Assembly: GCA_001692895.1 (NCBI GenBank)
Contig: KV748191.1
Span: 1,860,001-1,924,000, forward strand
DNA from: Cenococcum geophilum 1.58
Taxonomy: Eukaryota > Ascomycota > Dothideomycetes > Gloniales > Gloniaceae
Direction: 5' to 3'
DNA length: 64,000 bases
A program made the translations under genes and the position numbers. The notes beneath the pieces are model-generated. The model saw only the letters and a program-made list of their open reading frames with translations, made no database searches and was not told the DNA's origin. Positions 1 to 64,000 of this stretch are shown here, one piece after another; within the stretch, counting starts at the first letter, position 1, and every line of letters starts with the position of its first letter.

Positions 1-3000
1 GAGGGAGTAAGCTAGCTTTTACCTTTACTATTAGCAGAGTAACAATATGGAACCCCCTAATAATAGCTTATACTATGATCCTTTACGCCTACTAGAGGAG
101 CTGCTTTAACTCTTATATTATAAGTAGGTACTATATTAATGACGCGTAGTTTACTACTAGTAGAACCGAGCTCTTAGCTAGCTACTTAACACTCTTAAAC
201 TATAGTCCCTTTAATATGCGCAACGCTAGCACTACTTTAATGGCTTTGCCTACCTTATTTACTAGGTATACCTTAAACTATAGCTCCTTATTAAGAATTA
301 CCCTAAGGATTTTAACTTTTTGTATTGGGGGGATTCCTTTTCTTTTAAATTGGAGCGGCGTGGTGGCATCCCTGCCCGCTTCTTTATATTTAGTAAGGTA
401 AATAAATAACGTTTTCTTTGCTTTAAATTAAGCTCTACTAGTCCTTTCCTATTTTTTAAGCATCGGTATAATCTTACCCTAGATAATCTGCGTGTTTTCC
501 TCTGCCGTAGGGCCTATAACCTATACTAAGTAGTTATTAATAAAGGCTATAGAGCTGCTATTTTTGGGTGCGCTTTATATAAGATCCGTGTTAAAGAATA
601 GAAAGAGTATTAGGGCTAGTGCTAATCCCTATAGAAGACCTGCCTGTAAGAGCGCCTATACCTTTAATATATATCCGTTAACTAGGATATAGGCTTAATA
701 GTTTATATAAAAGTCCTATACCTATTATATAATTGTCTAAGGTATCTATCGCTGCCATAATCTCCTAATTTCTGGCTTTATAGCCATATTATTATACGCA
801 CCCTTAATATTAAATAATACTAAAGATAGCGTTTTCTTTCCTTTTTACGCTTTAAATACGTCCTTATAGAGATATAATAGCGTATATATTATTAACCTTT
901 ACTTCCTAGCTCTAAAGTATATCTTAGGTAATAGGCTATATTCCTTTACTAGGTATACTATCCTCTTTATTACTAGCAATTTAAGTGCTTTTCCTAGCGT
1001 TAGGAAGAGGGAGATTGGCCTATAGTTGTTTACTACTATATAGTCCCCCTACTTTAGCTTCTATAGCGGTATAATCTTTACTACCTTCTATTTCTATAGT
1101 ACTTTCCCTATCTTAAGTAATTTAGTAAAAAGAGTAGTAATCTTACCGCTTAGTATAGGTTATATCTCTTGCTATACCCTAGCTAGTAGGCTGTCCCTTC
1201 CTAGAGCTTTATTTAGGCTAGCCCTAAATATAGCTGCCTTAACCTTATATTTAGCGATAGGCTCTTATAGTAATTAGTTATAGCTAGTTATAGCTTCCTC
1301 TTCTTATTTATATAGTGGTGGGACTAAAAAGAATGCCTAGAGTAGTTTTTTTGTAATATTATAGTTCTCTATAATAACCTCTTCCTATCCTCTAACCTTC
1401 TTAATTAATAGTATTCTAGTAAACGCGGTTATAGCTTACGGATTAAGATATTTCGACGCTTTCTATATATTATTACTATTATTAAGGAATTTATCCTAAT
1501 AGAGCTTTCTATATTACCGAATAGTCCTATAAAAAAGCTTCTTTGCTCTTACTACGACATTATATAGTTTAGGGTCGTCCCTTTTTTATCTTTGTATTAT
1601 ACTATTCCTATTCCTCTAGTATATATATAACTTCCTTAGTGTTATAAGGTCTTTATTCTACTATCTTTTTATATACGGTAATAGCTTAGCCCACTAGCAG
1701 TATACTTTAAGGGCTTTATTAACCCACCTATTAAGGCAGTTAACTATTTCGTCTATATCTTTTAAAGGGAATCCTATCTCTTTCTATTGCTTTATATCTT
1801 CTTAAATCTTATCCTAGTTTATATTCTTAATAAGTAGCCTCTTCTAGCTCTTTTATATATCTATATTAACCTAGAAGCTAGTATAAATAGCTCTATAGTC
1901 TAACCTATACTTATACTCCTAAATAGCGCACTTTATTAGTTTACTTACTAGGCCCGGGGTTGCAAGTATAAGGTCAATTATTAATATTCGCCCCATATCG
2001 CTCTTAAATATAGGTACTTTTACTAAAAGTAGGCTTTAGAGTAACCGGTCCGCTATAAAGTTAATAATTAGCACGCTTTCTTCCTACGTTAATGTGGTAC
2101 TAATATAACTTCCTCCCTATAGCGGATTATGCCAATTAAAGTCGCCTGTAATTACTACCTCGATATATAGGTCGCGTAATAGTTTACCCTAAATTAAACC
2201 ATTAATTATCTCTAGCCTACTAAAGAGCTCCTCTAGGTTCTTTTCCTTAGTTCTCCTTAAATATCTATCTAGAATATATACCGACACAATTATAAGTCTC
2301 CTTTAGCCGACGTACGCTACTACCGCCGTAATATCTACTAAATCTACCTATAGCTATATAGCTGCTAGCTCTTTAGATGCCTAAATATATAACCTAACTA
2401 GGGGATACTGCTGCTGCCTACCTATTGGGACAAACCTTATCCACTAGGGGTTTAAGCCAGCTAGTACTACTTCCCTATTTAAAAGAAAGTAGTAAGGCTT
2501 TTAGCCTAAAATAAAGTAAAAGTCCGCTAGCGCTTTATTATTATATAGCGTATATTACGCTTCCCTATACTTTTTTATATTCGCCTAAAGAATCTAAAGT
2601 TCTTTATTTATAGCGCTATTATATAAGAATCCTATCTATCTCTTTCCTATATATTAGGCATTTATAGTATAAGGCTTAGTAAGGACCTTAGCAGTTTATA
2701 TAGTATAGATTAACCATCTTATACCAGAGATGGCCTTCCCGCCTATATATTTTACACGTATTAGGTCGCGTGTAATCTCTAGCCCTATATCTAAACCTTT
2801 TATATTTATAGCATACTATAGGGGTATATCGCTCCTTAAATGGTAATATAATAATCGCGCCTCCCCTAAATAATACGTTATTTAACGTAAGCAGCTTCTC
2901 TATATCCTCCTTTATTACCACTTTAATAATCACTAACGCGTACTAGCTACGTGGCCTTAGTTATCCTAGCTATCTTATTATATATACCTCTATACTATTC

Positions 3001-4040
3001 TCTACCCTAAAGCGCTTTATAGCTAACTTACTTACTTTTCTATTATTAATATCTATTACTAAAGGTACTTTAACCTAGTCCGCCTTAACTATATACTACT
3101 TAGGTCTAATAAGCCTTACGCTAGGGATATATGGTTTAAGCTATTAAGTAGTTATCTGCCTAAATGTAGCTTCTTTATTTTTTTCTACTGAGAATCTAAT
3201 AATGCTTGCGCTGTTGCTTATTTACTATACGCGGAAGTCCTTAAGTATAGCTCCCGTAAGCCCCTTAATATCCTTTATACCTTACGCAATAGTTTACTTT
3301 ACTACTTTAGTAGTAGCTACCCTCTCTATTACCTCTAAACCCGCTTAGCTAACGTCTATTACTAGTTACTAATTAGGTTCCTTAGGGTTCCTAGCGCTTA
3401 TTGTTTATAGTAAGGTTATCTCTAACCCTACCATGCCTCTACTAGCCGCTATTAATGCCTATAATTATATTAGAGCTAAGGGAGTATTTAGTTACGCTTA
3501 TAAGGACCGGATAGCCTTTTAGAGTTTAGTATTTTACTTTTTAAGGCTTTACTATTCCGATTTAATGTCTATAAGGTTATTTCTAATACTCTTAATAATA
3601 CTATTCTGGTTTATAATAATGTTGCTCTGCTATACTATAGTTTCTTTAAGGCTTTTAATAAGTTGATAAAATTTATTACGGTTAATACCTCCCCCTTTAT
3701 ATTTAGGTAAGGTAGAAACTTTTACTATAGGGAATAGAGGCAGTATATACTATATAGCTTATAGTCCGGTTTATAGTACGGTTGTCTACTATTTAAACTA
3801 TACTAATATTTAGGCTCGTGTTCTTAGTGACTACTAGACCTCTTATACCTTCGCGCTTAGTTTCTTTATACGTCTTAATAGAGCTGCTAGTAGGTCTAAA
3901 GGTGGTGTTACTAATATATGTTTAGGGGTTAAAGCAGCTATTGGGGCTCCGGGGCTTCGTTTAGTGGGCTGTAGGGGCCGCCTTATAGCGGGAACTAGCT
4001 AAATAAAAGACTAGAATTCAATTAAAAGAATGTCTAAGAT
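1..4040 (-). mobile_element. LINE copy A (Tad1-like), RIP-degraded, cut by window start
   Basis: This is the 5' two thirds of a non-LTR retrotransposon read on the minus strand; about 1.6 kb of its 3' end lies outside the window. Landmarks on the minus strand are a two-knuckle CCHC gag region near 2688-2933, an endonuclease motif ITGDFNWHNP near 2120-2155, and the RT catalytic motif at about 527-551, which reads FINNY instead of FxDDY. The knuckle cysteines are replaced by Tyr, as expected from G-to-A mutation of TGY codons. The frames are full of stops and the DNA is TpA-rich. The 5' end fades out near 4040 and is followed by about 32 bp of unique filler and the CTAGACCCC junction. It is a dead relic. 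Confidence 0.9.
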
Positions 4041-7000
4041 CTTATAGCCTATGTATCTTATAGGGAGGGTACCTAGACCCCCACGTATATATATATATAT
4101 GTATATTCTATTATAGCTATATACTATTTAGGGTATAGGCCGTTATAGAGCGCTAACTAAATACTTCCTGCTATTAACATACTTGCTTTAGTTTAGAAGC
4201 TAACTATAAGAACTATATATCTATTACCTAACACTATACTTAACTAAGGAAAAAATAAAGGAAAGTAATGTGTTACTATTAAAGAAAGTTAAAGTTTAGA
4301 GGCGAGCCTAAGTAGTTTTCGATACCTCGTATCCGTAGGGCTATTCTAGCGTTATACGCTTCTTAATTGGCGACGCACTAGTAAAGGCACGTGTAGAGGA
4401 GGCTCGTGGTATATTCGGTTAGATAATTAGAGGAGGAATTCTTAAGAGTCTTTACTTATTAATGTCGGCTTCTATACTCTTTATATCTTATATACTTAGG
4501 TATAAACATCTAGTCTTCTTTATAAATTTAATTATAGCTTTAACTACGCTAATATCTAGCTTCCAGCGCTTAATTGGGCCGTTAATATTCCTGCCTCCTT
4601 CTTATCTATATAAGTAGCCTCCTAATATATATAATAGATCCCTAAATCGATCTCTATATTACTCTCTTAGTTTAATCCTTTACTACGCCTACCTCCTATA
4701 AGAGAAGAAGAAGTGCTATATTAACTCTATAAGCCCGCAGTTATATAACGCCGTCTCTAATATATTAATTTTATAGAGATATTCCTTTAGAAATAACTTG
4801 CCGGTCTATAGTTATATAAAAATAGCAGCTTCTAAGCTAATTAGCTACTAGTATAATCCTACAGCCTTTCTAAGGTAGAGTACTGCGTTAATCTTCCTTA
4901 TAAACTTACCCGTATTAGATCTTCCCAATAGAAGCAGTCCTGTTATTATCTTAGCTCTTTTTAACGCTTGCGTTATAAGGTACTATAAAAGGCCGTTTCT
5001 CTATAGTGGCTCCTCACTCTTTAGTCTTATTGCTGCTTTAGCAAGCTTATTAGCCTTCTTATTTTCTATAAATCCTAAGTAGCCTAGAATCTAGTATAGC
5101 GTAACATTGTTTAGCTAAAGCTTCTTTAAGATCTTTATAACTATTTCCTAGCAGGCTCTAGCCCTCTAGCTCTATACTAACAGCAACGCTAATTATAAGT
5201 TAGAGAATATTCTTATACTAAATACAGGTATTAGAAAACCTGCTTAGTTAATAGCCGTATATATAGGGTCCTATGGCCAGTTAGCTGCCTTACTAATTAT
5301 TAAAAGCTCTATAAGGTAGGTGTCGGCCTAATTAGAGCTTACTACCGTTTTCAAAAGCGTTACTTTAGATGGCGTAGTATATACACTAACTCCTGCCCTA
5401 CTATTACGCACTAATATATTAACGTATATGTTAACCTGCCCTAGCTTATAATCTTTAATAATAGCTTAAGTATAATCTTCGTCCTTATATATTACTATAT
5501 TGGGCTTAGCTACCTATAGCGGGTATATATATGGTTTAACCTCCAGCACCCTATTTATCTAGATATCCTTATATATCTCTACTATCCTCTAAAGTAGCAA
5601 TTAGTGCTATTTATAGAGCCTCTATCTTCGAATTATCTAATAAGGATATAATTTGCCTAGTTTATGGATTAATACCTAAAACGCGATAGCCTAGTTATGT
5701 AGCCTTTGCTTAAGAGGGAGCAAGCTAGCTTTTACTTCCGCTATTAGTAGGGCGATAGAGCGGAACCCCCTAATAATAGCTTATGCCGTAATCCTTTACG
5801 CCTGCTAGAGAAGCTATATTAACTCTTATATCGCAAGCGGGTACTATATTAGTGACGTATAGTCTACTACTAGTAGAACTAAGCTCTTAGCTAGCTGCTT
5901 AACGCTCTTAAACTACAGTCCCTTTAATCTACGCAACGCTAGCGCTACCTTAGTGGCTTTACCTGCCTTATTTACTAGGTACGCCTTAAACCGTAGCTCC
6001 TTATTAAGGATTACCTTAAGGATTTTAACTTCCTAAGTCGGGGGGATCCCTTTTCCTTTAAATTAGAGTGGCGTGGTAGTATCCCTACCTACTTCTTTAT
6101 ATCTAGTAAGGTGGATAAATAACATTTTCTTCGCTTTAAATTGGGCTCTACTGGTCCTCTCCTATTTCTCAAGCATTAGTATAATCTCGCCCTAGATAAT
6201 CTACGTGTTTTCCTCTGCTATAGGGCCTATAACCTATACTAAGTAGTTATTAATAAAGGCCATAGAGCTGCTATTTTTAGGTGCGCTTTATATAAGATCC
6301 GCGTTAAAGAATAGAAAGAGTATTAGGGCTAGTACTAATCCCTACGGGAGACCCGCCTATAGGAGCGCCTATACCTCTAATGTGTATCCGTTAACTAGGA
6401 TATAGGCTTAACAGTTTATATAAAAGTCCTATATTTATTATATAATCGTCTAAGGTATCTAACGCTACCGTAATCTTCTAATTTCTGGCTTTATGGCCAC
6501 ATTATTATACGTACCCTTAACATTAAATAATACTAGAGATAGCGTCTTCTTTCCTCTTTATACTCTAAATACGTCCTTATAGAGATATAATAGCGTATAT
6601 ATTGTTAACCTTTGCTTTCTAGCTCTAAAGTGCGTCTTAGGTAGTAGGCTATATTCCTCCACTAGGTATACTATCCTCTCCACTACTAGTAATTTAAGTG
6701 CTTTTCCTAGCATTGGGAGGAGGGAGATTGGCCTATAGTTATTTACTACCGTATAGTCCCCCTACTTTAGCTTCTATAGTAGTATAATCTTTACTACCTT
6801 CTATTCCTGGGGTACCTTTCCTATCTTAAGTAATTTGGTAAAGAGAGTGGTAATCTTACCACTTAGTATAGGCCACAGCTCTCGCCATACCCTAGCTAGT
6901 AGGCCGTCCCTTCTAAAAGCCTTATCTAGGCTAGCCTTAAATATAGCTACCTTAACCTTATATTTGGTGATAGGCTCCTATAGCAATTAGTTATAGCTAG

Positions 7001-8825
7001 TTATAACTTCCTCCTCTTATTTATATAGTAGTGGGACTAAAAAGAATGCCTAGAGTAGTTCTTTTATAATATTATAGTTCTCTATAATAACCTCTCCCTA
7101 TTCTCTATCCTTCTTAATTAGTAGTATTCTAATAAACGCGGATATAGCCTACGGATTAAGGTATTTCGACGCTTTCTATATATTGTTACTGTTATTAAGG
7201 AATTCGTCCTAATAGAGCTTTCTATATTACTAAATAGTCCTATAGAAGAGCTTCTTTACTCTTACTACAATATTATATAGCTTAGGGTTATCCCTTCCTT
7301 ACCTCCGTATCGCGCTATTTTTGTTCCTTTAGTATATATATAACTTCCTTAGCGTTATAAGGTTTTCGTTCCACTATCTTTTTATATACGGTAATAGTCT
7401 AGCCCATTAACAGTGTGCTTTAAAGGCTTTATTAACCCACCTATTAAGGCAGTTAACTATTTTATCTATATCTTCTATAGGGAATCCTATCTCTTTCTAT
7501 CGCTTTATATCTTCTTATATCTTATCCTAGTTTATATTTTTAATAAGTAGCCTCTTCTAGCTCTCCTATATGTCTATATTAACCTAAAAGCTAGTATAGA
7601 TAGCTCTATAGTCTAATCCATACTTATACTTCTAAATAGCGTACTTTATTAGTTTACTTACTAGGCCTAGGGTTGTAAGTATAAGGTTAATTATTAATGT
7701 TTGCCCCGCGTTACTTTTAAATATAAGTATTTCTACTAAAAGTAGGCTCTAGAGTAACCGGTCCGCCATAAAGTCAATAATTAGCGCACTTTCTTCCTGC
7801 GTTAATATAATACTAATATAACTTCCTCCCTATAGCGGATTATACCGATTAAAGTCACCTATGATTACTACCTTAGTATATAGGTCGCGTAATAGTTTAC
7901 CTTAGATTAGCCTATTAATCATCTCCAGTCTACTAAAGAGCTCCTTTAGGTTCTCTTCCTTAGTTCTCCTTAAATATCTATCTAGAATGTATACCAATAC
8001 AATTATAAGTCTCCTTTAGCCAACATACGCTACTACCGCCGTAATGTCTGCTAAATCTACCTATAGCTATATAGCTACTAGCTTTCTAGATGCCTAGATA
8101 TATAACCTAACTAGGGGATACCGCTACTGCCTACCTATTAGGACAAACCTTATTTACCAGGGATTTAAGCCAGCTAGCACCACTTCCCTATCTAAGAGAA
8201 AGCAGTAAGGCTCCTGGCCTAAAATAAAGTAGAAGTCCGCTAGCGCTTTATTATTATATAGCGCATGCTACGCCTCCCTATACTTCTTTATATTCGCCTA
8301 AAGGATCTAGAGTTCTCTATTTATAGCGCTGTCGTATAAAAATCCTATCTATCTCTTTTCTATATACTAGGTATTTATAGTATAAGGCTTAGTAAGGACC
8401 CTAGCAGTTTACGTAGTGTAGATTTACCGTCTCACACTAGAGATAGCCTTTCCGCCTATATATTTCGCACGTATTAGGTTATATATAGTCTTTAGCCCTA
8501 TATTTAAACCTTTTATATTTATAGCATGCTATAGGGGTATATTACTCCTTAAATGGTGATATAATAATCGCGCCTCCCCTAAATAATACGTTGTCCGATA
8601 TAAGCAGCTTCTCTATATCCTCCTTTACTGCTACTTTAATAATCACTAACGCGTGCTAGCCGCGCGGCCTTAGTTGTCCTAGCTATCTTATTATATATAC
8701 CTCTACCCTATTCTTTACCCTAAAGCGCTCCATAGCTAACTTACTTACTTTTCCGCTATTAATGTTTATCGCTAAAGGTACTTTAACCTAGTCCGCCTTA
8801 ACTATATACTACTTAGGTCTAATAA

Positions 8826-9252
8826 TGTTACGGACGCTTTAAGTACAATGTTATGACTACTTAGAAAGGAGACGGAAGAAGCTAGTTGGTTAATACAAGT
8901 ACGGTCCGGAATGGAGCCAATAGAACCATATAACAAGGAATAGTAACTAAGGTCATATAATATGCTACGTATTAAACGGAAGGAACGGGAGGAACTTATG
9001 TACCTTACGTACAAGACGTACATCACGTATAAGAAGGATTTTATAGGAGTACGGTTGTGTATTTAAGGACCCTTAGTCCCTACCTAGATAGTTCCTTCCT
9101 TATAGTAATTCTTAGAATATAATTAAAGTTAATCTATTAGGCAACTACTCCACCAGTTGTTATTTACGTTGATCGACTTTTATACTTGCATTTCCTATAT
9201 ACCTAGCCTATTAACGAACCCATTATAGTTCTTACTATAAGGTTCTGTTATA
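8826..9252 (+). repeat. 5' LTR of the nested Gypsy element
   Basis: It starts TGTTACGG and ends CTGTTATA. It matches the 3' LTR along its whole length, with differences that are mostly C/T or G/A. The left flank is the target duplication AATAA. I could not identify a clean primer binding site after position 9252, possibly because of RIP. Confidence 0.92.
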
Positions 9253-9296
9253 CAATCACTACCTAATTATAGTATTAATATAAGAAGTCAAATAAT

Positions 9297-10400
9297 ATGC
9301 CACTAAAAGCAGCCACTATAACACTATTAATGGTAGCAACTACTTTAGGGACAGGAGGTAACACTAGTATGGCAGATACTAACTTATAGCAACCTGTGAC
9401 GGTCGGACAGCTATAGGAGGTAGTTAACTAGTTAACAGCTAACAATACAGTATTGGAAGAAAGACTTAACGGGATAGGAGTAGCAAAGATCAAGCTACTA
9501 TTAATTAAGAGATTTATAGGAGAGAGGTTAAAGCTTAAAGGATTCCTTATATAGATGCACTTTAAGGTCTTACAGGAGGGAGCAAAGTTACCTATACCTG
9601 TGGATTAGATAGCCTATGCAGGACTATTCTTATTAGGGAAAGCACTTAAGTGGTTTAAACTCTACTTTATAGAGATATAGGCAAACGGAATGTTAACCAC
9701 TAACTAAGACGTGCGATTTATATTCTTAAGTTAGGAAGGATTTGCAGAACGACTTACGCAGATGTTTGGAGACCTAGAAGAAATAACTATAGCGGAAAAA
9801 AAACTCCAGAACCTTGTATAACGAACTTTAGCAATTAAGTACATAATATAGTTTTAGATACTAGCAATATAAGTAGAGTAGAATAATAAGGCGCTTATGG
9901 CATAGTATAAATAAGGACTTAAGGCTAAAGTCTAGGATATAATTATCCTAATAGAAGATATGGACACCCTAAGGGAACTAATAGATTAGGTAATTAAGAT
10001 TAACAACCGGATCTACCAGAGGGAATAGGCTAAGAGAGGCTAGGACAAAGTTCTATAGTTATATAAGGCGTAGAGTACGCAACAACAAAAGCTAAGTTAG
10101 AAACCATAGTATGGCGTAGAGCTAATAGACCTAAGTGGTACCAAAGAAGCCTATAAGAGATGGAGCAAACTATAGAAACCTAAAGGATAAGGATTAAGTG
10201 ATTAAAGGTCTAAGAAGCAAAGGCCGAATCAGGGATTTTAATAGCAGAAGATATTTAGGCGGACTCTATAATAAGAAAAATGGTTTAAAGAAGGAGCTTG
10301 CATAAATTGCGGAAAATAGGGTTATTATATTAGAGACTATAGAAGTAGGCAAAGTTACTACGTAGTAAAAGGTACGAGACTAGTAGACGACATATATGTA
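9297..10400 (+). pseudogene. Degenerate gag of the Gypsy element
   Basis: An ATG at 9297 lies 45 bp after the 5' LTR and opens a gag-like frame broken by TAA/TAG stops. At 10299-10340 the frame reads C-x2-C followed by positions where His and the last Cys of a CCHC knuckle would lie; both are now Tyr (CAT to TAT, TGT to TAT type). Gag would coat the RNA and form the particle. No intact product is possible. Confidence 0.75.
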
Positions 10401-12500
10401 TAGAGGGACGATAATATGCTATGAGGAACAAAAGAATATTTAATTAAAAGTTTTGCGTTTTGTTATAATAACGCATGCCGAATTTATAAGGATGCTAAGT
10501 ATAGCGCAAGCTATTAGCTATAGGAGCTAGCACCTATAGGATGTAGAGGAACCAACGAACTAGTTCACAGATCGGATATTAAGGATAATGAATTCGACCT
10601 AGGCGAAATACTCTATAATAATGAGGCAATAAGGGCCGCTTACTAGGAGCGAGCAGACCTTAAAGATATTATACTAGAGGTAGAGGATGATTCCACTATA
10701 GAATAGGGAATATTAGTAGGGATTAAAACCCTACTAGATATAATGTCTATCGCTTTATAAGACGTAAGAGAAGTAGGATAGCGAACTACTTTAGCACTTG
10801 ATAAAGGCAAAAGGCCAAAGGCTTAAGATTCTTAAGATAAGATAAGAGATAACCAAGATTCTTAAGACGAGATAAGGTAAGCTTAAGGACCTATAACGGA
10901 TAGAAACCGATAGAGCAGAGTAGTAGCTTAGTTTAAAGATATATAAATAAGCTTGGGATAAGAATTCCCAACGGTATAAGACTTTTAAGACGAGATAAGT
11001 AAGATCTAGGACTCTTAAGACGAGATGAGGATATTAGTTAAGCCTAATTAGACTAAGGTAGGGGCTAAACTTAAGTTAGAAGCAAGCTTGGGATTAAAGA
11101 ACTTAAAGGGTTAAGGATTTGGGGTACGAATTAAGACACCCATAGGTAAGAGGCTAAGAGCTTCTTTATAGATTAGAGAATCTGCGGTATAAATAGTAAT
11201 TAGACTAGGAGACGAATATATAGACCTAGAGGATTTACTAGTTAAACGAAGCGTTCGGACTAAAGATTAAAAAGTCGATACTAGGATTAAGAAGTAAGAT
11301 GACTTTAAGGATTAGAGCGCAAGGCGTAAATTAAAAGAAACTATGGAAGAATTTAGGCAAAGAATTATCGCGTAGTAAGAATAGAAACTAGATAGAAGAT
11401 TTAGTATATTGGGACGTATAAAGGACAGAGCACTAGTATAAAGAATTATTAATAGGCTAAGAGTAGGTATACTAAGGGCTAAGTGGCTTACTGAACTGGA
11501 ATAAGAAGAGGATCTAGGGATTCCTACTAGGTTTGAGGAACGATATACTAAAGGCTATTATAATGTAGCAATGAAGAGATATTTCCTTACGGATAGACCG
11601 TATACACTCTAGCAGCTGTACTAAAAGTAGTATAGGCAAAGGCATAATAATAAGTGGGAAGATTTCTATATATAGTTGGATAAAAAAGTTATCTAGGACC
11701 ACCTAATTATAGAGAAGGCCATAATGTATATTAAAGGAGCCTTAATTATAACGTTAAAGGATTTAGAGGAATGTTTAGAGGACTAGAGAAGTAAGAGACG
11801 CATCTTAGTACCTACGGATAAAGTTATAATGTTTAGATCAGTATAATAAAGGTTTAAACTTAGAGACGAAGACGAGCTAAGAGTTGACCTAAAGCACCTA
11901 GCACACTATACGTTATTATGGATTGCGTGTGTAGACGATATATACGAAATGTATAAGAATCCAAAAGAAAAGAATCGGAAATACCCTATAAGGATATACT
12001 GGATGACGGACAAATAATAGTATAGGAATACCAAATATATATATAGATAGCATCCAGTAGAGGCCCAAGAGGAAGGAAGTTTAGTACTTTAACTAGGAAG
12101 ATTTCTTACGGAAGAATGCTTAGACGGACGACAGTAGTGGGAATGCCTAGAAAACACGTGTCTATAGTATATTAAAGATAAAAAGCGAACTAGGCATTAG
12201 CTAAAGAGTGAGTTAAGTGCACTAAGATTAAGCAGCTAATAGTTGGGAAAAGTAGAGGCCTATAGGACTAGAGGGAGCTAGTAGTAGAGCCTTAGACCCT
12301 TAAAGGAATTTAAGGACAATACCTAAATTTATGGATTAATTAGTAAGATTAGCAGTTTAAAGCGCTAATAGATAGTAGAGTAACGCGAAACCATATCTTA
12401 CTAGCAGTAGTTAAGAGAATGGGACTACCTTATAGATAAAAGGAGCAACTTTACCTATTAGTTACAATTTTAGGAGATCTAATAACCTATAGAGGAGGGA
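10400..12500 (+). pseudogene. Unidentified coding-like region between gag knuckle and protease
   Basis: About 2.1 kb separates the gag zinc knuckle from the protease end, more than Ty3/Gypsy elements usually have. The stretch 11493-12200 reads as one frame interrupted only by TAA and TAG, with plausible charged helical protein between the stops. I do not recognise the domain. It could be an extended gag/protease linker, an extra domain carried by this lineage, or an older insertion. Confidence 0.45.
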
Positions 12501-15500
12501 TTATTAATCTTAAAACAGGACCTATTTAAATAACTATTAAAGGAAGACAAATTGAGATGTCTTTTGATATCTTACTATTGGGACGGGACGAGGCAGTACT
12601 AGGTATACCTTAGTTATAGGAATACAATCTAAGGATTAATTGGATTATAGGTCAGGTCGATATTAGAGATACTTAACGCCGTAAGATACGACAATAAATT
12701 AAGTTAGTATGGTACTAAGTAGGAGCAACCTATAAAGAAATAGAAAAAAGACTAAGCTATGTACTAAAGAGATACTATAAGTATAGTAAGAAACTATAGT
12801 TACCGGAAAGTAAAAAGCTGTTAGAATATATAGTATGGGACTATAAAATAGAATTAGAACTAGAAATAAGTCTAAAGTTCTTTCCAATCTATAAGCTTAC
12901 TAAAGAAGAAGGTAGAGCGTTAAAAGAGTTTATCTAGGAAAATCTACGGAAGGGATACATTAGACTATCGCAGTCATTAGCGGGTTATCCAGTACTATTC
13001 ATACTAAAGAAAAATGGCAAACTAAGGCTGTGTATTAACTATAGACAGTTAAACAGTATTACTAGGAAGGATAGGTATCCTTTACCCTTAATTAGCGAAA
13101 TTTAAGACAGGATAGGTAATGCGCAAATCTTTACAAAGATAGATCTAAGATGGGCGTACTATTAGATTAGGATTAAGGAAGGTAACAAATAGAAGGCAGC
13201 CTTTAGGTTAAAGGAAGGACTATATAAACTATTAGTTATGCAATTTGGGCTTATAAATGCACTAGCAACGTTCTAGAAGCGTATTAATAATATATTAGGA
13301 GAATACTTAGATAAATTTGTTATAATATATCTTAACGATATCATTATCTACTTAATAACTAAGGAAGAACACGGGGAATACGTTAAATAGGTCTTAAAGA
13401 GACTATAAGAAGAATAGATGCTAGTAGCAATTAAGAAATGCGAGTTCTTTACTAGGAAGACCAATTTCGTTGGATTTATCATTAAACTAGGCTAACTTAG
13501 CATAGATCTAAAAAAGATTAAGGCTATAGTAAATTAGCAGAAACTAGAGAACGTTATATAGTTAAGATCGTTTCTAGGATTTTATAATTACTGTAGAAGG
13601 TTTATAGCGCAGTGGTTAAAGGATATTAAGCCACTTACGCAATTAATAAAGAAAGAAGAACTATAGGTATAGGGGGAAGAGTAAAGAGAACTCTTTAAGA
13701 AAGTTAAAGAGTTGTTTACCCAGGAGCTAGTTCTTAAGATCTATTAACTAGGACTAGAGACGGTTGTAGAAATAAATACATTAGACTATACACTAGGGGC
13801 GTGCTTTATGTAAAGGCATTAAGATAGATGGCACCCAGTGGTATACTATAGTCGGAAGATAACACCACTAGAGTTAAACTATAATATCTACAATAAGGAG
13901 TTATTAGGTATAGTTATAGCATTAAAGAAATAAAGAGTATTCTTGCAAGGTATAGAGAAACCATTTATAGTCAAAACGGATTATAAGAACCTAATAGGAT
14001 TCCTAATAATAAAGGAACTTAACTAAAGATAGGTTAGATGGGCAGAGATGCTTACGGAATACCATTTTAAGATTTAGTATACTAAAGGTACAGATAATAC
14101 GCGGGCAGATGCTCTAAGCTATAAAGCTAAACTATAAAATAAGGAAAAGCTATTGGGGGCTTTATTGCAAAAAGATACAGACGGATTAATTAGGTACAAT
14201 TACCTAAAAATCGCAGCAACTTAAGAAGACAATAAACTAGAAAAGGTCTATAAGACACTAGAAAGCTTTTAGGCGTAAAGAATTCTAGAAGTATAGCTAG
14301 AAGATCTACAGACGGATATATACAAAAATTAAGAAGTAAAGTATATCCTAAGAAGCATAGCAGAGTAGTTTATGGAGGACTTCTATAAGGGACTAACTTA
14401 AGGATATAATAGAGCTACGGGCTTAGTGTTGAGACTTTAGGAGGAGTATATTATTAATAAAATCTAGAGGATAGCTAGAAAAGTTATAAGGGAATATCTA
14501 GATTGCTAAAGAAATAAACTAATAAGGTATAAGCTATATAGAGGGCTATAACCTATTAAAACACTAGAGAGACTATGGGAGGTTATATTATAGGACTTTA
14601 TTATTAAGTTACCTAAATTAAGAGATCCTATTACCGGATAAGATTATAACGCGATCTTAGTAATAGTAGATAAGCTTATAAAGTAGGGATACTTTATAGC
14701 ATGCACAGAAGAAATCTTAGCGGAAGATATCGCTAGAATCTACGTTAAAGAAGTATTTATAAGATATAGGGCATTAAGCAAAATTATATTAGATAGAGAT
14801 CTAAGATTTATAGCAGTATTCTGGGAAGTGTTCTTAGCGGAGTAAGGAGTTTAAGTAGTAACTTCTACCGTATATTATTTATAGATAGACAGTTAAATAG
14901 AAAGATTAAATTAGATGCTAGAGCAGTATCTAAGGCATTATATTAATCATACATAAAATAATTAGGTATTACTATTACTAGTTATATAGTTTGCATATAA
15001 TATAACACCTTAAGAAGGAATAGGCATATTACTATTTAAGGCAAATTATAGATATGAGCCGAGAACATCGTTGTTACTATGGTAAGCGAAGAAAATAAGT
15101 AGTATAGCTAAAGAAAAAATAAAGACATTAATGAATCTTTATATAGACCTTATGGAATTAGCAAAGAAAGTATAAAAGAGAATGAAAAAGTATTATAATG
15201 CTAAGAGATCTAAGGGACCAGATCTTAAGGAGGGAGATAAAGTGTGGCTACTATATAAAAATTTTAAGAGTTAATAATTAAGCAAGAAATTGGACCACGT
15301 CAGACTAGGACCTTTTAAAATTACGTAAAGGATTTCACCGGTTATATTTAAGTTAGACCTACCAGCCAAAATAAAGATCTACCCTATATAGTATGTTATA
15401 ATGCTAGAACTAGCATATAGAAATATTAAGCCACCGGTCTATAAAGTAGATATATATAAAGGACAAAAAGAAGATAAATAGTAAGTTTTAAAGATCGTTA

Positions 15501-15640
15501 ATTATAAGGACATTAATGACGAAATATGGTATAAGGTTAAGTGAATAGGCTATACTAAGACTACCTAGGAGCTACTAGAGAATTTAAAGAATGCTATAGG
15601 AAAGGTATAGGAGTATCGGAAGAAATTAGGTTAGGCAGTA
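12500..15640 (+). pseudogene. Degenerate pol: protease, RT, RNase H, integrase, chromodomain
   Basis: The protease C-terminus is near 12557-12660 (motif LLLGRDEAVLGIP). The RT core is at about 12960-13540; its catalytic box at 13328-13348 reads YLNDII, so the first Asp of YLDD has become Asn by GAT to AAT. RNase H is at about 13740-14140 and keeps LDYTLGACF and TKGTDNTRADALS. The integrase core is at about 14590-15100. A chromodomain-like end at about 15480-15625 keeps WYKVK and ELLENLKNA. Many TAG stops fall where Trp or Gln is expected. This would be the replication and integration polyprotein of a chromovirus; the copy is dead. Confidence 0.9.
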
Positions 15641-15664
15641 TTAACAAAGAAGGATTGCTAAAGA

Positions 15665-16276
15665 ATGAGTTATCTAAGGGGGACCTAAGAAGAGCAGTTG
15701 CCGAACTACTTAGATCTATTTCCTTCTTTGTTAGAAGAGAATCTATTCTTTCATTACCTAGTTCCTGTAGACCTTATTCTATAAGTTTCCACTTCTTAGA
15801 ACGAACCTTTTTATAAACCTTTTTAAGACGAAGCAGACGAGTAGATGCCGTAATTTAAGCATTTAGGGCCTTCTGTTCCGCATTATGGAAACGTTCTAAC
15901 TTAGCAAGGGCTTATAATAGTTTACTATCTAGCCGCGTAGCAGCAGATTAAATATAAGACCCTAAGATAAATTAATTAGGGAACCAGACGACTATTAAGA
16001 GTAGTAGGTCGCGTATATTCAGCATTAGAAGTAGAGCGAACGTTATAAGATAAACAAATATTCGCTTTAGTGCACTCCGCGTAAGAGGACGGTTATTGTG
16101 AAGATAGGTTTGCTAATATAATATAAACTAACCCCTCTTTCAAACAATAAGAACACAGAAACGGTATAATCTTACTAAGAGATAATATTACAGCAATAGT
16201 GCGAGCACGACGTTGGGCGTGTAAAGAAGAAATTGCTTTAGGTATAATAAGCAATAATATTAACCAAATTAATTAA
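15665..16276 (+). pseudogene. Candidate third ORF downstream of the chromodomain
   Basis: From an ATG at 15665 one frame runs 204 codons to 16276. It is interrupted by about 14 TAA/TAG codons and no TGA. All of these could derive from CAA, CAG or TGG by RIP, so an open frame may have existed before mutation. The reading between the stops is protein-like (for example GRVYSALEVERT). I do not recognise the family. It lies 3' of pol and ends 77 bp before the 3' LTR. It may also be simple 3' non-coding DNA in which TpA-rich stops are common. Confidence 0.4.
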
Positions 16277-16353
16277 ATGGACATTACACCTCTAATAAAC
16301 AACTTAGAGATGTTTTAAATCTTTAAGAACGAAGATAAAGAGGAGAAAGATGG

Positions 16354-16780
16354 TGTTACGGACGCTTTAAGTACGATATTATAACTACTTAGAAAGGAGA
16401 TGGAAGAAGCTAGTTAGTTAATATAAGCACGGTCTAGAATGGAGCCGATAGAACTATATAACAAGGAATAGTAACTAAGGTTATATAATATGCTACGTAT
16501 TAAACGGAAGGAATGGGAGGAACTTATATACCTTATATATAAGACGTATATTACGTATAAGAAGGATTTTATAGGAGTACGGTTGTGTATTTAAGGACCC
16601 TTAGTCCCTACCTAGATAGTTCCTTCCTTATAGTGATTCTTAGAATATAATTAGAGTTAATCTATTGGGCAACCACTCCACCAGTTATTATTTACGTTGA
16701 TTAACTTTTATACTTGCATTTCCTATACACCTAGCCTATTAACGAACCCATCGTAGTTCTTATTATAAGGTTCCGTTATA
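16354..16780 (+). repeat. 3' LTR of the nested Gypsy element
   Basis: It has the same 427-bp length as the 5' LTR, starts TGTTACGG and ends CCGTTATA. It is preceded by a purine-rich tract and followed by AATAA and then resumed LINE sequence (GCCTCGCCC). A related LTR in reverse orientation lies at 63495-63920. Confidence 0.92.
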
Positions 16781-17751
16781 AATAAGCCTCGCCCTAAAGA
16801 TATACGGTTTAAGCTATTAAGTAGTCATCTACCTAAACGTAGCTTCTTTATCTTTTTCCACTAAGAATCTAATAATACTTGCGCTGTCGCTTATTTACTA
16901 TACACGGAAGTCCTTAAGTATAGCTCCCGTAAGCCCCTTAACATCCTTTATACCTTATATAATAGTTTACTTTACTACTTTAGTAGTAGCTATCCTCTCT
17001 ATTACCTTTAAACCCGCTTAGTTAACGTCTATTACTAGCTATTAATTAGGTTCCTTAGGGTTCCTAGCGCTTGTTATTTATAGTAAGGTTATCTCTAACC
17101 CTACTGTACCTCTACTAGCCGCTACTAATGCCTATAATTGTGTTAAAGCTAAGAAAGTATTTAGTTGCGCTTATAAGGACCAGATAGCCTTTTAGAGTTT
17201 AGCGTTTTGCTTTTTAAGGCTTTACTATTCCGATTTAATATCTATAAGGTTATTTCTAATGCTCTTAATAATACTATTCTGGTTTATAATAATATTGCTC
17301 TGCTATACTATAGTTTCTTTAAGGCTTTTAATAAGTTAATAAAATTTATTATAATTAATACCTCCTCCTTTATATTTAGGTAAAGTAGAGACTCTTATTA
17401 TAGGGAATAGAGGTAGTATATACTATATAGCTTATAGTCTAGTTTATAGTGCGGTTGTCTACTATTTAAACTATACTAATATTTAGGCTTATATCCTTAG
17501 TAACTACTAGGCCTCTTGTACCTTCGCGCTTAGTTTCTTTATACGTCTTAGTAGAGCTACTAGCGAGTCTAGAGGTAGTGTTGCTAATATGCGTTTAGGG
17601 GTTAAAGCAGCCATTGGGGCTTTAGGGCTTTGTTTAGTGGGCCGTAGGGGCCGCTTTATAGCGGGAACTAGCTAAATAAAAGACTAGGATTTGATTAAAA
17701 GAAAGTCCGAGATAAATATCCTCCTCTTTTAAAAGTTCTCTCTGGGGCCCC

Positions 17752-20700
17752 TAGACCCCTACGTATGTATATATATATGTATATTCTATTATAGCTATAC
17801 ACTATTTAGGGTATAGGCCGTTATAGAGCGCTAACTAAATACTTCCTGCTATTAATATGCTTGCTTTAGTTTAGAAGCCAACTATAAGAACTATATATCT
17901 ATTACCTAACGCTATACTTAACTAAGGAATAAATAAAGGAAAGTAATATATTACTATTAAAGAAAGTTAGAGTTTAGAGGCAAGCCTAAGTAAGTAGTTT
18001 TCGATGCCTTGTGTCCGTAGGGCTATTCCAGCGTTATGCACTTCTTAATTGGCGACGTATTAGTAGAGGTATGTATAGAGGAGGCTCGCGGTATATTTGG
18101 TTAGATAATTGGAGAAGGAATTCTTAAGAGTCTTTGTTTATTAATGTCGGCTTTTATGCTCTCTGTATTTTATATATTTAGGTATAAATATCTAGTCTCT
18201 TTTATAAATTTAATTATAGCTTTAACTACGCTAATGTCTGGCTTCTAGCGCTTAATTGGGCTGTTAATATTCCTACCTCCTTTTTATCTATATAAGTAGC
18301 CTCCTAATGTATATAATAGATCCCTAAATTAATCTTTATATTACTCTCTTAGTTTAATCCTCTGCTGCGCCCACCTCCTATAAGAGAAGAGGAAGTGCTG
18401 TATTAACTCTATAAGCCTATAGTTATATAACACCGTCTCTAATACATTAATTTTGTAAAGATATTCCTTTAGAAATGACTTGCCGGTCTATAGCTATATA
18501 AGGATAGCAGCTTCTAAGCTAATTAGCTACTGGTATAATCCTACAGCCTTTTTAAGGTGGAGTGCTGCGTCAATCTTCCTTATAAACTTGCCTATATTAG
18601 ATCTTCCTAATAGAAGCGGTCCTATTATTATCTTAGCTTTTTTTAACACTTGCGTTATAAGGTACTATAGGAGGCCGTCTCTCTATAATGGCTCCTCGCT
18701 CTTTAGTCTTATTACTGCTTTAGTAAGCTTATTAGCCTTTTTATTTCCTATAAATTCTAAGTGGCCTAAAATCTAGTATAGCGTGATATTATTTAGCTAA
18801 AGCTTTTTTAAGATCTCTGCGACTATTTCCTAGCAGGCTTTAGCCCTCTAGCTCTATATTAACAGTAACGCTAATTATAAGTTAGAGAATATTCTTATAC
18901 TAGATGTAGGTATTAGAAAACCTACTTAGTTGATAGCCGTGCACGTGAGGTCCTATAGCTAGTTAGCTGCCTCGCTGATTGCTAAAAGCTCTATAAGGTA
19001 GGCGTCGGCCTAATTAGAGCTCGCTACCGTTTTCGAAAGCGTTGCTTTAGATAGCGTAGCATATACACTAACTTCTGCCCTACTATTACGCACCGATATA
19101 TTAACGTATATGTTAACCTGCCCTGGCTTATAGTCTTTAATAATAGCTTAAGTATAATCTTCGTCCTTATATATTACTACGTTAGGCTTAGCTATCTACG
19201 GCGGGCATATATACGGTTTAACCTCCAGCACCCTATTTACCTAGACATCCTTATATATCTCTACTGTCCTCTAGAGTGGCGATTGGTGCCGTTTATAGAG
19301 CCTCTGTCTTTAAATCATCTAATAGGGATATAATTTGCCTAGTTTATAGATTGATACCTAGAACGTAATAGCCTAGTTATATAGCCTTTACTTAAGAGGG
19401 AGCAAGCCAGCTTCTACTTTTGCTATTAGTAGGGTAATAGAGCGGAACCCCCTAATAATAGCTTATGCCGTGATCCTCTATGCCTGCTAGAGGAGCTATA
19501 TTAACTCTTATATCGCAAGCGGGTACTATATTAGCGACGTGTAGTCTACTACTAGTAGAACTGAGCTCTTAGCTAGCTGCTTAATGCTTTTAGACTACAG
19601 TCCCTTTAATTTATGCAACACTAACGCCACCTTAGTGGCTTTGCCTGCCTTATTTGCTAGGTACGCCTTAAACCGTAGCTCCTTATTAAGGATTATTTTA
19701 AGGATTTTAACTTCCTAAGTCGGGGGGATCCCTTTTCCTTTAAATTGGAGCAGTGTAGTGGCATCCCTACCTACTTCTTTATATCTAGTAAGGTGGATAA
19801 ATAATGTTTTCTTTGCTTTAAATTAGGCTCCACTAGTCCTCTCCTATTTCTTAAGCATCGGTATAATTTCGCCCTAAATGATTTGCGTGTTTTTCTCCGC
19901 TATAGGGCCTATAACCTATGCCGAGTAGTCGTTGATAAAGGCCATAGAGCTGCTATTTCTGGGTGCGCTTTATATAAGATCCGCGTTAAAGAATAGAAAG
20001 AGTATTGGGGCTAGTGCTAATCCTTATAGGAGACCCGCCTACGGGAGCGCCTGTACCTCTAATATATATCCATTAACTAAGATATAGGCTTAACGGTTTA
20101 TATAAAAGTCCTATACCTATTATATAATCGTTTGAGGTATTTAACGCTGCTATAATCTCCTAATTTCCGGCTCTATGGCTATATTATTATATATACCCTT
20201 AATATTAAATAATACTAGAGATAGTGTCTTCTTTTCTCTTTATACTCTAAATACGTCCTTATAGAGATATAATAGCGTATATATTGTCGACCTTTACTTC
20301 CTAGCTCCGAAGTATATCTTAAATAGTAGGCTGTGTTCCTCTATTAGGTATACTATTCTCTCCGCTACTAGTAATTTAAGTACTTTTCCCAGCGTCGGGA
20401 GAAGGGAGATCGGCCTATAGTTATTTGCTACCGTATAGTCCCCCTACTTCGGCTTCTATAGCGGTATAATCTTTACTACCTTCTATTTTTAGGGTACCTT
20501 TCCTATCTTAAGTGATTTAGTAAAGAAAGTAGTGATCTTACTACTTAGTACGGGCTATAGCTCTCGCTACACCCTAGCTGGTAGGCCGTCCCTTCTAGGA
20601 GCCTTATCTGGGCTAGCCCTAAATATAGCTACCTTAACCTTATGTTTGGCGATGGGCTCCTATAGTAATTAGTTATAGCTAGTTATAGCTTCCTCCTTTT

Positions 20701-23460
20701 ATTTGTACGGCGGCGGGACCAGAAAGAATGCTTAGAGTAGTTCTCTTACAATATTATAGTTCTTTATAATAACTTCTCCCTATTCTCTATCCTTCTTAAT
20801 TAGTGGTATTTTAGCGAACGCAGATATAGCCTGCGGATTGAGGTATTTTGATGCTTTCTATATATTATTACTGTTACTAAGGAATTCGTCCTAATAGAGC
20901 TTTTTATGTCGCCGAATAGTCCTATAGAAGAGCTTCTTTACTCTTGCTGCGATATCACGTAGCTTAGGGTCGTCCCTTTCTTACTTCCGTATCGCGTTAT
21001 TCCTGTTCCTCTAGTATATATATGACTTCCTTAGCGTTATAAGGTCTTCGTTCTACCATCTTTTTATATACGGTAATAGTCTAGCCTATTAGCAGTGTGC
21101 TTTAAGGGCTTTATTAACCTATTTATTAAGGTAGTTAACTATTTCGTCTATATCTTCTATAGAGAATCCCATCTCTTTTTATTGCTTTATGTTTTCTTAT
21201 ATTTTGTTCTAGTTTGTATTTTTAATAAGCAGCCTCTCCTAGCTCTCCTGTGTGTCTATATTAACCTAAAAGCTAGTGTAAATAGCTCTATAGTCTAATC
21301 CGTACTTATACTCCTAGATAGCGTACTTTACTAGTTTACTTGCTAGGCCTAGGGTTGTAAGCATAAGGTTAATTGTTAATGTTCGCCCCGCGTCGCTTTT
21401 AAATATAGGTATTTTTACTAGAAGTAGGCTCTAAAGTAACTAGTCCGCTATAAAGTTAATAATTAGTGCGCTTTCTTCCTGCGTTAATATAGTACTAATG
21501 TAACTTCCTCCCTATAGCGGATTATGCCGATTAAAGTCACCTGTGATTACTACCTCGGTATGTAGGTCGCGTAATAGTTTACTTTAGATTAGCCTATTAA
21601 TTATCTCTAGTCTGTTAAAGAGCTCCTCTAGGTTCTCTTCCTTAGTTCTCCTTAAATATCTATCTAAAATATATACCGATATAATTATAAGTCTCCTTTA
21701 GCCAATATACGCTACTACCGCCGTAATGTCTACTAAATCTACCTATAGCTATATAGCTGCTAGCTCTTTAGATGCCTAGATATATGACCTAACTAGGGGA
21801 TACTGCTGCTGCCTACCTATTGGGACGAACCTTATCCATTGGGGATTTAAGCTAGCTAGCACTACTTCCCTATCTAAGAGAAAGTAGTAAGGCTCCTAGC
21901 CTAGAATAAAGTGAAAGTTTATTAGCGCTTCGTTATTATATAGCGCATACTGCGCCTCCTTATACTTTTTTATATTCGCCTAGAGGATCTAGAGTTCTCT
22001 ATTTATAGCGCTATTGTATAAGAATCCTATCTATCTCTTTTTTATATACTAGGTATTTACGGTATAAGGCTTAGTAAGGACCCTAGCAGTTTACGCAGTG
22101 TAGATTTACCGTCTTATACTAGAGATAGCCTTCCCGCCTATATATTTCGCACGTATTAGGTCGCGTGTAGTCTCTAGCCCTATGTTTAAACCTTTTGCAT
22201 TTATAGCATACTATAGGGGTGCGTCGCTCCTTAAATGGTGATATAATAATCGCGCCTTCCCTAAATAACACGTTGTTTGACGTAAGTAGCTTCTCTATAT
22301 CCTCCTTTATTACCACTTTAATAATCACTAACGCGTGCTAGCTATGCGGCCTTAGTTATCCTAGCTATCTTATTATATATACCTCTACCCTATTCTCTAC
22401 CCTAAAGCGCTTTATAACTAATTTACTTACTTTTTCGCTATTAATATCTATTGCTAAAGGTACTTTAACCTAGTCCGCCTTAACCGTATATTACTTAGGT
22501 CTAATAAGCCTCGCCCTAGGGATGTGCGGTTTAAGCTATTAAGCAGTTATCTACCTAAATATAGCTTTTTTATCTTTTTCCACCGAGAATCTAATAATGC
22601 TCGCGCTGTCGCTTATTTGCTATACGCGGAAGTCCTTAAGTATAGCTCCCGTAAGCCCCTTAATATCCTTTATGCCTTATATAATGGTTTACTTTACTAC
22701 TTTAGTAGTAGCTACCCTCTCTATTGCCTCTAAACCTGCTTAGCTAACGTTTATTACTAGCTACTAATTGGGTTCCTTAGGGTTTCTGGCGCTTGTCGTT
22801 TATAGTAAGGTTATCTCTAACCCTACTATACCTTTATTGGCCGCTACTAATGCCTATAATTATATTAGAGCTAAGGGAGTGTTTAGTTGCGCTTATAAGG
22901 ACTAAATAGCCTTTTAGAGTTTAGCGTTTTGCTTTTTAAGGCTTTGCTATTCTAATTTAATATCTATAAGGTTATTTCTAATACTCTTAATAATACTATT
23001 CTGGTTTATAATAATATTGCTCTGCTATACTATAGTTTCTTTAAGGCTTTTAATAAGTCGATAAAATTCGTTATAATTAATACCTCCTCCTTTATATTTG
23101 GGTAAGGTAGAGACTCTTACTATAGGGAATAAAGGCAGTATATATTGTGTAGCTTATAGTCCGGTTTATAGTGCGGTTATCTACTGTTTAAACTATACTA
23201 ATATTTAGGCTTATATCCTTAGCAACTGCTAGGCCTTTTATACCTTCGCGCTTGGTTTCTTTATATATCTTAGTGGAGCTACTAGCAGGTCTAGAGGTGG
23301 TGTTGCTAATACGCGTTTAGGGGTCGAAGCAGCTATCGGGGCTTTAGGGCTTCGTTTAGTGGGCTGTAGGGGCCGCTTTATAGCGGGAACTAGCTAAACA
23401 AAAGACTAGGATTTGATTAAAAGAATGTCCGAGATAAATATCCTCCTCTTTTAAAAGTTT
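17752..23460 (-). mobile_element. LINE copy C, full length
   Basis: This is an uninterrupted copy of about 5.7 kb and the best reference for the array. Minus-strand landmarks from 3' to 5' are: TA microsatellite at the left end; RNase H motif near 18722-18772 with G to E and E to K changes; RT motif near 19920-19945, reading FINDYSA, so only the first Asp is lost; endonuclease motif ITGDFN near 21520-21545; and gag knuckles within 22119-22328, where the first knuckle keeps C-x2-C-x4-H but ends in Tyr. An open minus-strand piece of 69 codons survives there. The 5' end is near 23460. It is degenerate throughout. Confidence 0.92.
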
Positions 23461-23490
23461 TATTAACCGGCCTTACCGTATATAGCTGCC

Positions 23491-25691
23491 TAGACCCCCA
23501 CGTATGTATGTATATATATATATATATTCTATTATAGCTATATACTATTTAGGGTATAGGCCGTTATAGAGCGCTAACTAAATACTTCCTGCTATTAATA
23601 TATATGCTCTAGTTTAGAAGCCAACTATAAGAACTATATATCTATTACCTAATACTATACTTAATTAAGGAAAAAAATAAAGGAAAGTAATGTGTTACTA
23701 TTAAAAGAAAGTTAGAGTTTAGAGGTAAGCCTAGGTAAGTAGTTTTTAACGCCTTATATTTATAGGGCTATTCTAGCGTTATACGCTTTTTAATCGGCAA
23801 CGTACTAGTAGAGGCACGTGTAGAGGAGGCTCGCGGTGTATTTAGTTAGATAATTAGAGAAGGGATTCTTAAGAGTCTTTACTTATTAATATTGGCTTCT
23901 ATACTCTCTGTATTTTATATACTTAAGTATAAACGTCCGGTCTCTTTTATAAATTTAATTATAGCTTTAACTACGCTAATGTCTGGCTTTTAGCGCTTAA
24001 TTAGGCCGTTAATATTCCTGCCTTCTTCTTATTTACGTAAGTAGCCTCCTAATACATATAATAGATCCCTAAATTAATCTCTATACTACTCTCTTAGTTT
24101 AAACCTCTGCTATATCCACCTCCTATAAGAGAAGAGGAAGTGTTATATTAATTCTATAAGCCTATAGTCGCATAACGCCGTCTCTAATATATTAATTTTG
24201 TAGAGATATTCTTTTAGAAATGACTTACCGGTCTATAGCTGCGTAAGGATAATAGCTTCTAAGCTAGTTAGCTGCTGGTATAATCCTATAGCCTTTCCGA
24301 GGTAAAGTACTGTATTAATCTTCCTTATAAACTTGCCTGTATTAGATCTTCCCAATAAAAGCAGTCCTGTTATTATCTTGGCTTTTTTTAAGGCTTGCGT
24401 TATAAGGTATTATAGGAGGCCGTCTCTCTATAGTGGCTCCTTACTCTCTAGTCTTATTGCTGCTTTAGTAAGCTTATTAGCCTTCTCGTTTCCTATAAAC
24501 CCTAAGTGGCCTAGAATCTAGTATAGCGTAACATTATTTAGCTAAAGCTTCTTTAAGATCTCTATAACTACTTCCTAGCAGGCTCTAGCCCTCTAGCTTT
24601 GTACTAATAGTAATACTAATTGCGAGTCGGAGAATATTCTTATACTAGAAGCAGGTATTAGAAAACCTACTTAGTCGATAGCCGTGTATGTGGGGTTCTA
24701 TAGCTAGTTAGCTGCTTCGCTAATTGCTAGAAGCTCTATAAGGTAAGCGTTAGCCTAATTAGAGCTCGCCACCGTTTTTGAGAGTATTACTTTAGATGGC
24801 GTAGTATACATACTAACTCCTGCCCTACTATTACGTACCAATATATTAACGTATATGTTAACCTGCCCTAGCTTATAGTCTTTAATAACAGCTTAAGTAT
24901 GCTCTTCGTTCTTATATATTACTATATTAGGCTTAGCCACCTACGGCGGGTATATATACGGTTTAACCTCTAGCACCCTATTTACCTAGACATTTTTATA
25001 TATCTCTGCTGTCCTCTAGAGCGGCGATTAGTGCCGTCTATAGAGCTTTTGTCTTTAAATCATTTAATAAGGGTGTGATTTGCCTAGTTTATGGATTAAT
25101 ACCCAGAACGCGATGGCCTGGTTGCGCAGCCTTTGCTTAAGAGGGAGTAAGCTAGCTTCTACCTCTGCTATTAGTAGAGCGACGGTGCGGAACCCCCTAA
25201 TAATAGCTTATACTGTGATCCTCTGCGCCTACTAGAGAAGCTATATTAATTCTTATATTATAAGCGGGTACTATATTAGCGACGCGTAGTCTACTATTAG
25301 TAGGACCGAGCTTTTGGCTAGCTGCTTAACGCTTTTAAACTACAGTCCCTTTAATCTGCGCAACGCTAGCGCTACCTTAGTGGCCTTACCTGCCTTATCT
25401 ATTAGGTGTGCCTTAAACCATAGCTCCTTATTAAGAATTACCCCAAGGATTTTAATTTCCTGTGTTAGGGGGATTCCTTTTCCTTTAAATTGGAGCGGTG
25501 TGGTGGTATCCCTGCCCGCTTCTTTATATCTAATAAGGTAGATAAATAATGTTTTCTTTGCTTTAAATTGAGCTCTATTGGTCCTTTCCCATTTCTTAAG
25601 CATTGGTATGATCTCGCCCTGGATGATCTGCGTGTTTTCCTCCGCTATAGGGCCTATGACCTATGCTAAGTAGTTATTGACGAAGGCCATA
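23491..25691 (-). mobile_element. LINE copy D, 5'-truncated
   Basis: It contains only the 3' 2.2 kb, from the TAGACCCCC junction to a break at about 25691, right after the RT motif (FVNNY, 25667-25690). 5' truncation is typical of LINEs whose reverse transcription stops early. The RNase H motif at 24477-24527 is nearly intact (GHLGFIGNE). An 87-codon RT fragment is open at 25340-25603 on the minus strand and ends in a recognisable LINE RT tail (ILGVILNKELWF). At the 5' break the sequence reads ATAGACC, resembling the junction motif. Confidence 0.9.
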
Positions 25692-26791
25692 GACCAGAAT
25701 ATATATGTATTGTAAAACTACTATATATAGCAAGTTTGCCTAAACTACTTGCCTAGTTCCTTGCTACGGTTAATGTAGTAGCTAGTAGACAAAGCTAGCT
25801 CCTACCTATATGCACCTGATTTGCTCTATAAGCCTATCCTTACAGCCTACCCCTACCTAGATAAACTAACACGCGTATCTGTCCTTTTGGGCTATATAGA
25901 TAGTGTTATCAACAAGGTATTAATCCTTCCTTTAAGATAGGTCTACTAGGGGTCAGAGCCTAGTAAAGGGGTAAGGTCCCTAGAGTTGTCCGTCGCTGCC
26001 ATTGTATATTACGCCCCACAGCCGTTATCTAGCTACTTCGCGTTACCTGTGACGCTCTCGCGACAATAGGCCGACTGTGTCTTGTAGGCGCGGGCCTAGA
26101 TAACTCAACGCCGCGTAGCTATCGTCCCTTAGCCGCCTACTAACTAAACTTATTATCCTTTTATCTTAACCAACACCTATATCTAAGTCCGTTCTAGCCT
26201 ATTTATATAGGTTCGTCCTAGCTCTTTCTTAATCTGTTTTGGATTAACGTCGCCGCCTAGAGAAGGGTGCCCCTAGCTCTTTCTTAGTCCGTTTTAGATT
26301 AACGTCGCCGCCTAGAGAAAGGTTAACGCCGCTACGTAGAAAGGGAGGATTAACGTCGCTAAATGTGGTTAACGGTGTTGAGATTCTTCCTATACCCTCG
26401 CTGTAGGTATAGTTTTAGAGTGGAATAAGTATAGAGGTGCCCTGTTATCTCCTTAGATTCCTATCGCTTTTACTAGCAAATGTAAGCGCTGGCTTGTGGC
26501 CCTAGGTTAGTGCCTAGGTAGAGAGACATTAGGTAGTTTTTAAGACCATTCCTCTGTTCTTAATAAGTTGCCTTATATTGTTAATGAGCGCTAAGACCTG
26601 CGAAAACTCTGCTGTTCTGACGGCGTTAAGGACGATGTATTTGAAAGCGCCCTCTAGCCACGACGTAACGCCGCTGCATTAGTAATAGATGAGATCCTCA
26701 CTCTTAGCTTAACTGTATAGACAAGATAAGACGGAAAGGAACCCTTATAGGATAGTATAGGTTAGATCTCGCTTTTAGTGTTCCTTTTCTT
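25692..26791. other. Spacer between LINE copies D and E
   Basis: About 1.1 kb is unrelated to the LINE and clearly less AT-rich than its neighbours. I find no long frame and recognise no protein. It holds a minisatellite at about 26217-26360. It may be old target DNA or the relic of another element. Confidence 0.5.
26217..26360. repeat. 55-bp minisatellite, about 2.5 units
   Basis: The unit contains GCTCTTTCTTA, GATTAACGTCGCCGCC and TAGAGAA(A)GG. It occurs at about 26217-26267 and 26271-26322, followed by a partial third unit. The two main units differ mainly by C/T and G/A changes. Confidence 0.75.
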
Positions 26792-29700
26792 AGACCCCTA
26801 TATATATATATATATATATATATTCTATTATAGCTATATACTATCTAGGGTATAGGCCGTTATAGAGCGCTAACTAAATACTTCCTGCTATTAATATGTA
26901 TGCTCTAGTTTAGAAGCTAACTATAAGAACTATATATCTATTACCTAATACTATGCTTAACTAAGGAAAAAAATAAAGGAAAGTAATGTGTTACTATTAG
27001 AAGAAAGTTAGAGTTTAGAGGCGAGCTTAGGTAAGTAGTTTTTAACGCCTTATATTTATAGGGCTATTCTAGCGTTATGCGCTTCTTAATTAGCGACGTA
27101 CTAGTAGAGGTATGTATAGAGGAGGCTCGCGGTATATTTGGTTAGATGATTAGAGAAGGGATTCTTAAGAGTTTTTACTTATTAACGTTGGCTTTTATAC
27201 TCTCTATATCTTATATACTTAAGTATAAACGTCCGGTCTCTTTTGTAAATTTAATTATAGCTTTAACTACGCTAATGTCTGGCTTCTAGCGCTTAATTAG
27301 GCCGTTAATATTCCTGCCTCCTTTTTATCTACGTAAGTAGCCTCCTAATATATATAATAGATCCCCAAATTAATCTCTATACTACTCTCTTAGTTTAAAC
27401 CTCTGCTATATCCACCTCCTATAAGAGAAGAGGAAGTGCTATATTAATTCTATAAGCCTATAGTCGCATAACGCCGTCTCTAATATATTAATTTTGTGGA
27501 GATATTCTTTTAGAAATGACTTGCCGGTCTATAGCTGCGTAAGAATAGCAGCTTCTAAGCTAGTTAGCTGCTAGTATAATCCTACAGCCTTTCTAAGGTA
27601 AAGTGCTGCGTCAATCTTCCTTATAAACTTGCCTATATTAGATCTTTTTAATAGAAGCGGTCCTGTTATTATCTTAGCTTTTTTTAAGGCTTACGTTACA
27701 AGGTACTATAGGAGGCCGTCTCTCTGTAGTAGCTCCTCGCTCTTTAGTCTTATTGCTACTTTAGTAAGCTTATTAGCCTTTTTATTTCCTATAAATCCTA
27801 AGTGGCCTAGAATCTAGTATAGCGTGATATTATTTAGCTAAAGCTTCTTTAAGATCTCTATAACTACTTCCTGGTAGGCTCTAGCCCTCTAGTTTTATAC
27901 TAACAGCAACGCTGATTATAAGTTGGAGAATATTCTTATACTAGAAGTAGGTATTGGAAAACCTACTTGGTTAATAGCCGTGCACGTAGGGTTTTACGGC
28001 TAGTTAGCTGCTTTGCTAATTGCTAGAAGCTTTATAAGGTAAGCGTCAGCCTAATTAGAGCTTGCTACCGTTTTTAAGAGCGTTGCTTTAGATGGTGTAG
28101 CATATATACTAACTCCTGCCCTACTATTGCGTACTAATGTATTAATGTATATGTTAACCTACCCTAGCTTATAGTCTTTAATAACAGCTTAAGTATGCTC
28201 TTTGTCCTTATATATTACTACGTTAGGCTTAGCCACCTATAGTAGGTATGTATATGGTTTAACCTCTAGTACTTTATTTACCTAGACATCCTTATATATC
28301 TTTACTGTCCTCTAAAGTGGTGATTGGTGCTATTTATAGAGCCTCTATCTTTAAATTATCTAATAAGGGTGTAATTTGCCTAGTTTATAGATTAACACCT
28401 AGAACGCGATGGCCTAGTTATATAGCCTTTACTTAAGAGGAAGTAAGCTAGCTTTTACCTCCGCTATTGGTAGAGTAATAGTATGGAACCCCCTAATAAT
28501 AGCTTATACCGTGATCCTTTACGCTTACTAGAGGAGCTATATTAATTTTTATGTTATAAGTGGGTACTATATTAGTGATACGTAGTCTGCTACTAGTAGG
28601 ACTAAGCTCTTAGCTAGCTACTTAACGCTCTTAAACTATAGTCCCTTTAATCTGCGTAACGCTAGTGTTACCTTAGTGGCCTTGCCTACCTTATCCGCTA
28701 GGTATGCCTTAAATTATAGCTCTTTATTAAGAATTACCCTAAGGATTTTAACTTCCTATATTAGGGGGATTCCTTTTTCTTTAAATTGGAGCGGCGTAGT
28801 AGTATCCCTGCCCGCTTCTTTATATCTAATAAGGTAGATAAATAATATTTTCTTCGCTTTAAATTGAGCTCTACTAGTCCTTTTCTATTTTTTAAGTATC
28901 GGTATAATCTCGCCCTAGATAATCTGCGTGTTTTTCTCTGCTATAGGGCCTATAATTTATACCGAGTAGTTATTAACGAAGGCCATAGAGCTGCTATTTC
29001 TGGGTATACTTTATATAAGATCCGTGTTAAAGAATAGAAAGAGTATTAGGGCCAGTACTAATCCCTACGGAAGACCTACTTACGGGAGCGCCTATACCTC
29101 TAATATATATCTATTAACTAGAATATAGGCTTAACGGTTTATATAGAAGTCCTATACCTATTATATAATTGTTTAAGGTATCTAATACTGCCGTAGTCTC
29201 CTAATTTCCGGCTCTATAGCTATATTATTATATATACCCTTAATATTAAATAATACTAAAGATAGTATCTTTTTTTCTTTTTATGCTTTAAATACGTCCT
29301 TGTAGAGATATAATAGCGTATATATTATTAACCTTTGCTTTCTAGCTCTAAAGTATATCTTAGGTAGTAGGCTGTGTTCCTTTACTAGGTATACTATCCT
29401 CTCTACTATTAGCGATTTAAGTGCTTTTCCCAGCGTTAGGAGGAGGGAGATTGGCCTATAGTTATTTGCTATTATATAGTCCCCCCGCTTTGGCTTCTAT
29501 AGCGGCATAATCTTTACTACCTTCTATTCCTGTAGTACTTTCCCTATCTTAAGTAATTTAGTAAAGAGAGTGGTAATCTTACCGCTTAGTATAGGCTATA
29601 ACTCTTACTATACCCTAGCTAGTAGGCCGTCCCTTTTAGGAGCCTTATCTAGGCTAGCCCTAAATATAGCTACTTTAACCTTATATTTAGCGATAGGCTC

Positions 29701-32502
29701 CTATAGTAATTGGTTGTAACTAGCTATAGCGTCCTCCTCTTATTTACACGGCGGTAGGACTAGAAAGAATACCTAGAGTAGTTCTTTTGTAATATTATGG
29801 TTCTTTATAACAACCTCTCCCTATCCTCTAGCCTTCTTAATTAGCGGTATTCTAGCGAATGCGGATATAGCCTACGGATTAAGGTATTTCGACGCTTTTT
29901 ATATATTATTACTATTACTAAGGAATTTGTCCTAGTAGAGCTTCCTATATCGCCGAATAGTTCTATAAAAGAGCTTCTTTACTCTTGCTGCGATATTATA
30001 TAGTTTAGGGTCGTCCCTTTCTTATCTCTATATTATACTATTCCTATTCCTTTAGTATATATATAACTTTCTTAGCGTTATAAGGTCTTCGTTCCACCAT
30101 CTTTTTATATATAGTAATGGCTTAGCCCGCTAGTAGTATGCTTTAAGGGCTTTATTAACCTACCTATTAAGGCAGTTAACCATTTCGTCTATATCTTTTA
30201 TAGGGAATCTTATCTCTTTCTGTTGCTCCATGTCTTCTTAAATTTTATTCTAGTTTGTATTCTTAATAAGTAGCCTCTCCTAGCTTTTTTATATGTTTAT
30301 ATTAACCTAAAAGCTAGTATAGATAGCTCTATAGTCTAACCCGTACTTATATTCCCAGATAGTATACTTTACTAGTTTACTCGCTAGGCCTAGGGTTATA
30401 AGTATAAGGTTAATTGTTAATATCTGCCCCGCGTTACTTTTAAATATAAGTACTCCTACTAGAAGTAGGCTTTAGAGTAACTGGTTTACTATAAAGTTAA
30501 TAATTGGCGCACTTTCTTTTTGCGTTAATATGGTACTAATATAACTTTCTTTCTATAGCGGATTATGCCAATTAAAGTTGCCTGTAATTACTACCTTGGT
30601 ATATAGGTCGTGTAATAGTTTACCCTAGATTAGACTATTAATTATCTCCAGCCTACTAGAGAGCTCCTTTAGGTTCTCTTCCTTAGTTTTTTTTAAATAT
30701 CTGTTTGGAATATATACTAACATAATTATAAATCTCCTTTAGCTAACGTGCGCTATTACTGCCGTAATGTCTACTAAATCTACCTATAGCTGTATAGCTA
30801 CTAGCTCTTTAGACGCCTAGATATATAACTTAACTAGGGGATACCGCTACTACCTACCTATTAGGATAAACTTTATCTACTAGGGGTTTAAGCTAGCTAG
30901 TACTACTTCCCTATCTAAGAGAAAGTAGTAAGGCTCCTGGCCTAGAATAAAGTGGAAGTCTACTAGCGCTTCGTCGTTATATAGCATATGCTGCGCTTTC
31001 CTATACTTCTTTATATTCGCCTAGAGGATCTAAAGTTCTCTATTTATAACGCTATTGTATAAAAATCCTATTTATTTCTTTCCTATATACTAGGCATTTA
31101 TGGTATAAGGCTTAGTAAGGACCCTAATAGTTTACGTAGTGTAGATTAACCGTCTTATACTAGAGATAACCTTCCCGCCTACATATTTCGTATATATTAG
31201 GTCGCGTATAGTTTTTAGCCCTATATCTAAACCTTCTGCATTTATAGTATGCTATAAGGGTACATTGTTCCTTAAATAGCGATATAATAATCGCACCTTC
31301 CCTAAATAATACGTTGTTTAACGTAAGCAGCTTCTCTATATCCTCTTTTATTACCACTTTAATAATTACTAATATATACTAGCCGCGCGGCCTTAGTTAT
31401 CCGAGCTATCTTATTATATATACCTCTACCCTATTCTCTACCCTAAAGCGCTTTATAGCTAACTTACTTACTTTTCCGCTATTAATATCTATTGCTAAAG
31501 GTACTTTAACCTAGTCCGCCTTAACTATATACCACTTAGGTCTAATAAGCCTTGCCCTAAAGATATATAGTTTAAGCCATTAGGTAGTTGTCTACCTAAA
31601 CGCAGCTTTTTTATTTTTTTCTACTAAGAATCTAATAATGCTTACGCTATCTCTTATTTACTATACACGGAAGTCCTTAAGTATAGCTCCTATAAGCCTA
31701 TCTATATCCTTTATACCTTATATAATAGTTTACTTTACTACTTTAATAGTAGCTACCTTCTCTATTATCTCCTTACCTGTTTAGCTAATATCTATCACTA
31801 GCTGCTAATTGGGTTCTTTAGAGTTCCTAGCGTTTATTATTTATAGCTAAGTTACCTTTACCCCTACTATACCTCTATTAGCCGCTACTAACGCCTATAA
31901 TTATATTGGAGCTAAAAAAATATTTAGTTGCGCTTATAAGGACCAGATAGCCTTTTAGAGTTTAGCGTTTTACTTTTTAAGGCTTTACTATTCTAATTTA
32001 ATGTCTATTAGGTTATTTCTAATACTCTTAATAATACTATTCTAGTTTATGATGATATTACTCTACTATGCTATAGTTTCTTTAAGGCTTTTAATAAGTT
32101 AATAAAATTTGTTATAATTAATACCTTTTTCTTTATATTCGGGTAAGGTAGAGGCTTTTATTATAGGGAATAGGGGTAGTATATACTGTGTAGCTTATAG
32201 TCCGGTTTATAGTGCGGTTATCTACTATTTAAACTGTGCTAATCTTTAGGATCGTGTTTTTAGCGACTGCTAGGCCTCTTATACCTTCGCGCTTAGTTTC
32301 TTTATACGTCTTAGTAGAGCTGCTGGCGGTTTTAGAGGTGGTGTTACTAATACGCGTTTAGGGGTTGAAGTAGCTATTAGGGCTCCGGGGCTTCGTTTGG
32401 TGGGCCGTAGGGGCCGCCTTATAGCGGGAACTAGCTAAACGAAAGACCAGGATTCGATTAAAAGAATGTCCGAGATGAATATCCTCCTTTTTCAAAAGTT
32501 TA
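26792..32502 (-). mobile_element. LINE copy E, full length
   Basis: This is a full-length copy of about 5.7 kb whose 3' microsatellite follows TAGACCCCTA at 26791. Minus-strand landmarks are the RNase H motif near 27775-27820 (GHLGFIGN kept, E to K), the RT motif near 28961-28986 (FVNNYS) and the gag knuckle relic within 31160-31357. The 5' end is near 32502. After about 30 bp of filler the right flank again reads CTAGACCCCC (32531), so this copy seems bracketed by a short target-like sequence. It is non-functional. Confidence 0.91.
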
Positions 32503-32539
32503 GTCCCCTCTTGATCACACGTATAACCCCCTAGACCCC

Positions 32540-33010
32540 CATAAGAGTGTGGCCGGAGCGGGTCGGCCGCCCTCCCTGCTAGCGTGCCATGCGGAACATT
32601 TCAGCGCTGCCTGACTTGTTGACGCACCTGCTGAGGTACCGGTGGTGACAAACCTGTTACCAACTATAGCACCGAAATGTAACTGACTTTTGAGAGGGAG
32701 GATCGGAGGAGGGTATGATGGGGGAGACGGGTCGAACCTAGGTCTCTTTATGCGATCCCATGGAATCTGCTTGTATGATTAGCGGTATAGCTAGGAATCC
32801 GAAACGGTTTGTTATGTTAGGCAGTACCTTAGAAAGGTAGAGCGGCTTTCCTCAAGCTGCGGCAGCACAGCGGGAAATTTTTGTTTAGTCAGCAACCCTA
32901 TTTGCACTATTTACCCCATCCTTGGTAAAGAGCGAGCGGGCTTGTAACGGTGCGAGTTGAGTTAGTTTAACACAATACAAATCTAGGTATAGGTAGGATC
33001 ACAATTTATA
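32540..33010. other. Boundary DNA right of the LINE array
   Basis: GC content rises sharply here. No reading frame or repeat that I recognise is present. This is the edge between the RIP-mutated block and the mixed zone that follows. Confidence 0.5.
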
Positions 33011-33011
33011 T

Positions 33012-33611
33012 TTACTGAACTATACTCGGTACTATCCAACTAGCCGTTGATTGTAAGTCTGATCTAACAGAATTGAGCAAATATGTCCCGACACCAGGCA
33101 TCAAAAATTGAGGTTTCTTCCTGCAAAGGACCTCTATCGCGCGTCTGAAAAAAACCCGGGACCCATCAAGATTCTCAAGCTGAAAGCGTACAGAGGAGAT
33201 GAGGAGATAGATTACGCTGTAGGTAAAGACTTCTTTTTCCAGGGGGTTATAAGCCCTGTTCTGAAGGAGAGCAGCATTCCAGTTCCTTTCCGCTTTAGGT
33301 AACCGGGAGATGCGCGCCCTGGCGATTAGCGTTCGTACATGCCCAACTCTTTCGTTTATGTCTGGCTTAGCAATCTTGCTGTAGATGCCCAACAGCTTAC
33401 TGATTATGCATTTGGCTCTGTTAAGGTGTTCTTGTCTAATTTCGATCTTAATTAAGGAGAGCAGTAATCGTTGGAGCCCTTGTGAAGGCTTGCCGCATGC
33501 CCTGATACAGCTAAGCTCTTGTTGCACAATCTCTCTTCCATTGTTCTGGTGGATGTAGTTCAGTTTACAGTAGGTGTATTGTGGCACGGTTAATAAAGAT
33601 AAATAATCCAC
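33012..33611 (-). pseudogene. TPR-like fragment of a fungal NOD-like receptor
   Basis: An open frame of 199 codons encodes helical-hairpin repeats resembling tetratricopeptide repeats, with stretches such as LNRAKCIISKLLGIY, ERNWNAALLQN and LDGSRVFFRRAIEVL. The pattern fits the C-terminal sensor part of fungal STAND/NLR proteins, whose role is ligand sensing in incompatibility or defence. It directly follows, on the same strand, a NACHT-side fragment (33640-33965) in another frame. The first ATG is therefore unlikely to be a real start. I infer a receptor relic; a small live TPR gene is possible but less likely. Confidence 0.55.
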
Positions 33612-33639
33612 ACCTGATAGATTCTCTCTTCGAGTCGTA

Positions 33640-33965
33640 TGGGGTCGAGTTTAGCCTTTCCTAGCGACTTGGACTGCGTCGACGTGGCTATTCCGAGAGC
33701 CAACGCCATTTCCTGTACGGTTAGGGGACGACGTGCCCCAACCACAATCTGCAGAATCTTCTTTACATTGCCTCTCCGCTCCTCGCCGACACGACTTAAA
33801 ATTTTCTGGTAGGCGTCTTTAACAGTAGAGGGGAGTGACTTAATGCTTCCTTAGGTCGCAAACAGTTCTAGTAAGTCTTATATATACCCTGAATAGCGAG
33901 ATAAAGCCACAGATACGTGCGATACTGCATCTCTAGTAGTTTAGTCTCCAGTTGGTCCTCTATAT
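33640..33965 (-). pseudogene. NACHT-distal/winged-helix fragment of a fungal NLR
   Basis: The minus strand at 33650-33850 reads SLPSTVKDAYQKILSRV and then VKKILQIVVGARRPLTVQEM, a hallmark of the region after the NACHT NTPase in fungal HET-E/HET-D-type receptors. Farther 5', in a shifted frame, about 33880-33965 reads LLEMQYRTYLWLYLAIQG, also typical of that region. At least one frameshift separates the parts, and the P-loop portion is missing, since a SEC13 relic begins at once upstream. This is a truncated pseudogene. Stops at its end separate it from the TPR fragment. Confidence 0.75.
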
Positions 33966-34036
33966 AACAATCCAATTTTAAGTCCGTCGCGAGTATTACC
34001 ACTCGCATTCAGATAACCAAGTTAATCTCTTAGTGG

Positions 34037-35025
34037 ATTTAGTTATTCTCCTCTTTACCCCCTTAAGATCCTCCTTCCATAACGTAACTTTATTATCCCC
34101 ACTACTTACAGCCAGCACATTCCCACTTAGACTCCAACTCACGCGCTAAGTAACCGCCTCAAACTCCAGCGTTTTCGCAAGCGTCCAATCCCCTACATTC
34201 TAAGCGCTCATATTTAAGAATGTCCAATCTTTACGGTCTTATCCTAGGACGCGGACGCGATGTATAATTTTAAGAGTAGGGTGGGACTCTATACCACGTC
34301 GCGGACCCAATCTGTATGTCCCTAGGGGAGCGTAACGACGTTCTCATAGCTGTTTATAAAGGAGGAGAACTTCTAGATCTTTACGGTATTATCGCTCCCA
34401 CCCGTAATAAATCGCCTAACCACGCCCGTATTTATCCCCGCGTCTTTCCTTACGATCTGCCCGCACTAGGCGCCTAACTCATAGCATTAATACCTATCGC
34501 GTGCGCGGGAAAGATTGTGGTTTTCTAATTACCATCTTTGTCGAAGGAGAGGACACTTACGTTTCCATCAGAGGAGGCGTATGTGAGTAGGTAGCCTAGG
34601 TTGGGCGGCAACTAGGAGACCATATTTACGGAGGCGGTGTAGATTGTCGAGGCGAAGACTTAGGTCTATGTGATTACGGGTGTTGACCTAGTACTAAGGA
34701 GGTCTGGGAGGGCAATTCGCGGTAAATATATACGCGGCCGTCGTAGCTAGAGGAGGCCAGAAGCGTGCCATAGCGGGGGTATACCTAGGAGACGTACCAG
34801 ACTGCGCCTTTGTGTCTATAAAGGAGGAATATATAAGTATAGCATATTTTTAAGGAGTAGGAGAAATACCCTAGGCGAGCTCTTCTTAACCTTTTAGCGT
34901 CTCTATTAAGCGGTATTAGTCTCCATCTATCTTAAAGATTTTAATCATTTTATTACTAGAATATATGGCCGGCCGGCGGCCGTAGTAATTAAGGGCTGTA
35001 TTATACTAGATAATATTAGCGTATA
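34037..35025 (-). pseudogene. SEC13: RIP-mutated SEC13 copy
   Basis: Most of the WD40 protein Sec13 (COPII coat outer layer and nuclear pore) can be read on the minus strand. In order: NYYGRRPAIYSSNKMIKIF (about 34945-34998), KGAVWYVS and LASSSYDGRVYIYRE (about 34710-34795), LGYLLTYASSDGNVSVLSF, FPAHAIGINAMS, then GGSDNTVKI, GHTDWVRDVV, ASASxDKTVKI, and [19 protein letters not shown] near 34080-34140. Conserved Trp positions, as in VSW, MSW and VKIW, are TAG stops, and Gln or His codons are hit too: G-to-A and C-to-T changes as in RIP. At least one frameshift or intron lies between GRS and the GGSDN repeat. A working SEC13 must exist elsewhere. Confidence 0.9.
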
Positions 35026-35549
35026 GGATTCTATAGACACCTGGGCTTAGCTTGGGAGGATTATATTGTCCTTGCCTACGGCGGGTACTTATAATTATAT
35101 TATTATAACCCGAACCCGTAATAACCTGCGCCTATTTATACCCAAATTAGCTATAGAGTCCTCTTCTTATATAATATTACCTCCGCCAGGCAACCTGGTA
35201 CGTACTATTTTAAGAGTTATTAAATTAATTAAAACTGCGCACAGACGAAATTTGTTAGGAACCGTTATAACTATACCGACCATTATAACCCTATCGCTTA
35301 CGTTATAGTTTTAGTATTTAATAATTTTTTTTATAATTTTATAATTTTTTATTAAAAGGTTATTAAGTTATAGGCGGTATACATATAAAAAGGTATGTTT
35401 TGGTGAGGAAAAGCGTGCACGAGCGGTCGCGTGCATGAGATGATCACCTACGTTATGAAAACGACGAGCAGTGGGACCCGCCTCGCCCCGCAAATCTTTG
35501 TGAGATACCTATTGAATATCAACACCTCATACCTGTACGTTGTCTCATT
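35026..35549. other. AT-rich tail of the repeat zone and SNX3 upstream region
   Basis: 35026-35390 is AT-rich with RIP-like composition. A short open frame on the plus strand (35066-35308) has no recognisable similarity and I do not call it a gene. From about 35400 base composition becomes normal, so the SNX3 promoter must be short and sit within about 150 bp of the repeat-type DNA. Confidence 0.5.
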
Positions 35550-36094
35550 ATGCAATCCCTCCCCGAAGCTCGCTCACAATCGTACGAGGAGCTTTACGGG
35601 CCCCCGGAGAACTTCCTGGAGATCGAAGTAAGTTTCCTGACTCCCTTCAAGACTCTCGGCCTAAATCTTTCAGGTGCGCAATCCAATGACGCATGGAATG
35701 GGCCGTGGCATGTACACAACCTACGAAATCGTCATGCGGACGAACATCCCCGCTTTCAAGCTGAAGTCCTCCTCTGTTCGTCGCAGATACTCGGAATTTG
35801 AGGCCTTTCGTGACATTCTGGAACGCGAGTCTGCACGCGTCACTATTCCACCACTCCCTGGCAAAGTCCTCACCCATAGATTCTCAGACGATGTCATTGA
35901 GCACCGCAGAGAAGGACTTCAGCGTTTCCTCCAAATCGTCGTTGGTCACCCTCTCCTACAGACCGGCTCAAAGGTTCTTGCTGCCTTCGTTCAAGGTGAG
36001 TTTCCCTTTGTTTGATCATCAGATCCTCGAGATCTAAAGCTAATTCCCATATTCTAACTCAATAGATCCAAACTGGGACCGACACGCCTGGTAG
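35550..36094 (+). CDS. SNX3: Sorting nexin-3 (PX-domain, retromer-associated)
   Basis: Three exons, 35550-35627, 35674-35995 and 36066-36094, give 142 residues, the usual size of fungal SNX3/Grd19. Introns have GTAAGT...CAG and GTGAGT...TAG ends. The PX domain spans about residues 22-133. The PI3P-binding signature is visible: RRRYSEFE (62-69), the proline loop PPLPGK (85-90) and RR at 104-105. The protein ends DPNWDRHAW, as in the family. Family role: binds PI3P on endosomes and sorts cargo back to the Golgi with retromer. The ATG was chosen because [19 protein letters not shown] matches SNX3 N-termini. It is the first intact gene to the right of the repeat block. Confidence 0.95.
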
Positions 36095-38750
36095 ACGCTT
36101 TCAGGCACAACGGATGCCATCTCAGTATGACCTCTCAATTTGTCGCCAGTCCCAACCAATCACACCACCATCATGAATCATGACCTTACGACGACTGGGA
36201 AGAGGGAGAGGGCCAGATACGATGGCGTTTGCATTTGGGAGGGATTTTTGAGCGTTTTGCGGCCATATCCACGGCGGTTTTTCCTGCCTCCTTCGCAATG
36301 TGCCCATTTCCCTGAACCCACTGGAATTCTCCATCCACGAATAGTTTTTGCCTGTTTCTTCACACTCCTATCGGATTCACTGCAATCGTTCTGTTTTGTT
36401 TGTTTCGCACTTTATCTCTAGAAATTTCTGCATCTGGGAATATTTTGCTAGCTTCACCTACACTTGTATTCTTGCCATGGCTTCCTTTCTGCGTGTGAGC
36501 TTGGCTGGGATATGCTTCTTTCTTCACTTGTACTCAAAATACCCTTCTTCTTGGAAGCTTAGCTCTTTGAAGGTAACTGCTACTGCTTCTCAACCGTATC
36601 AGTCTCTCGCCTGACTAGTAAATGACGCAGCATGGCCCTTGCCTGCCTGCATTCGACTACCGTTCTAGTTTTATCGGCCCACAAATTCAGTCACACCCGG
36701 GCAACAAACAACTCTCTACTCTCAAGCGGCAGTCTCTTACCCTCTATTTCTCAGAAACGTCATATTCTCTTTCATTACTTCCCCTTTCAGAGAGCCGAGC
36801 AACTGCTCAGATATAAATACAACAGATCAACAAGCTTGGGAATGATTTCAAAACATCAACTTTCAATTTACCTCCTCTCCTCGCCTTTGTACAACCACAC
36901 AGCACCGCTACTCTTCCTATTCCTCTCATCTGCAGAACTTCAAGCACCTCAGGTCACTATTAATCTCTACCATACATCACTATGAAGCCGTTGCGAGCGA
37001 AGTGAGAGAAGAACTCATCAAATCATCTTACACTCCTCGGATTTGGTCATATATTTCATGCCAGGGGTTTTGGATATTGTAAGCCGCTTCTAAATGTCTC
37101 TAGATCTTCATGAATCAGCACTGTAAAAGAGAGGCAACTCCTAGCATTTGAGACATCTCGACCGGCCATCTACTTCTGGTGATTTCGAGAGCTTGTGCTT
37201 GCGACTGGGCCAACTTTGGGCGGTCAGCTCACCGATACCTCGTCCGACATGACCTCCTGTCTAGAAGAGAAATTCTTGGAAATTACTCCAGAGATAGTCA
37301 TAGCAGCTATTACGGACATCGTCCTCAGCAACTTCTCATCTTGCCATGCAAATTTTTACAGCAACACGAAACCGACCAGATCCATAATTCCTTCTTCAAC
37401 AATTTCTCACTTTATCATGCACAATTTTACGGTAACATGAACTGCTCAGATCGGTGAAACTTCTTGCAGAAACTTCTTAGTACACTATACGGAACTTCAC
37501 GATTACAAAGGCAACCCAAATGCACAACTTTTCCTTTCTCAAATTTTATTGATGGTCCATATTTTTTCTCCTACAACATTGATATAGTGGGTTTTATCTT
37601 CGTGATATGATAGTCATGCTTTTCCTGGCGGAGAAGTCTTTCAGTCTTTTTGTCTTTCAAAGAACCATAACCCCATCGCCACCCTCGAGACACTACATCG
37701 GGAGGAATAACTCTCTACACCATCTCCTCACATCATTTCGGGATCGCGATCATTCTCATCACTCCTTTCTCCCCAGATCCTCGCTGTGGAGTAGGTCGAA
37801 AATGGTTGGTTTCATCGCCACCATTAAGACACTACATCGGGAAGAACAACCCTCTATGCAATCTCCTCACACCACCCTCGAGATCACGATACATTCCCAT
37901 CACTCCTTTCTCCTCAAATCCTCGTTGTGGAGTGGGTCGAAAAGGATTGGGCACATTTCGCTGTTGGAATTTCTTATCTGTGGATCGTTTTCTCTCTACA
38001 AAAGTGGAAGTATCTTCGACGCGTTATGGGTGCTGCTTTATCTAGATGATCTCTTGTCAGGATTACCTTTGATGGAATGATGGACGGGGTCGGTCATGTA
38101 CATAGTTGAATACAGCATCCACCCTCACCGCTCAAACTGATCATATGCGTCACCGCCTCCCCGTGCTGTCCGCCTGCTTCCTCCATCCCTGCCTGTACTC
38201 CTCACGGCTTTATAATGAGGCACAGCTAGCATGCATCGGTAGCATGCATCGGTAGCTCGATATGATGCACAGCGTTAAGATGTGTTTGACCCCTTTCAGA
38301 ACCCTTTGAGAAACACACTCGAATGTAAGGGTAGCGACCAACACCCTTATGAGGCTGTGTGAGGGTGGTTCATTTTAGAAATTCCGTACACCTCTCCGCT
38401 GTGTGAGTTGATGTTTGATGAAAAGCACCAGTTAATTCGCCAATCCAAAGTGGTCGGTCCCGAGAATCAGATCCGTGGCAAGGGAAAAGGCAAGCCACGG
38501 GGAAGAGCGAGAGGTTTTACAGACATCTCGCTCCAAGCCACAGCACCCCGGAACCCGGCTGAACAACATCACACTCCCAGCAGACCCACTCTCCGCACAA
38601 GCAAGCAGGTCAGAGAGTACCAGAGCACCAGCACAGTACCAGCAGAAAAAACTCTAGCAGCTCGATTCATAACTAAAACTGCCTACCCCTTCCCTCCATA
38701 CCACTGTATACCACTCACAAACACCAGACGCCAGACTCCACGCCAGGATA
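36095..38750. other. Long intergenic region between SNX3 and EOS1
   Basis: About 2.7 kb downstream of SNX3 contains several short frames on both strands, none with recognisable protein sequence or conserved splice pattern. It includes a tandem duplication at 37675-37950 and a small direct repeat of AGCATGCATCGGT at about 38227-38253. A 195-codon plus-strand frame at 38408-38995 is low-complexity and overlaps the antisense of EOS1, so I do not call it. Confidence 0.5.
37675..37950. repeat. Tandem duplication, 139-bp unit, two copies
   Basis: Units 37675-37813 and 37814-about 37950 share ATCGCCACC, ACACTACATCGGG, CATCACTCCTTTCTCC and GTGGAGT(A/G)GGTCGAAAA in the same order. They differ at scattered positions, so the duplication is not recent. 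Confidence 0.85.
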
Positions 38751-38753
38751 TCG

Positions 38754-38830
38754 TTGCCAAAAGAAAAGAAAGAAAGAAAGAAAGAAAGAAAGAAGAGAAA
38801 GAAGGTAGGAAGGAAAGGAGGAAAGAAAAA
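38754..38830. repeat. GAAA/AAAG microsatellite next to the EOS1 stop
   Basis: A purine-only run of GAAA units, then GAAG/GGAA variants, lies directly downstream of the EOS1 stop codon. In the EOS1 transcript it would be a U/C-rich stretch of the 3' UTR. Confidence 0.85.
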
Positions 38831-38832
38831 CA

Positions 38833-40292
38833 TCACAAGTCCTGCTTTTGCATACCGGTGCGGCCCAGGTCGGCAAACCATTCTCCGACCGCCTTCAGCT
38901 TCACGAACAGCGGCACGGCCACGGGGTTCTGCTCGACCTGGTCGCTCCAGGAGGGGTGGTGCAGTTGGAAGAGGATCAGGCACAGGCTGAGGTAGGTGAG
39001 GGGCGAGAAGACGCGCACAGCGGTTGTGGTTTCGCGCTTGATGTTCGTGCGGCGATGCGTGATGTGGTAGAGGATCGTGAGGGTCTGCTGGGGGTATTAG
39101 AGGGTGGTGCTGAAAGAGGTGTTGGGTGGAACGTGGATGTGTGGGGGGTTTGAGGAGATGGAGAATGAGATGGAGAGCAGCAGAGGAAGGCCTGAAAGAA
39201 GGACTGGCAGGAAAAGCCGGGAGAGGGAGTTGATTTGTTTAGAGGTGCACTAGTATCATTAGAGCGAAACGAGCTCCGCGGTCCCAGAAGCATAAACAGA
39301 AAGCGGCGGCGTAGAGAAATATGGAAATGCCCTAGAATGTGGGCATGGGTAGGAAGTAAGAGATGGAAAGGCAGTTAGTCCTTCCAAAGGAAAATCTTGC
39401 AGAAGAAGCACGAAGTTATTCTTACACTTGCAATGCAGACCCAGGCCAGGAAGAGACGGGGTGGGCTTGTGGTTGCTCCACAAAGGTTAACGAATTGGTT
39501 AGTGAGAAGCATGTTGAGTAAGTCCATTGTTGCAAGTCGAATCAACGCCGATCCAGGAGGGTAGTGTAGAAGCCTGATGACTGTGTTAGAAGAAGTAGGC
39601 TTTATGTTTATGCTGTCTGGATGAATGATGGAAGGAAGCTCTTTGCTTTGAGGGATGAAAGAGGGCAAGAAGAAGGAAAGAAAAGACCTACCATCGACTC
39701 ATGAGGCAGTCGATAAAGAAGAAGGATATGTAAGCTGATGCAACGCACTGCAAATTTTTGTAGTCAGTACCAATCTCATCAACTCTCAGACGCACAACAG
39801 CAAAGTAAATATTACCCAGAGGATTGCCAGGAATACCTCTGTAAACCAAATCCGTTGCTCAAACTTCCAGATTGAAGCAGGCATGCCGCTGGCATATAAG
39901 TCGAGCGCTTCCTTGAACATGACACATCCACAGTATATAGCCCAATACACGGCCGGAAGAACCGAAAGCCAGCGGAAAACCTGAAGCCAGATGTGCCAAT
40001 GCTTGGGGATATTCAAAATAACAGCGACTTGGGGATGTAGGGCTGAGGCTGCCCTTAGAGGCGGACTTGCCGACGAGGATGCTTCGCTTTCCAGTGGATC
40101 TTCATGCTGTCTGGGGTTTGTTGCTAACGAAAGGGTTCCTTGCCGACTGTATATTGGAGGAGTACCCAAGGGATGTTCACGAAGAGGGCTGGTGATGGGA
40201 CTGGTGATAAGAGGGGTATATGGGGGTGGAGGGGAGTGCGGACGTGGATGCGCCAGCTTCGAAATCCACGGGCATATGCTGCCACGAAGCAA
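38833..40292 (-). CDS. EOS1: EOS1-like N-glycosylation membrane protein
   Basis: Four exons on the minus strand, 40292-39816, 39747-39692, 39573-39426 and 39084-38833, give about 310 residues. Splice phases agree at every junction. After a Pro/Ser-rich N-terminus of about 95 residues comes the conserved core: WLQVFRWLSVLPAVYW, EVFLAILW, ASAYISFFFIDCLMSRW, LLHYPPGSALIRL and TLTILYHITHRR. Four membrane segments are visible and match the fungal Eos1 family. Yeast Eos1 is an ER protein needed for normal N-glycosylation and oxidative stress tolerance; the exact reaction is unknown. The start codon is the least certain part because the N-terminus is not conserved. It is divergent from mL45. Confidence 0.85.
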
Positions 40293-40866
40293 CGGACTAA
40301 ATGGATGTTGTGAGGGGGGTCCAGGGGGGTGGAGTTAGGAGATCAAGGGCTTGCAGTTGGTAGTGCGGTGGAGACGTGTCGACGCAAGACCATATCGAAC
40401 TTCCATGGAGTCGCAATAGAGTGCAGAAAGGCAAAAGGCAGAGCAAAAAATGGAAGAATCCAAGCCTGAGTGAAGCTACCTAGCTTTTGCGCGAAGCATA
40501 ACCGCGAGCGACGCCGTGAGAAGACAGAATTTTGCAAATCAGGCGTAATAGGACAGTAGGCCAAGGCGGAGACGGGCAAGGAGCTGCACGTCAAAGCGTT
40601 ACCCCAGATTTTGTCTAACCGATAGAGACCAGTGTGGCGCCAGGGCCTGGGAGGTTGTAGAAGGGAGTATCGAGGACTTCTATGACGATTTGGAAATCTG
40701 ATAAAGGACAGCATCTAATTAACACTTGGAGAATAGACTTTATTTTTCTTTTCTTGGAAGAACAGGTTGGCTGAACCGCCATCACGTGATCTCGAGAAAC
40801 CCTTCTGTCCTCCACCAGAAACTTATATCTCTCTCCAAACAAGTTGCGACCACCACCACCGCCGCA
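40293..40866. promoter_or_regulatory. Shared upstream region of EOS1 and mL45 with an E-box palindrome
   Basis: This 574-bp divergent intergenic region contains the 10-bp palindrome ATCACGTGAT at 40781-40790, 77 bp before the mL45 ATG. Its CACGTG core is the binding site of bHLH factors such as Cbf1. Regulation is inferred from the site alone. Confidence 0.4.
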
Positions 40867-42222
40867 ATGCATCCGCCCCTACCACGCCGAATACCTCGAC
40901 CCTACCGTCCACAATGTCTCTTCCTCCACCCCTCACGTCAATTCTCCTCAACCCCGCGCGTCGAGGCCCTACCGCCGAACAGCTTAACGAAAGCGCAGAG
41001 ACCGCCGACGCAGAAATTCCTGTCCCCGAAGACTTTGATGGCCCAACAGGCAGCTAAACTGGATCAATTCCCTACCGATGTAGGACTTTTGCCTGGTAGA
41101 ACCACCCTTTCCTGCATAAGTTGTGGCGCAATTGAAACGGGTAGGTGGATTGGATAGTTAATTCGGTTCTGGGCGTATAGGAACATTTATTCGACCAACC
41201 GGCGTGAATATACCTTCCATATTCAGTTCACCTAAAGATCGGTTAACTCTGGAGTTGAGATGGGCAAAAACACGGGTGACGGATATTGCTGGGTATGCCC
41301 TCTAGATTCGGACATGCAACCGGCTGCCCTGGATGGAACACAGCGGATTGATGCTGACACCATTCCAGCCAGCTATACTACAAATTCTTTATGAGGAAAG
41401 GAAAGCCACGTCCACGGCTCGACCGCAAGAAGCTCATCCCGCTAGCCAAAGACCTGCACCAGCAGATCTACAAAGCCTTCGCAGCGTACGCCCCTCCTCC
41501 CTCCTCCCCGCCCCCTCCCTAAGCCCCCTTTTCCAACCATCCCTACCACCCCACCCCAGCTAACCTCTCCCCCCAGCCGCGACACCCATGCCCTCACAAC
41601 CCTCTGCGGCTCCGGCCTCCTCTCCACCTTCCGCGCCCGCCTCTCGCACCGCCCCCCCAGCACCTCCGTAACCTGGACCCTGTCCCGCTATCTCTCGCGC
41701 CCGCGCCTCGTCTCACACCGCACGGCGCCGCTCCCCTTCCCCGGCTTCCCCGAAACCGCCCTGCGCCAAGCCATCGTCAAGATCCGCTCCGTGCAAATCC
41801 TGACTACCCGCTCCGACGCCCAGGCCCGGAAGGTCCTGGCCGAGAAGCTGGCGGCGGCGGAGGAGGACGAAGAAAGAGAGGGGAAGGGGACCGGGGGGGC
41901 GCAGAAACTCAGCCCCGAGCTGCGGCAGCTGCGACAGGATCAGGCGCGCGCGCGGGTGGCGCCGCATGTGGTGTCGGCGCTTGGTGCGTCGCGGGTGGCG
42001 GCGGCGACGACGACGGCGGAGGGCGAGCTGGAGGGCGGCACGACGGTTGAGCGCGAGGTTACCGAGTTTGTGGTTTTGCAGCGCTTGATGGTGAAGGGAG
42101 TTGAGGGGCCTTGGATGGTGTGGGGGTTTGGGGAAGAGACGACGCTGGAGGGGATGCGGGAGGAGGATAAGCGCGTCAAGGCTATGCAGGAGTTTGAGGC
42201 GGCGCAGAATGCTGGGGTTTGA
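40867..42222 (+). CDS. MRPL45: Mitochondrial large ribosomal subunit protein mL45
   Basis: Four exons, 40867-41095, 41181-41292, 41369-41485 and 41577-42222, give 367 residues with consistent phases. The N-terminus is rich in Arg/Pro and hydroxylated residues with QFSSTPR near residue 30, a typical mitochondrial presequence. The core LPGTFIRPTGVNIPSIFSSPKDRL, split by the first intron, then LELRWAKTRVTDIAG and RLDRKKLIPLAKDLHQQIYKAF match the mL45/Tim44-like fold. The C-terminus holds EFVVLQRLMVKG and PWMVWGFGEETTLE. Family role: sits near the exit tunnel and tethers the mitoribosome to the inner membrane. An Ala/Glu-rich insert lies near residues 245-320. GC is high in the last exon. Confidence 0.8.
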
Positions 42223-42894
42223 GGTGTGGAGCGGAGTACGGGAGGAGGGGGGTTAGGGTAGAGTAGGGGATTTGTACCATATTGTTTGGTGAGTGGAGGG
42301 GTTGTGGGATGTACTATATACTGCATAGCTGGAAAGACGCCTGTAGAAAAGCTAGGATATATTGTGGCAAGATCACTTCTGGAGGGTAGTTGAGATGTCC
42401 AGACTAAGTTTGACTAGCTTTATAATGTAAAGCTGTCTTGTGTACGGAAGCTCGACTCATCATCACATTGAAAGTCGCCATTACTCGACGAAAGTTTGGT
42501 AAAAATCAAATAAAGTTCATTCTGCCAGCTAACGATTTTTCTAAGAATGATCGGCACAGCGTCCAAGGTAGCTGTAACCAAGCTCGAAGCAAAGCAAAGC
42601 AGAGAAAAAAGAACTAGCACGCTCAACCGGAGGGAAAACGACCGTCATGAATTCCTCAACAGCTCATATTCCACTGCAAAGTACGGAGCAACCAAAGCAA
42701 AAGAACTACAAAGGGAAGTATCGTCTAGCCATTGTAGTCCTCTATGAAGGAAAAAGGGTATCATCTAACACTCGCCCCATTGTATGCCCTGTCACTTAAC
42801 CCGGCCACCGTGGTGGGGAGAGAAAAGAGACTTGTCTGTGAGTGGCTTAGCCCGCGGCCGGTGGTGGCGGGCGGGGCGTGGTGGATGATAGGGC
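42223..42894. other. Convergent intergenic region mL45/eIF1
   Basis: This holds the 3' flanks of two converging genes. I see no further gene or repeat. Confidence 0.5.
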
Positions 42895-43614
42895 TTAGAA
42901 GCCGTGAACCTGGTTCCAGGTTAGCGTACGTCATGACGCCCAGAGCTCCGCGACGCGAGAAAATCGGGGAGAATTCAGTTGTAGGACTCACCTTAATGGT
43001 CTTAGGATCCAGCTCCAGCCCTTCCTTCTTATCAGTCAAGAATTCCTGCACATCCTTGCGCTGGTCGCCTTGGAGCTGGATCACCTCGCCCATCTCCGTG
43101 TCGTTGACGATGGTGCCATTGCAGGCGAATTTCTTCTTGATTACTTTGAGAATCTTCTTCTGATCGAACTTTTTGGGCAAGCCTTGCACCGTGGTCAGGG
43201 TCTTGCGACCATTGCGTTCTGTGGTGACACAAGTGGTTAGCGATCGGCGGCCTCCGACGGTTGCGGTAAGGGTAGTGTGATGGGCTAGGCAGCGGAGAAG
43301 AGAAGATACGTACGCTGGATACGGATGTGTATGTAGTTCTGAGACTGCTTGGTTTCGCCAGTGTCTTCGTCGGCCTCGGCGAACGGGTCTGTAGCAAGGC
43401 TGAATGTTAGCAGAGGAGTTTCAACGACAGAAAGCACGGGAAGGCGGGAAAAGCGCGCGCTGAGAGTCGCATCCTCTCTCGCATACAGCTGAAGATGTGC
43501 AGTGGGTGCAGCTGTGTGCGTGATGAGGGCGCAGGCAGGCGCACGATGCCAGTAAGCAAAGGCTCAGAGGAGCGATAACAACTCACCGAAAGTCTTGAGA
43601 TTTTCGATGGACAT
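42895..43614 (-). CDS. SUI1: Translation initiation factor eIF1 (SUI1)
   Basis: Four exons on the minus strand, 43614-43587, 43388-43314, 43218-42992 and 42909-42895, give 114 residues, the normal size. The product starts MSIENLKTFDPFAEADEDTG, continues with NYIHIRIQQRNGRKTLTTVQG, and has the SUI1 core KKILKVIKKKFACNGT, VIQLQGDQR and VQEFL. The last exon is only 15 nt and encodes VHGF plus stop, which matches the conserved eIF1 C-terminus and justifies the splice. Role: binds the 40S subunit near the P site and enforces AUG selection during scanning. The first exon is also short (28 nt). Confidence 0.97.
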
Positions 43615-44470
43615 AAACTCGCTGTGTGCCCAAACGACCTTTGGTAAGTTTCTGTTGGGAAGGGAGAGGGATGCGATCGATGTGCCGCTAAGAATGAGTT
43701 GTGGTAGTATGGTAGAGAGCTGATGTTGTTGTCTTGATGGCTGGGTTCGAAGGAGGGGCTGGTTTTGAAGTTGGAGAGGCGACGGGTCAGTGCGACGAAA
43801 GGAAGTTGCCACACCCAATGACTTTTGCCGTTCCTTATCCGCCCGTTGATTCGACGTAAAGCTGCGCGCGTTTTTCTTGAAATGCGGTGTGACTTGATCG
43901 TCGATGGCAGCATGCCTTTTCTATCCAGCTTCTAGAAATCTCACTCGGCGAAGGCGTGGTAGGTGCATTACAATGCATTACAACCACTCCCATAGGCTGG
44001 TCAGGCTGGACTTTTCAATACATGCTTCTCAACATCCCCCTTAAAACTCGTGGGGTACTGCAAGATATCGACCTAAAGTTGTGATCTACAACCTTAGCAC
44101 CGACAGTACTTGCATAGTTTGTACGCTCTGACAATCTCAATTACGAATTTATGATTCAAAACCCCTCCAACTCCTGACAGAACGTAACCGGGGATTTCCA
44201 GGACCCCTGGATAACTAGTGAAACGTAGGCAATCACCAATGTACGTAAGGATAGAGTCAATCATGAAGGACGGATACTTTAGGCGATAGAAGTTTGATTT
44301 TGAATATCTTCTTTTGACCCTATCCGATCCGCATTCGTGGGAATAGCAGAATATTACACCCTCTGGATAATCTTACAGAGAATAAACACAGGACCGCCAA
44401 CGCATGCTAATTTTTCAGAAGAGAATAACTAGTGAGAACTACTAAAATCCTGAGTAAGCAAAACTGGAGA
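43615..44470. other. Intergenic region upstream of eIF1
   Basis: This contains the eIF1 promoter and the 3' flank of the next minus-strand gene. Frames within 43615-43913 are short and unrecognised. An imperfect repeat GCATTACAATGCATTACAA lies near 43965-43984. Confidence 0.5.
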
Positions 44471-45037
44471 TTAGGGAGGAGGAACAGCTGCGGGAGCTTC
44501 GGTGCCTGCACCGACTCCAGCCTGATTCGCTGGGGGCGGTAGAAACATAGGCAGATATGCCTATAAGCAGACTTTAGATGACACATCCTGAACCACGCAC
44601 GCCTTCTGACTGCTTGGCGATGGAGGGACTTACCACCATGAGCGACATGACTGGTCCATATCAGTTAGATGTGTCAATACTGGAGAGGAGAGGCACAACT
44701 CACAGGCCATGCCAACAGAGAAATAACTAGGAGTGGTCGCAGTGCGTTTCTGCTCCGGAGTTTCGGCCAACCAAGATTGTAAGGCGAAAACGACGGCAGT
44801 CCTGGAATTGTTGATCAGTATCTTGTTCAGATAAACAGGGCTGTCCGCGTTTACCAGCCAATCATCCTAGTCGTAGGAGCATCACGTTAGATTGCAAGGC
44901 AATATACAATGTCTTCCGCGGTTAATGGATGCCTTACTTGTTCCGGGTGAATATCTGGAACATACTTAGCTCAGCAACTAGGAATATAAAAAAAGGGCGT
45001 TTTAACTCACAGTAGCCATGGGCAGAGTGCTGGCCAT
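44471..45037 (-). CDS. Small membrane protein, Asterix/UPF0139-like
   Basis: Five small exons on the minus strand, 45037-45011, 44964-44938, 44866-44704, 44650-44634 (17 nt) and 44560-44471, give 107 residues with agreeing phases. The product begins MASTLPMATYVPDIHPEQDD, has LINNSRTAVVFALQSWLAE followed by TPEQKRTATTPSYFSVGMA and FMSLMVAYLPMFLPP, and ends in an Ala/Pro tail. The pattern of a helix, a charged SED/EQK-like turn, and a second helix ending in YLP resembles the Asterix (WDR83OS, UPF0139) subunit of the ER PAT chaperone complex, which helps insert multi-pass membrane proteins. The similarity is judged by eye. The gene is too fragmented to show as a long frame. Confidence 0.5.
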
Positions 45038-46113
45038 GGTACCTGCGCCATGTGTGAGCCTTCTAGGCATAAGTCTCACCCACTACAGTCATCGTACTAG
45101 TCATATCGCCATCAGATTTGTCCTTGGCCGGTTCCACATGGGGAACAACTGTTTGCAGCGCTGTCAGCAAGGCACGTGACGTGGACGAATGGGAGGCAGA
45201 AGGAGAGGTGGCCAAACGTACTGAGGTCTAGCCTCCGCATGTCCTTCTTCGACGCCATGAGTGCTACCGCGATCGGAATACGGCGAGATTGCAGGATGAC
45301 AACGGGGAGCGGCAATGATCGGAAAGGTATGGGGTGATGGGTTTTGTTCGGATGGCTCCGAGGAGGTTAAAGTGGAGGTTTGGGAAATGTCCCTCCGAAG
45401 CGAGCACAGGCTGGATTCGTGTTAACGTTAGGGCCCGCCGCCACTTTGCATGGATCGAGCCGTGCGAGCCCAGTGCCCTGGGCGGCACGCGGGAGGCATT
45501 GATTGCAAGCCTGCGAGAAGACGTCCCTCTTCCCCCCGACTGCTGCAAGGCTTTTTGGCCTCCCAGCGGCTCAAGAACCTTTTGCAAACAAGTCTCAGGC
45601 TCAGGATATCCAAAGCCTCGCAATATATAGAATAACCCCCTCCGGGAAAGCATCATATTTGATAGTGCTCACTACCAAGCGTGCCTAGCTCGATGACGGT
45701 AATATGGAATTGATTTGATGCCGTGCCCGGGCTTTTATCTCTCTCGGCGGCCTTCCATCCCAGCTGGCCCTTTCGGAGCTCGAGCACGCAAGCCCGCCAT
45801 CACAATCCTCGCTGCCACACCCACCCTACGGGCTGTCACGGCTGGTCGCCGCAGTGCCCTTCCCCGGATCCATTCGTAACTTACTCTTGTACGCACTGCA
45901 GCAAAGCACTCCTACTCTTCCACCTTGCAGCGGATTCATTACGTGACGCTTCCAGTATTGTACCACCTACTTACCTCGCCCATTCGGATACTAATCACCC
46001 TTACAGATGCGCCCTCCGTCTTGCGCTCAACACTATTCGTCCGCCCGCAACCCTAATATCGCCGTGTCCACCTCGTCTTCATCTAAGCTGACAATGTATG
46101 CGCTCTCGGTGCG
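45038..46113. other. Divergent region between the Asterix-like gene and MED12
   Basis: About 1.1 kb. A minus-strand frame near 45428-45620 reads LDILSLRLVCKRF, which resembles an F-box core, but no surrounding gene structure supports it. The rest should hold the MED12 promoter and 5' UTR. Confidence 0.4.
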
Positions 46114-49100
46114 ATGACTTCTCGTCCTGCTCCGGGGATACAAGAGTCTCTCCAGCGCGCCGGGAGTGGAGGCCCCCAACGACCCCAAAACCGAAGGCGT
46201 CCCTCCACCCAACTCAATCCCGCCAGCAATGCGCGCCACGACGTTATTGACCTGACTTTTGATGGCGAGAAGCGCTCTGCGGAGGATGCACCACAAAAAA
46301 TCCGGCCTCTGGGATCGATTCAGGGAGTTGCGAAACCCAAACCAAGTCCTCTGGAAAACATACAGACGGGACAGAATGAACAGGCCAGACCGCCTCCTCG
46401 AGGGAAGCCGCAGTTGTTCTTCAGCACGGGGAATAATAATGCGGCGGAGAACTTGGGGATGCCTCCACACTTGTCCCATGGACACTTAATACAGTCGCCG
46501 AGTACCAACGTGCCTATGCCCCCCAGGCCAGGCTCTACTTTACACGATGAGATACTACAACAGCACAGACGCATCATGCCTGGCGGAAGTGGAGTCAAGA
46601 AAGATACAACTTCAAAATTCGCAGGATTCGACCCGCCATCTGCCGCTATTCTCTTTCCCCACGGAAGTATGGGTTTCATGCCCCGATTCTTCTGCATAAG
46701 CTAACTACGTGATACAGAAACCGCCGACTTCTTCCCCTGGAATGGCAATCACCCTGAAGACACCCTTTCAGACGCTTTGGTGAAGGCAGGTGTAGGCAAT
46801 AAGCCACAAGTTCCAAACGAGACAAACACCGCCCGACCTTCACTATGGTCAAACCTCAAGAACAAATCTGGCCTTCAAACCCTCTCGACTCTCTTTGTCG
46901 CCGTCCTTGAAAAGCGACAATCATGTGGACGGCTCACTGCTCCGTCTACCTTCAAACCACCTCCGAGGGTAACCTTAACAGATACAAAGCGAGAAGGGTG
47001 GCTTCGTGATCTTGCCAATCCGGCAATAGCTTTACGGAGGCTTAGTCGGACCATCCCCCACGGAATTCGGGGAAAGCTTTTATTGGAACAGTGCTTAAGC
47101 AAGAACATTCCGACTGCTAGAGCTGTATGGCTTGCAAAATGCGTTGGTTCCAATGAAATGCGGGCATTCAAGCGAAAAGGTGCCAACGGTACAGTCGGAA
47201 TAGGTGGTGAACTCAAGTGGATTAGGGAATGGACCGTCTTCGTGGAACAATTTGTGGAGAGTACCATATCTGCTTGTGGACAGCAAGACTGGAAAACAAG
47301 GATGGATTATGCGTGCGTACAGTGTTGTCCTTTGATTTTCGTGGCTTCCTCTAACTTGTTTGTAGCATTCGACTCTCTTCACACCTTTATTCCGACCACC
47401 TTCTTGACCAAGACCATTATCTTGATTGGTTACTCACATCGCTCGACGCGAGTTCATTGGAGCGCTTGCCTATCTGGCTACTTCTTGTCCAAATATACTG
47501 GCAGGATCTCATTGCTTCTCGGCGTCGTGGCCGGCGTTTAGCGGAGGGACTACTTACTCATGCTAACACTGTAGGTTTTTATACCGAAAATTATATATCC
47601 ATTTGCTGATTAATTCTCTTTGTAGCTGAACTCGGATGGCGACGATGACACAAACAAGGCCATCTTCACCCACCTCGAGAAACTCATCACGAATTTGGTG
47701 ATATCTCGCCCCGCTTGTCTGCTGCTGCCCAGAACTTGGGACAGCCAAAAAGAGGTTTTGCAAGTTCTCGCTAGCAAACAGCCAAACTCAGAATTCAATA
47801 AAGCAATTCGAAACATTGACCGTCGAAATCGACGTCTTGCTGATGGCTCTCAAAAATCTGGTCCCACTGTCAAATCTCCCAAGAAGGAGGTTGTGTCGCT
47901 TTTGGACTCACTTGAACACAACACCAACATCAACGTCGAGAAAGTCTCCACTGATTGTACTCGACTATTACCCGATTCGCAAGACCTTATTTCGACGGTG
48001 CTGCAATGGGGTTCCTCGATATACCGCGAAGGAGCGCACAGAATATATCTGGTCACCCGCTTAATCCGGAAGTGGAACTCGATGGGCATCGATACAGATA
48101 GTGGCATTCTTTCCTTCCTCACTCCAGCGCAACCAAATAAAAGCACTGAGCCGCAAAACGTCTTTCGGATCGTTGCAGAACTAACCCGCTCAAAGCACTT
48201 CTCTGTTGGTCGCTATCTGCAGTGGCTAATCGCAACTGGCTCCCTAAGCCGCAACAAGGACTTCTCACAGGTAAGCATGTACCGCCCACTCATCTGCATT
48301 CATTAAACTGACTCTTGAAAGAACGCCGCTTGCCATTTTCGGCTGATTGCTGAATTACCCCTTAACGACTTATCGGATCACGTGCTCAATTTGAGGCATA
48401 CTCTTCTACAGGGCATAGGATTTCCCATTGAATCTGAGGAACAAATTCTCGATGATGCTCAAGACTTTGTCATACATCAAATTCCTACCCTTTTCGAGTC
48501 GACTAAAATGGTTGCAGAAGCACCTGAGATTGAACTCTCCGAGTTGAGCACAACTATCAAGCTTGATCTGGGACGCTGGATGAGGCAGCAAGTTGCCTCT
48601 AAGACTGAAATCATGGAACTGTAAGCACATATATGATGAACTTCTTAAATGCAAGTTAACATGCTGTATAGAGTGCCGATGAAAGGCCAACCCATCGAAA
48701 CTCCAACTCCTGTGTCGACCATCACATCATCAGAATTCTATATGATTCGAGAGTTCATGGAACAACTCGGAGACTATTCGATTCTTGCAGATATCCTTGG
48801 AATAGTTACCAGCTCTTCTGACTATGCTGTTCTCTCGGGTGCCGCTGATACCCTCAACTATCATGTCAAGACTTTCGCCGCTATTGGCGCTTTCAAGCCA
48901 CTTTTCCAACGTCTTGTCGGAAGATACACTACTCTCAGGATGCAGAGGCCTCCAGAAAGAGAGCACTCGCTTGCGCTCGCCGATCTTGCCCGCACAGCAG
49001 GGGCTGATATTCAACTTATGCAACTCTTGGCGTTTGACTTGACCAGATGCGAGCAAAAGGCTTCTATCGCTGCTTGCTCCCCGGCATCCGACAATATGAC

Positions 49101-51520
49101 CGACATCTTTCAGAGCACGAAAATGGACACCGACGATGAAATCGAGCGCATCCTTACAAGTGGTACGAGCATGGATGAGCAGATTATGTCTCGGGTATTC
49201 AACAAGATCACAACGCGATTGGAGGTACAGCTGAGCAAAGGCCTCGTCACCCAGGCGAGCAATTTTGGGTCCTGGTTCTATCGTCTCCGAAACTTTGATG
49301 ATAAAGCTTTTGAACGATTCGTGAACCAATGGATATCGAAGCTGCTGTTCGGCCATGCAGGAGAGGTTCTACTAACAGCCCTTCCGACATTGACCGCTGC
49401 CGGTTGCATCACGTTGTCGGGCTTTGTGGATGTATCAAATCGATGTATCAGCAGTCTTGAAGGGAAGGACGGGGTCAGTGCTGCTACGGTATCGTTGGAT
49501 GCTTTGAACGCGATTCTGCCCAATAATGAGCTTAATCGCTTTTGCCAGACTCAAGTAAGTTAAAACTCACATCCGTAATGCCATATTCTAATCTGGTCTC
49601 AGGATGCCTACCGATATAGGTTGGAACAACAAAAGTTTTGTGCGGACCCCGAGAAAGGCTTCCTTCGATATGTGCGCCAAGCTATCGATTTGTGCTCCTT
49701 ATATAGCTCTGCCGATCTTGATAATTACCTTGCCTCACTGCTATCGAGTAACCGTTTGCTTGCTCTATTGCGGCAATTCGCGGTCCACAATGTTCAGACA
49801 TTCGCAAGTACATTGGGTATCGGCTCCGATTCTACCACTGGCATATCAGCAGTTAAACGAGCTCTGGATCGCCTTCTTGATCCTGCTAATTCCCTGGGTA
49901 GGCATTCTTGAAAAGTAGTTTTGTTCTTCAAACAACTAACTGTTATTTAGATCTCCCGCAGAAGAGCCTTGAGGATCAGGTTTCGACCATTGTCAACGCG
50001 GCAGATGATCTATCTTTACCCTTCTGCCAACTAGAGCTTCGCCAAATTTTCGAGTTGAATAAGTCATCCTCGGATAGCTCTGATGATACCGTATCAGTAG
50101 CACTTCTTGAAGCTATCAAAGCCGCTGTGGATAATGATCGTTCGAATTGGTCGGATCTAATAGCTGGGCTTGACACTGGGCTCACACGCAAGGTATGTTC
50201 AAGATGTCCCCATTTTGCCAGAGTCATGACCGACAGTAGGGTAGATCCGCGAACATGCCGAGGCCGAAATATTCAATGCCATAGCAAGCCTAGGGAAAAT
50301 TGTATCGTCTCCTCTCAAGACATCTGAACGCCTGGATGAATCATTCATTCGCAGATATCTGACCGTTGTTGACTTCACTGCTTCGAACGTATCTTCAGAA
50401 GGACAGTCACAAATGACTACTGTGCTAGTTGATAGATTAAAGGCTCTCGCAGAACTATTATCGGCACCAAACGAGAAGGTATCGGAACTAGACAGCATGC
50501 TAATAGACCTCTCCGCATCCTCACCTACCACTGCGGAGCTCTGTCCATGGTGAGCACTCCCTTACCAACCCAACCAACCCAACGCTAATCAAGTCACGCA
50601 GGGTCCACGCCCTCCTCCACCTCGCCATTATCCATAGGCCCTCTTTCCAAACTGGCAAATCATCCACCCAAACCCAAGCCGCCTTCCTATGGCTCCTCCG
50701 CTGCCTCTTCACCCACCCCGCCCTGCAGCGCCACCCGACAACCACCGAGCACATCTTCGACGCCGCGGCCTACTTCTCCGATGACCTCCCCGACGACCTG
50801 CGCGCCCACCTCGCCAAACTCGACGCCGCACGCCCGACCCCGGACCCGCGCTCCGCCTTCGTCTTCGGCTCGCAGCCCGCTCTCGACGGCTGGCTCGGCC
50901 TTGTCACCCCCGCCGCCGGCACTACCGCTAACCCCTCCGCCGCCGCAGCAGCAGCCGCAGCAGCCTCCAACGCGACGCCCACCCCGCTGCAGTCCCAGGC
51001 TCAATCCCAGTCTCAGTCACAGGCTCAGAGCCAGAGCCAGTACCACACCCCCGCCCAGCGGCCGCCCAGCCCCATGCTGCGTAGCCTGAGCCAGCAGGGC
51101 CAGCAGAAGCTGCTGCTCCAGCAGCAAGCACAGCAGAAAGCCAGCGGCGGAGGCGGAGGCGGAGCAGCAAGCGGAACGGGAGGCACGCAGCAGCAGCAGC
51201 CGCCTCAGCTCCAGCGCTTCGCGACGACGCAGGTGCAGAGCCCGCAGCCGGGGTCCGTGTCGGTGCAGCAGATGCAGCAGCTGGCGGCGCAGCGCAGCGC
51301 GAGCGCGAGTCCGATGCAGGGGCAGTCGCAGAACCTGAGCCAGGGCCAGAACCTGAGCCAGACCCAGGGCCAGGGCGCGTTGGGTAGGGCGGAGAAGGTG
51401 GAGGTGCGACCAATGCCCTTTTTGCTCCGCAGGTGGGAGATCCTGCCCGATCCGGCGAGTAATGCCGGCGGGAATGATACGGCGCTTTCGTTGGGGTTGT
51501 TTGAGGCGAGGAGGGTGTAG
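46114..51520 (+). CDS. MED12: Mediator complex subunit 12 (kinase module)
   Basis: Ten exons: 46114-46666, 46718-47312, 47366-47570, 47626-48270, 48322-48620, 48672-49554, 49603-49897, 49951-50192, 50245-50549 and 50602-51520. They give 1646 residues and every phase fits. The Med12 domain is at about residues 295-345 (IPHGIRGKLLLEQCLSKNIP, ARAVWLAKCVG, AFKRKG, KWIREWTVFVEQF). The long helical middle follows (for example YLDWLLTSLDASSLERLPIW). The last 190 residues are Gln-, Ser- and Ala-rich, and the end VRPMPFLLRRWEILPD...SLGLFEARRV is conserved in ascomycete MED12. Role: with Med13, CycC and Cdk8 it forms the kinase module that represses or tunes RNA polymerase II. The N-terminus is disordered, so the start is slightly uncertain. 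Confidence 0.95.
50990..51380 (+). repeat. CAG/CAA-rich low-complexity tract in MED12
   Basis: This is the glutamine-rich C-terminal part of MED12 with repeated SQSQ, QQQ and GQNLSQ units. Such codon runs are prone to length change. The antisense frames here are shadows. Confidence 0.7.
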
Positions 51521-52201
51521 GGTGGGGAGTGGAGAGTGGGCTTTTAGGCCGGGTGGTTATTTTGGGTGCTGTCTTTTCGTTTTCTTAGTTGTTTGGTTTA
51601 TCTTTTTCTATCTCTTTTCTATTCTTATTTTTTGCTTTGACGTCTAGGGTTATGGCGCGGTGAGTAGCTTCTGCTGCGACGCGTGGGAAATTTTTGTCTG
51701 AGCGTTATAGCGGTGACGCATTTTCGATTTTATTGTTTTCCCCTTTTTTTTCCGCAGAGGGATGGATGGGTATGATGATCTTGATATTGTAGACGAGGTG
51801 TCGGCGTTTTCTGTGCTTTCTATCCTTTTCGCTTGTCGACTTGTGCAGTGGAGTGCTGAGAAAGGGGTGGGAGAGAGGGGTCTGGCATAGGGATTTAGGA
51901 TGGATGGATGTATCACTAAGTGTCATTGCTAGTAGGATGTGAGCTTGGATACCCTGGATGATGTGGTGCGTCTGGGGCGCGGTGGGGAGAGATATACAAG
52001 GAATCTAGGGTTTTGTCTCTCTGCCGTGTGATGTGCACTATGGACTTTTGAGAGAGGAATAGTGCGAGGTGCACGCTCCATCCCTACACCCTACCGCCAT
52101 GTCTGCCTCGAGGTCGCGGCTCTATCCGTACGTATGCGTATCATACACCTCCCTCCATTCCTCCCCATACCCTCGCCCATCTCTCTCAACTCATACCCTC
52201 C
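51521..52201. other. Convergent intergenic region MED12/ADE1
   Basis: It holds the T-rich 3' flank of MED12 (about 51570-51640), and I see no gene. Confidence 0.5.
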
Positions 52202-53504
52202 CTACGCCCCCCACACACCTCCCGTAATCCGCTCAAACGCCTCCCGATACTTCTCCCCCGTTTTCCTCACCACCTCCTCCGGCACCTCCACTCCTTCCAC
52301 CCCCTTCTTCCCCTGCGCCGTCAGCCAGTCGCGCAGATACTGCTTATCATAACTCGGCTGCGCACGCCCGATATTATCCACATACGTGTCCGCGGGCCAG
52401 AAGCGCGACGAGTCGGGCGTCAGCACCTCGTCGGCCAGCACGATGGACGGAGGAGAGGTGGACTCGTCAAGGCCGAACTCGAATTTCGTGTCCGCGAGGA
52501 CGATGCCCGCGGCGAGGGCGTGCGCCGCGGCGGCGGTGTAGAGCTCGAGACTGAGGGAGGCGATTTGGGAGGCGTGATCGGCTCCTACCATCTCCGCGGC
52601 TGGAAGACGTACGGAAGCTCGTTAGCATTCGCGTCTCTGGTAGAAGCTGAGGGTGTGTGAGGAGTCTTGAGGGTGCTCGGGAGTCTGAGGGTGCGTGGGA
52701 ACATGAGCCGGCGCACCTTTCTCTGGACTGATGTTCTCGTCTTTTTGCCCCGCCTCGGCTTTCGTGCTGGGCGTCCATATCGGTTTCTGCAGCCTCTCGC
52801 CCTCGCGCAGCCCCGCGGGCATCGGGATGCCGTGCACGGTGCCGTGAGTTGTGTACTCTTTCCATGCGGAGCCCGTTATGTAGCCGCGCACGATGGACTC
52901 CAGGGGGAGGATCTGGTAGCGACGGACTTGCATGCTGCGGGGTTGGAGTTGGGCTGTGAGATCCGGTGGGAGAGTGGAGAGCGAGGGTGGGAGTGAGAGC
53001 GAGAGGAAGTGCGTGCGGAGGTGCGGGAGTGCGGTTGTGAGGTAGTTGAACCAAAAGGCGCTGGACGAGTGGATTAGCTGGGGGTTGGAGAGGAGGGAGA
53101 GGAGAGAATTACCTCATTGCTGTTAGGAGGGCGCCTTTCCCAGGGATGCCCTAAATGCGGAGTGTTAGACATTTGAGGTGGTAGATGGTGGAGTTGGAGA
53201 TGGTGTTTCCGCAGACTTCTTTCTACAGAATTTACAGCACAGTTGAACGGCGAATGAAATGAAGAAGCCAGTGATAGATTCATAAATATGGGAAATAGAT
53301 TGAAGACTTGAGATGACCCAATTGAGCAAAGAATATATCTGCTTGACTCACATTCTTCATGATAACATCATAGGCTGAAATGCGGTCGCTGGCAACGAAC
53401 AGCAACGTCTCGGAGTCAATCTCGAAGACATCACGCACTTTCCCGGACGCCACGCGCTTGAGCTTGCCTTGAAGGTCAATTCCCACGAGAGCCTCTGCCG
53501 ACAT
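52202..53504 (-). CDS. ADE1: SAICAR synthetase (purine biosynthesis)
   Basis: Four exons on the minus strand, 53504-53352, 53150-53113, 53060-52717 and 52599-52202, give 310 residues, near the yeast Ade1 length. Start [29 protein letters not shown]; then [66 protein letters not shown] and [12 protein letters not shown] carry the ATP- and substrate-binding signatures. Reaction: CAIR + Asp + ATP to SAICAR, a step of de novo purine synthesis in the cytosol. The ATG is right at the conserved N-terminus; an upstream in-frame start would add unconserved residues. One intron leaves a 38-nt exon. Divergent from the ankyrin gene. Confidence 0.97.
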
Positions 53505-54168
53505 GGTGGCTATCCGAAACCAACACAGAAAAATTGCTTCGGATGGCGAGATGGCGATGCGATGGAGGGGTGATTGGAGGGGCAATATCAAGCCACAGCA
53601 AGCCACAGCCAGCCGTCAACCTCAGGAGTCATTTGTAAGAAAAAGGCTACAGCCTTGGTCGTCTCAGCTGCCTTCAACCCTCTCCCCCACGGCTGACTCC
53701 GCCGAAGCCGCTATGAATATCAGGAAGGCAATTGCCCTTCATATCCCAGCCTGTCTCTGGAAAACACCATACGACCGAAGACAGAACCGCCCAGGCTGAG
53801 AGATCGAATTCTAGCAGAACATTCCATTCTGTCTCTATACCTCTCCATATATGCCGCTTTTCTTTTCGAGATCCATCATTAGCGAATACTTGTAGCCATT
53901 TGTTGTCTGATTATGCTGTAGCAAGGCCGCACTGCACTGCAACGTCATCACTAGAGTTCTGCGCCGCATTTTTGTCTTATATCCTCGTGGCTTAAGCGCT
54001 GTCCGTCGAGCCTAATTATATTTTACCATCGAGTTCTATTATTAGCTTGAAGAAGTATCTACCAAGTCCTATTGTGCAGTTGAGGCCGGCTAGTTGGGCC
54101 GGTCCAGCATCATCTAGCTTTCCCTCTTACACACGTTCCTTATAGCACACGAAGCGGCCGCAGTCATC
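53505..54168. other. Divergent intergenic region ADE1/ankyrin gene
   Basis: This is 664 bp with promoters of both genes. I see no conserved coding frame and could not assign a specific regulatory site. Confidence 0.5.
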
Positions 54169-56115
54169 ATGGCCCCATTAGACGACAAGAGAAATCCAAT
54201 CGACAAGACCTTTGAGCGCTGGTATTGCAAGCCATCTTATCCCCCTAATTATACCCCTGTACCGCGCAGTCTGGACCCTGTACCTGGATGCAAACGGGCG
54301 CTCCTATTCAACAAAACCGACAGCGATCTCGGCTGGACACCTCTCCACTACGCCGTATCTGGATCCTATCTCAAGAAAGCAGCGCGTTTGGCATCAAAAA
54401 AAAAGTATATAGAAGCAAAATGTGCAGAGGGATGGACGCCGCTTCATCTGGCGACTATAGAGCGATCCCGGCACATGGTCGAGCTCCTCATCATCAACGG
54501 TGCCAGGATAGACTCCAAGGACAAATATGGCTGGACACCACTGCATGTAGTGGCTATGAATCCCAAGGAGAACAACAAGTCAATGCGAGAATTCATAGAC
54601 CGAGGAAACTTCTCAACTAACGACTACAGAATCGATTTCAAGGAAGAGGTAGACGACTACAAGGCAAGACGCGGAGAAGAATGGGACGATGTCATCGCCC
54701 GAATACTCCTCGATTTTGACCGGGGGCCAGATCTATCAATCAAAAACAATCACGGAAACACACCGCTTGATGTTGCAGTCCTCTCACGCAACCGTCGTGC
54801 CGCGGAACTGTTCTGGGAAAGACAGTTAGCTCGCCTCCCCGAAGCAGAGCGGAAAGATCTATCCGGTATTGGATACGCCGCCATGCGCTACGGCACAACC
54901 GTCGTCAGGACCCTGATGTTTCTCGAAAGATCAAGCAAATTCGACGTCTGGGATTCTCAAAAGCGTACTCCCTTGTACGGCGCAGCTGAAGTAGGGCTCA
55001 CCTGGGCCGTCGAGGAGCTCCTGAAGCGCAAAGCTGACCCCTTGCACTGCCGCGAGGTCAAGGGCGAAAAGACCACGCCCATGGAAGTCGCCGTCGAAAA
55101 CAGCCACATCGGCGTCGCTCTCTTCATAATGCGCTATATCCGCGACAGCAACGAGGCAACAAAGCTGCGGGACAAAGAGCTCGATGACCCCCTCTCCACC
55201 CTCGAATCAGTCCTCTTCGACGCGCCCAACTTCCCACGCGAAGACTTCGCCGGCCGCCACAGCCTTGCCAGCGCACTGCTCGCACGCGACAAGACCAAAT
55301 ACCCTCCCGACGGCCTCCCCGACCTCCTTAGCAAAGCCATCCGCACACGCCAAGCCTTCGCAACCCTCACCCTCATGAATGAAGACGTGCCGACCCCACC
55401 CTCCCTAGAGCCCGAAGACACCGAATTCCTCTCACTCATCAACAGCCTGCGCCCCTACTTCCGCCCAGAAAGCGGCAACGTCTTCGGGCCCCCCAAAAAG
55501 ACACAGGGCCCGTCCCTCCTGCACCGCCTCGCCGCAACACCATTCCTGCCGCTGCTCCGCCAAGCCCTCGCGCGCCAGCCCCCCCGCCTCGTCAACCAGT
55601 CCAACGCCCAGACGCCCTTCCAGTGCGCCCTGCAGGCCGCGCGCCCGGCCAACGCCGCCGCGCTGCTCGACGCCGGCGCGGACCCTTTCCTCGCGCGCTC
55701 CTTCTCCGCCTCCGGCTCGTACCCGAGCCTGCGCCTCGATGCGTCGTTCTGGACGCTCGCGGCGCCGCATGCTGCGCTGTGCGCCCGCCTGGTCCTGCTG
55801 GCGGAGAAGAAGTACGCGGATAAGCGGAAGTTGTTTGCGAAGCCTGANCATGCGCATTTTGCGCTCGCGCTCGCGGCGGCGCAGAAGGGGGAGTGGCAGG
55901 AGACGGTTAGTTTGGTGGCCGGGGCGTTTGCGGAGAGGTTGGTTGAGGATGTTAAGGGGGGGAAGCTAAAGAGGGAGGAGGCGATCGCGGAGCTAGAGGA
56001 GTTTCCGGAGGCGAGGGAGAGGTTTGAGGAGAGAGTGCCTGGGAAGGGGAAGGAGAAGGTTAAGGGGGAGAAGGAGGAGGCGGAGTTGCAGGGGGAGACT
56101 GGGGGGCTGGATTAG
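54169..56115 (+). CDS. Ankyrin-repeat protein of unknown role
   Basis: A single uninterrupted frame of 648 codons. Ankyrin repeats are clear at GWTPLHYAV (residues 55-63), GWTPLHLAT (87-95), GWTPLHVVA (119-127), GNTPLDVAV, TPLYGAA, TPMEVAV and a late TPFQCALQAARPANAAALLDAG. The middle has acidic linkers, and the C-terminal 40 residues are Lys/Glu-rich. No catalytic domain, signal peptide or membrane segment is visible. Such proteins are usually binding scaffolds; the partner is unknown. The sequence has one ambiguous base (N at 55848), giving one undefined residue. An A9 run at about 54398-54406 codes Lys codons and is a possible slippage or assembly-error site. GC rises strongly towards the 3' end. 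Confidence 0.85.
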   Translation: MAPLDDKRNPIDKTFERWYCKPSYPPNYTPVPRSLDPVPGCKRALLFNKTDSDLGWTPLHYAVSGSYLKKAARLASKKKYIEAKCAEGWTPLHLATIERSRHMVELLIINGARIDSKDKYGWTPLHVVAMNPKENNKSMREFIDRGNFSTNDYRIDFKEEVDDYKARRGEEWDDVIARILLDFDRGPDLSIKNNHGNTPLDVAVLSRNRRAAELFWERQLARLPEAERKDLSGIGYAAMRYGTTVVRTLMFLERSSKFDVWDSQKRTPLYGAAEVGLTWAVEELLKRKADPLHCREVKGEKTTPMEVAVENSHIGVALFIMRYIRDSNEATKLRDKELDDPLSTLESVLFDAPNFPREDFAGRHSLASALLARDKTKYPPDGLPDLLSKAIRTRQAFATLTLMNEDVPTPPSLEPEDTEFLSLINSLRPYFRPESGNVFGPPKKTQGPSLLHRLAATPFLPLLRQALARQPPRLVNQSNAQTPFQCALQAARPANAAALLDAGADPFLARSFSASGSYPSLRLDASFWTLAAPHAALCARLVLLAEKKYADKRKLFAKPXHAHFALALAAAQKGEWQETVSLVAGAFAERLVEDVKGGKLKREEAIAELEEFPEARERFEERVPGKGKEKVKGEKEEAELQGETGGLD

Positions 56116-56728
56116 GGGGCGTTGGAGGCCGTATTATAATACACACGGTCGTAATTTTGTTCGTTGCTATACCCGGTCTCATATACTGTTTATAAAAGCG
56201 TTGTTGAGTCCTTACCATATTATGTCAGTTTTATACGAACGTCTGGAGGACTTCGGGACTACATACATAAGAATTCCCAGTTTCCCTCGGGTATCTATAG
56301 CTATGACACCACAAATTAAGGATACGCATACGTTAGTATTCTCCTACCCATTTCAATATGGCCCATCCAACTGTACTTTACGCATTCGAACACAATGAGA
56401 TATGCAATTATTCATCCTATTGTGAGTGCCTGAGCATGGATTCCCTTCCCAATGCCGCCTGAAACACCTCTAGCCCCAGGTGCGGCTAATATGCAATATA
56501 CATATAAATACAAAGACACCGGGCCACCGACGGCCGTCTAATATCCACCTAAACTCCCTTTTTTTTGTACAACCGAGCTCCGACAGCCGTTCCGGCATAT
56601 ATTACATAAAGAGTAGAGTAGTTTTCCCATTCAGATTTCATTCAGCTCTCACGGCCAAAATCAGCCGACTGCGTTGCTCGTCCAGACCGTAAATACAAAC
56701 ATACGTAATGGGTTGAGAGAAGACGTGG
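56116..56728. other. Convergent intergenic region ankyrin/RIM2-type carrier
   Basis: It is moderately AT-rich and contains no recognisable gene. Confidence 0.5.
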
Positions 56729-58026
56729 TTAGACTTGTGACGAAGTGCCAAGTAGATGCAACACGGTTTCGTAGGTGCCGAACATGATTGCGGCACTGGG
56801 CACCACGCGTAGCATGTGCGGGACGAGCCCGCCGTATAGCGCGGCCATGCCTTCTTCTTTCCAGATCAGCCGGAAACACTGTGCGAGGCCAGTATATTTT
56901 AGATGGCCGTCTTGCATCGGAGCTTGCCGGAGGCGGGTGCGGACGACCTGAGAGAGGGAGTCAGATATGTTGATGGAAGCAGAGCTAGCTGAGGGAGAGA
57001 GCATTTCCCGAAAGGGAGAGGAGTAGGATAGGGACGTACCTCGTGCGGATACGTGATCAGCGCCGCCACAAACTTCGCACTCCCGGCCGCACACAGCTTC
57101 CCCGTCCACGAAACCGTCTGATCCCAGACCCCGGGCTCCCTCCCCGATGCCAATAACCTCTGCTCGCGCCTCGACAGCCCCAGCTTCATCTGCTCATACA
57201 GCACCCACTGCAGCGTGCTCTCAGTAACCCCCAGATAGCTCGCGCTGAGCCCACGATACAGCCCTCGAATCCCCTCATTCCGCAGCGTCTGCATCGTGCA
57301 GTCCAGCGCATTTTTGTACTGCCGCCCCGCCCCGTCAGCATGGTGCGACTTGTCCAGCTGCAGCCGCGTCTTGACGAGCCAAATCGGGTTCGTCGCCGTG
57401 CACGTCACGATGCCCGCGGCGGCCGCGGCGCACAGATGGACCCACGCGGCCTCCTGCCCGTGGTTGAAGTACGAGCTGATGAGGCGCTTGCCGTTGCCGT
57501 AGGCGTAGAAATTAATGGCGCGCGCGGGCACCACGCCGATCAGGTTCGGCCCGAGGCCCTTGAACAGCGCGCGCCAGCCCTCCACGCGCGGCACTTCGTA
57601 CAGGATCTGGAACGTCTCGCGCACGTGCTGGAGCGAGCTCCGGGCTAGCGACATGGTTTCGATGGGAGGCAGGCCGCGCGCGGACCGCGAGGCCGCGAGA
57701 TGTTGCTGGTAGTAGGTGGATTGGAGGCGGGTTTTCAGGACGTCGAGAGGGGCGGTGAGGGTTGCGGAGGCCATTCCGCCAAGACTGTGTAAGTGCCGGA
57801 TCAGTACTTGGAAGAGGAATCGGGAGGAGACGATGCATTACCCTCCTGCGATTAAGTGTGCCCATGATTTCGCAAAAGGCGACTTCTTTGCGGTTACCGG
57901 TGTCCCGTCGGCCTGCTTCTGTGGGAGCACATCTCCAGTCTCTCGCGATTGTGGCAGTAGACTCTGCTGGAGTGGTGCCGGGTCTTCTCGAAGTTGTTGA
58001 GACGGGGAGGAGGTTGCCAAGGTCAT
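56729..58026 (-). CDS. RIM2: Mitochondrial carrier, RIM2-type (pyrimidine nucleotide)
   Basis: Three exons on the minus strand, 58026-57842, 57784-57040 and 56947-56729, give 382 residues. Three carrier repeats are present, each with its signature: PLDVLKTRLQ, NPIWLVKTRLQ and YPHEVVRTRLRQ. The Trp in the second (P-I-W-x-x-K) is characteristic of the nucleotide and folate carrier branch that includes Rim2. Conserved loops such as GWRALFKGLGPNLIGVVPARA and LYGGLVPHMLRVVPSAAIMF complete it. An N-terminal extension of about 55 residues precedes HLIAGGLGGMA. Role in yeast: exchange of pyrimidine nucleotides (and iron co-transport) across the inner membrane. The substrate is inferred from subfamily resemblance. 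It shares a 344-bp divergent promoter with the CIA30 gene. Confidence 0.9.
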
Positions 58027-58370
58027 GTATAGTCGATGGCGAATGCGGATTTATTGGGCAATGCCGGCAGCGCGGGAGGATGAGGAGATGAAACAGCAAG
58101 CTCACACAATTGAAGCACTTTATTAGCAAAGATTAGGGAGTAAGGAGTGAATGGGTGGTTGTGCAGTTAGAAAGAGGAATGTCGAAAAGGGCCGATCAAG
58201 AAATTTACGAAGTCTGGTTACCTACAGCGGTTTAGCGTACGGGGAAAGGAGAAGCCGAGGTGTTTCGTCATGGATCATAGCTTTTTGGTGGTGGTGGTGT
58301 TGAGGAATGGCACAAGCGCACCGAACACCAAGGCGACAATTGCTGCACCTTCACATTCTTGCATTGCACC
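58027..58370. promoter_or_regulatory. Divergent promoter region RIM2-type carrier/CIA30 gene
   Basis: 344 bp separate the two ATG codons. Both products are predicted mitochondrial, so shared control is plausible, but I see no definite binding site. Confidence 0.35.
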
Positions 58371-59229
58371 ATGCGACCTTCACCACGGTGTCTTGCTCCG
58401 GGCTTCCTGAAGCGCAGTCTAGACGAATTTAAGCGCTTGTCTGTCTCCAGTGAGTTTACAGTAACAATTCACCTGCAATCAGTCATTCAATAGCTAATAC
58501 GTAATTACTACAGCTCTGAAATTCGAGGGCATCACCATTCCTGAGAAGCCATACCCCCTCATCTACCTCGACAGCCCAGGCTCTCTCGCACTATGCAAGA
58601 AAATGTCCGATCAAGATATTGGAGGCTTCTCCACCGTAAACTTGGATTATCACCCGGCAGTGGGGAAGGAGCCATCTCATATCCGCTTCCACGGGAATAT
58701 CTCAATTGAGCTCCCAAAAGATCAGCCACACATTCAGAGGACCGGATACGCGGCGTGGAGGACATTAGACCGGCGTTTCACCCTATTCGGCAAATCGTTA
58801 TGGGACGTCGACCCATACACTTACCTAGCTCTCCAATTCAAATCCGATGGCCGCAAATATTTCATCAACGTTCAGACCGAATCAATCGTACCTACAGACA
58901 TCCACCAGCACCGGCTATACACGAAGACACCGGGGGAATGGGAGACGGTGCTCATCAAGTGGGACGAGTTTGTGCGGACAAACCACGGGCAAGTAGTAGA
59001 GCCACAGCGTGAGATGCTGACGCAGAAAGTACGCACAATAGGTATTGGACTTATTGACAGGTTACCGGGGCCATTTGACCTGAGTGTTAGTCGCATATGG
59101 GCGACAAATGCTACGCGAGAAGATGATCTATTACAGGCCGTGGAGGGGGAGATTCAAGGGAAGCCGTTGAGGTCTGCTAAAACGGATAAGTTCGAGAGGC
59201 CATCGAAGCCGGAGAAAATTCTCATGTGA
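58371..59229 (+). CDS. CIA30-domain protein (complex I intermediate-associated)
   Basis: Two exons, 58371-58449 and 58514-59229, give 264 residues. The CIA30 domain is seen in SDQDIGGFSTVNLDY, FHGNISIELPKD, GYAAWRT, YTYLALQFKSDGRKYFINVQT, WETVLIKWDEFV and IGIGLIDRLPGPFDLSVSRIWA. The family includes NDUFAF1, a complex I assembly factor that in Neurospora (CIA30) binds membrane-arm intermediates. The short first exon (MRPSPRCLAPGFLKRSL) is basic and could be a mitochondrial targeting peptide. The start is the first ATG in frame with the splice. Some CIA30 proteins have other roles, so the exact job is inferred. Confidence 0.9.
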
Positions 59230-59999
59230 AGTGCGTTGCGTCTCTGGGCGTTTGGTTGGAGGTTGACATTGTGGCTCGCATTATAATGTCATTGTGCGGA
59301 AGGCGTTCTTAAATATGCCGGGTTCTTCTAGATATCTGTATATATTAAACTTTGATCTTACGTATGTACATAATAAGCCCGAGGCCCGGATCGTTCAATC
59401 ATTGCAAGCCAGATTCCTGTACTCCCTAGTCACGCCCTCGTGAAGGGCGTCAAACTGTTTAGAAAGGTGAAAGTGAGTCATAATAGAACCCTAACTAAGC
59501 AAAGACTTATTAAGAAAGCTGTAAGAGTTACTCTGTATATTTGGTTGTTAAGGTCTTTAACAGCTTAACTTAAATATGTTGTGGCAACAATGAAATGACC
59601 CAGGCCTAAGCTGCGTCAGATCATGGGCCATGCTCTTGGTGTTAGCGTGTTTTACATTTTTACTGCGCTGATTCCAACGACACTGCTCCGTGGTAGTGGA
59701 AGGAATTGAAAGTAAGCAGCCGAACGACGAAAATGCTGGGAGAAAATAACTCAAGTACCCGAAACACCGACATCCCACCTCGAAGCAAGTAGATATGGTA
59801 GTTTACCCGTAGAAATGCTAGGAAACTGGAACGCGCCATGCCAATGCGTAATCTGCCCAAGGCTATGCTCTGTTACTGACAAAAAGAAGCAGAAGAATAG
59901 GAGCATATCAATACCCAGACTAACAGCAAGCTCCTGTCCAAATGAAATCGCACGCTCACGTCGACGAATTGTACCAAATCCATGGCCTCTTTTGACTTG
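59230..59999. other. Convergent intergenic region CIA30/coiled-coil gene
   Basis: 770 bp, locally AT-rich at 59470-59580. Short frames on both strands are not protein-like. Nothing assigned. Confidence 0.5.
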
Positions 60000-61161
60000 T
60001 TACCCCAAAACAAAAGTTCCTCCGGGTAAGTTGAAAGTACCATGGCCCCCCCGCCATTTCCGGACAGCCATGTTTGCCCTACTCCCCGTGTACATCTGTG
60101 TTTTCCTGAATTTCCTTTCTAGCTTCTTCGGCTGGAATTGTTGGGCACTTTCACCAGTCTCCTCTTCCAGCGGAACCAAATGCATCGAAGACAAGTCAAG
60201 AGGATCCAATTCCAGCCAAGCCAGTTGCGGCTCTCTCTGCTGCTGAATCACTTTCTCGGCCGGCCGTCTCTCCTTAGGGATAGGTTTTTGGCGAGATAGC
60301 TCTTCAATGATTCTAAGAAGCCTGTTCCTTTCCTGCTCTGCATTGAGGTCTTTCTCCGCCCCTTCTTGAATGAACTTTCGTCTGCTTATTCTCTCGTTAT
60401 GTAGTTCATCGTTCAAACGCGCCTCCTTATCTTGCAATTCTCTAACCTCCTTGGCATACTCATCTCTTTCGCGCCTAGTCTTTTCCAGCTCTCGCCGTAA
60501 ATGGTCTACGGTTTCGGAGAGTGTTGTGACTTCCTCCTTCACAGTGCCAATAGAGAGATGATACTTCTCTTGGGCTTCATTAAGTTGCTCCTGGAGGTGC
60601 CTTATCTGCTCGTTCCGTTCGTCCCGAGCCTGCTTCAGCTGTTCTACCTCATCCTTTACTTTCCCCAGCTCGTGCTGCAGGACTTCAATGACAGGATCAT
60701 TGGGTAGTGGCGTGCTTTGCAAACTCGAGGCAATAGAGGCAACAGCGGTTTTAGGTGATGCCTCAACTGAATCTGTTGATTCAGAGGATGAAGGGACAAC
60801 TGGACATCGCAGCCTTCAATCAGTCTTCCGTACATGCAATAAATTCAAGGATGGGCTGTGAAAACTAACACTGGATATCGTCAGGCTCTTGATTCGACCC
60901 TGTACTGATTGTTAAGCCCTCTGGCTTTGGAGCCGGCTTAAGCGGAACTTTCGGAGCAGATTCCTCAGATGAATCGATTTCCCTAGATAAGGCTAATCCA
61001 GGAACACCCCGAACCTCTTGCAGCCGGTTCCCGTGGTCCTGAATTCGTTTTTGCTCTAGTGCGTCTGCTCCACTCTGCAAACGCTCCCTCATCTTTCTTT
61101 CATATCTTTCCGCCAGCCCGGGGGGGCCTTCAACCGGGGAACCTTCAACCGGAGAACTCAT
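60000..61161 (-). CDS. Coiled-coil protein, unidentified
   Basis: Two exons on the minus strand, 61161-60870 and 60799-60000, give 363 residues with a phase-1 intron (GTTAGT...CAG). The N-terminal 135 residues are Pro/Ser/Glu-rich. Residues of about 140-280 form a long heptad-rich coiled coil (VLQHELGKVKDEVEQLKQA, REL, EQERNRLLRIIEEL). The C-terminal 60 residues are basic and end in an unusual Gly-rich tail, RKWRGGHGTFNLPGGTFVLG. I do not recognise a family. A structural or scaffold role is plausible from the coil only. The ATG at 61161 is the first in frame. Confidence 0.75.
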
Positions 61162-61261
61162 CACGGCCTGTAGACAGAAGAGAGTTTATGTGGCTCGAAA
61201 GTATATCACACGTGTGGTTATAAAACGAGACGTAATAGGTTGGAAAGAATGAAGACTTCAG

Positions 61262-62650
61262 GTTTCTTTCTTCGTATCTCTGCTCATCCATCCGCAATGG
61301 CTAGAAGATACTTTATCAGTGAAGACGCGAAGCATGCACACCTCCTCCCAGCGAGCTGTTACCATGCATGTCGATGATGTGTTTCGATGTCCCGCATAAT
61401 ATGTCAAGCGTTGATTTGAGGAGCGCATCTGCATGTTTGGCCAATTCCGGCGTATCCACAAACCTTGTCAACACAGCACATTTCAAGGCAAGGGCAGTTA
61501 GCGATTCGTCAACAACCTTGTGGAAATAATTGGTCTGGCATGATTTCAGCCCCTTCGGTAGTTATCGGGGAACACATCGTTGGCCAGGTGTGTGGTATAT
61601 CTAAGATGACGTTACGGAATGGTGAAACAGTGTCCGATGATACATGTCACAATCGTTCTCGAACACGTGAAAGAAGTTTATCTTCTGCCAATCTTGGAAA
61701 TTATAAGGAAAGATTTTTACCAAGTAGGAAGTTTTAGGTCCGGTTCGCCTCATGAAATGACAGCATTCCATGGTTTTAAAGAAGCCAGGTCTGCGATGAA
61801 GTAGCCAGGTAAATTACAGAATATCTTGGAATATGCAGGGCTGCATACCTTCCTAAAGATGTCATCTTTGACCAATGAAGGTGGGCCACGTCCATTCCTA
61901 TTACCCGGAGAATATCATCAGAAATGGGATTCTTAAGATGATGAACAACTTGCATTGCACCAGCCACATGCATGGCGCATGGTAACACATCAGGTCCTCG
62001 TCTAGCTATCCGCTACGTAGGACAAGGCATCCAGTCGAACAAACTTTCGCTTCGCCATGCTGGAGCGAGGCTTTCAAGAAACGGCAACCAATCATATATG
62101 ACACTGACCAATTTGATACTGACGGTGGCTTTGTACTGAGGCGATTTGAATCAATCTTGCCGCAAACTCCCGGAGGTATGAGACATACCATTGTCCCAAA
62201 TAGTGGATCAAGATGTCGGTCAAGTTGCAGCGAGCTGTACTATGAACGCTGTAGGCACAAACCCATAATTGGCATATCGTCAGTAGGGAGTGTGTAGGCG
62301 GTATTCGTATTCGTGTCTTGATTATCCGCTACTATTAGCAAATCCAGCTAGTTACTCCATTGGTGGATACAGTGAGGCAGGAGCAACAAGGCCACGAAAC
62401 TGCGATCCGGAACTGCTACTTGCCTACTCAAAAGCCCACAAACGAACTCCAGATAGCTCATTGCCACGCGGAGGCGCGTACGGAAATCTTCAAACATCCT
62501 GAGGCATGGTCTGATACCGATCCGGCTGCTAAAGAGTGTGTAAGATACAGATGTCCGGGTCGAAAAAGCATATAGGAAGTCAAAACAGCATTTGAAATCG
62601 TTAGAGCATATGGCCAATCTAAAGGACGCAGAAACCTTCGAACCAAGACA
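61262..62650. other. Unassigned region with suggestive short frames
   Basis: On the minus strand 61320-61545 reads VVDESLTALALKCAVLTRF and ELAKHADALLKSTLDILCG, which is protein-like. Farther 5' (61640-61990) two different frames are open for about 70 codons and are separated by possible GT-AG introns. On the plus strand 62360-62575 is open as well. I could not build one consistent gene model or name a family. It may be a divergent or decayed gene. Confidence 0.3.
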
Positions 62651-62659
62651 ATCTAAAAC

Positions 62660-63494
62660 TCACAACGACACACGAAGGAGGGGCAAAAAAAAAAACCAAA
62701 GAGGGTTTGGAAAGCGGACCAGGGGGGAAGAGATTTTAACGGTAACAGATCGAGAATTATGAGCAGGAAATCAGACACGTTATAGGTGACGATTTGTGTA
62801 GTAGTAGCGGAAAGGTATTATCTCAGAGCGACTCAGAAGACAGGGGCAGAACTTAAGGCGCACTCACTAACACTAAAATGTCACTAGTCTCCGCCTAAGA
62901 AAACGCCACTTTTTTCAACCAATCAGCTATCCACCAACCTTAAGTTTGCCCTGCTATCTAAGGGCCTTTAGTGCGGAACTCTATAGCGCTCAACTTTAAT
63001 TTTCGCAATTTTATATAAGAGATACTTTTACCTATATATTTAACTCTTTAATAATACCTATTTAACCTAATAGGCTAATAGGTTAAGCTAGATTAGTCTC
63101 CTTTATAATTAATTACCTTTTTATAATATAAATACTACTTTATAAGTTATGCGCTTTTAGTATTTAGGTAAATACCAACGCGTTCTTATTCTCCCTACTC
63201 TCTAATATTAACCCCCTTTCCCCCTTAATACCGTCCTCTATATCTCCGTTACTTTAAAAGTAAGTAACTATACCCCTTACTAGTTATTAAAGGCGAATTA
63301 GATAACGGTAGAGCCCTTTTTTTTAGCGCTAAAAGCTATAGGTAATATAAATACTATAGTAGTAAAACAACTCCAATATTAAGAAATTCCTTAAGGTATA
63401 GGTTATAGAGGATATTAATAGTAAAAGCAACCCTAAAATATCTAGCTCTTTTTTAAAAATCTTTTCTAGAATATATATATTATGGAGTTCCTCC
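62660..63494. other. Transition from gene island to AT-rich repeat DNA
   Basis: An A11-12 run lies near 62686. From about 62950 the DNA becomes TpA-rich like the left repeat block, without a frame I can assign. It may be an older element relic. Confidence 0.5.
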
Positions 63495-63920
63495 TATAAC
63501 GGAACCTTGTAGTAAGAACTACGATAGGTCCTATTATTGGGCTAGGTGTATAGGAAATGCAAGTATAGAAGTTAACAATGTAATAATAACTAGTAGAGTG
63601 GTTGCCTAACAGATTAACTCTAATTATATTTTAAGAATTACTATAAGGAAGGAACTATCTAGGTAGGGACTAAGGGTCCTTAAATACACAACCGTACTCC
63701 TATAAAATCCTTCTTATACGTAATATACGCCTTATATATAAGGTACGTAAGTTCCTCCTATTCCTCTCGTTTAATATATAGTATATTATATAACTTTAGT
63801 TACTATTCCTTATTATATAGTTCTATTAGCTTTATCTTAGACTATACCTAAATTAACTAACTAGCTTCTTTCGTCTCTTTCCTAAGTAGTTATAATATTA
63901 TACTTAAAGCGTCCGTAATA
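63495..63920 (-). repeat. LTR of a second Gypsy copy, inverted
   Basis: This is the reverse complement of the LTRs at 8826 and 16354. It begins TATAACGGAACC and ends GTCCGTAATA, and is 426 bp long. Differences from the other LTRs are mostly transitions. Since internal 3' sequence follows to the right, this is the 3' LTR of a minus-strand element. Confidence 0.9.
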
Positions 63921-64000
63921 CTATCTCCCTCCTCTTTATCTTTGTCCTTAAAGATTTAAAATATCTCTAAGTTATTTACTAGAGGTGTAATATCCGTCTA
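63495..64000 (-). mobile_element. Gypsy element copy 2, running off the window
   Basis: After the LTR the sequence 63921-64000 matches, in reverse, the purine tract and the 3' internal region of the first element (CTCCTCTTTATCTTTG corresponds to the purine tract at about 16337-16353). The rest lies beyond the window. Confidence 0.88.

Follow-up and report, generated by a model that had tools for sequence, protein, structure and literature searches.

A relic of a SEC13 gene lies on the minus strand of the window, a stretch of 64,000 nucleotides of Cenococcum geophilum 1.58 (C16:1860001-1924000, forward strand). Its coding pieces are recognisable from 35131 to 34044 and represent nearly the whole SEC13 protein in broken frames; the minus-strand reading begins with AQVITGSG... 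at 35131 and passes through several frames to a C-terminal end near 34060. The true start of the feature is about 100 bases past position 35025, where the preliminary description had placed its end. The features of the locus are listed below, with exons and introns numbered after the working (live) SEC13 gene of the same genome.

33600-35440, no strand assigned: tract affected by repeat-induced point mutation (RIP), with a sharp right limit at about 35.4 kb and a left limit fading at about 33.55 kb
33614-33993, minus strand: NLR-type gene fragment inside the RIP tract, with a DUF7069 match and a weak winged-helix match under the cut-off
34044-34226, minus strand: relic sequence past a frameshift, corresponding to the end of exon 7 plus exon 8, without live intron 7
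34227-34420, minus strand: relic covering the remainder of exon 6 and the greater part of exon 7, without live intron 6
34453-34665, minus strand: relic of the opening part of live exon 6
34666-34694, minus strand: 29 bases in the position of live intron 5, putatively a remnant of it
34695-34815, minus strand: relic covering live exons 4 and 5, without live intron 4
34816-34889, minus strand: retained intron matching live intron 3 in position, its donor one base short
34890-35005, minus strand: relic of live exon 3
35006-35092, minus strand: retained intron matching live intron 2 in position, between coding pieces, GT..AG by eye
35093-35131, minus strand: relic of live exon 2 (AQVITGSGYNNII), preceded by an acceptor TAG, beyond the coordinates of the preliminary description
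35228-35440, plus strand: short multi-copy repeat, present at 51 other places and in part like one end of an inverted-repeat element
35550-35997, plus strand: PX-domain gene, which we take to be SNX3-like, with two exons, no stops and native composition

In bases 1-32000 of the window G+C is 35% and the RIP indices are strong (1.72/0.47), native DNA extends from about 35.4 kb, and RIP-type DNA appears again from about 62.7-63 kb. The genome searched comprised 177.19 Mb in 162 contigs. An entry for C. geophilum in PMC5445492 gives 177.57 Mb and lists RIP-like mutation as 'Probably'; PMC5023957 gives 178 megabases with 81% repeats, and the term 'repeat-induced' is absent from its main text.

The closest match of the relic is the SEC13 family, and not Seh1 or other WD40 proteins. 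When the broken frames were joined (X at stops) and compared with solved SEC13 chains, E values ranged from 9e-55 to 6e-27 and 20 SEC13 entries stood at the top of the match list, against 1e-20 for the best other WD40 protein and 2e-8 for Seh1. The reading frame is interrupted by 12 stops and by frameshifts, which marks the locus as a relic of the family rather than a working member. The first exon with the start codon was not found for the relic; the acceptor of intron 1 is probably kept.

The preliminary description had supposed that a live SEC13 must exist elsewhere, and such a gene is present at C9:851820-853124 on the minus strand, where seven modelled exons running from 853124 to 851820 join into one open frame behind a putative start exon. 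It has seven introns, with a GT donor shown for six of them and the first intron provisionally placed. Its RIP indices are native (0.84/1.08), so the suggestion that RIP may also have damaged the original gene did not hold. A DNA search of the genome with the live gene matched itself alone at E <= 0.001. A set of open frames at L014 1015-1930 on C9, presumably resembling the peroxin PEX20, stands head-to-head with the live gene, about 0.2 kb from its putative start.

Alignment with the live gene defined the character of the damage. Twelve of the 288 codons read in the relic are stops (10 TAG and 2 TAA), and the claim that conserved Trp codons had become TAG was borne out, since 7 of 16 aligned live Trp codons are TAG in the relic; 6 are still TGG, 3 are other codons and none is TGA. 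The preference for TAG over TGA (7:0) gives a two-sided binomial P of 0.016, and the six remaining TGG codons indicate that RIP was incomplete. The other five stops face live codons for Ser, Tyr, Thr, Gln and Pro, so lost Trp codons do not account for all the stops. Relative to the live gene, and with only those positions counted, on either strand, whose context base is equal in both copies, C-to-T changes were found at 39 of 66 CpA sites and at 36 of 227 other C sites (Fisher P 2e-11). The latter comprised 10/73 at CpC, 11/85 at CpG and 15/69 at CpT, and the reverse-direction control at CpA gave 3/30. Over positions 34037-35025, TpA/ApT is 1.50 and (CpA+TpG)/(ApC+GpT) is 0.59; none of 255 overlapping 989-base stretches of native DNA (36001-62389) is so extreme by one index or the other. 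The relic DNA therefore carries CpA-focused C-to-T change on both strands, an excess of TpA and a loss of CpA and TpG, as expected of RIP. Sequencing error as the source of the stops was rejected, the pattern being too context-specific.

To measure the depth of divergence, all relic bases that CpA-directed RIP could have produced were set aside, leaving a RIP-immune set. At these positions the relic and the live gene are identical at 64% of aligned nucleotides (421/656), with 134 transversions, and at 66% of protein residues (108/164 codons). Immune identity by codon position was 151/214, 171/224 and 99/218 for positions 1, 2 and 3, respectively, position 3 being lower (P 3e-12), in an alignment whose protein guidance somewhat favours matches at positions 1 and 2. 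Fourfold sites agree in 32 of 67 cases, against 0.34 by chance, and 167 immune codons gave dS 1.92, dN 0.33 and dN/dS 0.17. Neutral decay after gene death lengthens the branch of the relic to some extent. Silent sites are near saturation between the two copies. From the identity by codon position, together with dS and dN, it follows that most of the divergence accrued while both copies were constrained proteins, before RIP.

The structures of the two copies also differ. Live introns 4, 6 and 7 are missing from the relic, and introns 2 and 3 and the remnant of intron 5 are present. When C9:843000-861000 was compared by BLAST with window positions 31501-36500, all matches fell within the SEC13 relic, and the duplicated flanks envisaged earlier are thus absent from these stretches. 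Of the original proposal, a segmental duplicate erased by RIP, the SEC13 pseudogene and its CpA-directed RIP stood; the duplication did not, given the 64% immune identity, the introns and the flanks. RIP in Neurospora needs roughly 80% identity. An identity of 64% falls below that level, and the live gene can hardly have been the RIP partner of the relic.

Protein searches of the genome gave no third SEC13; only the gene on C9 and the relic stood out. The relic matched nothing besides itself in the genome DNA at E <= 0.001, in a search that detected short RIPped repeats but did not reach the relic from the live gene, so that a partner as distant as the live gene would escape it. Beyond this genome, a pattern search of genome_contigs for SEC13 relatives gave 7 matches, of which 0 were confirmed; a second gave 100 matches with 2 confirmed, both of them distant bacterial WD40 loci at 24-29% identity; and a search of viral_contigs confirmed none.

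The affinity of the relic was examined at the immune codons, where its protein identity is 108/164 to the live gene, 105/164 to Myceliophthora SEC13 and 88/164 to yeast; the live and Myceliophthora proteins agree at 128/164. At 41 unmasked sites where these two differ, the relic agrees with the live gene at 12, with Myceliophthora at 5 and with neither at 24 (12:5, P 0.14). A likelihood test with five taxa (relic, live gene, Myceliophthora, yeast and human; 189 columns) gave AU values of 0.46 for the relic with the live gene, 0.49 with Myceliophthora and 0.72 outside both; the last is the tree of highest likelihood, with a lead of only 0.4 units. The relic is less likely to belong with yeast (0.16) or with human (0.07), but AU rejects neither placement, and the human placement is excluded by two of the other tree measures. 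Since the identities to the live gene and Myceliophthora are nearly equal and the five-taxon tree has no preferred position for the relic, its standing as a second gene of this lineage falls short of proof.

These results very probably describe a second SEC13, long split from the live gene and constrained for most of that time, that was killed by RIP. Such a gene would have separated long ago from the genome's working SEC13 and evolved mostly as a constrained protein gene before its death; it may once have been functional and later redundant. CpA-directed C-to-T mutation would then have made TAG out of Trp TGG codons and, probably, out of some Gln CAG codons. Where this second SEC13 came from can be read in two ways. 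Chances are about even that it is an ancient paralogue, a second SEC13 of the lineage recently lost through RIP, a reading favoured by the signature of constraint prior to death, by the intron places 2, 3 and 5 held in common with the live gene, and by the leaning of the diagnostic sites towards that gene; however, that leaning is not significant, and one Sec13 orthologue is typical of eukaryotes where PMC11858755 treats the matter. Horizontal acquisition from another fungus, perhaps together with the NLR fragment, beside SNX3, with the arrival becoming multicopy and RIPped until one copy was left, is the rather unlikely counterpart. It would fit the nearly equal distance of the relic from the live and the Sordariomycete (Myceliophthora) SEC13, the marginally best likelihood of the tree with the relic outside both, the intron set that differs from that of the live gene, and the neighbouring NLR fragment, which also has no close relative in the genome (best match elsewhere 42%). 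However, the grouping of relic and live gene is not rejected, the relic sides with the live gene at more diagnostic sites than with Myceliophthora and with neither at most of them, and an ancient paralogue accounts for the same data.

We give each of the remaining explanations very little credence. A recent segmental duplicate of the C9 gene, RIPped together with its flanks and keeping the mutations only here, would explain the SEC13 identity, the RIP-type stops and the live copy elsewhere; it is highly improbable in view of the 134 transversions among the immune bases, the fourfold identity of 32 of 67 against 0.34 by chance, the three differing introns, the flanks that are not common to the C9 stretch and the unRIPped state of the live gene. 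By these tests of identity outside RIP sites, flanks and intron set, the relic is not a recent segmental duplicate. Gene capture, with the relic as cargo of a small inverted-repeat element ending at 35304-35440, is every bit as improbable: pieces of the repeat do occur elsewhere as inverted pairs (in L035, for example, the ends 319-480 and 998-1147 match at 82%), but within 31001-35600 no inverted partner was found at E 0.01, a separate comparison gave just 5 short pairs of 14-24 bases, and a second copy of the cargo was not found. A reverse-transcribed copy of SEC13 mRNA, RIPped later, is less probable still; the missing introns 4, 6 and 7 are what it would leave, but introns are kept at places 2 and 3 with a remnant at 5, and the silent sites are near saturation. 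A variant in which partial exchange with a cDNA took place long ago in the source lineage is possible.

The RIPped relic is ordinary in kind. It shares CpA-directed C-to-T change, TAG stops and TpA excess with the RIP-inactivated pseudogenes and repeats of filamentous ascomycetes, but differs from them in that no close duplicate was found in the assembly; its unusual point is that the SEC13 lineage of the dead copy had long been separate from the living one. The Sec13 paralogues of Trypanosoma brucei likewise represent more than one SEC13 lineage per genome, but both are described with roles in the part of PMC11858755 that deals with them, whereas here the second copy is dead. We found no paper that brings together repeat-induced point mutation, SEC13 and pseudogene. 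A gene copy hit by RIP is not necessarily a recent duplicate of the gene that it resembles, and the sites that RIP cannot have made distinguish a recent copy from an old one, in this case with constraint first and RIP afterwards. Should the ancient paralogue be the true source, the fungus long kept two SEC13 genes; should the source be foreign, a core COPII/nuclear-pore gene would have undergone an unusual transfer between lineages and then been erased by genome defence.

What drew RIP to the relic was considered separately. It is about an even bet that RIP leaked from the neighbouring repeat at 35228-35440. The share of TpA drops with growing distance to the left of the repeat (rho -0.72, P 0.001, 17 bins), a trend confounded by the introns; when the gene is divided into thirds, CpA conversion (19/27, 12/21 and 8/18) shows a mild fall only. 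Against leakage, the repeat is merely about 210 bases long and there is no RIP at all in SNX3 on its other side, although selection could explain the clean state of SNX3. RIP may instead have acted on a duplicate of the relic itself, since lost, which we hold to be somewhat less probable than even; it fits the missing partner in the assembly equally well. Some other cause is improbable. The strongly RIPped block lies to the left of weakly affected DNA at 32.4-33.0 kb (substrate index 0.82-1.06, product index 1.0-2.0), which is followed by near-native DNA at 33.0-33.55 kb; because of this intervening DNA, leakage from the large block is unlikely unless the piece was inserted later. In the portion of PMC2973834 concerned with leakage, RIP is described as spreading into the single-copy AvrLm6 of Leptosphaeria maculans, and at least 930 bp of leakage in Neurospora is cited. 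The two cases are alike in that a single-copy sequence stands beside a multi-copy repeat with damage that seems to fall with distance, but here the sequence is a long-diverged SEC13 relic and not an effector, and there is no damage on the far side of the repeat.

The 51 other matches to the repeat at 35228-35440, at 70-92%, all fall on 35228-35446, and repeat pieces elsewhere form inverted pairs roughly 0.4-1.3 kb apart, like the ends of small DNA elements. No close second copy of the SNX3-like gene was found in the genome, nor any close relative of the NLR fragment. Between this fragment, which lacks its upstream part, and the end of the SEC13 relic there are only about 50 bases (33993-34044), and the arrangement suggests a rearrangement breakpoint at 33993-34044. 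The left flank (33000-34036) has one DNA match, 71% over 243 bases at C10, which falls outside the RIP-affected part. A nearly unRIPped open frame of 199 aa at 33012-33611 on the minus strand has no Pfam match at E 1 and shares 49% protein identity with C10:307 kb (L023).
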